Shown in pieces: positions 1 to 64,000 of a DNA stretch of 64,000 nt. The notes under the pieces were generated by a model that did no database searches, was not told the origin of the DNA, and saw nothing but the letters and a program-made list of their open reading frames with translations. The stretch's first letter is position 1. Each line of letters begins with the position of its first letter. The stretch covers positions 1-64,000 of the forward strand of contig NZ_CATNVB010000002.1 in assembly GCF_951230165.1 (NCBI RefSeq), read 5' to 3'. This DNA comes from Lentilactobacillus sp. Marseille-Q4993 (GTDB lineage Bacteria; Bacillota; Bacilli; Lactobacillales; Lactobacillaceae). A program made the position numbers and the translations under genes.

Positions 1-61
1 GTTGTTATGGCTTTAAAAATATGGCCCATTTATTCATCAGAATCAGATTGATTCATGATTA

Positions 62-93
62 GACAAAAAAAGCATCACCTTTCGGCGATGCTT
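62..93 (-). terminator. Rho-independent terminator of rqcH
   Basis: On the minus strand a 10-bp stem (70-79 with 84-93, one G-U pair) closes a GAAA tetraloop and is followed by a run of T. It lies about 65 bases after the rqcH stop codon. The sequence left of it (1-61) shows no supportable gene. Confidence 0.85.
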
Positions 94-157
94 CAGAAAC
101 TTCATCAATACGATTTGACTAAGTTCCGGAATTTTCCTAGGCCTTTTGATATTAGCA

Positions 158-1870
158 TTATCTTTTTGATTGTAGTTTTTTAACTGCTGCTTCATCTGGA
201 TCAACAAGCACCGTGGTTTGACTGTCATAAATAACGTATCCTGGTTTTGTTCCATTAGGCTTTCTAATATGTCGAACCTGAGTATAGTCAACTGGAACTT
301 TGGTTGAATCCCGAGCTTTTGAAAAGTAGGCAGCAAGATTTGCTGCTTCAAGCAGGGTTTCTTCACTTGGTTCATAACTGCGAACAATGACGTGAGAGCC
401 AGGAATGTCTTTAGTGTGAAGCCAGTATTCCCGCTTATCAGCCGTGTGCATTGTCAACTTTTCATTTTGAAGGTTGTTTTTCCCAACCAATATTTCCGTT
501 CCATCACTGGCGGTAAATACTTCTGGCTTGTTAATTTTCTGTTTACGTTTGTTTTTCTTCTGATGTTGCTCATGATTCTTGAGATAATTGCCCTGTTCTA
601 ATTCTAACCGAATATCTCTAAGATCCTCTGGATTTGCTAGCTCAATTTGTGATTCGATACTTTCAAAATAACTAATTTCTGCTTCAGTCGTTGAAATTTG
701 ATCATTCAAATAAGAAACGGCATTCTTCAGTTTTTGATACTTCTTGAAATACTTCTGAGCATTAGCTGAGGGGCTAATTTCGTTTGATAGGCTGATCTTG
801 ATTGGTGCGTTTTCTTCATAGAAGTTTGGTAACGTAACTGATGTATCTCCACGATTGACCTGACTTAGGTACGTAGTAAGAACTTCACCTTTGATTCTAA
901 ATTCGTCAGCGTGGTCTGTTTCGGCCATATCTTTCTTTAGGCGCTTTAATTTGGTCCGATTTTTTTTCAGTTGCTTTTTAACGACGTTGATTAGAACGGA
1001 ACCTTGTTCGTGAACGCGGTCCTTTTGGGCTTTTTCTTCGTAGAAAACATCAAGTAATTCACTAAGGGTATCAAATTCCCGGTTATTTTTAATCTGCGGG
1101 TAGGCAAAGGCACTGAAATTTGGCTTGCCATTAGCAAGTTCCCCAAGACTAGGTTTGGGATCGGAAAATTTCGCAAAAAATTCAGTAAAGGTATTCTTTA
1201 TGTCGTTACTTTGATGTAAACTAATTGCAAGTGCCAAAGATGTGTCATTACCAAGTCCTTGGAATGTTTTTCTTAAATTCTCCGCAAGCACATCTTGATT
1301 GGGGAATTGGCGCATTAAATCGGTAAGTTTATCAAAATCGTCAAACTCAAACGGATCAAGTAAGTCCTGTTTAGGAGGATTGATGTAAGTTGAACCTGGC
1401 AAAATTGTTCGGTAACGGTTAACGTCTGAACCAACGTGTTTAATTGCATCGATGACTTTGCTGTTAGCGTCATCCACTAAAATTACATTACTGTGGCGGG
1501 CCATAATTTCAACAATTAATAGCAGTTTTGTTTGATCGCCTAATTCGTTTCGCCCCGTAAAGTGAAACTTAAGGACCCTATCATTATCTAACTGGGTCAC
1601 CTGTTCTAAAATTGAGCCACTAAGGTACTTTCTCATCACCATAGTAAAGTTATTAGGAACAGCGGGATTGGCCGCTGGAATGGTAGTTATTTGCGTTCTA
1701 GCATAATTGGGGTTAGCCGATAGAAGCACGGTTCTGTTTTTTCCATTAGCCCTAATCGTCACTAATAGTTCGTTAGGGTAAGGTTGATTGATTTTACTGA
1801 CCCGACCTGTTGCTAGCAGATTGTTCAGTTCTTTTTTCATCGCGTGGGTGAAAGATCCGTCAAATGACAT
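158..1870 (-). CDS. rqcH: RqcH / fibronectin-binding-like NFACT protein (ribosome quality control)
   Basis: RqcH binds peptidyl-tRNA on split 50S subunits and directs addition of C-terminal alanine tails that mark stalled nascent chains for degradation; older annotations call the family FbpA. The 570-residue protein has the NFACT-N domain first, a lysine-rich coiled coil around residues 275-325, and an NFACT-R domain near the end with the motif YWLHTKDIPGSHVIV. Asp97-Arg98, the pair needed for tailing in the Bacillus protein, is present as NDR. I chose the ATG at 1870 because AAAGGAG sits 10 bases upstream and family members start MSFDG. An upstream in-frame start would add ten residues without a better ribosome binding site. 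The gene is divergent from marR. Confidence 0.95.
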   Translation of the reverse strand: MSFDGSFTHAMKKELNNLLATGRVSKINQPYPNELLVTIRANGKNRTVLLSANPNYARTQITTIPAANPAVPNNFTMVMRKYLSGSILEQVTQLDNDRVLKFHFTGRNELGDQTKLLLIVEIMARHSNVILVDDANSKVIDAIKHVGSDVNRYRTILPGSTYINPPKQDLLDPFEFDDFDKLTDLMRQFPNQDVLAENLRKTFQGLGNDTSLALAISLHQSNDIKNTFTEFFAKFSDPKPSLGELANGKPNFSAFAYPQIKNNREFDTLSELLDVFYEEKAQKDRVHEQGSVLINVVKKQLKKNRTKLKRLKKDMAETDHADEFRIKGEVLTTYLSQVNRGDTSVTLPNFYEENAPIKISLSNEISPSANAQKYFKKYQKLKNAVSYLNDQISTTEAEISYFESIESQIELANPEDLRDIRLELEQGNYLKNHEQHQKKNKRKQKINKPEVFTASDGTEILVGKNNLQNEKLTMHTADKREYWLHTKDIPGSHVIVRSYEPSEETLLEAANLAAYFSKARDSTKVPVDYTQVRHIRKPNGTKPGYVIYDSQTTVLVDPDEAAVKKLQSKR

Positions 1871-1945
1871 GAAAAATCCACTCCTTTCAATTAATCGCAA
1901 CTTACAGTATAGCTTATTTTAATGAGAATGCGAATAGTAACCAAT

Positions 1946-1974
1946 TTGTCTATAATCCCTAAAAAGGGTATACT
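1946..1974 (+). promoter_or_regulatory. Promoter of marR-degV
   Basis: A -35 box TTGTCT (1946-1951) is separated by 17 bp from a -10 box TATACT (1969-1974), about 25 bases ahead of the marR start. On the other strand a TATACT at 1907-1912 could serve rqcH. Confidence 0.6.
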
Positions 1975-1997
1975 AATTTTTCGGAGGTATTTTAAGA

Positions 1998-2411
1998 ATG
2001 AAAAGTATTCTGTCAGGTCTACTTGATTCTGCTTCTTCATACAATCTGCATTTGTACAGGACAACTAAACAAAAGGAATTAACTGTATCTGAGTGGCGCC
2101 TTCTCGGTCACATTGTTGATGGCCTTGATACTCAGGAAAAGTTATCAGATTTTACTAGGTTGGATATATCTACATTATCTAGACAATTAAAGCGCCTATT
2201 TGAAAAAGAAATGGTAACCAAAGTCGCGGTTGGCAAAGACCGCCGACAATTGGTATATTCACCAACAGACAAGGGCAATAATGCTCTCCGTTCAATCAAC
2301 GAAGAAATCAGAAAAGCAAATGATGTGGTTTTCAACCACTGGACCGAAGAAGAAAAAAAGTTGCTTAAAATCCTAATTAACCGACTAGATAAAAGTATTA
2401 ATCGTCTCTAA
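1998..2411 (+). CDS. MarR-family transcriptional regulator
   Basis: A 137-residue protein of the MarR winged-helix family. MarR dimers bind palindromes and usually repress neighbouring genes until a small ligand releases them. The recognition helix region reads LDISTLSRQLKRLFEK and the wing contains the typical DRRQLVYSPTDKG. GGAGG lies 11 bases before the ATG. degV starts 40 bases downstream with no terminator between, so the two are probably co-transcribed. The ligand cannot be read from sequence. Because DegV proteins bind fatty acids, a lipid-related role is possible, but this is inference. Confidence 0.9.
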   Translation: MKSILSGLLDSASSYNLHLYRTTKQKELTVSEWRLLGHIVDGLDTQEKLSDFTRLDISTLSRQLKRLFEKEMVTKVAVGKDRRQLVYSPTDKGNNALRSINEEIRKANDVVFNHWTEEEKKLLKILINRLDKSINRL

Positions 2412-2451
2412 TGCTTAATACATACTTGACTAATTTATATAGGTGGAAAAT

Positions 2452-3324
2452 ATGAAAATTGCAATTGTGACTGACAGCACAGCGTATCTTTCTGAAGAAG
2501 AAATCAAAAAATACAATATTACCGTAGTACCAATGCCAGTCATTATTGATGGCAGGGAATATCACGAGGGTGTTGACATTACAACTGAGGAGTTTTATGA
2601 AAAACTCCTCAGTTCCGAATCGTTTCCAAGTACGTCTCAAGCACCGATGGGAGAGATGATCAACGTTTACCAATCTCTTGCTGATCAGGGATATGATACG
2701 GTGATTAGTATTCACTTGGCTAGTACAATTTCCGGAATGCTAAACTCAATCAAACAGTTGGCTCCTACAATTGAGAATATCAAAGTGATTCCATATGATT
2801 CCCAAATTACCGTTAAATTGATGGGTTACCTTGCAATTCAGGCCAGTAAAATGGCCGTTCTCGGAAGAACTCCATCGGAGATCATTAGCTACCTAGATGA
2901 TTTAAGAAGCACAATGGATGAGTTGTTTGTGGTTGATGATCTGCAGAACTTGGTTAGAGGTGGCAGACTTTCTAATGCTTCCGCCTTTATTGGTGGTATT
3001 TTAAAAATCAAACCATTATTGACGTTTGATGATAATAGCCACGAAATCGTTGCCATTGAAAAAATTCGCTCCCGTAAAAAGGCTCTCAAGCGGGTTGAAG
3101 AATTATTCGAAAACGCTAGAAGTAAAGCAACTTATCCGTTAAGAGCGCTTGTCTTGGATGCCAATGATCCTAAGAGCGGTGAAGAATGGGCAGCTAGAAT
3201 TTCCGAACTATATCCTGATATGCCAATTGAGCGTAGTTACTTTGGACCGGAAATTGGTACTCACCTTGGTAATAAGGCTTTAGCCCTTGCTTGGATTCGG
3301 GATTTTGACCAAGATAAACTATAA
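2452..3324 (+). CDS. DegV-family fatty-acid-binding protein (FakB-like)
   Basis: DegV/FakB proteins bind one fatty acid and present it to the kinase FakA, which phosphorylates the carboxylate; the acyl-phosphate then enters phospholipid synthesis through PlsX and PlsY. The 290-residue protein begins MKIAIVTDSTAYLS and has the family motifs STSQAPMGEM and SIHLASTISGMLNS, whose serine/threonine residues contact the fatty-acid head group. A GTG at 2443 would add three residues, but it lies inside the AGGTGG ribosome binding site, so I use the ATG at 2452. FakA, PlsX and PlsY are all encoded in this window. A strong terminator follows. Confidence 0.9.
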   Translation: MKIAIVTDSTAYLSEEEIKKYNITVVPMPVIIDGREYHEGVDITTEEFYEKLLSSESFPSTSQAPMGEMINVYQSLADQGYDTVISIHLASTISGMLNSIKQLAPTIENIKVIPYDSQITVKLMGYLAIQASKMAVLGRTPSEIISYLDDLRSTMDELFVVDDLQNLVRGGRLSNASAFIGGILKIKPLLTFDDNSHEIVAIEKIRSRKKALKRVEELFENARSKATYPLRALVLDANDPKSGEEWAARISELYPDMPIERSYFGPEIGTHLGNKALALAWIRDFDQDKL

Positions 3325-3342
3325 TCATATATATTAAACACG

Positions 3343-3394
3343 AACAATAAACTCACTATTTCAACAGATATCAGTGATTTTGTTGTTTTTTTTA
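3343..3394 (+). terminator. Terminator of marR-degV
   Basis: A 15-bp stem (3343-3357 with 3373-3387, one G-U pair and one mismatch) is followed by a T tract. It isolates degV from the folate region. Confidence 0.85.
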
Positions 3395-3426
3395 TTTTCT
3401 GTGCTAGACTTAATCTTGTATTAAAA

Positions 3427-3567
3427 ATTTGGAGTAGGGAATAACGCGTTAAGTGTCGAAGGAACGGAATGTGAACTTCGGACGAAAAGGTTTTTACCTT
3501 GCGGTGTTATTCTCGCATTCGCTAAATGTTTTGCGCGTTGAAATATTGGTGAACTCCTGCTTAGGAG
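3427..3567 (+). ncRNA. Tetrahydrofolate (THF-I) riboswitch with translational expression platform
   Basis: The leader of folT carries the conserved elements of the THF riboswitch in order: GGAG (3431), GAATAAC (3439-3445), CGCGTTAAGTGT (3445-3456), GGAATGT (3466-3472), GCGGTG (3501-3506) and GTTATTC followed by CGCATTCGCT (3505-3521). GAATAAC pairs with GTTATTC to form P1. Downstream, CTCCT (3554-3558) pairs with the folT Shine-Dalgarno AGGAG (3563-3567) over a 4-base loop and would block ribosome binding. Known THF riboswitches repress folate genes when tetrahydrofolate is abundant. The aptamer ends near 3527 and the rest is the platform. Confidence 0.9.
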
Positions 3568-3572
3568 ATGTC

Positions 3573-4115
3573 ATGATCATGAAGACAGCTAGTTTAGGTT
3601 TTACCAAGTTAAGAACGGTCGATATCGTTATGCTTGGATTATTGATGGCCCTTGGGTTAATTGTGGCAAAGTTTAATGTTGGCACTGAGTTTATTAGGTT
3701 AAACTTTGCATTTGTAATTACGGCAATTATGGCGTATTGGTACGGTCCGACTTGGGCGGGAACCATTGCTGCAATTAGTGATATTTTGGGTACGCTGATT
3801 GCAGGAACGACTTACTTCCCAGGTTTTACACTATCCGCTGTCCTGGGCGCTGTTTTGTATGGTATTTTTCTTTATGACAGAAAAGTATCCATTAAGAACG
3901 TTGTAGTTTCACAGCTGATCATCGCAGTGTTCGTAAATACAGTATTGAACACTCTATGGCTAACCGTGTTGTACAAGACACCGTTTGTTTCACTATTACC
4001 ACTTAGACTTGCTAAGGAGTTGCTGGTTACTCCAATTCAAATGATTATTATTTGGATTGTTTTAAACCTACCTCAATTTAAGCAAATCACCAATCGGTTA
4101 TTTTTAAATAGATAA
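3573..4115 (+). CDS. folT: Folate-specific ECF transporter substrate-binding subunit FolT
   Basis: FolT is the S component that binds folate in the membrane and associates with the shared energy-coupling module (EcfA, EcfA', EcfT) encoded elsewhere. The 180-residue protein is almost entirely hydrophobic, with about six membrane spans. It contains the family-typical stretches RLNFAFVITAIMAYWYGP and FPGFTLSAVLGAVLYG, and RLAKELLVTPIQ near the end. The start at 3573 is fixed by AGGAG at 3563-3567; the frame stays open upstream to 3453, but that part is the riboswitch. A second in-frame ATG at 3579 is possible. Control by the riboswitch supports folate rather than another vitamin as substrate. 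Confidence 0.93.
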   Translation: MIMKTASLGFTKLRTVDIVMLGLLMALGLIVAKFNVGTEFIRLNFAFVITAIMAYWYGPTWAGTIAAISDILGTLIAGTTYFPGFTLSAVLGAVLYGIFLYDRKVSIKNVVVSQLIIAVFVNTVLNTLWLTVLYKTPFVSLLPLRLAKELLVTPIQMIIIWIVLNLPQFKQITNRLFLNR

Positions 4116-4116
4116 T

Positions 4117-4175
4117 AAAACAGCAAACACGGGTACTCCAGTATATGGACGTAAGTACCTGTGCTTGCTGTTTTT
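4117..4175 (+). terminator. Terminator / attenuator between folT and folB
   Basis: A long imperfect stem (4117-4137 with 4154-4174) ends in TTTTT, 17 bases before folB. It should end most folT transcripts. As no clear promoter lies between it and folB, read-through may feed the synthesis genes. Confidence 0.8.
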
Positions 4176-4191
4176 AATTTTGGAGGAAACT

Positions 4192-4539
4192 ATGTATTAT
4201 ATTAGACTTAATAATTTGAGATTTCATAGTCATCTGGGAGTGTTACCTGAGGAAAAAGTGGTTGGACAGAACATTGAAATTGACGTTGAAATTAAGGTAA
4301 ATGCCACGGTAAGTAACGATGATATCACAACTACAGTTAGTTACGCGGACATGCCAAAAATTATTCAATCAATAGTGACTGAGTCTAGGGTAAATTTGCT
4401 TGAAACGTTGGCTCAGACAATCATCGATCGACTAAAAGCGACTGACAGCAGAATAGCTGGCATTCGTGTTAAAATTAGAAAACAAAATTTACCATTAGAC
4501 GTTGGACTAGATAACGTTGAAATTGAGGTGAGCGACTAA
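4192..4539 (+). CDS. folB: Dihydroneopterin aldolase
   Basis: FolB cleaves 7,8-dihydroneopterin to 6-hydroxymethyl-7,8-dihydropterin and glycolaldehyde in folate synthesis. The 115-residue protein has the family start YYIRLNNLRFHSHLGVLPEE, with Glu and His residues of the pterin pocket, and ETLAQTIIDRL in the second half. GGAGG precedes the ATG at 4192 by 6 bases. An upstream in-frame start at 4165 lies in the terminator T tract and is unlikely. The TAA stop directly abuts the ATG of the next gene, so translation is probably coupled. Confidence 0.95.
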   Translation: MYYIRLNNLRFHSHLGVLPEEKVVGQNIEIDVEIKVNATVSNDDITTTVSYADMPKIIQSIVTESRVNLLETLAQTIIDRLKATDSRIAGIRVKIRKQNLPLDVGLDNVEIEVSD

Positions 4540-5616
4540 ATGCAAGATAACATTATTCTCAGCCTAGGAAGTAATATGGGCAATCGAGAAGCGTTTTTAG
4601 ATAGTGCCATTAATGCAATTGGCAACAATCCCAGGATTATGATTGTTAGTCAATCTAGTTATTATGAAACTACTCCCGTTGGTGAAATTAAGCAGGCGAA
4701 TTTTATCAACGCTGCAGTTAATATCTCAACTACAATGACGCCCTTAGATTTGCTTGCAACTATTAACCAAATTGAACAAGATTTTCATCGTAAGCGTGAT
4801 GTTCACTGGGGACCAAGAACACTAGACATTGATATCATTTTTTGGGGAACCCAACAGATTAACGAAGATAATTTAGTGGTACCACACCCAGAAGCATTTA
4901 ATCGGTTGTTTGTTTTGGCTCCTGCATCAGAGGTATTACCAAAGGAATTTGCATATTACAATCAGATTGAGTCGACTATTAACTCGCTAAAAGAGCACAC
5001 AAACCAACAATTCAGTAAAATTGCTTTGGAACATCATCATTCAGAGCAAATTCAGGCTAGTGTTAGGACTATTTTAGCAGCTATCGGGGACGATCCTGAT
5101 CGGGCGGGACTGCTTGAGACCCCGTTACGGGTTGCAAAAATGAGTGATGAAATTTTCAGTTCTACTGGGCAAAGTAACTTCACTGATTATAAACTATTTC
5201 AAACAGATGAATCATCTAGTTCAAATATGGTTATGATGAGAAATATTCCGTTTTATTCAATGTGTGAACATCATATGATGCCATTTTTTGGCAAAGTTCA
5301 CGTGGCTTATATCCCAAATAATGGCAAGATTATTGGGTTAAGTAAAATCCCGAGATTAGTGGATTTTGTAACCCACAAGTTAGGCCTCCAAGAGAAAGTA
5401 ACTAGTGATATTCTTTCTCAACTCAATCAAATTCTTGAACCAAAAGGCGTTGCTGTGGTTGTTGATGCTCGCCATATGTGTGTTGAAATGCGGGGCGTAA
5501 AAAAAGCTGATTCTACAACTAGAACTTTTAGCTTTTCTGGTCAATTTGAAAATGATAATATTATAAAATCTGAGTTTCTAAACTCAATTGGTGATTTAAA
5601 TGACCAATCATTATAG
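4540..5616 (+). CDS. folKE: Bifunctional FolK-FolE fusion (HPPK + GTP cyclohydrolase I)
   Basis: One 358-residue protein joins two folate enzymes. Residues 1-160 are 6-hydroxymethyl-7,8-dihydropterin pyrophosphokinase: ILSLGSNMGNRE at the start, and RTLDIDII at 93-100 with Asp95 and Asp97 as magnesium ligands. Residues 165-340 are GTP cyclohydrolase I: zinc ligands Cys242 and His245 in MCEHHMMPF and Cys314 in RHMCVEMRG. FolE makes dihydroneopterin triphosphate, the first pathway step, and FolK pyrophosphorylates the pterin just before FolP. The same fusion is known from Lactococcus lactis. The gene starts right after the folB stop and overlaps folC by 17 bases. Confidence 0.96.
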   Translation: MQDNIILSLGSNMGNREAFLDSAINAIGNNPRIMIVSQSSYYETTPVGEIKQANFINAAVNISTTMTPLDLLATINQIEQDFHRKRDVHWGPRTLDIDIIFWGTQQINEDNLVVPHPEAFNRLFVLAPASEVLPKEFAYYNQIESTINSLKEHTNQQFSKIALEHHHSEQIQASVRTILAAIGDDPDRAGLLETPLRVAKMSDEIFSSTGQSNFTDYKLFQTDESSSSNMVMMRNIPFYSMCEHHMMPFFGKVHVAYIPNNGKIIGLSKIPRLVDFVTHKLGLQEKVTSDILSQLNQILEPKGVAVVVDARHMCVEMRGVKKADSTTRTFSFSGQFENDNIIKSEFLNSIGDLNDQSL

Positions 5617-6880
5617 CGAAATCCCAGAAGGTTCTTTGTATAACCAGGGAGATCGGATTGGATTACTGAAAAAAGTTCTAAGTGAGCTGGGTAATCAAGA
5701 CCGACAATTTAAGATAATTCACGTTTGTGGGACTAACGGAAAGGGCTCCACGGCAACCATGATTGCTAAAATATTAGCAGAATTGGGTGATAAAGTTGGC
5801 TTATTTATGAGCCCCGTTGTCGGACCACGTAACAGCGATATCTGCATTAATTTTGAATCGATATCGAATCGAGAAGTTAGAAATATTGAACACCGTGTCA
5901 ATAATTTGCCAGCCTTAAAATCTGGCGATAAAAGGTTGTCACCCTTTGAAATGAGAGTAATTGTTGCAATTCTCTATTTTGCCTCAGGCGGGGTCGATTT
6001 CGCCGTCCTGGAATGTGGCTTAGGTGGCGAATTAGATGCAACTAATGCAGTTTTTACAACAATGTATTCAATTTTTACTCCAATTAGCCTGGATCATCTA
6101 GGCATATTAGGTGATACGCTAGCAGAAATTGCCACGGCAAAGGCAAAAATCATTCGTCCTAGCAACACAACCATTGTGGCTCCGAGTGAACCGGGAGTGG
6201 TTCAGTCTATAATTAGAAAAGAGGCCCTAGACAAGGGGTCGACTCTGATAATGGCTGATTCAATTGCTGTTACTAAAAACGGTAACAAGGTATCAGCAAC
6301 GTTTGGTGATACCAATTATGAATTCAAGTTTGGCTTAAGTGGCAACTATCAACAAACTAATTTAAGAACTGTGCTTGCTTGGTTTATGAATTTTATCGAC
6401 CGTCATTCTATTTCACAGGGTCCTCAGACTTTATTATCCAAAGCTTTAGGTGATTTAATGATTCCTGGCCGATTTGAAGAAATAAACAATACTCCAAAGA
6501 TAATCGTTGACGGGGCTCATAATCCAGATGGCATTAGCTCCTTCAAGGAAACTGTTAGCAATGAGTTCATAACGCATGAGCTTATCATAGTTGTTGGCTT
6601 TTTGAAGGATAAAAACTATGTTAAATCAATGGCGGAACTAGCAACACTTAATAATCCCAGATTTGTCATAACTCAACCAATCAATGACAATAGAGCGTTA
6701 GCGGTTGGTACATTAGCGGAAACGGCCACTAACTTAGGCATGAAAATCGCTGGCAAAGAGTCTAACCCCCGTCATGCTATAGATAAAGCAATCAGTTTAG
6801 CGGAAGCAAACACCACCATATTTTGCGTTGGGTCATTTTACTTAATTAACCCAATTAGAGATTACATTTTAAACAAATAG
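5600..6880 (+). CDS. folC: Folylpolyglutamate / dihydrofolate synthase
   Basis: FolC attaches glutamate to dihydropteroate and adds further glutamates to folates, which keeps them in the cell. The 426-residue Mur-ligase-type enzyme has the P-loop HVCGTNGKGSTATMIA near residue 37, LECGLGGELDATN in the middle domain and VDGAHNPDGISSF in the C-terminal domain. Polyglutamylation is needed whether folate is made or imported, so this gene would stay useful even if FolP is lost. Its ATG lies inside the end of folKE. Confidence 0.95.
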   Translation: MTNHYSEIPEGSLYNQGDRIGLLKKVLSELGNQDRQFKIIHVCGTNGKGSTATMIAKILAELGDKVGLFMSPVVGPRNSDICINFESISNREVRNIEHRVNNLPALKSGDKRLSPFEMRVIVAILYFASGGVDFAVLECGLGGELDATNAVFTTMYSIFTPISLDHLGILGDTLAEIATAKAKIIRPSNTTIVAPSEPGVVQSIIRKEALDKGSTLIMADSIAVTKNGNKVSATFGDTNYEFKFGLSGNYQQTNLRTVLAWFMNFIDRHSISQGPQTLLSKALGDLMIPGRFEEINNTPKIIVDGAHNPDGISSFKETVSNEFITHELIIVVGFLKDKNYVKSMAELATLNNPRFVITQPINDNRALAVGTLAETATNLGMKIAGKESNPRHAIDKAISLAEANTTIFCVGSFYLINPIRDYILNK

Positions 6881-6891
6881 GAGGGGTTAAT

Positions 6892-7968
6892 TTGGACGTT
6901 CAACCCATCAACAATAATTTTAATAGTCGTGGCCACCTACAAATATCGATTTCAAACATCGATGATGATCATGGCAATGTCCTAAACTTGCTTAATACAA
7001 GTAATATCAATTACTACAGCATTGGTAAGACATTCGTTATCGATGATAGTAGATCGAAAATTACGAACTTTGCAAAACACTCCACAGCTTTTCCTAAAAT
7101 ATCTCACCAAATAACTAAGATTATCGACTCCAGTAAATTATATTTCACCGGTCGCAACTTTAGTTTTGATATTACCAGCAAACCTTTGATATACTCGATT
7201 TTGAATTTAACCCCAGATTCATTTTATGACGGTGGCGTTAATAACTCAGTTGATGGAGTTCTTCATCGAATTGAAACTGAACTTGAGCAAGGTGCCTCTA
7301 TTTTTGAAGTGGGTGGCAAGTCCTCAAAACCGCATTTTGACGACATAAGTGCTAGTGAAGAATGGAATCGCTTAGTTCCTTATCTAAAGCAGATTCACCG
7401 TGAGTTTCCCAACTTGGTACTTGCAATTGACTCAAACACACCTGAAGTAATGAAGTATGCCCTAGACGATGGGATTCAAATTATAAATGATATCGATGGC
7501 TTTGATTCGAAAGAAAAATTAAATTTGGTGGAACAATATCAACCATCAGTGGTCTCAATGTTTAACGGCCGAAATTTTGACGAGCATCCTGACACATTAA
7601 CTGATACAATGAATGGTTTTTTTGAGCAAAACTTAAAGGACTTGTTATCGACGGGGATTAAACCAGAGAACATCGTTTTGGATCCGGGGGTAGGCTTTTC
7701 TAACCATAATACGTTAACGTTTGATATGATAAAGATGTGATATACAAAGATGATGAATCAGTTTAACGTTCCAATAATGATTGCTATCTCTCGTAAGAGC
7801 TTTTCTAGTCGGCTATTTGACTTAGATAAAGCTGATGACCGCTTGATTCCAACACTACTGTTCGAAACATTGATGACGGTTTTTGGCGGCAGTCTGATCA
7901 GAACTCACGATGTCAAAGAAACTAAGATGCTGATTGATGCTTATGAAGAGATTAAATCTGAACTTTAG
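6892..7968 (+). pseudogene. folP: Dihydropteroate synthase gene interrupted by an in-frame TGA
   Basis: FolP condenses p-aminobenzoate with hydroxymethyl-dihydropterin pyrophosphate. The frame starts at a TTG (6892) behind GGAGGGG and runs 282 codons. It has an N-terminal extension of about 100 residues, as in other lactobacilli, then LNLTPDSFYDGG, EVGGKSS and DPGVGFS. A TGA at 7738-7740 stops it. In the same frame the protein continues at once to 7968 with VPIMIAISRKSF, the conserved SRKS motif, and IRTHDV. No base is gained or lost: this is one nonsense codon. The first fragment lacks the SRKS and RxHD parts of the active site and should be inactive unless the stop is read through. A sequencing error cannot be excluded. 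Confidence 0.88.
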
Positions 7969-7987
7969 ACTAGCTAGGTGGTGGTAA

Positions 7988-8522
7988 TTGGTGAACTCAT
8001 TAGCAAACTTTCTGACAAACGAAATTGATCAAGCGCTTGGGTCATTTTTTCCATGGTTAACGACTGGGAAACTAGAGAAAATGCGTAATGCACTGCTTAC
8101 TATCCCAAGTGAAGATCTTACGAATCGAAAAACCCCATTTCATTTATCGGCTAGTGCGGTTGCATTTACTGCCAATAGCAAGATTTATTCTTCATCCGTA
8201 TCTCAAGACTACGTTACTGCCAGCTGGTCATGTTGAATCAGGGGAAATACCGTTGCAAACTGCAATGCGCGAATTTCTTGAAGAAACTGGGATTTTCGCT
8301 ATTCCGGCAATTGAACCAACATTGGTTGACGTCAACGTGATTGATATTCCTGCTAATCCAGTTAAAAACGAAGGTGCTCATAAACATCTTGACTTTCGAT
8401 ATTGGCTATATAGCTATGATGAATTTGGTAAGAATGCAGAACTACCAACAACTTTACTTACAGAGGATGAGGCTCCGGAAGAGTTTAAGCCTTATTTTAA
8501 GTTAATGGAGTTGAAAAAATAG
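7988..8522 (+). pseudogene. Frameshifted Nudix hydrolase in the folate operon (possible FolQ)
   Basis: Two overlapping frames together encode one Nudix protein. The first (from TTG 7988 or GTG 7991, behind AGGTGG) gives an N-terminal region ending in HLSASAVAFTANSKIY. From about 8190 homology continues in the +1 frame with HPYLKTTLLPAGHVESGE and a complete Nudix box (G-x5-E-x7-REFLEETGI), ending at 8522. One extra base or two lost bases near 8185-8195 would explain it. The position after folP suggests the dihydroneopterin-triphosphate pyrophosphatase that some lactic acid bacteria encode in this operon, but the sequence alone cannot separate that from a generic ADP-ribose-type Nudix enzyme. 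Confidence 0.8.
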
Positions 8523-8574
8523 GCTAAAGTTCATATCTTTGTAATATACAACCAATTAAGGAGTGTAATTTAAC

Positions 8575-9525
8575 ATGAAAGCTGCAATTTTAACCCAATA
8601 TGGTAAATCACCGAAGTTTCAAGACATTAGCAATCCAGTTGCATCGAAGCAAAATGAAATTATTGCACATCCAATTGCATCGTCTGTGAAACAATTGGAT
8701 ATCATCAAAGCAGCCGGCAAACATTACACCAATTATGATCCGCTCCCAGCAATTATGGGAATGGATGGTGTAGTCAAACTTGGTGATGATAATCGGTTCT
8801 TTGCAATGGGAATTACTGGAATGATGGCTGAAAATGCCATCGTTGACAAAACTAAATTAGTTCCAGTTCCAAAGGGATTATCAAGTTCTGTTGCGGCAGC
8901 ATTACCTAATTTACTTATGGGTTCAGATGTTGCGTTGACTGAACGAGGTGGCATAAGAAAAAATGACGTTGTATTTGTGAACGGAGCTACTGGATCAACG
9001 GGTATGATGGCAGTTCAACTTGCTAAATTTCATGGAGCTTCGCACATAATTGCTACTGGGAGAAACCAAAAAACCTTGGATCAATTAAAAGATTTGGGAG
9101 CAAATGAAACCATTTCTTTGAGTGGAACTGACGCAGAGATTGAAACATCAATCCAAAAGGCTTATGATGAGCATCCATTTGATATAATTATCGACTATCT
9201 TTGGGGTAAACCTGCAGAATTGATTTTAAACGCGTTTAAGAAGATAAAAGTAACCAAATCAGTTAAATATATTACCGTCGGCAATATGGCTGGTGCAGAA
9301 ATTAATTTGCCGTCTCAAATTTTACGAAGTAAAGACATTCAGTTAATTGGATCTGGAATTGGTAGTTTTAAAGCTGAGATATTCCAAAGCTACTTAAAAA
9401 CAGAATTACCAAAGATTTACGAGTATGCAGCTGCTGGCAATATAACTATTAACATTAACGAATTCCCGCTAAGTGAAATCGAAGATGCATGGAATGCAAA
9501 GGGCAGACCAGTAATTATAATTTAG
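8575..9525 (+). CDS. Zinc-free quinone oxidoreductase-like dehydrogenase (MDR superfamily)
   Basis: A 316-residue NAD(P)H-dependent oxidoreductase of the medium-chain dehydrogenase/reductase superfamily. The N-terminal GroES-like half starts MKAAILTQYGKSPKF and contains AIMGMDGVVKLG. The Rossmann half carries VNGATGSTGMMAVQLAKFHGA around residue 140. The cysteine cluster of zinc alcohol dehydrogenases is missing, which fits the quinone-oxidoreductase branch. GGAG precedes the ATG. It follows the broken Nudix gene by 52 bases and is probably its own unit. The substrate is unknown. Confidence 0.88.
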   Translation: MKAAILTQYGKSPKFQDISNPVASKQNEIIAHPIASSVKQLDIIKAAGKHYTNYDPLPAIMGMDGVVKLGDDNRFFAMGITGMMAENAIVDKTKLVPVPKGLSSSVAAALPNLLMGSDVALTERGGIRKNDVVFVNGATGSTGMMAVQLAKFHGASHIIATGRNQKTLDQLKDLGANETISLSGTDAEIETSIQKAYDEHPFDIIIDYLWGKPAELILNAFKKIKVTKSVKYITVGNMAGAEINLPSQILRSKDIQLIGSGIGSFKAEIFQSYLKTELPKIYEYAAAGNITININEFPLSEIEDAWNAKGRPVIII

Positions 9526-9536
9526 TGTTATCGATT

Positions 9537-9560
9537 ACCAGATGAAAATCTGGTTTTTAT
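9537..9560 (+). terminator. Terminator after the oxidoreductase gene
   Basis: The 7-bp stem ACCAGAT / ATCTGGT closes a GAAA tetraloop and is followed by TTTTATTTT. Confidence 0.85.
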
Positions 9561-9610
9561 TTTGGGCTAAATTAGGGAGGTTAAACGTGAGAATTGAATT
9601 TATATATTTT

Positions 9611-9638
9611 ACTTTACATAATATATATTATACGTAGA
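9611..9638. other. dif: dif chromosome-dimer resolution site
   Basis: Twenty-eight bases fit the 11-6-11 architecture of a dif site: left arm ACTTTACATAA, central hexamer TATATA, right arm TTATACGTAGA. Read on the minus strand, the arms are TCTACGTATAA and TTATGTAAAGT. As I recall the Bacillus subtilis dif, it has arms ACTTCCTAGAA and TTATGTAAACT and the same central TATATA, so one arm differs at a single base. Xer recombinases cut at the edges of the hexamer to resolve dimers at the end of replication. The neighbouring xerS gene and the switch of gene orientation nearby support the call. Confidence 0.85.
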
Positions 9639-9686
9639 AGTAATATTTTTAAAAAATCTGCTGTAATATGCGAGAATGACAAATTC

Positions 9687-9768
9687 TGAGTAATCAAAAA
9701 ATGATGCTTTCTGCATTTAGTGGAATTGAATTGAAATAATTTTATAGAGTTCTTTTTGAGATTACTCA
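9687..9768. repeat. Inverted repeat, possible structured non-coding RNA
   Basis: TGAGTAATC (9687-9695) is matched by GATTACTCA (9760-9768), and adjacent A and T runs could extend the stem past a 2-base bulge. Inside lies a small ATGC / GCAT hairpin. There is no T tract, so it is not a simple terminator. Function unknown. Confidence 0.4.
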
Positions 9769-9904
9769 ATATCCATATCCAACTAATTCAAGTTAGATCT
9801 TTAGTTGCTGTTGCGAAGTACCTATAGCTTAGTTCAGTAAACCTAATTACCTTTAGAATCTGATTGATAAGTAAATTAGTAGTTGTTAGTTGTTCATCCA
9901 AAAA

Positions 9905-9937
9905 GTTAAATAAGGCGTCAGAATGCGCTTATTTAAC
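9905..9937. repeat. Inverted repeat in the dif-xerS gap
   Basis: GTTAAATAAG (9905-9914) and CTTATTTAAC (9928-9937) form a perfect 10-bp stem with a possible 2-bp extension over a bulged G. No T tract follows on either strand. It could be a protein-binding palindrome or a relic. Confidence 0.4.
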
Positions 9938-10114
9938 GTCGAATTCAGCTGGGCAAACACTTGGGTTCAACTAATTAATCTTTATGCTTAAATCGAGTTA
10001 ATCATCATAATCAACCAGATTTCATAGTCAGTTTGGACAACTAAGGTAAGCCAAAATGGCAGGCAAATTTTTTATATAAGAGGTAAGCAACAATTAAATC
10101 CAATATTTCCCTAT

Positions 10115-10143
10115 TTACTGGTCACTAATCATCACGGTATAAT
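10115..10143 (+). promoter_or_regulatory. Promoter of xerS
   Basis: A perfect -10 box TATAAT (10138-10143) has a weak -35 TTACTG (10115-10120) at 17-bp spacing, about 100 bases ahead of the xerS start. Confidence 0.55.
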
Positions 10144-10244
10144 GGTTTTATAGTTAACTTAATAAAATATCAGTTTTACTAAGTTATAAATTTATAAAAA
10201 TTCGCCCCATCAAAAAATCCTTATTTTTGGAGGTTTTAATAATT

Positions 10245-11333
10245 TTGAAAAAATCTGATTACATAGTCCATAATGAAAAAATATTAACCGAGTTGCCGAC
10301 CTTTGTTCATGATTATTACGTTGAAAAGTCTGCAGTTCCCTTGTCGCCAGCTACTCTTTATCAGTACCTAAACGAGTTTCATCGGTTCTTCACTTGGATG
10401 ATTGATACGGGTATCACCTCAGCCGTTAATATTAAATCAATTACACTTACTGAACTTGAACATTTTAGAAAGCAGGATATGGAACTGTACAAGGCATTTC
10501 TCCTAAATCGTGTAAAACAAAATTCAAATCATGCCAGTGATTCTCTGTCTCACAGCACTGTAAATCGCTCTTTAAACGCGTTGTCAGCGCTATTTAGGTA
10601 TCTAACCGAGGAATCTGAAACAGCTGATGGCGAACCTTATTTCTATCGGAATGTGATGAAGAAGATATCTCTGGTTTCAGATAGTGAAACTTATCAAACA
10701 AGAGCTAACAATATCAAAGATAAATTGTTACTCGATGAAAATGATAAAAACTTTTTAGATTTTATTATTCACGAATATCCAAAGCAGCTGAATGGCAAAC
10801 GCAGTTTGAAAATGTACCAACGGGATCATGAACGAGACATTGCAATTATTGCAACTATGCTAGGAACTGGGATTCGAGTGTCTGAACTAACCAATGCTAA
10901 TTTTGATGATCTTAACATTCATAAAAAGACAATTTCGGTTGTCCGTAAAGGTGGTAAACGGGATTTAGTCCCAATTGCTGAATGGGTTATTCCGTACATC
11001 TCACCATATTTAGAAATAAGAAGCAGCCGGTATTTTGCAACCCCCACTACCCCTTCCCTGTTCCTGACAAAGGCGGCTGAACGGCCACGTCGAATCACGC
11101 CAGCGTCCGTTGAACTACTAGTGGGTAAATACTCACAAGCGTTCAACAGCGTTAGAATCACTCCCCATAAGCTTCGTCATACCCTTGCCTCAAAACTATA
11201 CTTAGAAACCCATAACGAACGACTAGTCGCCACTCAACTAGGTCAATCATCGACAAAGGCTACTAGTCTGTACACTCATATTGTCGATAGCACTCAACGA
11301 AAGGCTTTAAATAATATTCATAAGAAATCGTAG
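10245..11333 (+). CDS. xerS: Tyrosine recombinase XerS
   Basis: XerS is the single-recombinase counterpart of XerC/XerD first described in streptococci and lactococci; it resolves chromosome dimers at a dif site beside its own gene. The 362-residue protein has the long XerS-type N-terminus (VPLSPATLYQYL, RFFTWMIDTGI) and the signature GEPYFYRNVMKK. Catalytic residues visible are Arg near 210 (TGIRVSEL), Lys in RKGGKRD, His-x-x-Arg in TPHKLRHTLA and Tyr near 342 (SLYTHIV). The position usually filled by His or Trp in LGH is Gln here (LGQSS). The TTG at 10245 follows GGAGG by 11 bases; a TTG at 10227 overlaps the ribosome binding site and is rejected. Confidence 0.93.
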   Translation: MKKSDYIVHNEKILTELPTFVHDYYVEKSAVPLSPATLYQYLNEFHRFFTWMIDTGITSAVNIKSITLTELEHFRKQDMELYKAFLLNRVKQNSNHASDSLSHSTVNRSLNALSALFRYLTEESETADGEPYFYRNVMKKISLVSDSETYQTRANNIKDKLLLDENDKNFLDFIIHEYPKQLNGKRSLKMYQRDHERDIAIIATMLGTGIRVSELTNANFDDLNIHKKTISVVRKGGKRDLVPIAEWVIPYISPYLEIRSSRYFATPTTPSLFLTKAAERPRRITPASVELLVGKYSQAFNSVRITPHKLRHTLASKLYLETHNERLVATQLGQSSTKATSLYTHIVDSTQRKALNNIHKKS

Positions 11334-11334
11334 C

Positions 11335-11379
11335 AAAAAGACACAGGTAAAATCGCAGTTGCGGTCTTGTCTGTGTCTT
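11335..11379 (-). terminator. Terminator of msrB-msrA, convergent with xerS
   Basis: AAGACACAG (11338-11346) pairs with CTGTGTCTT (11371-11379). On the minus strand a TTTTT follows, which suits the msr operon. On the plus strand the hairpin is followed by a looser T-rich tract and may also stop xerS. Confidence 0.75.
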
Positions 11380-11386
11380 ACTTTAC

Positions 11387-11905
11387 TTACTTATTCCAGT
11401 GGTCGTCAATAAACTTCGACCGACCACCCATCTCTTCCATTTGGAACCGAAGTGGATTTTTTTTGTAGAATTCTTGATGCTCTTCTTCAGCATCGTAGAA
11501 TGGTTGAACGTCTTCAATTTTAGTAACGATTGGTTTGTCAAACATCTCACTGGCCTGCAGTTCTGCTTTAGACTTCTCAGCGATTTTTCGCTGTTCTTCA
11601 TCCTTAACGTAAATCACTGGCCGATAGTTATCACCACGGTCTTGGAATTGACCCATTGCGTCTGTTGGGTCTGTTTGTTGCCAGTAGATTTGAACTAGTT
11701 TGTCATAGGAGATTACTTCTGGATCAAACGTAATCTTAACTGCCTCTGTATGACCAGTAGTGTGACTTGCAACTTGCTCGTAAGTCGGATTTTCAACGTG
11801 ACCACCTGTATAACCAGAAACTACCTTATCAATTCCAGGCATCTCATCAAATGGCTTAACCATGCACCAGAAACATCCACCGGCGAAAATTGCTGTATCT
11901 TCCAT
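11387..11905 (-). CDS. msrA: Peptide-methionine (S)-S-oxide reductase
   Basis: MsrA reduces the S epimer of methionine sulfoxide in proteins and repairs oxidative damage in the cytoplasm. The 172-residue protein has the catalytic motif GGCFWC close to its start ([12 protein letters not shown]), then [15 protein letters not shown] and [11 protein letters not shown]. The ATG at 11905 has GGAGG 8 bases upstream. It is the second gene of an operon after msrB, 29 bases downstream of its stop. Together they repair both epimers. Confidence 0.96.
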
Positions 11906-11934
11906 CAATAAAACCTCCAACTTACTTTTATATA

Positions 11935-12363
11935 TTATTTTACAAAAAGTTGCTTATATTCGCTATACCCTTTTTCATCAAGTTCATTCACTGGAATAAA
12001 CTTAAGGGCGGCTGAATTTATGCAGTAACGAAGTCCGCCAGCAACTGCCGGTCCGTCAGGGAAAACATGACCTAAATGGGAACCCGCTTCTTTACTTCTA
12101 ACTTCGTCACGAATCATTCCAAACGATTTATCAGTGTTGGTTTTCAAAGCCTGCTTGTCAATCGGCTTCGTAAAAGACGGCCAACCACAACCAGCATCAT
12201 ACTTATCCGTTGATGAGAAGAGTGGCTCACCACTAACAACATCAACGTAAATTCCGTCTTGATAGAAATTATCATATTCACCGGAAAATGGCATTTCAGT
12301 GGCTGCGTTTTGAGTAACCTCATATTGTTCTTTAGTTAGTCGCTTCTTTAGGTCTTCATCCAT
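11935..12363 (-). CDS. msrB: Peptide-methionine (R)-S-oxide reductase
   Basis: MsrB reduces the R epimer of protein-bound methionine sulfoxide. The 142-residue protein shows [28 protein letters not shown] and [13 protein letters not shown] with the catalytic Cys. The two CxxC pairs that bind zinc in some MsrB forms are not present, as in many lactobacilli. GGAGG lies 7 bases before the ATG. msrB is transcribed first and msrA follows on the same strand. The promoter probably lies at 12395-12430, where a TATAAT can be read on the minus strand at 12403-12408. Confidence 0.96.
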
Positions 12364-12452
12364 AAAAAATGCCTCCTGATATTAATTGATTGTACACAAC
12401 TGATTATAGTTAGTATACTTTCTTTTCATCTAAAATACCAGTATCAGCGAAT

Positions 12453-12493
12453 AAAAAAGCCCCAAAGCCAACTCAAACAAGGCCTAGGAGCTT
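12453..12493 (-). terminator. Terminator of ppaC
   Basis: A 13-position stem (12481-12493 with 12457-12469; 12 pairs including G-U) is followed by TTTTTTAT on the minus strand, 7 bases after the ppaC stop. Confidence 0.85.
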
Positions 12494-12499
12494 AATTTA

Positions 12500-13426
12500 T
12501 TAATCTAAGGCGTCAGTTAATTGTGGGACAACTTGCTTCTTCCGTGAAACAACACCTGGTAACTCAAGGGTTGAATCAGCAATCTTTTTGTTAAAGGCCT
12601 TTTCAACGGCTTCTGCAGGTTCGCCTAGAACAAACATCTTTGAATCACTGTTCAAGACGTTAGTGATTAAGACAAGGAATAAATCGTAGTTTTCTTCATC
12701 AGCTTCTTGCTTCATTGCAGCTAAAATGTCGCTTTTACGCTTCAAAATATCATCAAAATCAACAACATTAATTTGGTCGATCCGAATGTTTTTACCACCA
12801 AGATTGAATGATTTTGCGTCTGAATCAATTAATTCCTTATCAGACTTGGCATCTGTATTAGTACCTGCCTTCAACATTTCGATTCCGTACTTTTCGTAAT
12901 CGATGTCAGCAATTTCTGCAAGGGTCTTAACGGCAATCCGATCCTTTTCAGTTGTTGTTGGTGACTTCAACAACAATGTGTCAGAAATAATGGCTGATAA
13001 CATCAATCCGGCCAATTGAGCTGGAATTTCAACTTTTGCTTGGTCAAACAGGTTAGTTAAAATTGTGCTGGTACATCCAACTGGCTCAGCGTGATAGAAC
13101 AATGGTTGAGTAGTCTGGAAGTTAGAAATTCTGTGGTGATCAACAACGTGAGTAACAGTTAATTTTTCAATGTCACTAACACTTTGTTGGAATTCGTTGT
13201 GGTCGACCAGCATTACTGAATCAACTTCTGAACTGGCCTCTTTAATAACTCGTGGGGTTGGTTCGTCGAAGTAATTCAATACAAACGCAGTTTCTGAGTT
13301 AGGTTCACCCAAGGCAACTGCCTCAGTATCATAACCAGTGTGATTCATAAGGTATGAGTAAGCCTTTGCAGCAACAATGGCGTCTGTATCAGGATTTTGG
13401 TGACCAAAAACTAATTCTTTTGACAT
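12500..13426 (-). CDS. ppaC: Manganese-dependent inorganic pyrophosphatase
   Basis: This family II soluble pyrophosphatase hydrolyses pyrophosphate and so drives nucleic-acid and protein synthesis forward. The 308-residue protein has the DHH phosphoesterase half first, with metal ligands in [19 protein letters not shown] and VVDHHRISN, and the DHHA2 half after about residue 190 ending in [20 protein letters not shown] precedes the ATG. A LysR gene lies directly upstream on the same strand, with 33 bases between, so ppaC may share its transcript or start from within that gap. Confidence 0.96.
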
Positions 13427-13459
13427 GTGAAAATCTCCTTCTTACTTGTAATATAACTA

Positions 13460-14434
13460 TTATAACTGTTCTTTATCGTCAATGAGGCGATCTGTAAAAC
13501 TTTTTTTAGAAATAAACTCATTGAATTTTTCAAGGAATCGACCAATTCGAGGAATATCATTTTTGTTTTTTCTGAAAACAAATTCGAGGTCAAACTTAAC
13601 TTTTGGTTCAAACTCAGCAGTGTATGCTCCCTGTTCCTTTAATGATTCTGGGTCTAGACTAAGCAGGTACGATTTTGGCAATGCAGTATTAGCGTTGGTA
13701 TTCAGCGCGAATTTAAGAATCTGCTCTGGCATTGTATAGCGTGCGGTAACGTGTGGAACGTCAACCATGTTGTTCTTGAATTGTTCTCTAAGCGCAACGT
13801 TCAAGTAATATCCCTGCGGATACATAACCCATGGGCGACTGCCAATTTCTTGGATACTAATACTCTTCTTTTGTGCCAAAGACTCGTCATGATGGATAAA
13901 AATTAAATCATCAGAAATAATCTTCTCAGAGCTATATGGCTTCCAATTCTTAATTGATTCGTCAGGTAAGTACATAATTGCTAAATCAATCTTGTTGTTT
14001 TCCAGACTTTCCCAGATTTCTTTTCTAGTAAGCATATGAATGTTGATTACCAAATCAGGATTTTCTTTATACAGTTCTAGTGCAAAATCTTCAAATACCT
14101 TAGTCTCAATTGAAGCTAAAATTCCAAGGTTGATTTCACCAGTCGTTGAACTAGTGGCTTGTTGAATCTCGTCGGTTGCTTCGTTGAGTAAATCATAAAT
14201 TTGGTGAGTCGTTTTTAGCATTATGATTCCAGCATCGGTTAACCGAAGTTTCTTCCCAACTGAATAAAAAAGTGGAGTACCAACTGTTCGCTCAAGCTTT
14301 TTGATTTGTTGAGTTAATGCAGGTTGAGTAATTCCCAGGATTTGGGCTGTTTGGGTGTAGTTCATCGTCTCAGACAGCTGAAGGAAGTATGAAAGAGTTT
14401 TTGAGGAAAAAATATTTTCCTGTGTTGTTTTCAT
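13460..14434 (-). CDS. LysR-family transcriptional regulator
   Basis: A 324-residue LysR-type regulator. The N-terminal winged helix is clear (FLQLSETMNYTQTAQILGITQPALTQQ, here split: SETMNYTQTAQILGI then TQPALTQQIKKLERTVG). The rest is the periplasmic-binding-like effector domain. I chose the ATG at 14434 because AAGGAG lies 9 bases upstream; a start six codons earlier overlaps that site. The regulated genes and effector are not evident. The next gene, ppaC, is constitutive in most bacteria, so the target probably lies elsewhere. Confidence 0.88.
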   Translation of the reverse strand: MKTTQENIFSSKTLSYFLQLSETMNYTQTAQILGITQPALTQQIKKLERTVGTPLFYSVGKKLRLTDAGIIMLKTTHQIYDLLNEATDEIQQATSSTTGEINLGILASIETKVFEDFALELYKENPDLVINIHMLTRKEIWESLENNKIDLAIMYLPDESIKNWKPYSSEKIISDDLIFIHHDESLAQKKSISIQEIGSRPWVMYPQGYYLNVALREQFKNNMVDVPHVTARYTMPEQILKFALNTNANTALPKSYLLSLDPESLKEQGAYTAEFEPKVKFDLEFVFRKNKNDIPRIGRFLEKFNEFISKKSFTDRLIDDKEQL

Positions 14435-14476
14435 TTTGAATCTCCTTACCACTTATAATAAATTTATGTTATCACT

Positions 14477-14505
14477 ACTATAATTCAAAATTTATATATA
14501 TTCAA
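14477..14505 (-). promoter_or_regulatory. Promoter of the LysR gene
   Basis: On the minus strand TTGAAT (14500-14505) and TATAGT (14477-14482) are 17 bp apart, about 40 bases ahead of the LysR start. Confidence 0.55.
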
Positions 14506-14533
14506 ATGAATTGTTGCCAAAAACAACAGAAAG

Positions 14534-16969
14534 TTAATTGTCGATTACTTCATTGGGCTTATTTCTAATAATTTCAGGAGTTCCTTCAGTGGCAACATCA
14601 ATCACAAATGAACCATTTGAGTAACGTCCACCTAGGGAGTAATCAGTTGGCAATATATCATGGAACTTTCTCCTAGAGGTAATCACTTCCAGCGGTTGTT
14701 CATCAGCCGTTAAAACAGCAAAATCAACGATTCTATGCGGATCGCGCTTTAGTTCTCGGAGAATGTTAACTCCCTTTCGGGCCCTGGACGTGCTTGAGAT
14801 TTCCTTGACGGCAATTTTCTTAAATGATCCTCGCTGGGTAACAAGTCCTAGGACGGAATTATCATCAACCACTTGAAAATTAGTAACTTCGTCATCTTCA
14901 CCAAGATTCATTGATTTAACCCCAGCAGTTCTCGCACCAAACGTAGATACTTCATCAAGATCAAATCTTAAGGCCAACCCTAATCTAGAAATCAGAATAA
15001 TTTGCTTGCCATCCGGTTCTGCATTGTACTTGACGCTAACAATTCTGGAATCGTCATGCTTCATTTTATTAAACATGTACGCATGCTTTTTATATGTCCG
15101 ACCTGGCGTTAGTTCACTAAACTCAACCTGTTTGATCAAACCATCGTTGGTTGCAATCAAGAATTTACCCTGTTGCTTTAAGTCTGTGAAACTAAAGGTC
15201 GCAACGATCTCCTCGTCTGAATCCAAACCAATCGTCTGGGAAATATGTTCACCAGTATCCTTCCATTTCACGTCGGAAATTTCAAAGATTGGTCTGTAAA
15301 TCAAATTACCCTTGTTCGTAAACATAAACAAATGATCCCGAGCGTTTACCTTCTCCATGAAGATTGGATAGTCTTCATCTTTTAAACCAGTCTCGTCACT
15401 AGATGCTGTATACGAACGTAAGCTACTCCGCTTGATATAACCATCATGACTAACTAAAACCACCACGTCTTCATCAGGGACGATGACGTCTGTATTGATC
15501 TTAATATCGGAGATTTTTTCTTGAATCTCAGTTTTTCTATCATTCCGATATTCCTTAGCAATTTGCTTAAGTTCCTTAGCAAGAACCCGGTTTAATTCCT
15601 TAGGGTCATCAATGATTTTGTTATATTCAGCAATCTTCGCTGCCAAATCTTCGCTTTCCTTCTGAAGTTCAGTAACGTCAGTATTAGTTAATCTGTAAAG
15701 TTGTAAAGCAACGATTGCATCAGCTTGTTTTTCAGAAAAATCATACTGTTTAACTAAGTTATCCCGGGCATCCTTACGATTGTTAGAAGCTCGAATCGTT
15801 TTGATTACATCATCCAAAATCGAAAGAGCCTTGATTAGACCATCAACGATATGCTGACGATCTTTGGCTTTGTTCAAATTGTAAGTTGTCCGTTTCTTGA
15901 TTACTTCTTGTTGGAATTCGAGGTAGGACAGAAGAATTTTCTTCAGTGATAGCCTTTCAGGCCGCATATGGTTAATTGCGACCATATTAAAGCTATACGA
16001 AATTTGTAAGTCAGTGTTTTTAAACAGGTAGTTTAAAACCCCGTTTGAATCAACATCTCGTTTAAGCTCGATTACAATTGAAAGTCCGTTACGGTCAGTC
16101 TGATCTCGAACTTCCGCAATCCCATCAATCTTTTTGTTCAGCCTAATTTCATCAATTCGTTTAACCATTTGGGCTTTATTAACTTCATAAGGAATTTCCG
16201 TAATTACGATCTGAGATTTGTTACCGCGAAGATTTTCAATACTAGTCTTGGCCCGAACGATAATCTTCCCGTGACCAGTTTCGTATGCCTTCTTTATGCC
16301 GTCAATTCCCTGAACGATTCCACCAGTCGGGAAATCAGGACCCTTAACAAACTGCATCAAGTCGTCTAAAGTAGCGTCTTTATGCTTTTGTAAGTACAAG
16401 ACAGCATCAATTACCTCACCTAAATTATGAGGGGGAATATCCGTTGCATATCCCGCCGAAATACCAGTTGACCCATTTACTAATAAGTTGGGGAATCTTG
16501 ATGGTAAGACAGTTGGTTCGTACTCCGTATCGTCGAAATTGAGAACCCAATCGACCGTATCTTTATCGATATCACGCAACATTTCAGTAGAGATTTTACT
16601 AAGACGTGCTTCGGTATATCGCATCGCAGCAGCAGGATCGCCATCCATTGAACCATTATTTCCGTGCATTTCAATCAACGGTTCTCTAAGTTTCCAGTCC
16701 TGACTCATTCGCACCAGGGCTTCATAAATAGAACTATCACCATGAGGGTGAAAATTACCCATGACGTTACCAACCGACTTGGCTGACTTTCTAAAGCCCT
16801 TGTCATAAGTATTACCATCTTTGTTCATTGCATAGAGAATTCGTCGTTGTACAGGTTTCAACCCGTCCCTAATATCTGGAAGGGCCCGTTCCTGGATAAT
16901 CGATTTCGAATAACGAGAAAACCGTTCTCCCATTACTTCCTCAAGCGTAAGTTCTTCAACTTTACTCAA
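14534..16969 (-). CDS. parC: DNA topoisomerase IV subunit A
   Basis: ParC is the cleaving subunit of topoisomerase IV, which separates linked daughter chromosomes. The 811-residue protein has the conserved ALPDIRDGLKPVQRRIL start, GNFHPHGDSSIYEA, the active-site Tyr in MRYTEARLSKI near residue 120, and a C-terminal beta-pinwheel domain. Pairing with parE and adjacency to plsY distinguish it from GyrA. The best start is TTG at 16969, six bases after AAAGGGGAG. The ATG at 16987 would add six residues but sits over the ribosome binding site. parE ends at 16984, so the two are coupled. Confidence 0.95.
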   Translation of the reverse strand: MSKVEELTLEEVMGERFSRYSKSIIQERALPDIRDGLKPVQRRILYAMNKDGNTYDKGFRKSAKSVGNVMGNFHPHGDSSIYEALVRMSQDWKLREPLIEMHGNNGSMDGDPAAAMRYTEARLSKISTEMLRDIDKDTVDWVLNFDDTEYEPTVLPSRFPNLLVNGSTGISAGYATDIPPHNLGEVIDAVLYLQKHKDATLDDLMQFVKGPDFPTGGIVQGIDGIKKAYETGHGKIIVRAKTSIENLRGNKSQIVITEIPYEVNKAQMVKRIDEIRLNKKIDGIAEVRDQTDRNGLSIVIELKRDVDSNGVLNYLFKNTDLQISYSFNMVAINHMRPERLSLKKILLSYLEFQQEVIKKRTTYNLNKAKDRQHIVDGLIKALSILDDVIKTIRASNNRKDARDNLVKQYDFSEKQADAIVALQLYRLTNTDVTELQKESEDLAAKIAEYNKIIDDPKELNRVLAKELKQIAKEYRNDRKTEIQEKISDIKINTDVIVPDEDVVVLVSHDGYIKRSSLRSYTASSDETGLKDEDYPIFMEKVNARDHLFMFTNKGNLIYRPIFEISDVKWKDTGEHISQTIGLDSDEEIVATFSFTDLKQQGKFLIATNDGLIKQVEFSELTPGRTYKKHAYMFNKMKHDDSRIVSVKYNAEPDGKQIILISRLGLALRFDLDEVSTFGARTAGVKSMNLGEDDEVTNFQVVDDNSVLGLVTQRGSFKKIAVKEISSTSRARKGVNILRELKRDPHRIVDFAVLTADEQPLEVITSRRKFHDILPTDYSLGGRYSNGSFVIDVATEGTPEIIRNKPNEVIDN

Positions 16970-16983
16970 AAAGAACTCCCCTT

Positions 16984-18942
16984 TCATTCATTAGAAGTAT
17001 TATCCAAAATACTTCCTTCTTCTTCTAGATTGAATTTAACGTTACTTTCGATCCACTTTCTTCGGGGTTCAACTTTATCACCCATCAAAGTAGTAACCCG
17101 GCGTTCAGCAAGAGCGGCATCCTCGATCCTAACTCTAATCAATGTTCTTGAATCTGGATCCATGGTTGTCTCCCACAGCTGGTCTGCGTTCATTTCTCCT
17201 AAACCTTTGTATCGTTGCAAACTATAACCCTTACCAAACGCTTTTGAGTCCTTTGCTAACTCTTCATTTGTCCAAGCATACTTGGTCTGCATTTTCTTCC
17301 CAGTTCCTTTTTGGAGACGGTACAGTGGCGGCAGTGCGATATAAACCCGGCCAGCATCGATCATTGGCCGCATGTATTTATAGAAGAACGTTAGCAACAG
17401 AATCTGAATATGGGCACCATCATCATCAGCATCAGTCATGATGATGATCTTATCGTAATTCGCATCCTCAATCTTGAACTCAGCACCAACGCCAGCACCA
17501 ATTGTATAAATCATGGTGTTGATCTCTTCGTTTTTCATGATGTCTTCCAGTTTAGCTCGCTCAGTATTTAGAACTTTTCCCCTTAAGGGAAGAATCGCTT
17601 GGTAACGCCGGTCGCGTCCTTGTTTTGCGGACCCACCAGCAGAATCACCTTCGACCAAGAACAGTTCGTTCTTACTGTAGTCCTTTGACTGGGCAGGAGT
17701 AAGCTTGCCAGATAGCAGGCGTTCCTGCTTCTTTTTATGCTTTCCATTTCGGCTTTCGTCTCTTGCTTTTCGGGCAGCTTGACGGGCCTGACGAGCCCGC
17801 AGTGCCTTATGGACAAGGGTCTGGGCAAACTCACCATTTTCCATTAAGTAATAGCCGAGTTGTTCAGATACGACACTGTCAACGATAGATCTAGCTTCTG
17901 GAGTCCCAAGTTTTTCCTTAGTCTGGCCTTCAAACTGAAGGATTTCTTCTGGAATTCTTAGTGAGATGATTGCTGACAACCCTTCACGAACATCAGAACC
18001 ATCAAGGTTTTTATCTTTATCTTTGAGCAAATTGATTTTCCGAGCGTAGTCATTGAACGCCTTCGTCCATGCGTTTTTCAGTCCTGACTCGTGAGTTCCA
18101 CCATCTTTAGTTCTAACGTTGTTAACGAAGGATAATAGCGTCTCCGAGTAGCCGTCATTGTATTGAGCAGCAACCTCAACTTCAACGCCATCCTTTGTCC
18201 CATCGAAGTACATAACGTCTCCGAGGGTGTGTTTGTCCTCGTTAAGGTAATTAACAAACTCCTTAATTCCCTCTTCGTAATGGTAAGTCTCAGTTTTTTC
18301 AGGGTCAGTCCGTTCATCAGTCAAAGTAATCTTGGTATCTTTAAGCAAGAACGCTGCTTCTCTAAGTCGTTCAGAAAGGGTGCCAAAATTGTAAACGGTA
18401 CTAGTAAAAATTGATGAATCCGGTTTGAACGTGACAGTGGTCCCGGGTTTGTCAGTTGTTTTACCTAACTTCTTCAGGGTACCAACCGGGTGGCCACCGT
18501 TTTCAAAATGCTCTTCATATTTTTTACCATCACGAACAATTGTTACCGTAAGTGAAGTAGATAGGGCGTTAACGACACTAGCCCCAACGCCATGAAGCCC
18601 CCCTGACGTTTTATAACCACCTTGGCCAAACTTACCACCGGCATGCAATTGAGTGAAAATCACCTCAGCAGTCGGTTTTCCTGACGCGTGCATACCAGTT
18701 GGCATACCACGGCCATGATCAACGACGGTAATACTATTGTCTTTATGTATTATGACGTTGATTTCCTTACCATAACCCGCAAGAACTTCATCGACAGCAT
18801 TATCGACAATTTCGTATACAAGATGGTGTAATCCCCTCGAATCGGTTGAACCGATATACATTCCTGGTCGCTTACGAACGGCGTCCAAGCCCTCTAATAT
18901 CTGAATCGAGGAATCATCATAACGTGATGTTTGCTTTCCCAT
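16984..18942 (-). CDS. parE: DNA topoisomerase IV subunit B
   Basis: ParE is the ATPase subunit of topoisomerase IV. The 652-residue protein shows the GHKL ATP site (EIVDNAVDEVLAG near residue 40, then GRGMPTG and GLHGVGASVVNALS) and the TOPRIM domain with LVEGDSAGGSAKQGRD and MTDADDDGAHI. The ATG at 18942 follows AAAGGAG by 9 bases; an in-frame ATG eight codons earlier overlaps that site. It is transcribed divergently from plsY, the usual arrangement in lactobacilli and streptococci, and is followed immediately by parC. Confidence 0.96.
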   Translation of the reverse strand: MGKQTSRYDDSSIQILEGLDAVRKRPGMYIGSTDSRGLHHLVYEIVDNAVDEVLAGYGKEINVIIHKDNSITVVDHGRGMPTGMHASGKPTAEVIFTQLHAGGKFGQGGYKTSGGLHGVGASVVNALSTSLTVTIVRDGKKYEEHFENGGHPVGTLKKLGKTTDKPGTTVTFKPDSSIFTSTVYNFGTLSERLREAAFLLKDTKITLTDERTDPEKTETYHYEEGIKEFVNYLNEDKHTLGDVMYFDGTKDGVEVEVAAQYNDGYSETLLSFVNNVRTKDGGTHESGLKNAWTKAFNDYARKINLLKDKDKNLDGSDVREGLSAIISLRIPEEILQFEGQTKEKLGTPEARSIVDSVVSEQLGYYLMENGEFAQTLVHKALRARQARQAARKARDESRNGKHKKKQERLLSGKLTPAQSKDYSKNELFLVEGDSAGGSAKQGRDRRYQAILPLRGKVLNTERAKLEDIMKNEEINTMIYTIGAGVGAEFKIEDANYDKIIIMTDADDDGAHIQILLLTFFYKYMRPMIDAGRVYIALPPLYRLQKGTGKKMQTKYAWTNEELAKDSKAFGKGYSLQRYKGLGEMNADQLWETTMDPDSRTLIRVRIEDAALAERRVTTLMGDKVEPRRKWIESNVKFNLEEEGSILDNTSNE

Positions 18943-19013
18943 TTTATCTGACTCCTTTTTCTGCAATCTATTTCATAATACATTAAAAATATTGGTTTGA
19001 AAACGAAATTTTA

Positions 19014-19042
19014 TTGGCTAACCTTTGTTTCCATGCTAAAAT
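19014..19042 (+). promoter_or_regulatory. Promoter of plsY
   Basis: TTGGCT (19014-19019) and TAAAAT (19037-19042) are separated by 17 bp, about 48 bases upstream of the plsY start in the gap shared with parE. Confidence 0.55.
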
Positions 19043-19090
19043 AATAGGCGTTTTCACAAATATATTCACAAGGAATATGAGGTTATTATT

Positions 19091-19714
19091 TTGGATTCTA
19101 ACGTTTTAGAAATTATTGGCATGGTTATTATCGCCTATCTCCTTGGTTCCATTCCCAGCGGAGTTTGGATTGGTAAACTGTTCTATCATGTTGACATTCG
19201 CCGCCACGGTTCCGGCAACATTGGAACTACCAACACGTACAGAGTTCTTGGGCCAATCGCTGGATCGATCGTTTTGGTAATGGATATCTCCAAGGGAGCT
19301 CTTGCAACCTTACTACCAACCCTCCTAAATAACAATACGATAAATCCACTGGTTTTTGGTTTATTTGCTATTTTAGGCCATACTTTTTCCATCTTTGATA
19401 AGTTTAAGGGTGGTAAAGCTATTGCCACCAGTGCGGGGATGCTACTTGCATACCGGCCAATCCTTTTCTTGATTGCCGCCGGCCTTTGGATATCATTGAT
19501 TCTAATTACTAGTACAGTGAGTTTTGCAAGCATCTTTGCCTTTATCACAATTACCATCATTATTTACTTTACTCATGATATCTTCTTAAGTGTTTTAGCT
19601 ACCATTTTGTGTATCTTTATCATCTATCGACACCGGGAAAATATCAAACGAATGCTCAACGGTACGGAAAGCAAAGTTAATCTTGGCTTCCCGTATTGGT
19701 TTGGTAAAAAGTAA
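19091..19714 (+). CDS. plsY: Acyl-phosphate glycerol-3-phosphate acyltransferase
   Basis: PlsY is a membrane enzyme that transfers the acyl group from acyl-phosphate to glycerol-3-phosphate, the first committed step of phospholipid synthesis. The 207-residue protein has about five hydrophobic spans and the three conserved loops: GSIPSGVWIG, RRHGSGNIGTTNTYRVLG and GHTFSIFDKFKGGKA. Translation starts at a TTG (19091) after a short GAGG. Its substrate comes from PlsX (ACP-derived) and FakA (exogenous fatty acid), both encoded further right. Confidence 0.96.
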   Translation: MDSNVLEIIGMVIIAYLLGSIPSGVWIGKLFYHVDIRRHGSGNIGTTNTYRVLGPIAGSIVLVMDISKGALATLLPTLLNNNTINPLVFGLFAILGHTFSIFDKFKGGKAIATSAGMLLAYRPILFLIAAGLWISLILITSTVSFASIFAFITITIIIYFTHDIFLSVLATILCIFIIYRHRENIKRMLNGTESKVNLGFPYWFGKK

Positions 19715-19748
19715 ATCAATTATAACAATCACAGTTAAATCAAACTTA

Positions 19749-19808
19749 AAAACCCGAGAATGTAGTTTAAGGATAACCAGATTCCTTAAATATCATTCCC
19801 GGATTTTT
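19749..19808. terminator. Bidirectional terminator between plsY and the epimerase-like gene
   Basis: An imperfect stem of more than 20 positions (core TTTAAGGA / TCCTTAAA, outer GAATG / CATTC) is flanked by A-rich sequence on the left and TTTTTT on the right. It can serve both converging units. Confidence 0.85.
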
Positions 19809-19811
19809 TAT

Positions 19812-20684
19812 TTAGAAGAATGTTAGTTCAAAACTAGCCGTAAACTGTTCATCCTTGTTAGTTAATTTGTTAATTGCAAACTTATCATCCAACTTACCAG
19901 TAGCGTCAACCGTATCAGCAAGCCCCCACCATGGCTCAATACATGCAAATGGGGATTCCTTAGGGTATGGTGACCAAATACCGACAAAGGGTGCGTCTTC
20001 GAGATGCAATGACACACCATGATCGTTGCTATTGTTGCTTAGCATAACCGTAGTAGGTTTATTCTTAAGATTAAGCACTTGGGCATCACTATTAAACCAT
20101 TCATGGTCTAAATACTTAGGCTTACTAAAGTCAAGTTCAGAAACGTCATTAGGGTCACTGTATGGTGGCTTTAACGGCGTTTTTTCATACTTACCCTTAG
20201 GGGCTACTGAAACAAAGTAGTCATTAAATGAGCCTTCATCAGTCAATGGGACATTGAATCCAGGATGAGCCCCAATTTGAAACAGAATCTCTCCGTCAGT
20301 CTTATTGATTAGAGTAATCCTTTCACTTAATTGATGATCACTCAAATCAAATTTTACATTTAATTCAAAGTCAAATGGGTAGACTTCCCGAGTCTGATCA
20401 TCAGAAACTAACTGAAACTCAACCGATGTATTTGACTTATCAGTAACGGTAAAATCCCGATCCCGAGCAAACCCATGTTGGCTCATTGAGTAAATTTTTC
20501 CCTGATATTCAAACTGGTTATCCTTCAACCGACCAACAATCGGGAATAGAATTGGGGCGTGACGCTTCCAATACTCAGGATCAGCTTGCCACATATATTC
20601 AATTCCATCACCAATAACACTTGTTAATTCGGCCCCGTGTTCGTTTATAGTAACGGTTAAGTATTCATTCTTCAGCGTTTGCAT
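19812..20684 (-). CDS. Aldose 1-epimerase family protein (LacX-like)
   Basis: A 290-residue protein of the galactose-mutarotase fold. The family interconverts alpha and beta anomers of sugars. Likely catalytic elements are QHGFARDRDF, the His in IGAHPGFNVPL and the Glu in ACIEPWWGLADT. It belongs to the LacX/YphB-type branch, for which the physiological sugar is mostly unknown; the neighbours give no sugar pathway. AGGAG lies 7 bases before the ATG at 20684, and an ATG one codon earlier (20687) is also possible. hslU ends 25 bases upstream, so it may be read from the hsl operon. Confidence 0.85.
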   Translation of the reverse strand: MQTLKNEYLTVTINEHGAELTSVIGDGIEYMWQADPEYWKRHAPILFPIVGRLKDNQFEYQGKIYSMSQHGFARDRDFTVTDKSNTSVEFQLVSDDQTREVYPFDFELNVKFDLSDHQLSERITLINKTDGEILFQIGAHPGFNVPLTDEGSFNDYFVSVAPKGKYEKTPLKPPYSDPNDVSELDFSKPKYLDHEWFNSDAQVLNLKNKPTTVMLSNNSNDHGVSLHLEDAPFVGIWSPYPKESPFACIEPWWGLADTVDATGKLDDKFAINKLTNKDEQFTASFELTFF

Positions 20685-20708
20685 CATGCAGCTCCTTTTC
20701 TCCACTTA

Positions 20709-22118
20709 TTAAAGGATATATCGAGATAGGTCCTTGTTTTCGGCCAATTTACCAACTTTATCTTGAACATATTTTTCAGTGATTTGAATTTCACCCATCT
20801 GCATATCTGGGCCTTCATATAGAATATCTTCAAGCAGTTTTTCCAATATTGTGTGTAACCTTCTGGCACCAATATTATCAGTGTTGTGGTTCACATCAGC
20901 CGCAATCTCAGCGATTTTGTTAATCGCTTCAATCGTAAACGTAATGTTAATATTATCGGTTCCAATCAATGCCATATATTGTTTAACTAGAGCATTATTA
21001 GGTTCAGTAAGGATTCTAACGAAGTCTTCCTTGGTCAAATCATCCAATTCAACCCTAATTGGAAATCTTCCTTGAAGTTCCGGAATCAAATCAGATGGTT
21101 TAGAGGTTGCAAACGCACCCGAACCAATAAACAGTACGTGGTCAGTTTTTACTGGGCCATACTTTGTGTTAACCTGTGAGCCTTCAACAATTGGTAAAAT
21201 GTCTCGCTGAACCCCTTCTCGAGAAACTTCACCACTGTTTTGAGAATTACCACCAGTTATTTTATCGATTTCATCAATGAAAATAATACCAGTGTTCTCC
21301 GCTCTAACAATTGCATTATGATAGAGGTCTGCCTGATTAACCAATTTTTCAGAAGCCTCATTAATTAAAATTTCTCTAGCTTCCCGGACGGGAACGGTTC
21401 TCTCAATCTGCTTCTTAGGCATTAAACCAGATAAGGTTTGGTTTAGATCGATACCCATTTGGTTCATCATCGAGTTATTACCAGCTAGTTGTGATGACGG
21501 ATCATCAACTTTGATTTTAACTTCTTCATCTTCTAACAAACCTGCACGCAGTTTATCTGAAACGGACATCCGCTTTTCACGCACATCTTCCGTAACATCT
21601 TCTTCACCATCATCAGCACCAGGCATTTCACCGTTTTGCATTGATGAGAACATATCCATGATGTTTTGCATGTCATTTTTCCGGTTTTTCTTGCGTTCAG
21701 CAGGTACAAGTAACTTAACAAGCTGGTTGTTAGCATCCTTAACCGCATCAGTTCTCACGTTTTTGTATGCCTCAGTCCGTTCGATTGCAACTGCGTTTTC
21801 TACAAGGTCTCTGACCATGGATTCCACGTCAGAACCAACGTAACCAACTTCAGTAAATTTAGTAGCTTCCACTTTAACGAATGGAGCGTTGACGATTTTA
21901 GCTAACCGTCTTGCAATTTCGGTTTTACCAACACCAGTAGGTCCAATCATTAGTAAATTCTTTGGTGAAATTTCATCCTGCATGTCTTTAGATAACTGCA
22001 TTCGCCGATACCGATTTCTAAGGGCAACCGCAACTGCCTTCTTTGCATCCGACTGGCCGATAATATATTGGTCTAAAACTTCAACAATTTGTTTTGGGGT
22101 TTGAGTAGATTCAGTCAA
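20709..22118 (-). CDS. hslU: HslU (ClpY) ATPase subunit of the HslUV protease
   Basis: HslU unfolds proteins and feeds them to the HslV peptidase. The 469-residue AAA+ protein shows Walker [15 protein letters not shown] near residue 55, the substrate-domain insertion from about 110 to 240, Walker [11 protein letters not shown] and the conserved C-terminal tail DLSRYIL that inserts into HslV. Translation starts at TTG (22118) with AGGAG upstream. The gene is third in the order xerC-hslV-hslU, matching the codV-clpQ-clpY order of Bacillus but without codY following. Confidence 0.96.
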
Positions 22119-22130
22119 TTAAAGTCTCTC

Positions 22131-22673
22131 CTATATCTCTTCAGAAATAACATTCTGGTTAGTAAAAATATCAATTGAGCCGGCAATATGAATTGCAGCC
22201 TCAGCAATTTCCTTTGCACTCATATCTTGAGCGTGGTGTTTCATGGCCGTAGCTGCCGCTAAAGCAAAGTTCCCACCTGAACCGATGGCTAAAATATCAT
22301 CATCTGGTTCAATTACTTCTCCTGAACCTGATACTAATAGCAAGTCCTTATCGTTCATGACAATCAACAATGCTTCAAGCTTTTGTAACGCTTGATCTTT
22401 ACGCCAGTCTTGTGCTAACTCAACTGAGGCCCGCTTAAGATCGCCATCGTACTGGCCAAGTTTCTTTTCAAATCGTTCTTCCAAATTGAACGCATCTGCA
22501 ACACTACCTGCAAAGCCGACAACTACCTTGCCTCCAAAGATACGACGAACTTTATGGGCAGTTCCCTTCATGATTACTTTTTCGCCCATCGTTACCTGAC
22601 CGTCACCGGCCATCGCTAAGTGACCGTTATGGCGAACGGCACAAATCGTGGTTGCTTCAAATTTTACTGTCAT
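22131..22673 (-). CDS. hslV: HslV (ClpQ) peptidase subunit
   Basis: HslV forms the double-hexameric peptidase chamber of HslUV. The 180-residue protein begins [17 protein letters not shown], followed by [11 protein letters not shown]. In Escherichia coli the catalytic Thr is the first residue of TTI; here, as in Bacillus ClpQ, about seven residues precede it, so either Thr2 serves as nucleophile or the extension is trimmed. GAGGAAAATA precedes the ATG. The start overlaps the end of xerC by 17 bases, indicating translational coupling. Confidence 0.95.
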
Positions 22674-23607
22674 TATTTTCCTCTTCCTCTTTCTTTTTTG
22701 TTCTGGGAAAGAATTTGTTATAATCCTTCATCAAATGTGATTGAGTTACGTGAGTATATATTTGCGTAGATGATAAGCTAGCATGTCCCAACAACTCCTG
22801 CACTGACCTCATATCTGCCCCTTCATCTAACATCTCAGTTGCAAAGGAATGGCGGAGCATATGGGGATGAATATCAGTAGTCAAATTACTAATTTTGACT
22901 ATGTGGTCCAAAATATACTCGATTCCTCGGGGTGTCAACGGTTTTCCTAATTTATTAATAAACAAGAAATCGTGAGACTCCCCTTTGTCCTCCATTAAAG
23001 ATGATCTTAACGGTAAATAATTTCTTATTGCTTGGCTTGCATAGTCACCAAACGGTACATATCGCTGCTTATTGCCTTTTCCTTGAACTAATATGACCTT
23101 ATCGGCTAAATTTAACCGTTCTAAAGTGATTCCCGTGCATTCGCTTACCCGAACCCCGGTTCCGTACAGCACCTCTAGAATCGCGATATTTCGTAATTTT
23201 AAGGGGTTCTCATCATCTGAATTTGCCGCCCTAAACAGTTCTTCCATCTCTTCTTTGTAAAAGAAACGGGGGAGTCGCCGATTATTAGTCTTTAGATGGA
23301 TATATTCAAAGGGGTTTTTAGTAACAATCTCGTTTTTGACCAAATAAGCATACAGAGAACGTAACGCTGAAACCTTCTGGGCAATCGAATTTTTAGCGTA
23401 GTCTTTGTCATATAAATAGGTCAAATACGATTCCACATCGTACGAATCAACATCTACAAGTTGCTTTGAATCTTTATCAACTTGGTTTAAAAACTTTTCA
23501 AACTCCGAAATATCATTTGAGTACGCGGTAATCGTATCATCCGAGTATTTCCGCTCGTTTTTTAAGTATTTTAAAAACCACTGCATCTGCGTATTTTTGC
23601 TTGTCAT
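22657..23607 (-). CDS. xerC: Tyrosine recombinase XerC
   Basis: A 316-residue site-specific tyrosine recombinase in the position of Bacillus codV. It has the SAM-like N-terminal domain ([16 protein letters not shown]) and a complete catalytic set: Arg in GTGVRVSE, Lys in [29 protein letters not shown] and the nucleophile in STQIYTHV. XerC normally works with XerD at dif; xerD is not in this window, while xerS is. I use ATG 23607 with AGGTG six bases upstream; a GTG at 23616 lies within that site. Confidence 0.93.
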
Positions 23608-23713
23608 TACTTTCACCTAGTTCCTAAATGAAAAAGTCCACTCTATTAATAATAGCAAATCTTTAAAATGATTGCGCCTTCAATCCTTATTTTTTAACTA
23701 ATTCTAATCAAAT

Positions 23714-23747
23714 AAAAAAAGCCAAGCTCATAAAGAACTTAGCTTCC
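23714..23747 (-). terminator. Terminator of rplS
   Basis: An 11-bp stem with G-U pairs, loop TTTAT, then TTTTTTT on the minus strand, about 10 bases after the rplS stop. Confidence 0.9.
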
Positions 23748-23756
23748 ATATTTGAA

Positions 23757-24119
23757 TTACTTTCTTGCTCTACGTGATTCAGGAATCCGAGCGGCCTTAC
23801 CTTGTAATTCGCGCAAGTAGTAAAGCTTAGCACGACGTACACGACCCTTACGGACAACTTCAATCTTATCAACACGTGGTGAGTGAAGTGGGAAAATACG
23901 TTCAACACCAACACCATTACTGATCTTACGAACAGTATAAGTAGCTTGGATGCCAGAACCCTTTCTCTTGATAACTACACCTTCGAACAATTGGATACGT
24001 TCACGAGTACCTTCAACAACCTTAACGTAAACCTTAACTGAATCACCAGCACGGAATTCAGGAATGTCATTACGTAATTGTTCGTTGTTGAGCTTTTCGA
24101 TTAATTGATTTTGTCGCAT
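23757..24119 (-). CDS. rplS: 50S ribosomal protein L19
   Basis: L19 sits at the 30S-50S interface. The 120-residue protein has the typical sequence [20 protein letters not shown], the [13 protein letters not shown] segment and a basic C-terminus [18 protein letters not shown]. The ATG at 24119 has AAAGGA 10 bases upstream. The gene has its own promoter and terminator and a structured leader, although it lies directly after trmD as in Bacillus. Confidence 0.97.
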
Positions 24120-24125
24120 AAACAA

Positions 24126-24190
24126 ATCTTCCTTTCACTAACATTCATTATCTTGTTTGACAGCGGAATGTTGTTTTGCGGCTCACGCCA
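24126..24190 (-). ncRNA. L19 leader (putative autoregulatory mRNA structure)
   Basis: The rplS 5' untranslated region folds into two elements on the minus strand. GGC-GTGA-GCC (24180-24189) is followed by a 7-bp stem AACATTC (24166-24172) / GAATGTT (24140-24146) that encloses CGCTGTCA. An L19 leader family is known upstream of rplS in low-GC Gram-positives. The match rests on position and structure. Confidence 0.65.
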
Positions 24191-24196
24191 AAAATA

Positions 24197-24226
24197 ATAA
24201 TATCATATCTATTTGTCATCTGTAAA
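24197..24226 (-). promoter_or_regulatory. Promoter of rplS
   Basis: TTTACA (24221-24226) and TATTAT (24197-24202) are 18 bp apart on the minus strand, overlapping the 3' end of trmD. The start point would fall just upstream of the leader structure. Confidence 0.55.
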
Positions 24227-24994
24227 GGGATCATTCTTGATATCAGAATTTTCTTCCTCTATCCTAACGTCAGCCAGCAACCGTTTTTGCAGGTCAGTAA
24301 GTTTGCTATGATCAATTAAATCAGGCCGTCTGAGATAGGTTCTTCTGAGTGATTCCTTTTGATTCCACTCAAAAATCTTCTTGTGATCACCATTCATTAA
24401 TACTTCGGGAACTTTCATTCCTCGGTATTCTGCTGGTCGAGTGTATTGAGGCCCTTCTAATAATCCCGTTGAAAACGACTCCGTAACGGCTGATTCATCG
24501 TTACCAAGGACCCCAGGAATTAGTCGTGAAATTGCATCAATCATTACCATTGCGGGTAATTCGCCACCAGTAAGAACATAATCACCGAGTGAATACTCGT
24601 CCGTCACAATGCTACGAATACGTTCATCATACCCTTCATAGTGCCCACAAATAAATGTTATGTGATCCTCACTAGCTAACTTTTCGGCCTCATGCTGATT
24701 AAACTGTTTACCAGCCGGATCCATTAGAATTACTTTTCCCTTACTGATTCCAGCAGATTCAGCTTTATCACTAATAGCATCAAATGCATCAAGAATAGGT
24801 TGAGCTTGCAAAAGCATACCTGCCCCACCACCAAACGGATAATCGTCAACATGACGATGCTTATCCTTGGTATAGTCACGGAAATTAGTAACTTCAAGTT
24901 CGAGAATGTCGTTTTCGATTGCTTTTCCTAAGATAGAGTTATGCATTGTTTCGCCAAACATTTCTGGGAATAGGCTTAAAACATCAATCTTCAT
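24209..24994 (-). CDS. trmD: tRNA (guanine-N1-)-methyltransferase
   Basis: TrmD methylates G37 next to the anticodon and prevents +1 frameshifting. The 261-residue protein begins [13 protein letters not shown] and contains the knot motifs [10 protein letters not shown] and [15 protein letters not shown] that bind S-adenosylmethionine. Two adjacent ATGs occur at 24997 and 24994. AAGGA is 4 bases before the first and 7 before the second, and homologues start MKID, so I use 24994. The start overlaps the end of rimM. Confidence 0.96.
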
Positions 24995-25511
24995 CATCTA
25001 GTCCTTCCGGTACATCTACAGTCACTTTGCCTGCATCCAGATTTACATCAAGAATAACCGAGTCAATTTTGGGAAGCAGGAGATCTGACTTCCCCTTTCT
25101 TTTAACTACCCAGACATCATTTGCCCCTGGAGCCAATATTTCCTTGATTGTACCAAGAGCCGACCCCTCTTGGTCAACAACAGTTAATCCAATAATTTGA
25201 TGATAGTAATATTCTCCCTCAGCTAAATCTTCGTTTGAGAGTGCAGTTTCGTCTACCATTATTTCTGAAGGTTTTAAAAATTCAATATCGTTAATTGATT
25301 CGTAACCCTTAAAGTGCAATAAAATAAAGCTTTTGTGTTTCCTTACTCCATCAATTTCCAATTTAATCAACTTTTCACTGGTTGGGGTTTTTGCAAAGAT
25401 GACGTTTCCCTTTCTGAACCGTTGTTCTGGAAAGTCGGTGATGGCAATAACTCGAACTTCACCCTTTAGCCCCTGGGTGTTTACAATTTTTCCAATGTTA
25501 AAATAATCCAT
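24984..25511 (-). CDS. rimM: Ribosome maturation factor RimM
   Basis: RimM binds S19 and helps assemble the 30S head. The 175-residue protein starts [20 protein letters not shown] and ends with a PRC-barrel domain containing [24 protein letters not shown] lies 5 bases before the ATG at 25511; an upstream ATG at 25547 falls in the terminator hairpin and is rejected. The gene overlaps trmD by 11 bases. Confidence 0.95.
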
Positions 25512-25528
25512 TTGATCCTCCGTATAAA

Positions 25529-25572
25529 CAAAAAAGCTCTTAAACAAAACGTCGGTTTCGAATAAGAACTTT
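25529..25572 (-). terminator. Hairpin terminator / attenuator between khpA and rimM
   Basis: AAAGTTCTTA pairs with TAAGAGCTTT (25563-25572 with 25533-25542, one G-U) and is followed by a T tract on the minus strand. It probably reduces transcription of rimM-trmD relative to rpsP-khpA. Confidence 0.75.
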
Positions 25573-25577
25573 AATAT

Positions 25578-25823
25578 TTAGTCTTCACTGTCGTCAACGA
25601 CTAGCCTAATCTTTTTACCGTCTACTGGAATACTGTAAACAAGGGTCCGAATCGTTTGGATAACGTGCCCGTGCTTACCAATGATTCGACCAACATCATC
25701 CTTACTTAAGTGAAGATGATATTCGTTGAAACGATCAGATTCTTGATGACTGATGGATATTTCATCCTTATCATCGACTAATGGTGTAACAATAGTCTTA
25801 ATTAACTTATCAACGTCGACCAT
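25578..25823 (-). CDS. khpA: KH-domain RNA-binding protein KhpA
   Basis: An 81-residue single KH-domain protein. KhpA binds RNA with its partner KhpB/Jag and influences cell elongation and division in Gram-positive cocci. The GxxG loop is visible in VGRIIGKHGHVIQTIRTLV. It follows rpsP by 14 bases, the conserved order rpsP-khpA-rimM-trmD-rplS of Firmicutes. Confidence 0.93.
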   Translation of the reverse strand: MVDVDKLIKTIVTPLVDDKDEISISHQESDRFNEYHLHLSKDDVGRIIGKHGHVIQTIRTLVYSIPVDGKKIRLVVDDSED

Positions 25824-25837
25824 GTTGAATCACTCGC

Positions 25838-26113
25838 TTACTTTTTTGAGTATTTAGCTTCGTGATACTTCTTCATGATACCTGCATCAGATAACAAGTT
25901 ACGAACAGTATCTGATGGTTGAGCACCGTTATTTAACCAGTTAAGGATTGAATCTTCTTCCAAAGTAACCTTGGCTGGATCAGTTAATGGACTGTAAGTA
26001 CCAACGTTTTCGATGAAGCGACCATCACGAGGGCTACGTGAGTCAGCAACAACAATTCTATAAAATGGACGCTTCTTTGAGCCCATACGCTTTAAGCGAA
26101 TTTTAACAGACAT
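25838..26113 (-). CDS. rpsP: 30S ribosomal protein S16
   Basis: A 91-residue S16 that begins [20 protein letters not shown] and contains [14 protein letters not shown] and GAQPSDTV. S16 supports the folding of 16S rRNA in the 30S body. AGGAGG lies 6 bases before the ATG. The gap to ffh (26114-26222) has an inverted repeat, CTTGAAAT / ATTTCAAG near 26195-26217, but no clear T tract. Confidence 0.97.
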
Positions 26114-26222
26114 GCATAATTCCTCCTATAATGTTTTAACGTATAATAATATACCAACAATTTCGAACCTTGTAAAGGTTTTTTTCTTTACACCTTGAAA
26201 TTATCGTTATTTCAAGCTTATT

Positions 26223-27668
26223 TTACTTTTTCCGCTTCTTTTTGAGCCGTTTTTTCTTATTTTTATGCATCTTTCGACTCATTTGTTTCATGGCGATTTT
26301 AGATAACTTGCCACCCATGCCACCACCCATACCAGTGGCGTTCATCATATTTTCCATGCCAGACATGTTTCCCTTTGATACCTTGTTCATCATGTCTTTC
26401 ATTTGACCGAACTGTTTAATCATTCGGTTAACTTCTTGGATTGGTCGACCAGAACCACGGGAAATTCGACGTCGTCTTGAGGGATTCAAGACATCAGGAT
26501 TTTCACGTTCTTGTTCAGTCATTGAAAAGACGATTGCCTTTAAATGGTCCAAGTCCTTGGGATCCATCTGAACGTTCTTCAAAGCAGGGTTATTAGCCAT
26601 TCCCGGAATCATTTTCATAATTTCATCAAGTGGCCCCATCTTTTGAACTTGATCAAGTTGGTCTACAAAATCATTAAAATCAAAAGTATTTTCTTTGATT
26701 TTTTCCGACAGTTCCTCAGCCTGTTTTTGATCATAGTCTTGCTGGGTCTTCTCGATAAGGGAAAGCATATCTCCCATTCCAAGAATTCTTGATGCCATTC
26801 GGTCTGGATAGAAAACATCCAAATCAGACATTTTCTCACCTTGACCAACAAACTTGATTGGCTTATCAGTAACGGCTCTAATTGAAAGAGCGGCACCACC
26901 ACGAGTATCACCATCCAACTTAGTAAGAACAACACCGGTGATATCAAGTGTCTTATTAAAGCCATCTGCCGTTGCAACCGCATTTTGACCAGTCATCGAA
27001 TCGACAACCAGCAAAATTTCGTCTGGATTAACAGCTGACTTTATATCGGCAAGTTCCTGCATCAACGTTTCATCAATTTGAAGTCGACCAGCAGTATCAA
27101 TCAGAACATAATCGTTGTGGTTTTCAAGGGCTTGTTCAAGTCCTTTTTTAGCAATGTCGACTGGATCAGCGTCAGTTCCCATTGAGAATACAGGAACGTC
27201 AACTTGCTCTCCCACTCGCTGCAATTGGTCAATGGCAGCTGGCCGATAAATATCGTCAGCAATCAGCAGTGGTCTGGCATTCTGTTCTTTCTTTAATTTC
27301 AATGCAAGTTTCCCGACAGTTGTCGTTTTACCAGCACCTTGAAGTCCAGCCATCATAATGATAGTCGGTATCTTTGGTGACTTGTTCAAAGGCACCTCAG
27401 ACTCACCCATCATTTTGGTAAGTTCTTCATTAACAATCTTGATAATTTGTTGAGACGGATTTAGTCCTTGAAGTACATCCGCCCCCTTGGCTCTGTCAGA
27501 AACTGTCTTAACAAAGTCTCTAACAACTGTAAAGTTAACATCGGCTTCAAGTAAAGCAAGCCTAATTTCACGCATCGTTTCACGAAGGTCGGATTCACTA
27601 ATCTTTCCCTTACCACGAAGCTTACGCATCGCATTTTGAATTCGTTCAGTTAAACCTTCAAAGGCCAT
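26223..27668 (-). CDS. ffh: Signal recognition particle protein Ffh
   Basis: Ffh binds signal sequences of nascent membrane and secreted proteins and docks with FtsY. The 481-residue protein has the N domain, the G domain with GLQGAGKTTTVGKLA near residue 107, DTAGR and TKLDGD, and a methionine-rich M domain from about 330 with the RNA-binding RRRRISRGSG. The tail is rich in Met, Gly and Lys. ylxM ends 13 bases upstream, the usual regulator-like partner. Confidence 0.97.
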   Translation of the reverse strand: MAFEGLTERIQNAMRKLRGKGKISESDLRETMREIRLALLEADVNFTVVRDFVKTVSDRAKGADVLQGLNPSQQIIKIVNEELTKMMGESEVPLNKSPKIPTIIMMAGLQGAGKTTTVGKLALKLKKEQNARPLLIADDIYRPAAIDQLQRVGEQVDVPVFSMGTDADPVDIAKKGLEQALENHNDYVLIDTAGRLQIDETLMQELADIKSAVNPDEILLVVDSMTGQNAVATADGFNKTLDITGVVLTKLDGDTRGGAALSIRAVTDKPIKFVGQGEKMSDLDVFYPDRMASRILGMGDMLSLIEKTQQDYDQKQAEELSEKIKENTFDFNDFVDQLDQVQKMGPLDEIMKMIPGMANNPALKNVQMDPKDLDHLKAIVFSMTEQERENPDVLNPSRRRRISRGSGRPIQEVNRMIKQFGQMKDMMNKVSKGNMSGMENMMNATGMGGGMGGKLSKIAMKQMSRKMHKNKKKRLKKKRKK

Positions 27669-27681
27669 GGTTTCACCACTC

Positions 27682-28020
27682 TCACTCTTCTTCTGTTTCC
27701 AGAGTATTTACTAATTCGGTTAATCGTTTGTCATTTGGATATGTTTTATTAACGTACGACTGAAGCTCATCTAGCTGATCATTTCTAGTCTGGTACGTTG
27801 CATATAGCCTAAGCTTATCTTCGTATCCCTCAAGAATTTTCTCTGATCTTCTGATATTGTCATAAACTGCCTGTCTGCTAACATGGAAGTTCTCAGCAAT
27901 TTCACCAAGAGAAAAGTCATCAGCATAGTACAACTCTAAGTAATTTGCCTGTTTTTTGGTAAGTAAAGGGCCATAAAACTCGAGCAAAGCGTTAATGTAG
28001 TTGGTTTTTTCTAATTCCAT
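27682..28020 (-). CDS. ylxM: YlxM-type SRP-associated HTH protein (UPF0122)
   Basis: A 112-residue helix-turn-helix protein with [20 protein letters not shown]. In streptococci YlxM binds the SRP and stimulates its GTPase; in most Firmicutes it precedes ffh. Here it is first of ylxM-ffh. The end of the gene (EEE-stop) abuts the ffh ribosome binding site. Confidence 0.92.
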
Positions 28021-28052
28021 CGTACTATCTCCAGTCTATCCATCCGCTAATA

Positions 28053-28081
28053 ACACTACCGACTTTTCATCAGTTAGTCAA
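28053..28081 (-). promoter_or_regulatory. Candidate promoter of ylxM-ffh
   Basis: On the minus strand TTGACT (28076-28081) is 17 bp from a weak -10 TAGTGT (28053-28058). It lies just after the ftsY terminator, which supports a new transcript here. Confidence 0.45.
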
Positions 28082-28094
28082 CATAATTCCACAA

Positions 28095-28122
28095 CGAAAA
28101 AAGCTGGATCAGCACCCAGCTT
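28095..28122 (-). terminator. Terminator of smc-ftsY
   Basis: AAGCTGG (28116-28122 on the minus strand) pairs with CCAGCTT (28101-28107) and TTTTTT follows. The first bases of the stem overlap the ftsY stop. Confidence 0.85.
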
Positions 28123-29662
28123 ATTCCTTAAATAGCCCCTTGAATAGGCCATAGACAAATTCGTTTGGATCGAACTTCTCAAGGTCGGTAACCTTTTCAC
28201 CTAGTCCTACCAACTTGACCGGTAAATGAAGTTCATTTCTGATAGCTAACACGATTCCACCCTTAGCAGTACCATCAAGCTTGGTTAACACAATTCCCGT
28301 AACATCTGTCGTTTCTTTGAATGTTTTTGCTTGGGTCATTGCATTCTGTCCAGTAGTTGCATCAAGGACTAGAAGCACCTCATGTGGAGCATCAGGAATT
28401 TCCCGAGTCAAAACCTTCTTCATCTTAGATAACTCATTCATTAGGTTGACTTTGTTTTGAAGTCTCCCCGCAGTATCGACCATCAAAATGTCGTACGACT
28501 CTTCTTTAGCTTTTTTAACACCATCAAAAACAACCGCTGCTGGGTCAGCACCTTCATGAGTCTTAACGATATCGACCCCATCTCGTTCTGCCCAAACATT
28601 TAATTGTTCAATGGCTCCAGCTCTAAACGTATCAGCAGCAACTAAAAGGACTTTTTTACCTTCATCCTTTAGCTTTTTGGCCATCTTACCAATCGTAGTT
28701 GTTTTACCAACCCCATTGACTCCAACAAACAGATAGACCGTTGGTCCTTCAGAAGCGACAGCAATTGAGTTGTCTTCGCCACTACCCTCACTGTCGTACA
28801 ACTCAATCATTTTCTGAACAATGACATTTTGGACATCACGCTGTTTTTTAGCATTTTGCAGTTTTACTTCATCTCTCAGCTCATCAATCAATCTCATTGC
28901 CGTTTCAAACCCGACATCGGATTCAATCAACATGTCTTCAAGATTCTCAAAGAACTCTTCATCAACACTTCTAAAGTTTGCAAACAACGCATTAAGTTTC
29001 TCGCCAAAAGTTGAACGTGATTTTTCCAACCCGTGTTCATACTTGGTTTCAGAACCTTGATCAGTCTTGGATTCCAAATCTGCCGATTCTTCTTGGCTAT
29101 CGGTAACAGGTTCTTCTGAAGAAACTGGTTGTTCAACTGGCTGATTAGTTACAGGCCTTGAGTCTGATTCTTGATTACTCTTATCGGAGTCAGTTTCATC
29201 AGCTGGTAGCTGCTTATCTGCTAACTGTGATTCAGATGATTCATCATCCTCATTTGATTCGACTGAAGTCTGATTATTTGTTTTCTCATCAGCCTGATCT
29301 GATTGCTCACTAACTATACTGTCAGTGCCTTCAGATGAGGTGTTCCCTTCATCAATTACTTGATCAGTATCATGATTGTCGCTGACCAATTCATCAGATT
29401 TCGTTTCTGATTCATTGTCTTCAAATGATTCATTATGCTCAGTCTGAATATCAGCCGTGGTTTCAGACTTTTGACTGTCATCAGTCAATTCATCATCCGG
29501 CTGATGAACTTCTTCGTTGCTAGCTGGATTTGGCTCTTCATGCGCTAGTTCAGAGTCATTTTCCTGCTGGGCTGCTTTATCAACCTCTGGTTCATCCTTT
29601 TTTTCTTCGGGTTTTGGTTCAGTTTTTTTGTTTTTCCGTTTAAAAATGTCAAATAAGCCCAT
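28121..29662 (-). CDS. ftsY: SRP receptor FtsY with a long acidic N-terminus
   Basis: FtsY receives SRP-ribosome complexes at the membrane. The C-terminal 300 residues are the NG domain: LLIESDVGFETA-like start (MLIESDVGFETAMRL), GVNGVGKTTTIGKMA, DTAGRLQNK and TKLDGTAKGG. The first part (about residues 12-205) is a low-complexity region dominated by Glu, Asp, Ser, Gln and Thr, after a basic start MGLFDIFKRKNKK. At 513 residues it is much longer than the roughly 330 of Bacillus FtsY. Long acidic A domains occur in other bacteria and in some lactobacilli, and help membrane association. It starts directly after the smc stop. Confidence 0.95.
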   Translation of the reverse strand: MGLFDIFKRKNKKTEPKPEEKKDEPEVDKAAQQENDSELAHEEPNPASNEEVHQPDDELTDDSQKSETTADIQTEHNESFEDNESETKSDELVSDNHDTDQVIDEGNTSSEGTDSIVSEQSDQADEKTNNQTSVESNEDDESSESQLADKQLPADETDSDKSNQESDSRPVTNQPVEQPVSSEEPVTDSQEESADLESKTDQGSETKYEHGLEKSRSTFGEKLNALFANFRSVDEEFFENLEDMLIESDVGFETAMRLIDELRDEVKLQNAKKQRDVQNVIVQKMIELYDSEGSGEDNSIAVASEGPTVYLFVGVNGVGKTTTIGKMAKKLKDEGKKVLLVAADTFRAGAIEQLNVWAERDGVDIVKTHEGADPAAVVFDGVKKAKEESYDILMVDTAGRLQNKVNLMNELSKMKKVLTREIPDAPHEVLLVLDATTGQNAMTQAKTFKETTDVTGIVLTKLDGTAKGGIVLAIRNELHLPVKLVGLGEKVTDLEKFDPNEFVYGLFKGLFKE

Positions 29663-32600
29663 TTAGTTCACCTCTTGCTTCAAATTATCTAAGTTTACGG
29701 TTACCACTTTAGACACTCCAGATTCTTGCATCGTAATTCCGTATAGTTGGTCAGCGTAAATCATCGTTTCCTTACGGTGGGTAATAACAATAAATTGGGT
29801 GCCATTACCGAACTGCTTTAAGTAGTTGGCAAATCGGTCAGCATTAAATGGATCCAGCGCAGCCTCAGCTTCATCAAGAATACAGAAAGGAACAGGTCTG
29901 ACCTTGATAATTGAGAACAGCAAGGTAATTGCCGTTAATGCTTTCTCACCACCCGATAATAGGCTTAAGTTTCTGTAATTCTTTCCAGGTGGCTTAACCA
30001 TAATTTCAATTCCAGTATTTAGCAAATCATCTGGATCTACCAAGACTAGCTTAGCTTCACCACCGCCAAACATGTCCACAAAAACTTTTGAGAATGTCTT
30101 TGCCACTTCATCAAACGTCTCTTTAAATTTCGTCGAAATAGTCCGTTCCATTTGATTCATTGTTCGAATCAACTTATTTTTAGCTGAAACTAAATCATCT
30201 TTTTGACCGTTTAAAAATTCAAATCGATGAGAAACTTCTTCAAACTCAGCAATCGCACCAATGTTTACTGGACCGATTTCATCAATTCCTCGTTGGAGCA
30301 TTCTGATTCGGCGCCGAATTTCATCCAGGTCATCAGATCCATCTCCAACCGAAATTTCGCTCGCGGTGAGACCGTAGTTTTCAGACAATTCAAGTAAGTT
30401 AGATTGGATATGATTATCAATAGCTGACAACCGTTTTTGGGCGTCCGCTTTTTCACTAGTTGCACTATTCAAATTGATTTGATCAGTGGAAATTTGTTCA
30501 CTAAGCTCATCATTATCTCGAGCTAATCGTTGGAGTTCTTGTCTATTGGTACCCAATGTGTCATGAAGTGTGTTAAACGTTGTTTGTTGTTCCTTAATTT
30601 GACTTTCAATAGCGGCAGCACTTTTGGTTGAACTTAGCTCATTTTGAAGTTGCTTGTGCTTGGTATTGATTTCGTCTTTTTCACGACTGATGGTTTCATT
30701 GGTCATCTTCAATTCATTAAGTTCTGATTGAAGTTGTTTTATTTGTTGGCGATTTACGGCTTGCTGCTCGTTTAACTTTTGCTTCTGTTCGGTCAAGCCC
30801 GACTGTTTCTCACGAGCAACAGATAAATCCTTTTGTAATTGCTGTGACTCAGATTCAATTGACTTAATTTGATCAGCAATCTTGGTTAATTGTAAATTGA
30901 TAGCATCCTCATCAACGCCACCATTATCCTTAATCTCATTGTTCAATGCCAATTTTAGCGTTTCAATCTGGCGTGAACGCTGATCTAATTCTGTTTGCTT
31001 TCGATCACACTCAGACTTAACTATTTGCCACTGTTGCGCAAACTGGTTTTTCTTTGACATAATCTCAGCCGTTAACTGACCAGCCTTCTCTAACTTATCT
31101 TTTAAAAGAGTTAGTTCATTTTCACGTAGTTTAAGCTTCTTTTGCATCTCATCATAATTTGCATTCAAAGATTCTAACTCGCTTTGTTGAATCAAGACAC
31201 TCTGACTACTCTTTTTGTTGGCTCCACCCGTAAGAGAACCGCCAGGATTAACGATTTGCCCATCAAGAGTCACAACTCGATTACGGTGACCAATTACCTT
31301 TGAAATAGCAATTGCGGCTTTTAGTTCACTTGCAACAAAGGTCGTTCCCAATAAAAAGTACCTGATGTTAGTAAACTGCTCAGGCATCTCCACCAAGTCA
31401 GCTGCAACGCCTACAAACCCATCAACACCCTGCGCATTACTCAGTAAAGCCGATGAAATCCTTCTTGGTTTTATGGTATCAACTGGAAGTAGGGTAACTC
31501 GGCCAAGTCTATTTGTAGTCAGATACCTAATCGACTCTGAGGCTGTTTGATTATTAGCAACGATCACATTTTGTGACTGACCTGAAAGGGCGGTGTCAAT
31601 GGCTTTCACGTATTGTTTATCAATTTCCAAGAAGTCTGAAACGGGACCGTAAATTCCAGAAAACTTGTCCTTGTTTCTAAGCAAATTTGCAACCCCATAG
31701 TAAAACCCTTGATATGTAGAATGGAGACTTGCTAATGAGTTCTTCTTGGCCTTCGCTTCCTCGGCAATCTTCAATGCAGCAAGCCAGCTTGAATTTGCGT
31801 CATTTACAGCTTGAGTCAGGCGAGCCTGAGTCTGTTGGGCATCAGTCAAATCTGATTGAATTTGATTAGCTTTGATTTTTAATTCTGATAGTTGATTGGA
31901 ACCAGTTGCTAACTCCGCTGTTTTCGACTCTAGTTCTGCTTCTAATTTGGAAATTTGGCTTTTTTTCTCCTTGAGCCGTTCATCAAGTTGCTGATTATCA
32001 TGCTCACGCAAACTGATTTCATTCTTTAGCCTAGTTTGCTCCTGAAGAAGATCAACGTATTTCTCTCTAGCAGCTTGAATTTGAGATTCAATTTTCACTG
32101 AATCATATCTTGACATGTCATGATCAATTGTCGTTAGTTGTTCCTGAAGCTTATGTTGCTCATCAGTTAATTGCTTTAGATGATTGTTAATCTTTTGTTT
32201 CTTTTCATCATTATCTTCAAGATTGATTTCTAATTGTTTTAATTGGTCAACGTGACGCTGGAGTTCAGTCTGCTTGTATGCAAGTTGCTGACTGCTCAAC
32301 TGTTGTTGACTCTTTAATGACTCGATTTGTTGAGAAAGTGTAAGCAGATCATCCTGCTGTTGGTCTATCTTTTTTTGAAGATTCGATTCCTCAGTTTTTT
32401 GTTCGTTCCTATGATTAGTAAGCTCACTGACGGATTTAGTCATTTTTGAAACTAATGCTGACTTTTCATCAAGTTCACTCCGAGTCTTTGACTTATCAAC
32501 ACGTAATTGATTAGTTTCAACGATTAAAGAGGACTTTTCTAAACCATCAAGTTGCTTCTTTTGATCAAGATAGTCCTTCGCAATGCTGCTTTGTTCTTCA

Positions 32601-33214
32601 AGTGGTTGCAAGCGACCTTGAAGCTCTTGAATTATGTCTTCTACTCGGTCAAGGTTATCATTTGTTTTGGCTAATTCTTTATTAGCGGTATCCTTTTGCT
32701 GCTTATATTTGTATACTCCAGCAACGTTTTCAATAATTGACCGTCGTTCTTCAGGCTTGCTGTTGAAAATTGCTTCAACGTTACCCTGAGAAATAATTGA
32801 CAACGAGCCTTGGCCGATTCCGGTATCCATAAAAAGGTCAACAATATCCTTCAGCCTACACTCTTTCTCATTGATCATGTACGTACTGTCGCCATCACGA
32901 AAAAGCTTTCTAGTAATTTTTAATTCTGAGAAAGCTGAGTTAATATAATGGTCTGAATTATCGAGAATCAAACTAACAGCCGCCATACCCTGAGATTTCC
33001 GATTGCTTGATCCAGAAAAAATCACATCCGGCATTTTGGAACCCCGGAGGCTCTTTGCTGACTGTTCACCTAAGACCCAACGAATGGATTCAGCTATGTT
33101 GCTTTTTCCACTACCGTTTGGCCCGACGATCCCCGTCATCCCATTTGGAAAATCTATTCGCGTTTTTTCTGCGAAGGATTTAAATCCAACGATTTCAATG
33201 GATTTTAACTGCAC
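29663..33214 (-). CDS. smc: Chromosome segregation / condensation ATPase SMC
   Basis: SMC dimers with ScpA and ScpB organise the chromosome and drive arm alignment from the origin. The 1183-residue protein has Walker A IVGPNGSGKSNIAESIRW at the start, coiled coil from about 165 to 490, a hinge around 505-640 (IYGPVSDFLEID, NPGGSLTGGANKK), a second coiled coil, and the C-terminal head with LLSGGEKALTAI and FCILDEAEAALDPFN. The order rnc-smc-ftsY matches Bacillus. Confidence 0.97.
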   Translation of the reverse strand: MQLKSIEIVGFKSFAEKTRIDFPNGMTGIVGPNGSGKSNIAESIRWVLGEQSAKSLRGSKMPDVIFSGSSNRKSQGMAAVSLILDNSDHYINSAFSELKITRKLFRDGDSTYMINEKECRLKDIVDLFMDTGIGQGSLSIISQGNVEAIFNSKPEERRSIIENVAGVYKYKQQKDTANKELAKTNDNLDRVEDIIQELQGRLQPLEEQSSIAKDYLDQKKQLDGLEKSSLIVETNQLRVDKSKTRSELDEKSALVSKMTKSVSELTNHRNEQKTEESNLQKKIDQQQDDLLTLSQQIESLKSQQQLSSQQLAYKQTELQRHVDQLKQLEINLEDNDEKKQKINNHLKQLTDEQHKLQEQLTTIDHDMSRYDSVKIESQIQAAREKYVDLLQEQTRLKNEISLREHDNQQLDERLKEKKSQISKLEAELESKTAELATGSNQLSELKIKANQIQSDLTDAQQTQARLTQAVNDANSSWLAALKIAEEAKAKKNSLASLHSTYQGFYYGVANLLRNKDKFSGIYGPVSDFLEIDKQYVKAIDTALSGQSQNVIVANNQTASESIRYLTTNRLGRVTLLPVDTIKPRRISSALLSNAQGVDGFVGVAADLVEMPEQFTNIRYFLLGTTFVASELKAAIAISKVIGHRNRVVTLDGQIVNPGGSLTGGANKKSSQSVLIQQSELESLNANYDEMQKKLKLRENELTLLKDKLEKAGQLTAEIMSKKNQFAQQWQIVKSECDRKQTELDQRSRQIETLKLALNNEIKDNGGVDEDAINLQLTKIADQIKSIESESQQLQKDLSVAREKQSGLTEQKQKLNEQQAVNRQQIKQLQSELNELKMTNETISREKDEINTKHKQLQNELSSTKSAAAIESQIKEQQTTFNTLHDTLGTNRQELQRLARDNDELSEQISTDQINLNSATSEKADAQKRLSAIDNHIQSNLLELSENYGLTASEISVGDGSDDLDEIRRRIRMLQRGIDEIGPVNIGAIAEFEEVSHRFEFLNGQKDDLVSAKNKLIRTMNQMERTISTKFKETFDEVAKTFSKVFVDMFGGGEAKLVLVDPDDLLNTGIEIMVKPPGKNYRNLSLLSGGEKALTAITLLFSIIKVRPVPFCILDEAEAALDPFNADRFANYLKQFGNGTQFIVITHRKETMIYADQLYGITMQESGVSKVVTVNLDNLKQEVN

Positions 33215-33230
33215 CTTAGTGTCCCCAATT

Positions 33231-33944
33231 CTATAAAAGATTCATGTTATGATCTGAAAAATGCGTTAATGCCTGTTGAGCGGCTTTTTGTTCTGCTTCT
33301 TTCTTTGAATGGCCTTCCCCAATACCAAACTCTTTTTTATCTACGTAAACAGCAACCTTAAAAATCCGGTCATTATCTGGTCCGTATTCATCAACTAATT
33401 CGTAGTCGATTGATACAGGACCATCTTCCTGAGCAATTTCTTGAAGTTCTGTTTTGTGATCAAAGAAGTCATCAAACATGCCAGTGTCAAGCTTAGGAAA
33501 AATCACTTGATGACAAAACTGTTCAACCGCTTGCTTACCTTGATCAAGGTAGAGAGCCCCAACGAATGATTCAAAAATATCACAGAGAAGGGAATCACGG
33601 TTACGAGCATTTGCCCGCTCCTCCCCTTTTCCAAGCCGAATGTACTCATTAAAGTGACATCCCCTGGCAAAAGTACTAAAACTTTTTTCGTTGACCATTG
33701 CAGCTCTGAGTCGTGTAAGACGTCCCTGGGGAAGCTTTGGGTATCGTTTATAAATGTACTCTGAAACTATCAACTGTAAAACAGCATCACCAAGGAATTC
33801 AATTCGTTCATAAAACTTTAAATTTTGGTCGCGGTGCTCATTTACGTATGATGCCTGAGTAAACGCTTCGTCTAATAAATCCACGTTTTCAAAAGTAATG
33901 TCAAAATCCTTCTTCAACATTTCAGGTAAACCTTGTATCATCAA
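33231..33944 (-). CDS. rnc: Ribonuclease III
   Basis: RNase III cuts double-stranded RNA in rRNA precursors and many mRNAs. The 237-residue protein has the catalytic signature ERIEFLGDAVLQLIVSEY near residue 45, SLLCDIFESFVGALYLDQG with the second acidic pair, and a C-terminal dsRNA-binding domain ending GIGEGHSKKEAEQKAAQQAL. GGAGG precedes a double start (ATG ATA). A terminator separates it from acpP upstream. Confidence 0.96.
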   Translation of the reverse strand: MMIQGLPEMLKKDFDITFENVDLLDEAFTQASYVNEHRDQNLKFYERIEFLGDAVLQLIVSEYIYKRYPKLPQGRLTRLRAAMVNEKSFSTFARGCHFNEYIRLGKGEERANARNRDSLLCDIFESFVGALYLDQGKQAVEQFCHQVIFPKLDTGMFDDFFDHKTELQEIAQEDGPVSIDYELVDEYGPDNDRIFKVAVYVDKKEFGIGEGHSKKEAEQKAAQQALTHFSDHNMNLL

Positions 33945-33964
33945 TTTCCTCCAAATTATTGTTC

Positions 33965-33999
33965 AACAAAAAATTGAGGTTGTAAATTTCAACCTCAAT
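33965..33999 (-). terminator. Terminator of plsX-acpP
   Basis: A perfect 10-bp stem ATTGAGGTTG / CAACCTCAAT with a 7-base loop is followed by TTTTTTG on the minus strand, 9 bases after the acpP stop. Confidence 0.9.
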
Positions 34000-34007
34000 C
34001 GTCCAAG

Positions 34008-34253
34008 TTACGAATTTTGTTGGCTCATAACGAAGTCAACAGCTTCGTTGATTGTATTGAGTTTCTCAGCATCTTCATCACTGATTTCTGCGTTAAACAC
34101 ATCCTCGAGATCGAGTACGAATTCAACAAAATCAATTGAATCTGCATCTAAGTCATTTCTAAAGTTCAAATCACCGGTGATTTTGGCCCGGTCGATACTA
34201 AACTGATCTGCAACCATATCAGCAATTTTGTTAAATGCTTCGTCTTTTGTCAT
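34008..34253 (-). CDS. acpP: Acyl carrier protein
   Basis: An 81-residue acidic carrier protein. The phosphopantetheine-bearing Ser lies in DLDADSIDFVEFVLDLEDVF. The usual motif is DSLD, here DSID, a conservative change. It carries acyl chains for fatty-acid synthesis and supplies acyl groups to PlsX. It follows plsX by about 50 bases and ends at a strong terminator. Lactobacilli often have a second copy in the fab cluster; that cannot be checked here. Confidence 0.93.
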   Translation of the reverse strand: MTKDEAFNKIADMVADQFSIDRAKITGDLNFRNDLDADSIDFVEFVLDLEDVFNAEISDEDAEKLNTINEAVDFVMSQQNS

Positions 34254-34301
34254 TTTTAATTAACACCCATATATCCTAGAATTTAAATCTATTATAGCAA
34301 A

Positions 34302-35342
34302 TTATTTACTACTTTTAACACTCTCTTTGATTGCTTCAAGCTGTTCTTGATTATTGTTCAAATAATCAGCTACGTCTTCAATCATTTTAGACTCAACAAT
34401 CGTTGATATCTGATGAATCGTATTTTTTACAGTTACAGCCTTACTACTGCCGTGAGCCTTAACAACCGGAGCGTTTAACCCAAGAAACACAGCGCCACCA
34501 TACTTTGAATAATCCATCTTAGCAGCAATTTCCTTAAAGGTATCCTTTAGTAATAGGGCTCCCATTTTTGACTTCAAACCGCCGTTCATGATGCTTGATT
34601 TGATTAGATTAAGGGTACTCAATGCAGTTCCTTCGATACTCTTTAAAACACCATTTCCAGAAAAGCCATCTGCAACAACCACGTCAGCAGCACCGTTTAA
34701 TAATTCACGGGATTCAACATTTCCAATAAAGTTAAGATCTTTATTCTCTTTGAGTAAATCATGCACTTGTCTGTGCATCATATCACCCTTGTCATCTTCA
34801 GTCCCGTTATTGAGCAACCCAATTCGTGGGTTTTCAATTTTCATAATGTTAGTTGCATAATATTTGCCCATCAATGCATATTGATATAGGTTTAGTGCTT
34901 TTGAGTCAGCATTGGCACCCACATCTAGCATAACAAAACTACCATTATCCTTAGTCACTACCGGCATTGTTGTGGTTAAGCCAGGACGATCGATTCCTTT
35001 GACCCGACCAACGATAAACAAGCCTGCAACTAGGATTGCACCCGTACTACCTGCTGAGAAGAATGCATCGTTCTTGCCTTCTTTAACTGACTGAGCAGCT
35101 AAAACAATACTTGAATTCTTCTTTTTACGAACAGCCCGTACTGGTTCATCACCCATTTCAATAACTTCGTCAGCTTGAGTAATCTCGATGTTTTTATCGT
35201 CTTGAAGATACTTTTTAATTTCTTCAGTTTTGCCAAACAAATCGAAAATAATGTCAGGGTTTTCGTTTCGGCTTTGTTCAACACCCTTGATAATTTCTTC
35301 AGGGGCGTTGTCGCCACCCATTGCGTCAATTGCAATTCTCAT
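34302..35342 (-). CDS. plsX: Acyl-ACP:phosphate acyltransferase
   Basis: PlsX makes acyl-phosphate from acyl-ACP and phosphate, the donor for PlsY. The 346-residue protein begins MRIAIDAMGGDNAPEEIIKG and contains FFSAGSTGAILVAGLF, MLDVGANAD and VADGFSGNGVLKSIEG. recG ends 11 bases upstream, so recG-plsX-acpP look like one unit, as in many lactobacilli. Confidence 0.96.
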   Translation of the reverse strand: MRIAIDAMGGDNAPEEIIKGVEQSRNENPDIIFDLFGKTEEIKKYLQDDKNIEITQADEVIEMGDEPVRAVRKKKNSSIVLAAQSVKEGKNDAFFSAGSTGAILVAGLFIVGRVKGIDRPGLTTTMPVVTKDNGSFVMLDVGANADSKALNLYQYALMGKYYATNIMKIENPRIGLLNNGTEDDKGDMMHRQVHDLLKENKDLNFIGNVESRELLNGAADVVVADGFSGNGVLKSIEGTALSTLNLIKSSIMNGGLKSKMGALLLKDTFKEIAAKMDYSKYGGAVFLGLNAPVVKAHGSSKAVTVKNTIHQISTIVESKMIEDVADYLNNNQEQLEAIKESVKSSK

Positions 35343-35353
35343 TTCATATCTCC

Positions 35354-37381
35354 TCAGTCGGTATTAATTGTTTGATTTGATTTTAAATACTTAAACAATT
35401 GTACATTTTCAGGACTTTTTTGCCAATTGTTTTTCGATGTAATATTTTTTGCCTCTGCGACTGCCACGTTTAGAATATTTATATCTGCAACGGGGTCACC
35501 AACTTTAAAATCAGGCATTCCAGATTGTTTCAGCCCAGTAATATCGCCTTGGCCTCTTAACTCTAAGTCTTTTTGGGATAGGAAGAATCCATCAGTGCTA
35601 GATGATATGGCTCGCATTCTTTCCTTACCAATTTCATTCTTCGGATCAGCGATTAAAACACAGTAGGCTTGTTCGCTGGAACGCCCAACTCGTCCTCGTA
35701 ATTGATGAAGTTGTGACAGTCCAAAGTGATCAGCATCAAAGATAATCATCACATTAGCGTTTTTAACATCAACTCCAACTTCGATAACAGTTGTCGCAAC
35801 CAGTACCGCAAACTTTCCTTGCTTAAAATCTTGCATCGCTTGGTCTTTCTCATCATTCGTCATTTGGCCATGAAGCAAACCAACCTGATACTGAGGACTA
35901 AATAGTTTTTTGAACTTTTCAAAAATTTCAGTTGCGTTTCTCATATCGACCGCATCCGATTCTTCAATTAGGGGGGCAACAACATATGCCTGTTTTCCTG
36001 CGTCAAGTTGCTTTTTCATGAACCCCAGAGCCGAATTCGTCTTTGTCGAAGGTACCCAAGTTGTCTTGACCGGTTTTCTGCCGTTTGGCATTTGATCAAT
36101 AATCGAAACGTCCATATCACCATACATAGTAATTGCTAGCGTTCGGGGGATCGGAGTTGCTGTCATTGCCAGTACGTTTGTCGCCTCTCCTTTCTCCTTT
36201 AATGCTTGCCGCTGATGAACGCCAAACCGATGCTGTTCATCAATAATCGCTAACGCTAGGTCTTTATACTCAACAGCGTCCTGAAACAGTGCATGGGTTC
36301 CTACAATTATGTCAACTTCCCCATTAGCGATCCTGGGTAATAGTTGTTTTCTAGCTGCTGCACTGGTTGCCCCAGTCAAAAGAGCAATATTAAATCCTAA
36401 TTTAGCAAACATACTTGCTAGGTTATTTGCGTGCTGTTCGGCCAATATTTCGGTTGGGGCCATAATAGCTGCTTGCTTCCCTGCACTGACTACAGCCGCC
36501 ATTGCTAATGCTGCCACCACTGTCTTGCCACTACCAACGTCACCTTGAAGCAAACGGTTCATTCGCCGATCACTCTCTAAGTCAGCCAAGATTTCGTCAA
36601 CAACCTTATTTTGAGCGGTAGTGAGTTCGAACGCTAGCGTGCTTTTAAATTCATCGATCACTTTTGGTTGATAAGTGACAATAGACGCAGCGTTGCTATT
36701 CCGTTTTTGCAATTTCATCATCTGAATTCTCATTGAAAAAAGAAAGAATTCGTCGAATTTTGCTGTTCGATACGCTAATTCCGCATCATGAGGACTGGTT
36801 GGAAAATGAATATTAGCAACCGTTTGGCGAAAGCTTTCAAGCCGGTAATGATCACGAATGGTTTGAGGAATAAAATCCACCAACTTATCACCACACTGCT
36901 CATACGCTTCCTTGATCAACTTCTTGATTGTCGCTTGCTTAACTTCCTTGGTGGTTGGATAAATTGAATCGTAATCAGAACCGCTTTGTTTGCTGATAAT
37001 TTTGATACCATTAATTTGCTGTTTGCTGGCGTCAAAAGTCCCAAAAACAATCTTTTCATCACCAATTTCTAGCTGCTTCTTAAGCCATGGTTGGTTGAAA
37101 AAACTAACTGGATAGGTCTCATCATCAATTTTTATTAGAAACCGTAGTCTACTCCGTTTGCGACCAAAAAACGAAAGACTTGGCTCTGACACAATTTGCC
37201 CTTTAACGGTAATTTTAGCTCCATCCATACTTTCATCGGGCTTTTTGATTGAAAAATCGTCGTATCGTCGAGGATAGTATGTTAACAGATCATTAATTGA
37301 ATTAATGCCAAGCTTATTAAGTGCCACGGCTGTTTTATCACCAACACCCTTTAGCACAGTTACAGAATCCGTTAATTCCAT
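35354..37381 (-). CDS. recG: ATP-dependent DNA helicase RecG
   Basis: RecG remodels stalled replication forks and branched DNA. The 675-residue protein has the N-terminal wedge/OB domain (GVGDKTAVALNKLGI at the start), Walker A RLLQGDVGSGKTVVAALAMA, the DEQH box LAIIDEQHRFGVHQRQAL, motif III MTATPIPRTLA and motif VI QLRGRVGRSSEQAYC. It is 120 bases downstream of fakA with a hairpin between. Confidence 0.97.
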   Translation of the reverse strand: MELTDSVTVLKGVGDKTAVALNKLGINSINDLLTYYPRRYDDFSIKKPDESMDGAKITVKGQIVSEPSLSFFGRKRSRLRFLIKIDDETYPVSFFNQPWLKKQLEIGDEKIVFGTFDASKQQINGIKIISKQSGSDYDSIYPTTKEVKQATIKKLIKEAYEQCGDKLVDFIPQTIRDHYRLESFRQTVANIHFPTSPHDAELAYRTAKFDEFFLFSMRIQMMKLQKRNSNAASIVTYQPKVIDEFKSTLAFELTTAQNKVVDEILADLESDRRMNRLLQGDVGSGKTVVAALAMAAVVSAGKQAAIMAPTEILAEQHANNLASMFAKLGFNIALLTGATSAAARKQLLPRIANGEVDIIVGTHALFQDAVEYKDLALAIIDEQHRFGVHQRQALKEKGEATNVLAMTATPIPRTLAITMYGDMDVSIIDQMPNGRKPVKTTWVPSTKTNSALGFMKKQLDAGKQAYVVAPLIEESDAVDMRNATEIFEKFKKLFSPQYQVGLLHGQMTNDEKDQAMQDFKQGKFAVLVATTVIEVGVDVKNANVMIIFDADHFGLSQLHQLRGRVGRSSEQAYCVLIADPKNEIGKERMRAISSSTDGFFLSQKDLELRGQGDITGLKQSGMPDFKVGDPVADINILNVAVAEAKNITSKNNWQKSPENVQLFKYLKSNQTINTD

Positions 37382-37424
37382 ATCATTCTATCCTCCTCAC
37401 TTTTTTCAAATTATCATACAGAAA

Positions 37425-37465
37425 GGCAACAATCATTTTCAAAATTAACGAAAATAATCATTGCC
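37425..37465 (-). terminator. Hairpin after fakA
   Basis: A 16-position imperfect stem (37450-37465 with 37425-37440) lies between fakA and recG. On the minus strand only TTTC follows, so it is a weak terminator or an mRNA-stabilising hairpin. Confidence 0.5.
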
Positions 37466-37501
37466 TCCACTGATGGTCATAACGACCAACCATTATTAAT
37501 T

Positions 37502-39184
37502 TTATTCAACTGAAATCAAGAATGGGTAAACTGGTTGATCACCCTCATGAACTTCGACTTCAAGGTCATCATCAATTTCAGCAACTTGACTTTCGACTTT
37601 ATCAGCCAACTTTTCGTTAGCACCCTCGCCCCAGATGATCGTAATTGCTTCACTATCATCATCAAGCATAGCCCTGGTCATCTCGATTGCTGTGGTTTCA
37701 AGGTCATCATCAACGACCTTGATTTTACCATCCACGATTCCCATAAACTGGCCCTTCTTGATTGTTACATCATCGATTGTAGTATCCCGAACTGCATGCG
37801 TTACCTGTCCAGATTTAACTGAATCAAGTTCATCTTCCATCATGTCACGGTTGTCATCAAGACTATTGTCCGGGTTGAATCCAAGCATGGATGTGATTCC
37901 TTGAGAAATGGTTCTACTATGAACGATAGCAACCGGGATGTCAGCGACCTCAGCCGCTTGTTCCGCAGCAAGGAAAATGTTTTTGTTATTTGGCAAAACG
38001 ATTACTTTGTTAGCCTTCGTGGCGTTAATTGCATTGACAATATCCTCGGTACTTGGATTCATCGTTTGACCACCGTTGAGAACCGAGGTAACCCCCAAGC
38101 TCTTAAACAATGTTTCAAGGCCATCTCCAGAGGCAATTGAAATCACAGCTATATCTGGAGTTTCAGTTGGTTCCTCTGCAACGGCTTCAGATTCGTCATT
38201 AGAAATAATGGTCTCTTGCTGTAATCTCATGTTGTCAACCTTCACCTTGGCTAAATCACCAAACTCTTGACCCCAGGCCATTACCTTACCAGGATGCTCA
38301 GTATGAACGTGAACCTTAACGATCTCATCATCATTCACAACTAGAAGAGAATCTCCAAGGTTAGCAAGATAATCATAGAATTCTTGGTAGTCAAACTTCT
38401 TGTCAACTTCTTTACCCTTGCCGATGCGCACCATAATTTCAGTACAATAACCATAGACGATATCGTCTGGGTCTAGTTTACTTTGAACGCTTTGGTGATG
38501 GGCAGCATCGATCATCTCGTCCATTTCACCATCGTTTGGTTGATAAGCGTCATCGTTACTGTCAGCTCGACCATTTAATGCATCATCAAAGGCCTCTAAA
38601 ACAAATGTCAGACCCTGACCACCAGAATCAACTACACCAACCTGCTTAAGGACTGGAAGTAGCTCAGGCGTTTTTTTAAGCGCAATTTTGGCATTCTCAT
38701 AAATCGCATCCATCACCGTTATTACATCATCGGTTTTTGAGGCTGCTTCTTTACCAGCCTGGGCAGCTAACCTAACGACCGTTAAAACAGTTCCCTCAGT
38801 AGGTTTCATAACTGACTTATAGGCAGTTTCGGTTGCGGCCACAAACGCATCGGACAAATCTTGGGCGTTTAGCGAATCTTTTCCTTCAACTGACTTTGAA
38901 AAGCCACGGAAAATTTGCGATAAAATAACCCCTGAATTTCCTCGAGCACCCATCAGCAGGCCCTTAGCGAGTGACGCAGCAATATCGCCAACATTTGAAC
39001 TAACTTCTTGGTTAACATACTTGTAACCGCTTTGAAGCGACATACTCATATTGGTTCCGGTATCTCCGTCTGGAACTGGAAACACATTCAAAGAATTTAT
39101 AAAATCTGCGTTTTTATTAAGTTTTTTGGACGCAGCAAACACCATCGCCGTGAATTCGGTGTTGGTTATTTTGGTTACTTTCAA
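37502..39184 (-). CDS. fakA: Fatty-acid kinase FakA (DAK-domain protein)
   Basis: FakA phosphorylates fatty acids that are presented by FakB (DegV) proteins. The 560-residue protein has the DhaL-like kinase domain first (FPVPDGDTGTNMSMSLQSG, GLLMGARGNSGVILSQIFRG), a middle domain with DIVYGYCTEIMVRIG, and a DegV-like C-terminal domain. Translation starts at TTG (39184) behind GGGAGG. The Asp23-family gene upstream is its standard partner in Firmicutes. A FakB-like gene lies at 2452-3324. Confidence 0.95.
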   Translation of the reverse strand: MKVTKITNTEFTAMVFAASKKLNKNADFINSLNVFPVPDGDTGTNMSMSLQSGYKYVNQEVSSNVGDIAASLAKGLLMGARGNSGVILSQIFRGFSKSVEGKDSLNAQDLSDAFVAATETAYKSVMKPTEGTVLTVVRLAAQAGKEAASKTDDVITVMDAIYENAKIALKKTPELLPVLKQVGVVDSGGQGLTFVLEAFDDALNGRADSNDDAYQPNDGEMDEMIDAAHHQSVQSKLDPDDIVYGYCTEIMVRIGKGKEVDKKFDYQEFYDYLANLGDSLLVVNDDEIVKVHVHTEHPGKVMAWGQEFGDLAKVKVDNMRLQQETIISNDESEAVAEEPTETPDIAVISIASGDGLETLFKSLGVTSVLNGGQTMNPSTEDIVNAINATKANKVIVLPNNKNIFLAAEQAAEVADIPVAIVHSRTISQGITSMLGFNPDNSLDDNRDMMEDELDSVKSGQVTHAVRDTTIDDVTIKKGQFMGIVDGKIKVVDDDLETTAIEMTRAMLDDDSEAITIIWGEGANEKLADKVESQVAEIDDDLEVEVHEGDQPVYPFLISVE

Positions 39185-39209
39185 AACTTTTCCTCCCTAA
39201 ACACCGGTA

Positions 39210-39572
39210 TTAATCGTTTTCTACTTGAACACCCTGCACAATAACATTAACTTCGTTGGCAGTTACTCCAAGCATGCTTTGTAAATTATACTTTACCTTG
39301 TTCTGAACATTTTTAGAGACTTCAGAAATCTTATTTCCATACGAAACGATAATGTACACATCAACGGTGATTTGGTTTTCGTTTTGCTTAACTTCAACAC
39401 CCTTGAAATAATTTTCGCGCTTTAAGATATCATTCACGTTATCTCTAAGTTGATTACGGCTTGCCATTCCTACAACACCGAAGTTTTCAGTTGCTGATCC
39501 ACCAACAACGTTTGCAATTACATCATTGTCAATGTCAACTGTTCCAAATTTGGTTTTGATTTTTACGGCCAT
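39210..39572 (-). CDS. Asp23/Gls24-family envelope stress protein
   Basis: A 120-residue Asp23-family protein (MAVKIKTKFGTVDIDNDVIA, then VDVYIIVSYGNKISEVSKNVQNKVK, here given in parts). The family is abundant in Gram-positives and is linked to envelope homeostasis. This copy is the YloU type that precedes fakA. GGAGG lies 10 bases before the ATG at 39572. The frame stays open to 39659, but there is no ribosome binding site there. A second member lies at 59413-59847. Confidence 0.9.
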   Translation of the reverse strand: MAVKIKTKFGTVDIDNDVIANVVGGSATENFGVVGMASRNQLRDNVNDILKRENYFKGVEVKQNENQITVDVYIIVSYGNKISEVSKNVQNKVKYNLQSMLGVTANEVNVIVQGVQVEND

Positions 39573-39702
39573 GAATCGATAGCCTCCTTGATTACTAAAA
39601 ATTAAATCCATTAACGATTGTAATGTTACCACAACCCAGCAAAAAACCAAAGTAGACAAGTGCTTTTTGTGGTGTCAAGTAAATTTCCTTGAAAGAAAAC
39701 TA

Positions 39703-39731
39703 TTGCAATAGATTGCCAATTATGATAAATT
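39703..39731 (+). promoter_or_regulatory. Candidate promoter of rpmB
   Basis: TTGCAA (39703-39708) and TAAATT (39726-39731) are 17 bp apart, about 58 bases upstream of rpmB. Confidence 0.45.
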
Positions 39732-39789
39732 GTTTGGGTGGTATAAAACAGATTGTTGAGTCAAACTGTAGAGAAAGGGGTTTGTTAAC

Positions 39790-39975
39790 ATGGCTAAAGA
39801 CTTTTTTAACGGTAAGCGCACACACTTTGGTAACAAGCGTTCACACGCCTTGAACTCAAGTCGTCGTAGCTGGAAGCCAAACTTGCAAAAGGTACGCATC
39901 CTCGTTGATGGTAAGCCTAAGAGAGTTTGGGTTTCTGCTCGGACACTTAAATCAGGTAAAGTTACCCGCGTTTAA
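39790..39975 (+). CDS. rpmB: 50S ribosomal protein L28
   Basis: A 61-residue basic protein with the L28 pattern [20 protein letters not shown] and [19 protein letters not shown]. It has AAAGGGG 9 bases before the ATG and is a single-gene unit on the plus strand, opposite to its neighbours, which is its usual arrangement next to fakA/yloU. It lacks the zinc-binding cysteines of the C+ form. Confidence 0.96.
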
Positions 39976-39987
39976 TTTATAAATTTT

Positions 39988-40017
39988 AAAAAGGCCACTC
40001 GCGATGGTCTTTTTATT
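39988..40017 (+). terminator. Terminator of rpmB
   Basis: An 8-bp stem AAAGGCCA / TGGTCTTT with a 7-base loop is followed by TTATTTTA. Confidence 0.8.
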
Positions 40018-40031
40018 TTACATCAAATATC

Positions 40032-40086
40032 CAAAAACGGACGATTTTTAATTCACCCTCATAGGTAAATTAAAGTATCGTCCGTT
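40032..40086 (-). terminator. Terminator of the thiN unit
   Basis: ACGGACGAT (40037-40045) and ATCGTCCGT (40077-40085) form the outer stem, with a partly paired inner region (TTTTAATT / AATTAAAG). Runs of A on the left and T on the right make it usable in both directions. Confidence 0.8.
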
Positions 40087-40088
40087 TT

Positions 40089-40742
40089 TTAGTTTAAATC
40101 TTTACTTTGAATGACAGCCATGACTCCGGAATCAAATTCAAAGGACGCAGTATCTTGAATAAATTCATTACTGGCCCATGAAATTGGTCGATCAACTTTA
40201 TAATTATTCAGTTGATATTTTTCGTCGTAGAGCGTTAACGAATTCATTGGCGTTAAGCAAACAAAAGCTAGGTATTTCTTATCCACCTCTTTGGAAATCG
40301 TATGCTTCCCTGGTAAGAAGAAGGTAATTGTATTTTGTCTATCAACCATCCTAATTTTTGGGGCAAATCTTTTGAATCTTGGCTCAAGTACCATCCAAAG
40401 GTTTGCAAGAAAATGATCGAGTCTGCCACCAGTCGCTCCGTAAATATCAATTGAATCTGCGTGATATTCGTCCAAAGCAACTTTTAAGCCAAGTTGGGTA
40501 TCCGTATCATCCTTTTCCGGAATTGATTGCCGAATATCAGCAACGTGTTCTTTGACCAGCTTAAATTCGTCCGGTTGTAGGGAATCAAAGTCACCGATAG
40601 CAACAATAGGATCAATCCCTAGTTTAATAAGACGGAGATTTCCTCGGTCAATCCCAATAAAGTCTCCCTTAACCCGGCCAGCTTTCAAATCATCTGGCCA
40701 TAAATCAGTCGGTCCACCAACCAATAGGTTTAGCTTTTTCAA
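40089..40742 (-). CDS. thiN: Thiamine pyrophosphokinase
   Basis: ThiN converts thiamine to thiamine pyrophosphate with ATP. The 217-residue protein has GIDRGNLRLIKLGIDP, VAIGDFDSLQ, the conserved EKDDTDTQLGLK and GATGGRLDHFLANL. The C-terminal beta domain is present. It completes the rsgA-rpe-thiN cluster that is common to Firmicutes. Confidence 0.95.
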   Translation of the reverse strand: MKKLNLLVGGPTDLWPDDLKAGRVKGDFIGIDRGNLRLIKLGIDPIVAIGDFDSLQPDEFKLVKEHVADIRQSIPEKDDTDTQLGLKVALDEYHADSIDIYGATGGRLDHFLANLWMVLEPRFKRFAPKIRMVDRQNTITFFLPGKHTISKEVDKKYLAFVCLTPMNSLTLYDEKYQLNNYKVDRPISWASNEFIQDTASFEFDSGVMAVIQSKDLN

Positions 40743-40754
40743 ACGTCACCACTC

Positions 40755-41408
40755 CTACTTAGTAGCATCCTTAATTGAATTGATTTTTGCAACTGGATCG
40801 TCAGCATTAAATACATATGAGCCAGCAACAGCAACAGTAGCCCCTGCTTTATAGGCAGCAACAACTGTTTCTGAATTAACACCACCATCAATTTCGATGT
40901 CAAAGTCCAATCCCTTTTCTTGCTTAATCTGATTAAGTTGAGCAATCTTTTCAACTGTTTCTGGAAGAAACTTTTGGCCACCAAAGCCGGGGTTAACCGT
41001 CATAACAAGAACTTGTTTTACCATGTGAAGAACTGGTTCGATAAATGAAACTGGAGTTCCGGGGTTAATAACCACCTCTGCCCCAACATTCTTATTATTG
41101 ATCATTTGAAGTGCTCTGTGAATGTGGGGAGTTGCTTCAGCGTGAACTCCGATAATGTCCGCACCAGCGTCAGCAAACGTATCGATATATCTTTCTGGTT
41201 GGTCAACCATCAAATGAACGTCTAGGACCATATCTGTGATTGGTCTGATTGCTTTGACCCAACCTGGGCCATATGACAATGCTGGGACGAATGAACCATC
41301 CATAATATCGATGTGAAGGTATTCGGCACCACCCTTATCAACCTTTTCGATGTCCTTTTGAAGGTTCACGTAATCTGCACTTAAAATTGAAGGTGCTACT
41401 TTAATCAT
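40755..41408 (-). CDS. rpe: Ribulose-phosphate 3-epimerase
   Basis: Rpe interconverts ribulose-5-phosphate and xylulose-5-phosphate. In heterofermentative lactobacilli this feeds the phosphoketolase pathway. The 217-residue TIM barrel shows VAPSILSADYVNLQKDI, HIDIMDGSFVPALSYG, LMVDQPERYI and MTVNPGFGGQKFLPE with the metal and catalytic residues. It lies 12 bases before thiN and 16 after rsgA. Confidence 0.96.
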   Translation of the reverse strand: MIKVAPSILSADYVNLQKDIEKVDKGGAEYLHIDIMDGSFVPALSYGPGWVKAIRPITDMVLDVHLMVDQPERYIDTFADAGADIIGVHAEATPHIHRALQMINNKNVGAEVVINPGTPVSFIEPVLHMVKQVLVMTVNPGFGGQKFLPETVEKIAQLNQIKQEKGLDFDIEIDGGVNSETVVAAYKAGATVAVAGSYVFNADDPVAKINSIKDATK

Positions 41409-41424
41409 AGTAAATTTCCTCGTT

Positions 41425-42315
41425 TCATTTATATTTTGGTTTACGATTTTTTATATCAGTGTAAAACTGAAGGTAATTCTCATACCTTGAATTCATGATG
41501 TCACCGGATTCGACTCCAGCTTTAACTGCACAGTCTGGCTCATTGACGTGGACACATCCCCTAAATCGACAATTAACCGCCGCCCGTCTAAATTCTGGGA
41601 AGTACTTGCCCAAATCACGATAATCTAATTCAAACGTATCGTACGATGAAAAGCCAGGGGTATCCGCAACTAAACCATCACCCACGCTTAGCAACGATAC
41701 CTTACGAGTAGTATGCTTACCCCGATTTAGGGCTGCAGAAATCTCACCCGTCGACAAATCTAGTTCTGGAGCTAGATGATTGAGTAACGTTGATTTTCCC
41801 GCTCCAGTTTGGCCCATAATTACATTTTCCTTACCAGCCAATAGTGAATGGATTTCCCTTAATGACTCATCGTCAAACGCTACTTTTGGCAGAACTACCT
41901 CATAACCGATTTGCCGATACCCTGTAGCCAATGTTCTAAAGAAGTCGATTTGATCCTTAGTCAGTAAATCCACTTTTGAAAAGTAGATGATTGGAGTAAT
42001 CCCTTCTACTTCAAGAGCTAGTAATTGCCGATCAAGCAGGTTACTCGAAAACTCTGGCTGAGTTGCAGCCGTGGTGATGATTGCCTGATCAATGTTAGCG
42101 ATTGGCGGACGGACTAAGGAATTTTTTCTTGGTAGAACATCAAGAATATATCCCTTATCTCCATCTTCGATTGAAAATTCTACGTCATCCCCAACGATTG
42201 GAGTTATTTTCTTCTTCCGAAAATTGCCTCGAGCTCGAGTCCGGTATATTTTGCCGTCATCTGCAAGGACATCATAAAAACCACTTAATGATTGATAAAT
42301 TTTACCTTTTGCCAA
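41425..42315 (-). CDS. rsgA: Ribosome small-subunit-dependent GTPase RsgA
   Basis: RsgA is a circularly permuted GTPase that checks the decoding centre during late 30S maturation. The 296-residue protein has an N-terminal OB-fold, then the permuted G motifs: YFSKVDLL (G4) before GQTGAGKSTLLNHL (G1) and DTPGFSSYD (G3). The zinc site is in CRFRGCVHVNEPDCAVK. A terminator separates it from prkC upstream. Confidence 0.96.
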   Translation of the reverse strand: MAKGKIYQSLSGFYDVLADDGKIYRTRARGNFRKKKITPIVGDDVEFSIEDGDKGYILDVLPRKNSLVRPPIANIDQAIITTAATQPEFSSNLLDRQLLALEVEGITPIIYFSKVDLLTKDQIDFFRTLATGYRQIGYEVVLPKVAFDDESLREIHSLLAGKENVIMGQTGAGKSTLLNHLAPELDLSTGEISAALNRGKHTTRKVSLLSVGDGLVADTPGFSSYDTFELDYRDLGKYFPEFRRAAVNCRFRGCVHVNEPDCAVKAGVESGDIMNSRYENYLQFYTDIKNRKPKYK

Positions 42316-42326
42316 TTAATCACCTC

Positions 42327-42367
42327 AAAAAAATCACTTCCTCTACATTATAGAAGAAGTGAAATTT
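42327..42367 (-). terminator. Terminator of the coaBC-to-prkC operon
   Basis: An 11-bp stem (42351-42361 with 42335-42345, two G-U pairs) with a 5-base loop is followed by a T run on the minus strand, shortly after the prkC stop. Confidence 0.88.
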
Positions 42368-42384
42368 TTTTGCAGTATTTTATT

Positions 42385-44448
42385 TTAATGAGAATCATAA
42401 GTTACGTTATTATCACGTAAAATTGTCTGCCCATCTCGAACCACTTTGTACTTACCATTTTCACTGTCTAACAGCTTAAACGGTAGTAATACCGTGGTAT
42501 CCTTATTGATCACCATCTGCTTATAAACAGTGGAATAATCATGATCGTGATCTTTCAAATAAATCAAAATGACATTCTCATCAGGAACAGATGATGAATT
42601 TTGTGAAATTATTTTTCTTGATTCCTGAGTATCACTACCAGATGCTGCAGAATCAGATGATTCTTCTTGCTCCTGATTAAGCACGTTCGTAGTGTCCTCG
42701 TGGAATGGAATCGTAATTCGCACATTAAATGAGCGTAACTGCTCCTGCTTTTTTTGCTTAACTGGCTTCTTACCACGGGAAATTGTAACTGCAACATTGC
42801 TCCCCTGCTGAATATTAACTCCTGCCTTAGGCGTTGTGCTGATTACCCGGCCAGACTTCTGTTGGTCAGAATATTCGTAGTCAAATGTCGGATTAAGTTC
42901 AACTTCATTGGCATAGTTAACCACTTGCTGTTTGGTCATTCCAGTCAAATCCTTAAGTTGAATCTGTTTGATACCAGTCGACACAACAAATGTAATCGTA
43001 GTCTTTTTAGGGTCAACCCGCTTTTTGGCGGCAATATCTTGCTGAAGAATCTTGCCAGCTGCGAATGTAGATGACGGTGAATTCCGCCTAACCACAGTTA
43101 CTCCCTCATTCTTGAGGTGACGAGCAACCTTCTTGTACTGTTGACCAACGTAGTTCTCGATTCTTATTTTTTTGATTCCTGAGCTGACTACTAGGTTAAC
43201 CTTACTGTTTCGGTCAACCTTTTTCCCTGCATCGGGATCTGAAGCAATCACTCTGCCCTTATCAATCGTATAACTACTTCTAAAGGTGATCTTGCCGACT
43301 TCAAGATGGGCATCTTCGATTTTTTGCTTAGCATCAGTTTCAACCAAGCCATTTGTCTCAGGAACCTTAGCATTGGAAGTTGAAGATGCTATTGCAAAAA
43401 TTAGGAATCCAAGCAACGCAACTAACAACGCCCATATGAATATCTTCAATTTTCGGTGCTTTCGCTTCTTTTGTGGCTTTTCAACTGGAGTTTCTTCGGA
43501 TTTAGTAGAACTCTTTGGCTTGTCATCCGCCAGGGCAGTGTTTTCCTTTAGCGGTGCAAATGGCATTACCCGAGTCTCGCCATCATCACCATCACTAGGA
43601 ACAACAAATTTAGCCTCTCCGGATCTATCGGCTGACAAACTAGTCTTTAGGTCATCATTAAAATCAGATACCGTAGCGTAACGGTCATCTGGATTTTTAG
43701 CAGTGGCTTTTAACACCACATTCTCAAGTGACTGCGGAATTGTAGGATCAATCGTTCGAACCGACGGAATTGATTCCTGTGAATGTTTCATGGCTATTGA
43801 AACCGCGGTTTCACCATCAAACGGAACCTTACCCGTTAACAACTCAAACAGAATAATTCCAAGCGAGTAGATGTCGGACTGCTTGGTCGCCATTTGCCCC
43901 TTAACCTGTTCAGGTGAAAGATAGTGAATCGAGCCAATGATTGACCTTGTCTGCGTCATTGTATCTTCGCTTGCTGCCCTTGAAATTCCAAAGTCAGTAA
44001 TTTTTACGTAACCGTTCTTATCAATTAACACGTTTTGGGGCTTTAAATCTCGATGAATAAGCCCTGATTTATGAGCCTCCTCAACGGCAGAACCAATTTG
44101 TTCCATAATGTTGATGACAGTGGGCTTATCAATTGGTGAATGGTCATGAATATATTGCTTTAGGTCCTCACCGTCCACATACTCCATTACAAGGTACTGC
44201 ATCCCCTCAACTTCATCAACGTCGTAAACCCCGACAATGTGCGGGTTATTTAGGCCGGATGCAGCGGTAGCCTCGTGATCAAACCGCTCTTTTGCTTTTG
44301 GATTATCCCGAAAGTCCAAACGTAGTAATTTTACCGCTACCTGACGATGTAAAATTCTATCAAAAGCTAGGTACACATCCGCCATTCCACCTTCGCCTAA
44401 CTGACGAATGATCTCGTACCTGCCTCCTAAGGCGTATCCCTTATTCAT
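42385..44448 (-). CDS. prkC: PASTA-domain serine/threonine protein kinase PrkC/StkP
   Basis: A 687-residue membrane kinase that senses cell-wall fragments and regulates envelope synthesis and division. The cytoplasmic Hanks kinase shows LGEGGMADVYLA, the catalytic loop HRDLKPQNVLID and DFGISRAA. One membrane span lies near residues 340-360 (FIWALLVALLGFLIFAIAS). Outside are three PASTA repeats (starting near VPETNGLVETDAKQKI) and a Ser/Glu-rich linker to a C-terminal segment. The ATG at 44448 overlaps the prpC stop by 8 bases, so kinase and phosphatase are translationally coupled. Confidence 0.96.
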   Translation of the reverse strand: MNKGYALGGRYEIIRQLGEGGMADVYLAFDRILHRQVAVKLLRLDFRDNPKAKERFDHEATAASGLNNPHIVGVYDVDEVEGMQYLVMEYVDGEDLKQYIHDHSPIDKPTVINIMEQIGSAVEEAHKSGLIHRDLKPQNVLIDKNGYVKITDFGISRAASEDTMTQTRSIIGSIHYLSPEQVKGQMATKQSDIYSLGIILFELLTGKVPFDGETAVSIAMKHSQESIPSVRTIDPTIPQSLENVVLKATAKNPDDRYATVSDFNDDLKTSLSADRSGEAKFVVPSDGDDGETRVMPFAPLKENTALADDKPKSSTKSEETPVEKPQKKRKHRKLKIFIWALLVALLGFLIFAIASSTSNAKVPETNGLVETDAKQKIEDAHLEVGKITFRSSYTIDKGRVIASDPDAGKKVDRNSKVNLVVSSGIKKIRIENYVGQQYKKVARHLKNEGVTVVRRNSPSSTFAAGKILQQDIAAKKRVDPKKTTITFVVSTGIKQIQLKDLTGMTKQQVVNYANEVELNPTFDYEYSDQQKSGRVISTTPKAGVNIQQGSNVAVTISRGKKPVKQKKQEQLRSFNVRITIPFHEDTTNVLNQEQEESSDSAASGSDTQESRKIISQNSSSVPDENVILIYLKDHDHDYSTVYKQMVINKDTTVLLPFKLLDSENGKYKVVRDGQTILRDNNVTYDSH

Positions 44449-45208
44449 CGGGATCACCTTCTGAATCATTATCTAAAATCAAAACAGTAACATTATCTAA
44501 TCCGCCATTTTGATTTGCTAAATCAATTAGCTGTTGGCACTTTTCCTTAACGTCAATATCTTTGGCAAGGACGCCTTTAATAACGTCCTCGTCAACCATA
44601 TTTGTTAACCCATCAGAACATAAGAGAATCTGATTGTTAGGCTGGAAATCAAACTCCCTAAAGTCAGCAGTTGAAACGTCATTGATTCCTAAACTCTTGG
44701 TAATAATATTTTTGTACGGATTATGTTTGGCCTCGTCCGGAGTAATATCACCTGATTTTACCAATTCATTGACGTAAGAATGGTCCTCTGATAATTGGAC
44801 CAATTCACCATCACGATACAGATAGCCACGACTATCACCAATGTTTGAAATCAACGACTTATCCTGAGCGATAAGGGCAGCAACAAAAGTGGTCCCCATC
44901 CCCTTAAGATTAAGATCACTATTTGATTCATTGATAATATCGTTATTAACTTCGGTAAGAATCTGTTCAAGCCACTTTTTAAGGGTGCCAGAATCCGCAA
45001 TATCAGTCTTTTTAAACACTTGACCAATTTTACTAACGACAAATTGGGAAGCGACTTCGCCACCCTTGTTGCCACCAATCCCATCAGTAATGAGAGCGAG
45101 AATCACTCCCTGCTGATTTTTAAAAGTTCCAACGGCATCTTCGTTTTTATCTCTAACCATACCGATGGATGATTTATACGCACTTTTCAATCTGACCAAC
45201 TCCGTCAT
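44441..45208 (-). CDS. prpC: PP2C-type protein phosphatase PrpC/Stp
   Basis: This metal-dependent phosphatase removes phosphates placed by PrkC. The 255-residue protein shows MVRDKNEDAVG, LITDGIGGNKGGEVAS, ISNIGDSRGYLYRDG and LLCSDGLTNMVDE, the PP2C metal-binding motifs. Its ATG overlaps the rsmB stop (ATGA), and prkC starts inside its end. Confidence 0.96.
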   Translation of the reverse strand: MTELVRLKSAYKSSIGMVRDKNEDAVGTFKNQQGVILALITDGIGGNKGGEVASQFVVSKIGQVFKKTDIADSGTLKKWLEQILTEVNNDIINESNSDLNLKGMGTTFVAALIAQDKSLISNIGDSRGYLYRDGELVQLSEDHSYVNELVKSGDITPDEAKHNPYKNIITKSLGINDVSTADFREFDFQPNNQILLCSDGLTNMVDEDVIKGVLAKDIDVKEKCQQLIDLANQNGGLDNVTVLILDNDSEGDPDE

Positions 45209-46542
45209 TTAACTCGTTTTAGGGTCGCCACAAAGAAACCATCTGATTCAAAGTCGTCTGGGTAAATTTTGATTAATCCGTTGTCTATATTCGAGGTTAA
45301 GCCTAGCTTAGTCTTGGTTGGCTGTAACTCAAAATCAGGATTATCCGTCAAAAACCGGTTAACGACACCAATGTTTTCCTCGTCCACAATGGTACACGTA
45401 CTATAAGTAATAGTACCACTTGGTTTTAATTTTTTCGCTACCGCATTTAAAATTTCAAGTTGAATTTTACTAAGGTGCTCAATATCTTCGGGAAGTTTAC
45501 CATATCTGATTTCAGGTTTCTTTCTAATTAAGCCTAACCCAGTACATGGTGCATCAACTAAGATTGAGTCAAAGTAGCCATCCGCAAACTTTTCGTCTAC
45601 TTTTCTGGCGTCCAACGCAATCGTTTCAAGCGATCCGTTCAATCCCATTCTCTTGGCATTACGGTTGACGGTCTGGAGCTTCTTATCGTGTATATCAAGC
45701 GCAATAACTTGCCCGTTAGTTACGTGTTCCAGAATTTGGGTCGTCTTCCCACCTGGGGCACTACAAGCATCTAACACAGTATCATCTGGATGAAGTGTCA
45801 TTGATTCAACTGGAAGCATTGCACTTTCATCTTGAATAGTGTAATAACCATCTTTAAAGAGCTGAGAGTGAACGGGATGCCCGTCGCTGATGATCAGAGC
45901 AGAAGCTGCTTCGGCACTTGGGGTCACTGTGAAGCCTTCATCCTCAAGCTTGGCTGTCAATTCTTCCTTTGAAATCTTATTTTGATTTACCCTTATCGAT
46001 TGTTTTGGAGCAGAATTAATACTCTCTAAAATTGAAAGTGTCTTTTCGCTACCCAGCTGACTGGTCAGTTTTTCAACCAACCATACCGGCACACTAAACT
46101 CGACTGATAATCTTTCGGTCGGATCTTTGATTTTGTCGAATGATGGCAATCCCTTTTTCTGAATGGCATGCAAAATACCGGTCACCATTCTCCTAATTCC
46201 ATCGTGACCCTTTGTTTTTGCGATTTTGATTGTTTCATCAAAAATTGCCCGCGTTGGGATGCGGTCAAGGTAGTGCATCTGAAAAATTGCGGTGTACAAT
46301 AATTCCTTGACCCATTCATCAGTTTTGCTTTCATCCCTTAAAAACGGTCTCAACTGGTACTCAAGAGTCAATCGGTGTTGAATGACCCCATACACGATTG
46401 TGGTGTACAGTGCCCCATCGCTAGCCTTCATGTCCGTATTACTCAAAACATTATTTACCTGAATATTTGAGTAAGCGCCTTGTTTTCCTTCAACCAACGT
46501 ATCAACCGCAAGTTTCCTCGGGTTATTTGATGTTATCTTCAT
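45205..46542 (-). CDS. rsmB: 16S rRNA (cytosine-967-C5)-methyltransferase
   Basis: RsmB/Sun methylates C967 of 16S rRNA. The 445-residue protein has a NusB-like RNA-binding N-terminus (to about 140) and a Rossmann methyltransferase with LDACSAPGGKTTQILE, VDAPCTGLGLIRKKP with the first Cys and TYSTCTIVDEEN with the catalytic Cys. It overlaps both fmt and prpC by 4 bases. Confidence 0.95.
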   Translation of the reverse strand: MKITSNNPRKLAVDTLVEGKQGAYSNIQVNNVLSNTDMKASDGALYTTIVYGVIQHRLTLEYQLRPFLRDESKTDEWVKELLYTAIFQMHYLDRIPTRAIFDETIKIAKTKGHDGIRRMVTGILHAIQKKGLPSFDKIKDPTERLSVEFSVPVWLVEKLTSQLGSEKTLSILESINSAPKQSIRVNQNKISKEELTAKLEDEGFTVTPSAEAASALIISDGHPVHSQLFKDGYYTIQDESAMLPVESMTLHPDDTVLDACSAPGGKTTQILEHVTNGQVIALDIHDKKLQTVNRNAKRMGLNGSLETIALDARKVDEKFADGYFDSILVDAPCTGLGLIRKKPEIRYGKLPEDIEHLSKIQLEILNAVAKKLKPSGTITYSTCTIVDEENIGVVNRFLTDNPDFELQPTKTKLGLTSNIDNGLIKIYPDDFESDGFFVATLKRVK

Positions 46543-47486
46543 TCAATCACCTGTTGTCCTTCTGTTAGGGCCTGACCGGCACCATTTAAATAGTCTGTTA
46601 TTTGTTGTCTTGGCTTACCGGAGGGTTGAACCTCTAGCAGCTTTAACGCAGTTCCATTTCCTGCCGCAATAATTAAGTCATGTTTATTTTTTTTAACAAC
46701 TGACCCTGGTTTCAAATCAGTTTGAATATCGGTAACCACTTCTGAACGCCAAATCTTGACCCGTTTGCCTCGAATCATCGTATATGCTCCAGGATCCGGA
46801 CGTAATGCCCTTACCTTTGCATCAACTAAAAATGCCGACTTGGTGAAATCCAACTGTTCTTCTTCCGGCTTGATATTTGGTGAAAAAATCACCTCGGCTT
46901 CATTTTGCTTAATGGGTTCAACACTCCCATCGATTACCCTTGGTAAAGTTTCAAGCAAAAGATCTCTTCCAACTAGACTTAACTTAGCAAACATAGATTC
47001 CGAGTCATCATCATTTTCAATTGGAATCGCCTTTTGGGCAAGAATATCACCAGAATCCATCTTCTTTTCCATGTACATAATCGAAATTCCGGTTTCTTTA
47101 TCACCGTTCATGATGGCATATTGAATTGGTGCCCCGCCCCGATACTTAGGCAATAGCGACCCATGGACGTTAACAGCAGCAATTTTAACTGAATTTAAAA
47201 TCTTAGTTGGTAAAAACTGGCCAAATGCTGCCGTCACAATTAAATCCGCGTTTGCGGCAACGATTTTTTCAAGTTCTTCGCTACCCGAAAGTTTTTTTGG
47301 AGTTAAGACTGGAATCCCTAATTCTTCGGCGGCAATTTTAACTGGGGTCTTGGTTAATACGTGCTTTCTTCCAACCGGCTTATCAGGTTGGGTAACGGCA
47401 TAAATAATATCGTAATTGTTTTCAACTAGTGCTTTTAAAATTGGAACCGCAAAGTTTGGCGTTCCCATAAATATAACTGATGGCAA
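46539..47486 (-). CDS. fmt: Methionyl-tRNA formyltransferase
   Basis: Fmt formylates initiator Met-tRNA with 10-formyl-tetrahydrofolate, which links this gene to the folate supply made or imported by the genes at the left. The 315-residue protein shows FMGTPNFAVPILKAL, NVHGSLLPKYRGGAPIQYA with the catalytic Asn-His pair, and GDKETGISIMYMEKKMDSGD (in two parts). It lies between priA and rsmB, the conserved order. Confidence 0.96.
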   Translation of the reverse strand: MPSVIFMGTPNFAVPILKALVENNYDIIYAVTQPDKPVGRKHVLTKTPVKIAAEELGIPVLTPKKLSGSEELEKIVAANADLIVTAAFGQFLPTKILNSVKIAAVNVHGSLLPKYRGGAPIQYAIMNGDKETGISIMYMEKKMDSGDILAQKAIPIENDDDSESMFAKLSLVGRDLLLETLPRVIDGSVEPIKQNEAEVIFSPNIKPEEEQLDFTKSAFLVDAKVRALRPDPGAYTMIRGKRVKIWRSEVVTDIQTDLKPGSVVKKNKHDLIIAAGNGTALKLLEVQPSGKPRQQITDYLNGAGQALTEGQQVIE

Positions 47487-47505
47487 ATTTATTCTTCCCT
47501 TCGTT

Positions 47506-49902
47506 TTACATCAAATCTAATGGATCATTATCAATCGCAATTTGAATTCCGTTGCGGTTATTAGTTCGGTCAAAAGCTAATTGCTCCAACGTGGACTGGA
47601 GATTATCCTCAAACCGATATTTGATAATAATCTGATAATAATATTGATTGTTGATTCTAGTAATCATTTTTGGAGTTGGTCCAAGCACAATTGACTTGTT
47701 GGACAGTTGTTGTTTTAGTTCAGTAGCGATTCCATACATTTCTGCAGCTACTTTCCGTTCTTGAGGACCACTCCCGGTTATCTTAACCGTGTAATAGTAT
47801 GGCGGATATTTGGCGAGTTGTCTAACCCTCATTTCAGTTTCATAAAACTTTTCGTAATCCTGTTCCTTTGCCAATTTGATGGCGTAATGATCCGGATTGA
47901 ACGTTTGAATAATTACTTGGCCACTCTTTTCCGCTCTGCCGGCTCTTCCGGCTACTTGGGTAAGTAGTTCAAATGTTCGTTCACTGGACCTAAAATCTGG
48001 AAAATCAAGCGCTGAGTCGGCATTTAAAACTCCAACTAAGGTCACATCTGGAAAATCAAGACCTTTAGCAATCATTTGGGTTCCAAGCAGGATATCTGCT
48101 TTATGAGCTCCGAATTCATCAATTATCCGTTCATGAGAACCCTTTTTACGGGTCGTATCAACATCCATTCGGAGAGTTTTTGCTTCAGGAAATAGTTCGT
48201 TAACTTGTTCTTCTAACTGTTCACTTCCGTATCCGAAGTGGCGAATTCGCTTGCCACCACAGTTAGGACACTTGATAGGAATCGGTTCTTCGTGACCACA
48301 ATAGTGACACCGCAAACTATGACTAGACTTATGTACCGTTAGTGAAATATCACAGTTAGGACACTTCGGTACGTATCCACAATCTCGACACATCAAAAAC
48401 GAGGCATAACCCCGCCGATTCAATAGTAAAATTACTTGTTCGTGCTTGGTTAATCGTTCTTCTACCGCTTTCTGGAGCTCTAACGACAGCATTGAGGGCG
48501 TTTGTTTACCTGCATCAGTCATATCAACGATATCAACGTGAGGCAACGCCTGCTTATTGATTCTAGTTGGTAGTTTAAGTAGTTGATAAACCCCTTTTTG
48601 AGCTCGAGCCCGACTCTCTAATGCCGGTGTGGCACTCCCAAACACCACGGGACAGTGATTGTAATCACTTCTAAACTTAGCAACATCCCTAGTCTGATAC
48701 CTAGGATTATCACCCTGCTTATAGCTCGAGTCGTGTTCCTCGTCCATAATGATCAACCCGACATTCGTAAGTGGGGCAAAAATTGCTGACCTAACGCCAA
48801 CGACAACCTTTGCCTCTCCTCTATTTATTCGCTGCCATTCATCAAACCGCTCTCCCGTCGACATAGCACTGTGAAGCATTGCAACTTGATCACCAAACCG
48901 AGACCTAATGCGGCCAACGATTTGTGGCGTTAACGTTATTTCAGGCACCAGCATCAAAGCTGTTTTTCCCATTGCCAAGGCATGGGCCATTGACTGGAGA
49001 TAAACCTCAGTTTTTCCGGAACCCGTAACTCCTTCAAGCAAGAAACGGGTATTCTCATCATGGTCAATCGCCTCTGTGATTTTAGAAACGGCTTTTGCTT
49101 GGTCCGAATTAAGATTTAATGGCTTTGATGGCTCAACCGGTTTAAAAAAAGGATTGCGCCGCTGAGTAACCATCACTTTTTCTACCCACCCGGCATCGAT
49201 TCCATGTTTGATTGCGGATGACGATACGCCCTGTTTTACTAATTCTGACTGTAACAACTCAGCATTCGGGTCTGCAATCAACGTTTCCAATAGTTTCCGC
49301 TGAGCCTTAGCATTCTGTTTAACCGTAGCCAAACATTCATTAAGTTGAGATCCATCCAATTTAGACTTAATAGCAACTGCCTGGACTGGATTAGCCTTCT
49401 TGACTAAACGATAATCAACATTTACCTTCCCAGCAGCCCTTAATTTAGTTAACTTAGCTAACTGGTCACGGTCGTTACTAGCATGACTAACGACCAATTC
49501 ATGATTCCCGTTAAAAATTTCTGGGTATTCAGCAGCAACTTGGTCGTCTTTTGCTGTAATTACCTTATCAAACTTAGTTTTCATTCCACCAGGCAGCATA
49601 GTTTGTAGGCAGCTAATGTAGTACGAGAAAGTCTTTTTGCTAAGAAAACTAGCTATTTTTAGCATTTCCGGATTGATTACAGGATATAGGTCAATTACCG
49701 ATTCAATCGGTTTTAATCGACCATTGAACGACGATTGATCAGCAAATCCAACCACAAAGCCGGTCAACTTCCGAGGGCCAAAGGGAACCTTCACCCTCAT
49801 CCCAATATCGAGAGAGTTTTCAAGATTATCTGGTACTAAATAAGAAAAAGGCGTATTTGTCTGCCGTGCCGAAACATCGACAATTACCTGTGCAATCTGC
49901 AA
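47506..49902 (-). CDS. priA: Primosomal protein N' (replication restart helicase)
   Basis: PriA reloads the replicative helicase on repaired forks. The 798-residue protein has the N-terminal DNA-binding domain, Walker A LLEGVTGSGKTEVYLQ, the DEEH box LIIMDEEHDSSYKQ, and the zinc-binding insertion with eight cysteines (CRDCGYVPKCPNCD; CHYCGHEEPIPIKCPNCGG). Motif VI is QVAGRAGRAEKSG. It begins 20 bases after the coaBC stop. Confidence 0.97.
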   Translation of the reverse strand: MQIAQVIVDVSARQTNTPFSYLVPDNLENSLDIGMRVKVPFGPRKLTGFVVGFADQSSFNGRLKPIESVIDLYPVINPEMLKIASFLSKKTFSYYISCLQTMLPGGMKTKFDKVITAKDDQVAAEYPEIFNGNHELVVSHASNDRDQLAKLTKLRAAGKVNVDYRLVKKANPVQAVAIKSKLDGSQLNECLATVKQNAKAQRKLLETLIADPNAELLQSELVKQGVSSSAIKHGIDAGWVEKVMVTQRRNPFFKPVEPSKPLNLNSDQAKAVSKITEAIDHDENTRFLLEGVTGSGKTEVYLQSMAHALAMGKTALMLVPEITLTPQIVGRIRSRFGDQVAMLHSAMSTGERFDEWQRINRGEAKVVVGVRSAIFAPLTNVGLIIMDEEHDSSYKQGDNPRYQTRDVAKFRSDYNHCPVVFGSATPALESRARAQKGVYQLLKLPTRINKQALPHVDIVDMTDAGKQTPSMLSLELQKAVEERLTKHEQVILLLNRRGYASFLMCRDCGYVPKCPNCDISLTVHKSSHSLRCHYCGHEEPIPIKCPNCGGKRIRHFGYGSEQLEEQVNELFPEAKTLRMDVDTTRKKGSHERIIDEFGAHKADILLGTQMIAKGLDFPDVTLVGVLNADSALDFPDFRSSERTFELLTQVAGRAGRAEKSGQVIIQTFNPDHYAIKLAKEQDYEKFYETEMRVRQLAKYPPYYYTVKITGSGPQERKVAAEMYGIATELKQQLSNKSIVLGPTPKMITRINNQYYYQIIIKYRFEDNLQSTLEQLAFDRTNNRNGIQIAIDNDPLDLM

Positions 49903-49922
49903 TGATACCCCTTCTTCCTAAA

Positions 49923-51122
49923 TTAAAATTCGCCGATTATTTTTACTAACTCGTTAGCTATAGTCTGCTTACTTTCAACGGGAGTCTTTTGTTGGTGACC
50001 GTCCGCAAAAATAAACGTTACTTGATTATTATCAGAATTGAATCCCACTCCCTTACCAGAAACGTCATTGGCGACAATCAGGTCTAATTTCTTTGATGCA
50101 ATTTTCTTTTGCGCGTTCTCCACCAAGTCGTTAGTTTCTGCTGCAAAACCAACTACAAACTGGTCTGACCGTTTATTAGCCGCAATCTGTTTTACAATAT
50201 CTGGATTCTTTTCTAGTTCAATCGTCATCGTGTCCTGATCAGCTTGCTTTTTAATTTTATGATCAGCAACGTTTTTCGGCCTAAAATCGGCAACAGCAGC
50301 AGCCATTACCAAACCATCAGCATTTGGAAAACGACTTGTAATTTCGTCTGCCAATTCAACCGCTGTCGAAACTGGGACAATCTTAACTCCTGCAGGTGTT
50401 GGAAGGGATGTATTTGCGGCAACAATTGTTACTTCTGCGCCCGCGTCCGCAGCTGCCTTTGCCACAGCAAACCCCATCTTACCTGAGGAATGATTGGTTA
50501 TATAACGAACTGGGTCAATTGGTTCTCTTGTACCACCGGCAGAGACGATTATTTTTTTACCTAACAAAAGCTGGTCGTTTGGTTCAATTTCACTGCTTAC
50601 CCAGTCTACTATCTTTTCAGGTTCGGGCATTCTCCCTTTACCTGAGTATCCCTCGGCAAGAAAACCAGTATCAGGTTCCAGAATATGGTCTCCATCCTCC
50701 CTTATTGTTTGTAAGTTTCTCTGAGTAGCTGGATTATCGTACATATGCGAATTCATCGCTGGCACAATGAAAGTTGGCGCGGTCGTTGCCAATAGAATGG
50801 TACTTGCCATGTTATCAGCAATTCCATTTGCAATTTTCGCCAAAATATCAGCAGTGGCGGGTGCTACGATTACCACGTCACTACTATCTGCAATGTCAAT
50901 GTGCTTTACTTCGGATGGATTCTCGGGCTCAAATGAATCATCCAAAACCCGGTTTTTACTTAACGTTTCAAAAGCTAATGGTTGAACAAATTTAGTAGCC
51001 GCTTCAGTCATAACGACGCGAACGTCATTATTTGCCTTCTTCAGCAACCGGACTAAATGTAAAGATTTATAAACTGCAACACTACCGGTAACGATTAACG
51101 TAACTTTCTTATTGGTGATCAT
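49923..51122 (-). CDS. coaBC: Bifunctional phosphopantothenoylcysteine decarboxylase / phosphopantothenate-cysteine ligase
   Basis: CoaBC makes 4'-phosphopantetheine for coenzyme A and ACP. The 399-residue protein has the flavin-dependent CoaC half first (VTGSVAVYKSLHLVRLLKK, PAMNSHMYDNPATQRN) and the CoaB half from about 190 (VSAGGTREPIDPVRYITNHS). I use the ATG at 51122, behind GGGGG 8 bases upstream. The frame is open to 51200 but that part covers a terminator hairpin. Confidence 0.95.
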   Translation of the reverse strand: MITNKKVTLIVTGSVAVYKSLHLVRLLKKANNDVRVVMTEAATKFVQPLAFETLSKNRVLDDSFEPENPSEVKHIDIADSSDVVIVAPATADILAKIANGIADNMASTILLATTAPTFIVPAMNSHMYDNPATQRNLQTIREDGDHILEPDTGFLAEGYSGKGRMPEPEKIVDWVSSEIEPNDQLLLGKKIIVSAGGTREPIDPVRYITNHSSGKMGFAVAKAAADAGAEVTIVAANTSLPTPAGVKIVPVSTAVELADEITSRFPNADGLVMAAAVADFRPKNVADHKIKKQADQDTMTIELEKNPDIVKQIAANKRSDQFVVGFAAETNDLVENAQKKIASKKLDLIVANDVSGKGVGFNSDNNQVTFIFADGHQQKTPVESKQTIANELVKIIGEF

Positions 51123-51161
51123 AACGAACCCCCTGTAATTGATTAGCTTTATTGTACCAAA

Positions 51162-51195
51162 TAAAATAAACCGAGACTTAAAACGGTCCCGGTTT
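51162..51195 (-). terminator. Terminator of gmk-rpoZ
   Basis: AAACCGGGAC (51186-51195) pairs with GTCTCGGTTT (51168-51177, one G-U) and TATTTTATTT follows on the minus strand. It lies between rpoZ and coaBC, so coaBC probably has its own promoter. Confidence 0.8.
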
Positions 51196-51216
51196 ACCAA
51201 ACATATTAATTACTGT

Positions 51217-51429
51217 CTAATCTTCGTCGCGATTCTTTTCGTCGATTGATACAAGGCCGGCTTCAACTTCTTCCAAAGCCTTTCCAACTGACTTTCTTGA
51301 TTCGTAACTATTCAAAAGTGGCTTTGCACCTGCATCTAACTCGTGAGCGCGCTTGCTTGCCAACATGATCAATGAATATCTTGAATCGATCTTATCTAAT
51401 AATTTATCAACTGATGGGTAAAGTAACAT
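51217..51429 (-). CDS. rpoZ: RNA polymerase omega subunit
   Basis: A 70-residue omega subunit that helps assemble the beta' subunit. It shows the conserved [20 protein letters not shown] and [16 protein letters not shown]. The start lies 3 bases after the gmk stop, and AGGAG is inside the end of gmk. The tail is acidic and charged (EKNRDED). Confidence 0.95.
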
Positions 51430-51431
51430 AA

Positions 51432-52046
51432 TTAATTATCTCCTAACATTGATTCGTAATCAGGCATAACCCGATTTACTCGTAACCGTTCACTTCTAAT
51501 AATAGCTTTGATTCGGTCAACTGCAAGTGATACCTCGTCGTTTAAGACGGCATAGTCATAATTCCGCATCATCCGAATCTCATTAACTGCCGTCTTGATT
51601 CGCTTATTGATGACATCCATGTTGTCAGTTCCACGACCAATCAACCGGTGCTTCAATTCCATCAAATCGGGTGGTGTCAAAAATACGAACACTGCATCTG
51701 GACAATTTGCTCTCACTTGCATTGCTCCATTAACTTCAATCTCCAGAAAAACGTCTTTTCCTTTGTCTAAGGTCTCATTGACATATTGTATCGGGGTTCC
51801 GTAATAGTTGTCAACATATTTAGCGTACTCAAGCATTTCGCCGTTTTGAATCTTATCTTCAAAATCCTCTTTGGAAACAAAGTAATAGTCAACACCATTT
51901 TGTTCCCCTTCGCGAGGCTTTCTTGTCGTCATTGAAGTTGAGTACTCAAAATCAACATCCGGTTGTTCAAACAGTGCTTTTCTGACCGTTCCTTTCCCAA
52001 CGCCGGATGGACCAGACAATACAATTAACATTCCTCTTTTAGCCAT
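51432..52046 (-). CDS. gmk: Guanylate kinase
   Basis: Gmk converts GMP to GDP. The 204-residue protein has the P-loop [18 protein letters not shown] near its start, [19 protein letters not shown] and the LID region [17 protein letters not shown]. The ATG at 52046 fits the family length; the frame is open to 52121, but homologues start [19 protein letters not shown] lies about 10 bases before it. It is followed by rpoZ, the common pair. Confidence 0.96.
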
Positions 52047-52152
52047 CAAAAAATTTCCCTTCACTAACTCTTTATAATAAGAAATATTATCGTTCAAATT
52101 GAAGCGTTTGACAAGGGGCAATCGACAATTGACACAAAACAGAAAAACTAAC

Positions 52153-52202
52153 TTGCTTTTTCGAACGCCTGTTCGTATAATGAAGATACAAACAAATGTT
52201 CG
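52153..52202 (+). promoter_or_regulatory. SOS promoter with two LexA boxes
   Basis: TTGCTT (52153-52158) and TATAAT (52176-52181) are exactly 17 bp apart. The spacer contains a perfect Gram-positive LexA palindrome, CGAAC-N4-GTTCG (52162-52175). A second box, CAAAC-N4-GTTCG (52189-52202, one mismatch), covers the transcribed region up to the ribosome binding site. Such placement should give tight LexA repression. Confidence 0.9.
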
Positions 52203-52213
52203 GGGTGACTAAA

Positions 52214-52525
52214 ATGCAAATCAAACAATCTTATATCAGTGAAATCACCAACTCAGTCAAGGAAAACTACCACCGTATTATTAACAGTCTTCCGGTCAGC
52301 AGCCGTAAGACACAGATGCCTGCCTTTCAAATCACGTATTTCCTATCGCAAGCTATCAGTAACGATATGAAAGTTGCCATCTTCTTTAACAACGACGATA
52401 GTAATGGCATCATCGGCAAAATTAAGCAGCTTGATGATGATCGATACTTAATATCCTCACCAGCCGGTAATCTATTTAAAATCTTCTATAATGACGAAGT
52501 TCATTCAATTCAAAAAGTAAAATAA
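52214..52525 (+). CDS. Small SOS-inducible protein, YolD-like
   Basis: A 103-residue protein with no membrane span. The C-terminal half (KVAIFFNNDDSNGIIGKIKQ, then RYLISSPAGNLFKIFY) resembles the small beta-rich end of YolD-like proteins, which in Firmicutes are SOS-induced and often accompany Y-family polymerases. The similarity is faint and the function unknown. The ATG at 52214 has GGGGTG 6 bases upstream. It stands alone between gmk (divergent) and recN (convergent), with its own LexA-controlled promoter and terminator. Control by LexA is the best clue to a DNA-damage role. Confidence 0.75.
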   Translation: MQIKQSYISEITNSVKENYHRIINSLPVSSRKTQMPAFQITYFLSQAISNDMKVAIFFNNDDSNGIIGKIKQLDDDRYLISSPAGNLFKIFYNDEVHSIQKVK

Positions 52526-52545
52526 GTATTTCCATTCCTCACTTC

Positions 52546-52591
52546 AAAAGGCGATGGTATCTTCCAATTGAGGGTACCACCGCCTTTTTAC
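52546..52591. terminator. Bidirectional terminator between the SOS gene and recN
   Basis: AAAGGCG-A-TGGTA (52548-52560) pairs with TACCA-C-CGCCTTT (52576-52588). A's on the left and T's on the right allow use from both sides. Confidence 0.85.
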
Positions 52592-52594
52592 TTT

Positions 52595-54289
52595 CTAATT
52601 GGTAATTTTCTTTTTCTCTTTACCAGCCAACATCAACAATTCTGAGGCATGTTCTTCGGTTAGTTTCGTAACCTCTGTCCCAGCCAACATCCGTGACAAC
52701 TCACCGATGCGCTTATCTTTAGATAATTCTGAAACAGTTGTTTTGGTTCGATCTTTAATAACTGATTTTTTAATTAAGTAATGCTGATCACTCATTGCAG
52801 CCACCTGAGGTAAGTGCGTAATACACAAGACCTGTGATTTGGTCGAAATTGTATAGATTTTGTTTGCAATTGCTTGAGCTACCCGGCCAGAAACCCCAGT
52901 ATCAACCTCATCAAAAATAATCGAAGTGACTCCAGCTGCCTTAGCAAATATTGTTTTCAGAGCAAGCATAATTCGGGATAGTTCACCACCCGATGCCGAC
53001 TTGACTAACGGTAACATCCTCTCGCCTGGATTAGTCTGAATGTAGAATTCAACTTGATCTACTCCAAGAGACGAAAAGTGATTGAGCGGCTGAATATTAA
53101 CTTCAAACAAGGCCTTTTCCATATAAAGGTCTGATAATTGCTTTTGAACTGATTTTTCCAGCGTTTTCGCTGCCTTACCCCTGATTTGCGAAATTTTATT
53201 GGCCTTGGTAGTCAATTGATTTTCATAATCAGCAAGCTTAGAGTCCAAATCCCCATTTTCATCATTAGTCGATTCCATTTCGGAGTACTCAGCCTGAATT
53301 TTACTTAGGTATTCAAGAATCTGGCCAACGCTATCTCCATATTTCTTTTCTAACTGAGAAATTAAGTTAAGTCGTTGTTCTACTTCATCTAGCCTATCCT
53401 GATTGAACTCTAAAGAACTAAGCTGATCTGAAACGGAATTTAAAGCATCCTGCAGACTGTAAAAGGCAGACGAAATATCTTCACCCGTTTGTTTAAAATC
53501 CGTATCGAGATCCTCAATTGACTGCATTGAGCTCATTGCGGAGCCAATGGAATCAATTGCACTAAACTGCTCCCCATTTAAACTTTCATAGGCATTACCC
53601 AAGGCGTCATGAATCTTCTGAAAATTATCCAATCTGTCTTTCTCGGCGTCTAGTTCTTCCTCTTCGTTTTCAGTTAGATTAGCCGACTGAATTTCATTGA
53701 TTTGAAATTTAAGCATATCTAACCGTTGTGCCCATTGCTTTTCATTTTCGTGTTTTTTCTTAATAATATCAACTAACTTAAGGTAGTCAGAGTACATTTC
53801 TCGATAATTGGTTAATTCGTTCGTCAATTGACCATCGGCAAATTCATCAAGCAAAAAAATGTGCCGATCCGGATTCATCAATTCTTGTTGGTCATTTTGC
53901 CCCTGAATGTCGACAATCGTTTCTCCAATCCGTTTCAAAGTCGAGATGTTTACCATGTGACCATTCACCCGACAACTGTTTCGACCGCTATCAAACAATT
54001 CCCGTTCAATAACGATGCTACCGTCAGGATGTTCAATTCCAAGTTCATCCAGGGTTTGATAAGTTAGATTTTTATCATCGAACACAAAATTACCAGAAAT
54101 CACCGCTTTTGTAGCCCCAGTCCTAATGAAGTCTTTTGAACCCCGCGAACCAGCCAGTAATGATACTGCGTCGATAATAATTGACTTTCCAGCACCAGTC
54201 TCCCCAGTTAAAACTGTCATCCCCGCAGTAAAAACAACGTCTAGATGTTCAATTATTGCAAAATCCGTGATTGATAATTCTAACAGCAT
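52595..54289 (-). CDS. recN: DNA repair protein RecN
   Basis: RecN is an SMC-like ATPase that gathers broken DNA ends. The 564-residue protein has Walker A VLTGETGAGKSIIIDAV, a long coiled coil in the middle, and the C-terminal head with SASGGELSRIMLALK and IIFDEVDTGVSGRVA. It follows argR by 17 bases, the common argR-recN order of Firmicutes. I see no LexA box directly in front of it. Confidence 0.96.
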   Translation of the reverse strand: MLLELSITDFAIIEHLDVVFTAGMTVLTGETGAGKSIIIDAVSLLAGSRGSKDFIRTGATKAVISGNFVFDDKNLTYQTLDELGIEHPDGSIVIERELFDSGRNSCRVNGHMVNISTLKRIGETIVDIQGQNDQQELMNPDRHIFLLDEFADGQLTNELTNYREMYSDYLKLVDIIKKKHENEKQWAQRLDMLKFQINEIQSANLTENEEEELDAEKDRLDNFQKIHDALGNAYESLNGEQFSAIDSIGSAMSSMQSIEDLDTDFKQTGEDISSAFYSLQDALNSVSDQLSSLEFNQDRLDEVEQRLNLISQLEKKYGDSVGQILEYLSKIQAEYSEMESTNDENGDLDSKLADYENQLTTKANKISQIRGKAAKTLEKSVQKQLSDLYMEKALFEVNIQPLNHFSSLGVDQVEFYIQTNPGERMLPLVKSASGGELSRIMLALKTIFAKAAGVTSIIFDEVDTGVSGRVAQAIANKIYTISTKSQVLCITHLPQVAAMSDQHYLIKKSVIKDRTKTTVSELSKDKRIGELSRMLAGTEVTKLTEEHASELLMLAGKEKKKITN

Positions 54290-54306
54290 AAATACGTTCC
54301 TCTTGT

Positions 54307-54765
54307 CTAAGAATTCTTGACCATCCCGTCAATTGTCGTTTGGAATTTTTGGGCCTCTTCTTCGCCTCTACAGAGAATAAACACTGTATTGTCATCCCCC
54401 AGAGTACCAAAAATATCATCGTACTTCATTTCATCAATCAAGTTCGAAATAACCGGTCCACTTCCCGGAAGAACCTTCATGAAAATAAACTTATCCATTT
54501 GACTAATTGACACAAATGAATCGTGAACTGATTGAACCAATTTCTTTTGAGTATCAACATTCTTTTGGCTAGGCATACTGTAACGATAACCACCAGATGT
54601 CGACGGCACCTTAACTAACTGCATCTCTTTTATATCACGAGAGACAGTTGCTTGCGTCACCCAAACATTTTGCTTGTTCAATGCCTCAACAAAATCTTCC
54701 TGCCGTTCAAGATCATTAGTCTCAATCAACATTCTGATCAATCGTTGGCGCTCCTTTTTTCTCAT
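54307..54765 (-). CDS. argR: Arginine repressor family regulator
   Basis: A 152-residue ArgR/AhrC-type regulator. The N-terminal winged helix includes WVTQATVSRDIKEMQLVKVP, and the C-terminal hexamerisation and arginine-binding domain contains PGSGPVISNLID and GTLGDDNTVFILCR with the conserved GDD. No arginine genes are nearby. This position between tlyA and recN is typical of the core copy in lactobacilli. Confidence 0.95.
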   Translation of the reverse strand: MRKKERQRLIRMLIETNDLERQEDFVEALNKQNVWVTQATVSRDIKEMQLVKVPSTSGGYRYSMPSQKNVDTQKKLVQSVHDSFVSISQMDKFIFMKVLPGSGPVISNLIDEMKYDDIFGTLGDDNTVFILCRGEEEAQKFQTTIDGMVKNS

Positions 54766-54782
54766 GAATGCCCCTCCTAGCT

Positions 54783-55607
54783 TTAATCTGTACTTTCATC
54801 CTTTAAATTAGAATAGGCGTTTGCTTGAACGTTTTCAATCGAAATTTTTGAATCAATACTTGGTTCATCCGTAGATTCGAGCAACACCAGAAATTCGATA
54901 TTTCCTTGACCACCCTTGATTGGTGAAAAATCAAGATTTAAAACCGAAAAACCGTCCTCAACTGCAAAATCCAGCACCGTTTTTAAAACGTTGGCGTGAA
55001 CTTTTGGATCATGAATAATTCCATGCTTCCCAACGTTTTCCTTACCTGCCTCGAATTGGGGCTTAATTAAAGCAACTACTTTTCCGTTCTTAGCAATAAT
55101 ATTCTTAAGAGCCGGTAAAATTAGCTTGAGTGATATGAAAGAAACATCAATTGAGGCAAATTCTGGTTGGCCATGTTCAAAATCTGCTAGCTTGCTATAA
55201 CGAAAGTTGGTATGTTCCATAACAACGACTCGGGGGTCTTTTCGTAACTTCCAAACCAGCTGATTACTACCGACATCGAGGGCGTAACTGAGTTTAGCAC
55301 CGTTTTGGAGCATTACATCAGTAAAACCACCAGTAGAAGAACCAATATCCAACACAACTTTATCCTTAACACTGACGTTAAAGACATCGAGTGCTTTAGC
55401 CAATTTGTACCCACCCCGACTAACATAGGGCATGGGTTTACCCTTAATATGTAGTTCCGTATTAACCGGTATTTTTACTCCTGGCTTATCTAATCGTTCT
55501 TCATTATCTCCAAGAATTTCGCCTGCCATTACAGAACGTTTAGCCTTTTCCCTTGTATCAAATAACCCCTGCTCAACAAGCAGAACGTCAACTCGTTTCT
55601 TTTCCAT
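54783..55607 (-). CDS. tlyA: TlyA-family rRNA methyltransferase / hemolysin-like protein
   Basis: A 274-residue protein with an N-terminal S4 RNA-binding domain (RVDVLLVEQGLFDTREKAKR) and an FtsJ-like methyltransferase domain (VVLDIGSSTGGFTDVMLQNG). TlyA homologues methylate 2'-O positions of rRNA, and the hemolysin label is historical. The ATG at 55607 has GAGG 10 bases upstream. The frame is open to 55673, inside ispA, but without a ribosome binding site. Confidence 0.92.
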   Translation of the reverse strand: MEKKRVDVLLVEQGLFDTREKAKRSVMAGEILGDNEERLDKPGVKIPVNTELHIKGKPMPYVSRGGYKLAKALDVFNVSVKDKVVLDIGSSTGGFTDVMLQNGAKLSYALDVGSNQLVWKLRKDPRVVVMEHTNFRYSKLADFEHGQPEFASIDVSFISLKLILPALKNIIAKNGKVVALIKPQFEAGKENVGKHGIIHDPKVHANVLKTVLDFAVEDGFSVLNLDFSPIKGGQGNIEFLVLLESTDEPSIDSKISIENVQANAYSNLKDESTD

Positions 55608-55611
55608 GTTG

Positions 55612-56493
55612 TTATTCCTCAATTTTAAAATAGTCACAAAATCCGACAAAAAGTGAAGTGTCAATTTGCTCATTTGAACTAATCTCTGTCAGAACCGTTT
55701 TTGCTTCTTCAACTGTAGTTGTCAAAATTTGCTTTGACTCTGACAATCCTAATAAGTTAGGATACGTATTTTTATTACCGTCCTGATGAACCGGCTTTCC
55801 AAGCTTATCAGAACTACTAGTTACATCTAAAATATCATCGTATATTTGAAATGCCAACCCAAATTTATCAGCGAACGCTAGCATTGATTTTCTAACTTCT
55901 TCATTAGCATTACCAACAATCATCCCAGAGTTAACAGCATAATGAATTAATGCCCCCGTCTTATTCCGGTGCAATTTTTGCAATCCAGATAGCGAAAGCT
56001 GGTGATTCTCATTGCTAACATCATCAACTTGACCCGCAACCATTCCAGCTGGGCCGGCAGCAATCGCTAATTCTCTCGCAAGATCAGCTCTAACCTTATC
56101 AGGAAGGGTATTATCTGTGACCCATTGGAATGCTAGTGCTTGCAGACCATCCCCAGCCAAAATGGCAATATCCTCGCCAAATTTAACATGGTTCGAAGGT
56201 TTACCCCTCCTCAAATCATCATCATCCATCGCAGGTAAATCGTCATGAATTAGCGAATAGGTATGAAGTAACTCAACCGCACTCAATGCTCTTATCACGT
56301 TCTCACTAATAGGAACCCCTAACATTACCGCTCCCGCAATCGCCATTAATGGTCGCAGCCGTTTACCACCTGCCTCCACTGAATAATCCATAGCGTCCGC
56401 AAGTAGCCTCTGGTCGGTATCCTCATTCACGTGTTTATCCAAATATTCATTGACTATCGGAATCCATCGATCTTCGAACGCGCTAATCTTCAT
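55612..56493 (-). CDS. ispA: Farnesyl diphosphate synthase
   Basis: IspA condenses isopentenyl and allylic diphosphates to farnesyl diphosphate, the precursor for undecaprenyl lipid carriers. The 293-residue protein has the two Asp-rich motifs: LIHDDLPAMDDDDLRRGKPS and YDDILDVTSSSDKLGKP. MKISAFEDRWIPI is the likely start (56493), inside the end of xseB. A longer frame to 56571 lies entirely in xseB. Confidence 0.95.
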   Translation of the reverse strand: MKISAFEDRWIPIVNEYLDKHVNEDTDQRLLADAMDYSVEAGGKRLRPLMAIAGAVMLGVPISENVIRALSAVELLHTYSLIHDDLPAMDDDDLRRGKPSNHVKFGEDIAILAGDGLQALAFQWVTDNTLPDKVRADLARELAIAAGPAGMVAGQVDDVSNENHQLSLSGLQKLHRNKTGALIHYAVNSGMIVGNANEEVRKSMLAFADKFGLAFQIYDDILDVTSSSDKLGKPVHQDGNKNTYPNLLGLSESKQILTTTVEEAKTVLTEISSNEQIDTSLFVGFCDYFKIEE

Positions 56494-56722
56494 TCTGACC
56501 GTCATCCTTAGTCTCAAATTGGCTCTCATTGCCACTATCATCGACAATCTTGGCCATTGTTTTTTCCGCACTGGTTAATATCTTTGAAAGTTCTTCACTG
56601 AGTTTCATTCCAGTCTTAAACTTGGTCATAGATTCTTCAAGCGGTACGTTACCTTGCTCTAATTCCGTAACTATTTTTTCAAGTTCTGCCATTTTTTCTT
56701 CAAAAGTTTTTGTATCAGCCAT
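56483..56722 (-). CDS. xseB: Exodeoxyribonuclease VII small subunit
   Basis: A 79-residue helical protein that binds XseA. It shows FEEKMAELEKIVTELEQGNV and SMTKFKTGMKLSEEL. It starts 14 bases after the xseA stop and overlaps ispA by 11 bases. Confidence 0.94.
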   Translation of the reverse strand: MADTKTFEEKMAELEKIVTELEQGNVPLEESMTKFKTGMKLSEELSKILTSAEKTMAKIVDDSGNESQFETKDDGQNED

Positions 56723-56736
56723 TATTGGTCTCCTAA

Positions 56737-58083
56737 TTATTCATCGTCTGAGTTGCTATCTACCCGGTCTACCTTAGCTGTAGCAGTTCCATCAGCAAAG
56801 TGCACGTTAATTTCGCGTCCAGCCAAACCGTTGATACTAGCAATTAATTTGTTGTTTTCATCGGTTGTGTAAGTATATCCTCGACTTAAAATCTTCAACG
56901 GGCTTAAATGATCCAACGCTGCAACCCGTAATTCGAATTGCCTTTTTTGGTTATTAACTAATTCAGTCTCAGATTCAATCAACTTATATTTCAACATGTC
57001 TAACTTTGATTTGGTTTCATTGATTCTGGTCGTTGGAGCTGCTAATTTCAATCTAGTCGAAATCTGATTGAAATGATTTGCTACCCCATTAACCTGGTTC
57101 TGAATTCTTGATTGAAGTTTTTGGGTGATCAAGTCCAACCGTTGCGCGTACGTTTCATATATTCGTTCTGGCGACTTAAAGACAACCGAACCGGTTAGTT
57201 TTGTGAGTCGAATATCATTTTGCTTGATAATCTGAGCCATGTCATTCATCAACCTAGTCTGGTTGTTCTTTATTTCTATCAATACTTGATCATACTTTGG
57301 AACGGCTAACTCAGCAGCTGCAGTTGGCGTTGCTGCTCTCATATCAGCTACCAAGTCAGCAATCGTCGTGTCAGTTTCATGGCCAACCGACGAAATCACG
57401 GGAATTTTACTATCAAAAATCGCTCTAGCGGTAATTTCTTCGTTAAACGGCCATAAATCTTCGATTGACCCCCCACCACGACCAACTATCAGTGTGTCAA
57501 AATTACCAATCTCATTTACCCGTTCAATTTGGCGGACTATGTCTCCCGCAGCTTGATCTCCCTGTACTAGGGCTGGAAATAAGACAATTTGGGCAATCGG
57601 ATACCGTCGCCGAACAGTAGTGATGATATCTCGAATCACAGCCCCACTCGGAGAAGTAACCACCGCAATTCGCTTGGGGTATTTGATAAGCGGTCTTTTA
57701 GGACGAGTGAACAGCCCTTCGGTCGCCAACTTCTTCTTTAACTGCTCATAAGCTTGATATAGTTGCCCGATTCCGTCAGGTTCCATTCGTTCCACGTAAA
57801 TCTGATAACTTCCTGACGGTTCATAAACAGATATGTGACCAACAACCAAAACCTTCATTCCCTCTTCGGGAGTAAACTTAATTTTACTGAAGGCCGATTT
57901 GAACATAATGGCGCTTATTTTTGCATTGTCATCCTTCAAACTAAAATACTGATGGGCATTTGGCCTAAGTCTGAAGTTTGAAATTTCTCCCGTAAGGTAT
58001 ACCTTGGATAAATACGGATCAAAATCAAATTTTCTCTTTAAATATTTAGTTAATGCCGAAACGGTTAAATATTCGTTACTCAC
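56737..58083 (-). CDS. xseA: Exodeoxyribonuclease VII large subunit
   Basis: XseA is the catalytic subunit that degrades single-stranded DNA. The 448-residue protein starts with an OB-fold domain (YLTVSALTKYLKRKFD, GEISNFRLRPNAHQYFSLKD), then the nuclease core with ITSPSGAVIRDI-type VVTSPSGAVIRDI, GRGGGSIEDLWPFN and SVGHETDTTIADLVAD. I prefer GTG at 58083, 9 bases after GGGGAG. An ATG at 58104 would start inside that site region. The start overlaps the folD stop by 8 bases. Confidence 0.95.
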   Translation of the reverse strand: MSNEYLTVSALTKYLKRKFDFDPYLSKVYLTGEISNFRLRPNAHQYFSLKDDNAKISAIMFKSAFSKIKFTPEEGMKVLVVGHISVYEPSGSYQIYVERMEPDGIGQLYQAYEQLKKKLATEGLFTRPKRPLIKYPKRIAVVTSPSGAVIRDIITTVRRRYPIAQIVLFPALVQGDQAAGDIVRQIERVNEIGNFDTLIVGRGGGSIEDLWPFNEEITARAIFDSKIPVISSVGHETDTTIADLVADMRAATPTAAAELAVPKYDQVLIEIKNNQTRLMNDMAQIIKQNDIRLTKLTGSVVFKSPERIYETYAQRLDLITQKLQSRIQNQVNGVANHFNQISTRLKLAAPTTRINETKSKLDMLKYKLIESETELVNNQKRQFELRVAALDHLSPLKILSRGYTYTTDENNKLIASINGLAGREINVHFADGTATAKVDRVDSNSDDE

Positions 58084-58939
58084 TGTCTTTGGCTCCCCAT
58101 TCACACAAATCTACTGTCTGCTGCATTAACGTGGCAATCGTCATTGGTCCTACTCCACCCGGAACTGGAGTAATATAGCCAACTTTATCTAACATATCCT
58201 CATAGTCAACATCACCCACTAAGTGACCATCTTCGTTCATATTTTGGCCAACATCAATAACTACAGCACCTTCTTTAACATCATCAACCCCAAGGGTATG
58301 CAAACTTCCCGTAGCCGATACGATTACATCCGCCTTTTGCGTGAAATTTCTTGGCTGGCGAGTATTCCGATGAATAATCGTTACCGTAGCACCAGCATTA
58401 AGCATCAAAGCTGCCATTGGCTTACCCACGATTGAGCTTCGACCAATCATAACCACGTTTTTACCATTAAGATCTATTCCGTACTCTGAAAACATCGTCA
58501 TGATTCCCTTGGGAGTACATGCAACTGGATAATTAGAGCTATCGTTCAAGTATAGCTTACCAACATTCACCGGGTGAAATCCGTCTACGTCCTTAGACGG
58601 AAGAATATGGTGAGTCACTTTTTTCTCATCGATTTGGGCGGGTAAGGGATCTTGAACCAAAATGCCGTGAATTGAATCATCGCTATTATACTCATCGATC
58701 AAGGCTAATAATTCTGCCTCCGTAGTTTCTTCCGGAAGTTGTTTAACAATCGAATTGATCCCCAATCGCTGAGCGGTTTTATTTTTATTTCTAACATAAC
58801 GTTGACTAGCCTGATCATCACCAACAATTACAACAACTAAACCAGGAACATTACCGGTCTTGCTAAGTTGTTCTACTCGTTGCTTAGTTTGTTCGTTAAT
58901 TTTCTTGGCTAATTCTTTTCCATTAATAATTGTTGTCAT
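58076..58939 (-). CDS. folD: Methylenetetrahydrofolate dehydrogenase / methenyltetrahydrofolate cyclohydrolase
   Basis: FolD interconverts 5,10-methylene- and 10-formyl-tetrahydrofolate for purine synthesis and Fmt. The 287-residue protein shows NKNKTAQRLGINS with the catalytic Lys region, PLPAQIDEKKVTHHILPSKD, VVMIGRSSIVGKPMAALML and YITPVPGGVGPMTIATLM. It needs reduced folate, made or imported. A strong terminator separates it from nusB upstream. Confidence 0.96.
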   Translation of the reverse strand: MTTIINGKELAKKINEQTKQRVEQLSKTGNVPGLVVVIVGDDQASQRYVRNKNKTAQRLGINSIVKQLPEETTEAELLALIDEYNSDDSIHGILVQDPLPAQIDEKKVTHHILPSKDVDGFHPVNVGKLYLNDSSNYPVACTPKGIMTMFSEYGIDLNGKNVVMIGRSSIVGKPMAALMLNAGATVTIIHRNTRQPRNFTQKADVIVSATGSLHTLGVDDVKEGAVVIDVGQNMNEDGHLVGDVDYEDMLDKVGYITPVPGGVGPMTIATLMQQTVDLCEWGAKDSE

Positions 58940-58970
58940 GTGATAACCACCTCATTTAAATATTTATGTA

Positions 58971-59005
58971 CAAAAAAATAGATTTACAGACTCGTAAATC
59001 TATTT
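58971..59005 (-). terminator. Terminator of efp-asp23-nusB
   Basis: A perfect 12-bp stem AAATAGATTTAC / GTAAATCTATTT with a 6-base loop is followed by TTTT on the minus strand. The nusB stop codon lies within the stem. Confidence 0.9.
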
Positions 59006-59413
59006 TAACAGTTCTGAATGGGCATGAGATAAAATCCCGTTAACAAATTTACGGGAACGATCATCACTGAACTTCTTAGCCAATTCAATTGCTTCGTTAA
59101 TGGCAGCTTTAGATGGCATATCATCAACATATATCATTTCAAACAGTGCAATCTCAAGGATAATGAGGTCTGTTTTAGCGATTCGACTGATTGACCATTT
59201 GTCAGTAAGATACTTTTCAATGATTTCATCAAGTTCCGTCTTGTGCTCCAACACCCCACTAATTAGGGTTTGCAAGTACTCTGGATACTTATCGCCAAAC
59301 TTCCCATCAGTTAAAACTGTAAAAAATTCCTTCCGATCCGTTTCTTCATTTGTATTCATAGCAAACAAAGTTTGGAAAGCAAGTTCTCGAATTTGATGTC
59401 GATTTAAGTCCAC
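59000..59413 (-). CDS. nusB: Transcription antitermination factor NusB
   Basis: NusB with S10 (NusE) supports processive transcription of rRNA operons. The 137-residue all-helical protein shows NRHQIRELAFQTLFAMN, KWSISRIAKTDLIILEIALF and AAINEAIELAKKFSDDRSRKF (in parts). It overlaps the asp23 stop by one base, ending the efp-asp23-nusB unit. Confidence 0.96.
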   Translation of the reverse strand: MDLNRHQIRELAFQTLFAMNTNEETDRKEFFTVLTDGKFGDKYPEYLQTLISGVLEHKTELDEIIEKYLTDKWSISRIAKTDLIILEIALFEMIYVDDMPSKAAINEAIELAKKFSDDRSRKFVNGILSHAHSELLK

Positions 59414-59847
59414 TATTCTTCTCCGCTTTCTTCTGCAAAAGGATTGTTAGGATCAACAGTACTAGCAGTCTTTTCAGGAACAACGCCCTGAACGTGTACA
59501 TTGACTTCAGAAACCGTCAGCTCAGTCATGAACAACAACTGTTGTTCAACTTGCTGTTGAATTTCTAAAGCGACCTTTGGTACTGAAACTCCGTAATTCA
59601 GGTAAACAAATATATCAACTAGTAGTTCACGATTGTCGTTGTAAGAAACCTTAACTCCCTTACCATGCTCAGTCTTTCGACCTAACAGTTCATTAAGACT
59701 AGTAGCAATCGAACTTCTCATCCGGTTAACACCGTCTACCTCGGCTGTGGCCACGCCAGCAATTATTTCAAGGACGCTTGGAGTAATTTCAATTTTCCCT
59801 AACTCTGGGTCATCTGTTTGAAGGACAATATTGTTTTCTTCAGCCAT
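59413..59847 (-). CDS. Asp23/Gls24-family protein (YqhY type)
   Basis: A 144-residue Asp23-family protein: ITPSVLEIIAGVATAEVDGV, then SYNDNRELLVDIFVYLNYGV. The copy between efp and nusB (YqhY in Bacillus) has been linked to control of acetyl-CoA carboxylase. Here no acc genes adjoin it, so that role is only inferred from the family. Confidence 0.9.
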   Translation of the reverse strand: MAEENNIVLQTDDPELGKIEITPSVLEIIAGVATAEVDGVNRMRSSIATSLNELLGRKTEHGKGVKVSYNDNRELLVDIFVYLNYGVSVPKVALEIQQQVEQQLLFMTELTVSEVNVHVQGVVPEKTASTVDPNNPFAEESGEE

Positions 59848-59877
59848 TTAAATGCCTCCGTTTCATTCAAACTAAAA

Positions 59878-60438
59878 TTAAGCTCTAGAAATGTATGTGC
59901 CGTCAGTTGTGTTGATAACTAACTTGTCTCCTTGGTTAACAAAGAAAGGTACCTGGAGCGTCAAACCAGTAGTCATAGTGGCTGGTTTTGAACCACCTGA
60001 AGCAGTATCACCCTTAATGCCTGGTTCAGTTTCTGCAACTTCTAGAGTAACTGTATTTGGAAGTTCAACTCCAAGAGTTTCTGAACCAAATTGAACAACA
60101 CTAACTTCCATGTTTTCTTGAAGGTAGTTTAATTCAGACTTGATTTGGTCGCCAGGGATAGAAATTTGATCGTAAGTATCCATATCCATAAATACGTGAT
60201 CACTACCATCGGCATATAGATACTGCATTTTCTTAGTATCAATTTGTGCTTGTTCCATCTTAGCACCGGCACGGAAAGTCTTTTCTTGGACTGCACCAGT
60301 TCTTAAGTTCTTAAGCTTTGAACGAACAAATGCGCCACCTTTACCAGGCTTAACGTGTTGAAAACTAATAATTCTCCAGATTGCGCCATCGACTTCAATA
60401 GTCAATCCGTTTTTAAAATCAGCAGTTGAAATTGCCAT
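59878..60438 (-). CDS. efp: Elongation factor P
   Basis: EF-P rescues ribosomes that stall at polyproline. The 186-residue protein has the three beta-barrel domains and starts [18 protein letters not shown]. The modified loop reads [19 protein letters not shown] with Lys33 at the tip, as in Bacillus, where that Lys is aminopentanolylated. GGAGG precedes the ATG. Confidence 0.97.
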
Positions 60439-60472
60439 TTCGAATCCTCCTAAATGTTTATAACAAATCTAA

Positions 60473-60503
60473 TTATATACTAAACGGTCATTAAATATCC
60501 AAC
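60473..60503 (-). promoter_or_regulatory. Candidate promoter of efp
   Basis: TATAAT is read on the minus strand near 60473-60478 with a TTGGAT upstream at about 19-bp spacing; an alternative -10 TATATA gives 17 bp. It lies between the rpmA terminator and efp. Confidence 0.45.
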
Positions 60504-60520
60504 TTTAATTGGATGGAAAT

Positions 60521-60544
60521 AAAAAAAGAGGCCGAACGGCCCCT
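60521..60544 (-). terminator. Terminator of rplU-prp-rpmA
   Basis: AGGGGCC / GGCCTCT (one G-U) with a GTTC loop is followed by TTTTTT on the minus strand. Confidence 0.88.
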
Positions 60545-60555
60545 TCCTGGATTCA

Positions 60556-60852
60556 TTATTTAGCAGCAGCTTGTTCTACTGGGTAAACTGATACTTGACG
60601 CTTGTCACGGCCCTTACGTTCGAAACGTACGACACCGTCAACGAGTGCAAATAATGTGTCATCATTTCCACAACCAACATTAGCACCTGGATAAATATGA
60701 GTACCGCGTTGACGGAAAATAATTGAACCACTTGTTACGGTTGAACCATCCGCAGCCTTAGCGCCTAAACGACGACCAGCAGAGTTACGACCGTTAGCAG
60801 TTGATCCACCACCTTTATGGTGAGAGAAAAATTGTAAGTTCATTTTCAACAT
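60556..60852 (-). CDS. rpmA: 50S ribosomal protein L27 with a cleavable N-terminal extension
   Basis: A 98-residue L27 whose N-terminal tail reaches the peptidyl-transferase centre. It begins [17 protein letters not shown]: the LQFF segment before SHHKG is the recognition site of the protease Prp, which removes the first nine residues in Firmicutes. I use the ATG at 60852 behind GGAGG; a GTG three codons earlier overlaps that site. It lies last in rplU-prp-rpmA. Confidence 0.96.
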
Positions 60853-60872
60853 GAGATTCACCTCCGAGACGT

Positions 60873-61205
60873 TTATTTTACTTGTAATTTAATATACTTT
60901 TCATAACTATCTGCAATGTCTCGCATTCCGTTTTCGAAAGTTGAGAGAATTGCATCCGACTGTAGCGACTTTCGTGAATCATTCAACACTGGCACCTTAA
61001 TTGAAAGATAACCACCATTCTCATCGTCACTGTCCACATCCACGTCAACCCCCGCAACTTCTTGCAGACCGTTGACCGTGGTGATGCTAAGAACTGAAAC
61101 AGCAGAACATACAATGTCTTGCCCGTATTCGCCCGCATCAGCATGGCCAGTAATTGTAAAACCACTTACGTGATTTTTAAAATGGTTAATTGTTGCTTTG
61201 ATCAT
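60873..61205 (-). CDS. prp: Ribosomal-processing cysteine protease Prp
   Basis: Prp cleaves the N-terminal extension of L27 during ribosome assembly. The 110-residue protein has the catalytic His in [16 protein letters not shown] and the Cys in [17 protein letters not shown]. It is always encoded between rplU and rpmA, as here, which places it with its substrate. Confidence 0.95.
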
Positions 61206-61222
61206 TTTGCCACCTCAGTTAA

Positions 61223-61531
61223 TTATGCCTTGATAGAATCAATAACAACCTTAGTGTATGGTTGACGATGACCCTTCTTTGAGCGTGAGCCCTTCTTTGG
61301 CTTGTAACGGAAAATCGTTACCTTCTTTTCACGGCCTTGCTTTTCAACTGTTCCTGATACAGAAGCACCATCAACTAATGGAGTACCAAACTTAGCTGAG
61401 TCGCCACCGACCATAACAACTTGATCAAAAGTAACTTTGTCGCCTTCGTTTGCGTTGAGCTTTTCAACGTAAATTGCGTCGCCTTCAGAAACCTTGTATT
61501 GCTTGCCGCCTGTAGTAATAACTGCGTACAT
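61223..61531 (-). CDS. rplU: 50S ribosomal protein L21
   Basis: A 102-residue L21: [20 protein letters not shown] and [25 protein letters not shown] lies 8 bases before the ATG at 61531; an upstream GTG is within that site. It is first in the rplU-prp-rpmA unit. Confidence 0.96.
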
Positions 61532-61647
61532 CTTGTGCACCTCCTTGTATTTTTGCTTAGACTCGCCGAGATAAAGCGCCTCTTATTGCTAAGAAGACTT
61601 TAAAGCTTAAATCGAGCGGTTGTAGCTGTGGAAGCCACAATTACAAC
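61532..61647 (-). ncRNA. L21 leader (putative autoregulatory mRNA structure)
   Basis: The transcript from the promoter at 61654-61682 has about 115 bases before rplU. It holds a strong TGTGG-CTT-CCACA hairpin (near 61627-61639) and further complementary segments. A leader family of this kind is known upstream of rplU in Firmicutes. The assignment rests on position and structure. Confidence 0.6.
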
Positions 61648-61653
61648 AGACTA

Positions 61654-61682
61654 ATTATACATAAAGATACCAACCTCGTCAA
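61654..61682 (-). promoter_or_regulatory. Promoter of rplU-prp-rpmA
   Basis: TTGACG (61677-61682) and TATAAT (61654-61659) are exactly 17 bp apart on the minus strand. Confidence 0.8.
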
Positions 61683-61790
61683 TAAAAGATTGACAACCAA
61701 ACTATACGCAAATTTGTAGGCATATAATTTGGTCATCTAGTCTTGGTTATGACAAACTAATTGGTAAATCAATGAAAGTAGGTCTAATCT

Positions 61791-61955
61791 ATGAACTTAT
61801 ACGATAACTCATCAAAGACAACATGTCAAAACCAATCATCATCATATTCAACTTGTAACCCTAAATATAAACGGGTATTAGGAAAAATGGTCAAAAACAA
61901 TAACCCACAGTCAATTTTACACGCTAACCATCTATCAACTTTAGATTCTAAATAA
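61791..61955 (+). CDS. Small ORF of 54 codons, unknown
   Basis: An ATG 8 bases after AGTAGG opens 54 codons: MNLYDNSSKTTCQNQSSS, a central basic part KYKRVLGKMVKNNN, and an end STLDSK. It is rich in Asn, Ser and Lys and has no membrane span. A TATAAT lies about 65 bases upstream (61726-61731) without a good -35, and a strong terminator follows at 61988-62033. That makes a short transcript in this direction likely. It could code for a peptide or be a small RNA with a chance frame. I recognise no homologue. Confidence 0.4.
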   Translation: MNLYDNSSKTTCQNQSSSYSTCNPKYKRVLGKMVKNNNPQSILHANHLSTLDSK

Positions 61956-61985
61956 TTGGAATCAAAAAATTAAGATCAAATCAAC

Positions 61986-62036
61986 TTGAGAGCAGAAAAA
62001 TCTATTACCACGGATTTTTCAGTTCTCTTTTTTAGT
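61986..62036 (+). terminator. Terminator after the 54-codon ORF
   Basis: GAGA(GCA)GAAAAATC (61988-62002) pairs with GGATTTTTC(AG)TTCTC (62012-62027), and TTTTTT follows. An outer TCAACT / AGTTGA pair surrounds it. No longer gene on the plus strand could use it. Confidence 0.8.
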
Positions 62037-62066
62037 TGAATCTTAATTTACCAAACAGAATCCGTA

Positions 62067-62102
62067 ATAAAAAAATCAACCGACCCCCTCGGTCGATTGA
62101 TT
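62067..62102 (-). terminator. Terminator of the 36-aa membrane protein gene
   Basis: A 12-bp stem (one G-U) AATCAATCGACC / GGTCGGTTGATT is followed by TTTTT on the minus strand, 10 bases after the small gene. Confidence 0.85.
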
Positions 62103-62111
62103 CAGAAATTG

Positions 62112-62222
62112 TTATTTCTTTGCAAGATGCTTGCTCCCCTTAATGGCAGTTGAAGTATCGATATGGTATTGCACTAGAGCACACACGACAAACATAAGTA
62201 GAATAAATAATACGAATCCCAC
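62112..62222 (-). CDS. Small single-span membrane protein (36 aa), unknown
   Basis: A GTG start lies 8 bases after a perfect AGGAGG (62231-62236). The product is MGFVLFILLMFVVCALVQYH followed by a polar tail ending KGSKHLAKK: one hydrophobic helix of about 18 residues and a basic, probably cytoplasmic, C-terminus. It has its own promoter (62276-62304), a 5' hairpin (AGACGG / CCGTCT, 62249-62268) and a terminator, so it is very likely expressed. It may be a regulatory membrane peptide or a type I toxin-like protein. No antitoxin RNA is evident, so function stays open. Confidence 0.7.
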   Translation of the reverse strand: MGFVLFILLMFVVCALVQYHIDTSTAIKGSKHLAKK

Positions 62223-62275
62223 AACTTCCACCTCCTAAAGATATAGACAGACGGTTTTCTCTCCGTCTAGTATCT

Positions 62276-62304
62276 ATTATGATTACAACCACGCGGAACG
62301 GCAA
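62276..62304 (-). promoter_or_regulatory. Promoter of the 36-aa protein gene
   Basis: TTGCCG (62299-62304) and CATAAT (62276-62281) are 17 bp apart on the minus strand, about 55 bases ahead of the start. A 6-bp hairpin lies in the 5' leader. Confidence 0.55.
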
Positions 62305-62403
62305 ACAATAAGTTTTATAAAGCTCATCACTTAACAAAATCTAAACCATCTTAATAAAATCGTAACTAATCCAGATGAATCAAGGTTAAATACCAATTTA
62401 TCA

Positions 62404-62432
62404 TTGACTCAAGCCTCAGATTCCCATATAAT
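62404..62432 (+). promoter_or_regulatory. Promoter of tRNA-Arg
   Basis: TTGACT (62404-62409) and TATAAT (62427-62432) are 17 bp apart, 15 bases before the tRNA. Confidence 0.85.
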
Positions 62433-62447
62433 AGTTTTTGTTGATTT

Positions 62448-62521
62448 GTCACAGTAGCTCAGCTGGATAGAGCAACGGTCTTCTAAACCGTAGGTCGAGA
62501 GTTCGAATCTCTCCTGTGACA
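62448..62521 (+). tRNA. tRNA-Arg (anticodon TCT)
   Basis: A full cloverleaf: acceptor GTCACAG / CTGTGAC, D arm GCTC...GAGC, anticodon stem ACGGT / ACCGT with loop CTTCTAA (anticodon TCT, reading AGA), variable loop, and T arm GAGAG-TTCGAAT-CTCTC. The 3' CCA is not encoded. It is a single-tRNA unit with its own promoter and terminator. Confidence 0.97.
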
Positions 62522-62544
62522 TAAATAGTAAATCGAATGATAAT

Positions 62545-62582
62545 AGATCGACCATCAATTAAATTTGATGGTCGATTTTTTA
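62545..62582 (+). terminator. Terminator of tRNA-Arg
   Basis: A perfect 12-bp stem ATCGACCATCAA / TTGATGGTCGAT is followed by TTTTT. Confidence 0.92.
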
Positions 62583-62595
62583 TGCATCAGCAACT

Positions 62596-62634
62596 AAAAA
62601 GGCCCCCGCTAGCTTAGTGGCTATTCGGGGTGCT
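62596..62634 (-). terminator. Terminator of the dUTPase gene
   Basis: CCCCG / CGGGG with inner TAGC / GCTA pairing is followed by TTTTT on the minus strand, just after the stop at 62640. Confidence 0.75.
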
Positions 62635-62639
62635 CTATA

Positions 62640-63179
62640 TTAATAATTACTATCTTGTCTTTGTTTATTAACTTCGTTCTTATCCATGAACGCCTTTTCA
62701 ATTTCATCCTCAGCATAGCCAAAATCGACTAAACCAAATTTCAAGAACAGTTTGAAAGCATGTCTAAAATCAGATTCACTTTTTTCAAAGTAACTATTGA
62801 ACAACATTCGCTTTAAAGCTAAGTATTGCTTATCTAAATTCTTTTCAGCCCTTAGTTGCTTGATGTCATCAATCTCATCTTGCATATTCAAAACAATATG
62901 ATTCCAGTTCTTTAGATTACTAATTAGTAGAAAGAAATCCATTGCGTCGACGTATTCAAACAACAAAGTTTCCCTTGGAGTCTTATCTGAATCACTCTTC
63001 CCCCGATTAGTTTTCCAAACTTTGAACCACTCGGAGGTATTAGCAACCTCAGCCAACTCAACATCTAACGCCACAAAAGCGTTAGCTACCCTAGACTGTT
63101 GCACCCAGTGCAGTTGCTTTTTGCTTTCAATCATTCGATTAAGATAAACCGATGCTGCCAGCATGTTTTGTAAATCCAT
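62640..63179 (-). CDS. All-alpha dUTPase (type 2 dUTP diphosphatase family)
   Basis: This 179-residue all-helical protein belongs to the MazG-related dUTPase_2 family, which hydrolyses dUTP to dUMP and keeps uracil out of DNA. The metal-binding motif ELAEVANTSEWFKVWK (Glu-x3-Glu type) and the second EYVDAMDFFLLI (Glu-x2-Asp type) are both present. The same fold is found in phages, but codon use and context look chromosomal. The start lies 16 bases after the upstream gene's stop; AGGAG overlaps that stop at a rather long distance from the ATG. Confidence 0.82.
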   Translation of the reverse strand: MDLQNMLAASVYLNRMIESKKQLHWVQQSRVANAFVALDVELAEVANTSEWFKVWKTNRGKSDSDKTPRETLLFEYVDAMDFFLLISNLKNWNHIVLNMQDEIDDIKQLRAEKNLDKQYLALKRMLFNSYFEKSESDFRHAFKLFLKFGLVDFGYAEDEIEKAFMDKNEVNKQRQDSNY

Positions 63180-63195
63180 CTTTTAAACTAAACTC

Positions 63196-64000
63196 CTATC
63201 CAAATACAATTTGATCAGCCATGATTTCAAGTTGCCGACTATTTGCGAGGTACCAATCCCTGATAAATGGATAATCAAGTAGTAGAAATACCCAGTTCTC
63301 AGTCTGGTCATCATCCTGAACAAAGGCTCCGTACTTGTGCTGATCTTCATTACCCTTATCAGCAATTATCAACTTTGTCTTGGCATTCAAAGTAAGAAAG
63401 GCGTTATTGTCCTCATCAGCCATCAATATGTAGTTTTCTTCAGCTGATTTAACAAACAATTCGTCCATGATCTCCTCTGCGATATTACCCGCAGCAAACT
63501 CATAGAATTCCTCATTGACACCATCCAGCACATTGAAATCGGTCTTGAACCCAGCTTTTTCCTTTAGTACCTTACCAAAATTAATAAGGGTGGTCAAAGC
63601 AGCCTTGATTTTATCTGCTTCCGTATCCTTTAATTCCACTACGAAGAAGTCAATGATAGCAGGCCCATTAAACAGCAATTCCTTAGTTGGAATGTTCAAG
63701 TACATCAATGGTTGATTACCACTAGATGCATTTAAATAATAACCAGTGGTTGATACCTGTGACTTTGCAAACGAGAAAGTTTCATCCTCAACCGAATCAA
63801 ATACACCATATAATTTTTGAACGTATTCAGAATCCTTAATCTTAAAATTATCAGCTAATCCAGTCAGTTTTAATAGTCTGGTCATAAAAATCAACTGAAC
63901 GTCCTCATTACTAAATTGGTGAGGAAAAGTAACATATTGAGAGTCTAAAGTAGACTTTGTCAACATCTCCGTTGATTCCAAAAGTTCTGCAGGGTCTTTA
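63196..64000 (-). CDS. Unidentified protein, 5' end outside the window
   Basis: The frame stays open to the right edge, so the N-terminus may be missing. A TTG at 63981 and ATG at 63966 could be internal or true starts, but I see no strong ribosome binding site before them. At least 261 residues are visible, acidic and soluble, with no membrane span or motif that I recognise (examples: TFPHQFSNEDVQLIFMTRLL, NWVFLLLDYPFIRDWYLANS). It precedes the dUTPase by 16 bases on the same strand and is probably co-transcribed with it. I cannot assign a function. Confidence 0.7.
   Translation of the reverse strand, partial: KDPAELLESTEMLTKSTLDSQYVTFPHQFSNEDVQLIFMTRLLKLTGLADNFKIKDSEYVQKLYGVFDSVEDETFSFAKSQVSTTGYYLNASSGNQPLMYLNIPTKELLFNGPAIIDFFVVELKDTEADKIKAALTTLINFGKVLKEKAGFKTDFNVLDGVNEEFYEFAAGNIAEEIMDELFVKSAEENYILMADEDNNAFLTLNAKTKLIIADKGNEDQHKYGAFVQDDDQTENWVFLLLDYPFIRDWYLANSRQLEIMADQIVFG

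Follow-up and report, generated by a model that had tools for sequence, protein, structure and literature searches.

How could the state of a ligand-binding RNA be passed on to the start of the gene behind it? The aptamers of riboswitches are better charted than their expression platforms, and the question is raised by the leader of folT in Lentilactobacillus sp. Marseille-Q4993, of which a stretch of 64,000 nucleotides was analysed (contig NZ_CATNVB010000002.1, positions 1 to 64,000 of the forward strand; hereafter the window).

A sequence-only reading of this leader had proposed a two-state translational switch of the tetrahydrofolate (THF) class. In its OFF form, CTCCT pairs with the folT Shine-Dalgarno (SD) sequence AGGAG; in its ON form, GGAGT, which includes part of the 5' strand of P1, takes ACTCC (helix A in what follows), and AACGCG pairs with CGCGTT of the linker. 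The coordinates and letters of these elements are right (AACGCG lies at 3443-3448, the others are in Table 1), and all the listed pairings exist as letters. Class, target and one half of the switch are borne out by our analysis; the second ON pairing, AACGCG:CGCGTT, is not. We propose, with a probability of about 70%, that a class I THF riboswitch (THF-I) represses translation of folT and that without THF both strands of its P1 helix re-pair downstream, freeing the SD. The useful addition, as judged from the sequences compared, is a pairing absent from the earlier reading, helix B, which is the best supported alternative pairing, together with a single receiver strand to which both P1 strands appear to be fitted.

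The aptamer and the folate genes

A covariance-model search, which had been suggested with the earlier reading, returned a match to THF-I (Rfam RF01831) at 83.6 bits (E 7.2e-18), well over the gathering score of 36. The alignment is full length (model positions 1-99), comprising P1, P2, P3 and P4, and there is no second RF01831 match in the window's genome at E <= 0.001. Directly 3' of the aptamer lies folT, the S component of a folate ECF transporter, which has an alternative in-frame ATG at 3573; folB, a folK-folE fusion, folC and folP follow, so the aptamer stands upstream of folate genes, as THF-I aptamers should. The assignment as a THF riboswitch of folT is thus confirmed: a known class is at its expected place, and there is nothing unusual in finding a THF riboswitch before folT in a lactic acid bacterium. 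Its control perhaps also reaches the folate genes behind folT.

Table 1. Positions of the leader elements and of the genes behind them in the window.
Feature	Positions	Strand	Basis or remark
THF-I riboswitch aptamer	3428..3526	+	Rfam RF01831
P1 5' strand	3428..3432	+	Pairs with 3522-3526 in ligand-bound form; model alignment, 42-genus swap test
P1 3' strand	3522..3526	+	Model alignment
Helix A 5' side, GGAGT	3431..3435	+	3431-3432 common to P1; 42-genus swap test
Helix B 5' side, TCGCTAA	3519..3525	+	3522-3525 common to P1; swap test, genus leaders, RNAalifold
CGCGTT	3534..3539	+	In predicted A+B state, loop (3533-3539) of helix-B hairpin
Helix B 3' side, TTGGTGA	3546..3552	+	Abuts helix A without gap; folding, swap test, RNAalifold
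Helix A 3' side, ACTCC	3553..3557	+	Overlaps anti-SD; folding, swap test
Anti-SD, CTCCT	3554..3558	+	Hairpin with 3563-3567
folT SD, AGGAG	3563..3567	+	Window letters; GGAGATG invariant in 22 aligned genus leaders
folT	3579..4115	+	TIGR04518, 108 bits; start aligned in genus leaders is 3579
folB	4195-4539	+	Downstream folate gene
folK-folE fusion	4540-5616	+	Downstream folate gene
folC	5600-6880	+	Downstream folate gene
folP	6892-7740	+	Downstream folate gene; in-frame stop

Three further features of the window were recorded. In folP (dihydropteroate synthase), the in-frame stop occupies 7738-7740, the frame stays open beyond it to about 7965, and the profile match before the stop covers 2-182 of 258; the interruption would reflect a pseudogene, variation between strains or an error of sequencing. 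An ATG directly after the SD opens a two-codon frame (3568-3576) whose stop TGA overlaps the ATG at 3573 (ATGTCATGA); having no spacing to the SD, this frame is probably due to chance. Elsewhere, a ribosomal protein L21 leader (RF00559, 61.1 bits) lies at 61549-61631 on the minus strand.

The riboswitch is widespread among relatives. With the window's own genome included in each count, RF01831 was present in 24/24 Lentilactobacillus genomes searched, in 140/201 genomes of the family, in 99/148 of the order and in 45/199 of a phylum-wide draw.

Comparison across leaders

Singly, the pairings of the window do not go beyond chance. Among 2000 dinucleotide shuffles of its linker, helix B was matched by a chance helix in 129, GGAGT:ACTCC in 295 and the 8-bp form of AACGCG:CGCGTT in 296, and the decision therefore rests on comparison with relatives.

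We gathered the stretch from aptamer to start codon from 158 family leaders and from 27 of 28 further order-level loci (L174 was not parsed), the latter coming from 99 genomes with a match. Ten family leaders had no SD anchor by script, and six more (L040, L060, L119, L103, L121 and L133) were removed because their anchor was misplaced or their platform a different one, leaving 142; L060 has the layout described below by eye, and its removal did not favour the model. In the swap test, the own strand pair of each leader was scored against strands exchanged between genera, using one leader per genus and no tree, and the genera are not independent. The order-wide test comprised 169 leaders from 42 genera in 5 families, and the family test 142 leaders from 27 genera.

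Most leaders show, by eye, a recurrent layout: the 3' P1 strand is followed by a linker that varies in length and a complement of that strand, close behind which come a complement of its 5' counterpart, a short loop and finally the SD. In most anchored leaders the 5'-P1-complementary block overlaps the anti-SD, again by eye. The layout is absent or not anchored in genera g5 and g17, most of g6 and three leaders of g33. Some hairpin at the SD was found by script in 148/158 family leaders, six of which were later dropped; in a few others (L027, L037, L055, L134 and L137) the script had chosen an arm other than CTCC. The OFF hairpin of the earlier reading thus recurs in relatives, and it appears in the folding of the window, in RNAalifold and in the family leaders.

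Over 42 genera, each of the three helices fits its own leader better than swapped strands do. Helix B scored 13.17 own against 10.79 swapped (z 6.6, 0/5000 permutations) and helix A 11.40 against 10.42 (z 5.8, 0/5000), next to 8.05 against 6.36 for P1 itself, which served as a control (z 6.4, 0/5000). Inside the family, helix B remained at 0/2000, its own pairing being better in 26/27 genera, and at 1/5000 with genus g12 removed; helix A was weaker there (14/2000). Negative controls gave 2472/5000 for the 5' P1 strand with the B block and 1142/5000 for the 3' P1 strand with the anti-SD, both in the family. A table of helix-B pair types was left out as a test, its registers having been picked by best fit. 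Within the genus, helix B has 6-7 bp in 23/24 leaders and 3 bp in L002, and its changes are one-sided only. Given 22 of these 24 leaders (L022 and L024 were left out as near-duplicates of L021 and L023) and no structure, RNAalifold returned helix B together with the SD hairpin, and no P1. Taken together, helices A and B are a conserved pairing, fitted to its own leader, that would compete with the OFF form and free the SD.

Three genomes of one genus carry two THF riboswitches each (G122 with L083/L110, G147 with L060/L118 and G170 with L053/L113). The P1 strands of the two copies differ, and for each a fitting receiver strand is seen by eye, with wobble pairs in the fit of L083.

Is helix A more than a by-product of the aptamer?

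The earlier reading had the 5' P1 strand compete for the anti-SD through GGAGT:ACTCC, and this competition recurs, as the order-wide swap test indicates. An unlikely but not negligible alternative is that helix A arises incidentally: since GAGUAG is needed by the aptamer, the GGAG of the 5' P1 strand would match any anti-SD; only helix B would then compete with P1, and the output would arise otherwise, for example by how stable the SD hairpin is or how it is spaced. Such a reading accounts for the rarity of helix A in the free ensemble (mean 0.09) and for the null result of a wider-window swap test inside the family (2885/5000, and 4897/5000 without g6, g18, g19 and g22). The choice of window matters for the test of helix A, and we keep the helix despite this null since the narrow order-wide test is positive.

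The anti-SD also follows P1 where the SD keeps GGAG, which speaks against an incidental match. Among the 169 leaders, the 5' P1 base and the anti-SD base that tracks it form G/C in 122, A/U in 24, G/U in 5, A/C in 13 and another combination in 5; 12 of the 13 A/C leaders have AGGGU, which is able to pair with ACCCU in a shifted register. Where P1 has AGAGU (n=28), CUCU occurs in 24 leaders and CUCC in none, whereas leaders with GGAGU or GGGGU in P1 have CUCC in 118 cases and CUCU in 5, even though CUCU pairs less well than CUCC with the GGAG of the SD. This tracking is, at the level of sequence, the strongest sign for helix A.

A sample beyond the order points the same way. The phylum draw added 29 new loci from its 45 genomes with a match; with L212 not parsed and two leaders lacking an SD by script, 26 leaders in 24 genera were tested. 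The 5' P1 strand again had a downstream partner of its own (own 13.33, swapped 12.66, 1/5000; maximum with shuffled downstream sequence 11.50 in 200), which argues against an incidental helix A. Helix B found no support in these 24 genera (own 11.25, swapped 11.19, 2125/5000).

The proposed second ON helix

The other half of the earlier ON state, in which the 5' strand of P1 and P2 invades the linker through GGAGU:ACUCC and AACGCG:CGCGUU, owes its appeal to the window itself, where both pairings exist in antiparallel order. Had the earlier reading been right, relatives would keep both competing pairings; GGAGT:ACTCC is kept and AACGCG:CGCGTT is not. CGCGTT is absent from the linkers of the other 23 genus leaders, and elsewhere in the genus the best matches of P2 to the linker are 3-6 bp with scores of at most 12, the window's own match having 8 bp and a score of 18. 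AACGCG:CGCGTT shows no covariation and no preference for its own leader: swapped strands scored at or above own in 4520/5000 permutations over 42 genera (own 9.40, swapped 9.72, z -1.3), and the test inside the family gave 1827/2000. The co-folding suggested with the earlier reading returned the anti-SD:SD hairpin and gave AACGCG:CGCGTT a probability of 0.000 in the free ensemble; the ON state containing it lies 8.4-8.7 kcal/mol above A+B, a cost that arises because P2 must break. We therefore regard invasion by P1 and P2 as very improbable, and CGCGTT is not a switch element.

Folding and energetics

The proposal that both P1 strands re-pair downstream has its weak point in the energetics, the folding, as modelled without a ligand, pseudoknot or co-transcriptional term, giving no clean switch. 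For the window RNA 3427-3600, A+B lies at -44.5, the free minimum at -44.9 and the form with P1 forced at -41.0 kcal/mol. In the free ensemble of this RNA, P1 has a probability no higher than about 0.001; the six pairs tabulated for helix B have 0.29-0.89 and helix A has 0.38-0.47, the last falling to 0.05 in a shorter RNA. When the RNA was ended at 3590, the P1 state came to lie 0.2-0.4 kcal/mol below A+B. A structure with helix B and the SD hairpin ranged from 1.7 kcal/mol below A+B to 0.2 above it across six settings, and allowing coaxial stacking (dangles=3) shifted A+B by 0.3-0.5 kcal/mol, giving no decision between A+B and helix B with the SD hairpin.

In the 142 family leaders, the mean pair probability without ligand is 0.69 for helix B and 0.09 for helix A. 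Pairing of the SD averages 0.88 in the free form and 0.95 once P1 is imposed; the constraint added more than 0.1 to it in 37 leaders and reduced it in 8. Even imposing both helices on the window RNA that ends at 3600 leaves the SD 0.78 paired, now with bases downstream. Since the SD is largely paired in the folding even without ligand, A+B as the ligand-free ON state is something that we infer; stacking, the co-transcriptional order of folding or the ribosome could tip the balance towards it.

These values also lend themselves to a reading with a constitutive SD hairpin, in which the main action of the riboswitch is on transcription or RNA stability, the SD being predicted as mostly paired in both forms. 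We consider this improbable, given that nothing like a terminator turned up in a consensus scan of 3300-4220, a result that fits control of translation, and that, by eye, most anchored leaders have the 5'-P1 complement overlapping the anti-SD. A translational output of the folT riboswitch thus fits what was found and appears the better reading.

A possible divergent platform in one genus

In three of the six THF leaders of one Lactobacillaceae genus (g33; L103, L121 and L133), a strong hairpin resembling an intrinsic terminator has the 3' P1 strand at its base and a run of at least six T behind it. Its folding energy is -26.7 to -30.7 kcal/mol, and -12.9 to -16.1 once the P1 bases are blocked; the hairpins lie upstream of folT in the two of the three that were checked. 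If the terminators are real, ligand binding would favour read-through, opposite to the usual sense; in L133 a hairpin reaches the T run even when the P1 bases are blocked, which counts against such an inversion.

A broader reading, which we offer tentatively and with the odds against it, is that a single homologous platform, as yet undescribed, is common to the THF-I riboswitches of Lactobacillales. Its receiver halves would co-evolve with both P1 strands, its anti-SD would follow the aptamer even when pairing with the SD weakens, and at least one genus would have rewired the hand-over of the 3' P1 strand into an intrinsic terminator, inverting the response so that ligand turns expression ON.

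Proposed mechanism

Binding of ligand stabilises P1 in the THF-I class, according to the portions of the source consulted (PMC11477058). With THF or a derivative bound, P1 would be closed, neither of its strands would be free, and helices A and B would be barred; the anti-SD CUCCU would then pair with the SD AGGAG, the OFF state. When THF is scarce, P1 would open and both strands would pair with adjacent halves of 5'-UUGGUGA-ACUCC-3', the 3' P1 strand taking UUGGUGA in helix B and the 5' P1 strand ACUCC in helix A. The two abutting helices could stack end to end, leaving the anti-SD occupied and the SD free, the ON state. The comparison suggests that both strands of one sensor helix may be handed to one downstream stretch of RNA. 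If both are indeed fitted to their own receiver strand, this would reveal how aptamer and output co-evolve, and a platform comparable over 42 genera would make the switch step of THF-I testable by mutation.

Comparison with known systems

In sequence and structure the aptamer agrees with THF-I over the full model, a folate transport gene lies downstream as in that class, and no difference was seen in the aptamer itself, which is predicted to bind THF. For a platform in which both P1 strands re-pair to one downstream strand, no description was found in the parts of the literature searched, a scope that does not extend to the original work on the class (Ames 2010; Trausch 2011, 2014; Huang 2011; Wilt 2021), and we do not claim it as new.

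Two known systems come close, as far as the sections of the cited sources consulted describe them. THF-II (the folE motif) shares the THF ligand and has likewise been proposed to be a translational OFF switch that controls the ribosome-binding site (PMC6800512, PMC9881143). In THF-II that site is part of the aptamer's own P1, whereas in the folT leader a separate downstream anti-SD would close the SD. Strand exchange between aptamer and expression platform is described for the Bacillus subtilis yxjA purine riboswitch and for fluoride riboswitches (PMC9756952, PMC13273304), and the same kind of exchange is proposed here. Those systems act on transcription, whereas in the folT leader both P1 strands would be handed over and the output would be the SD.
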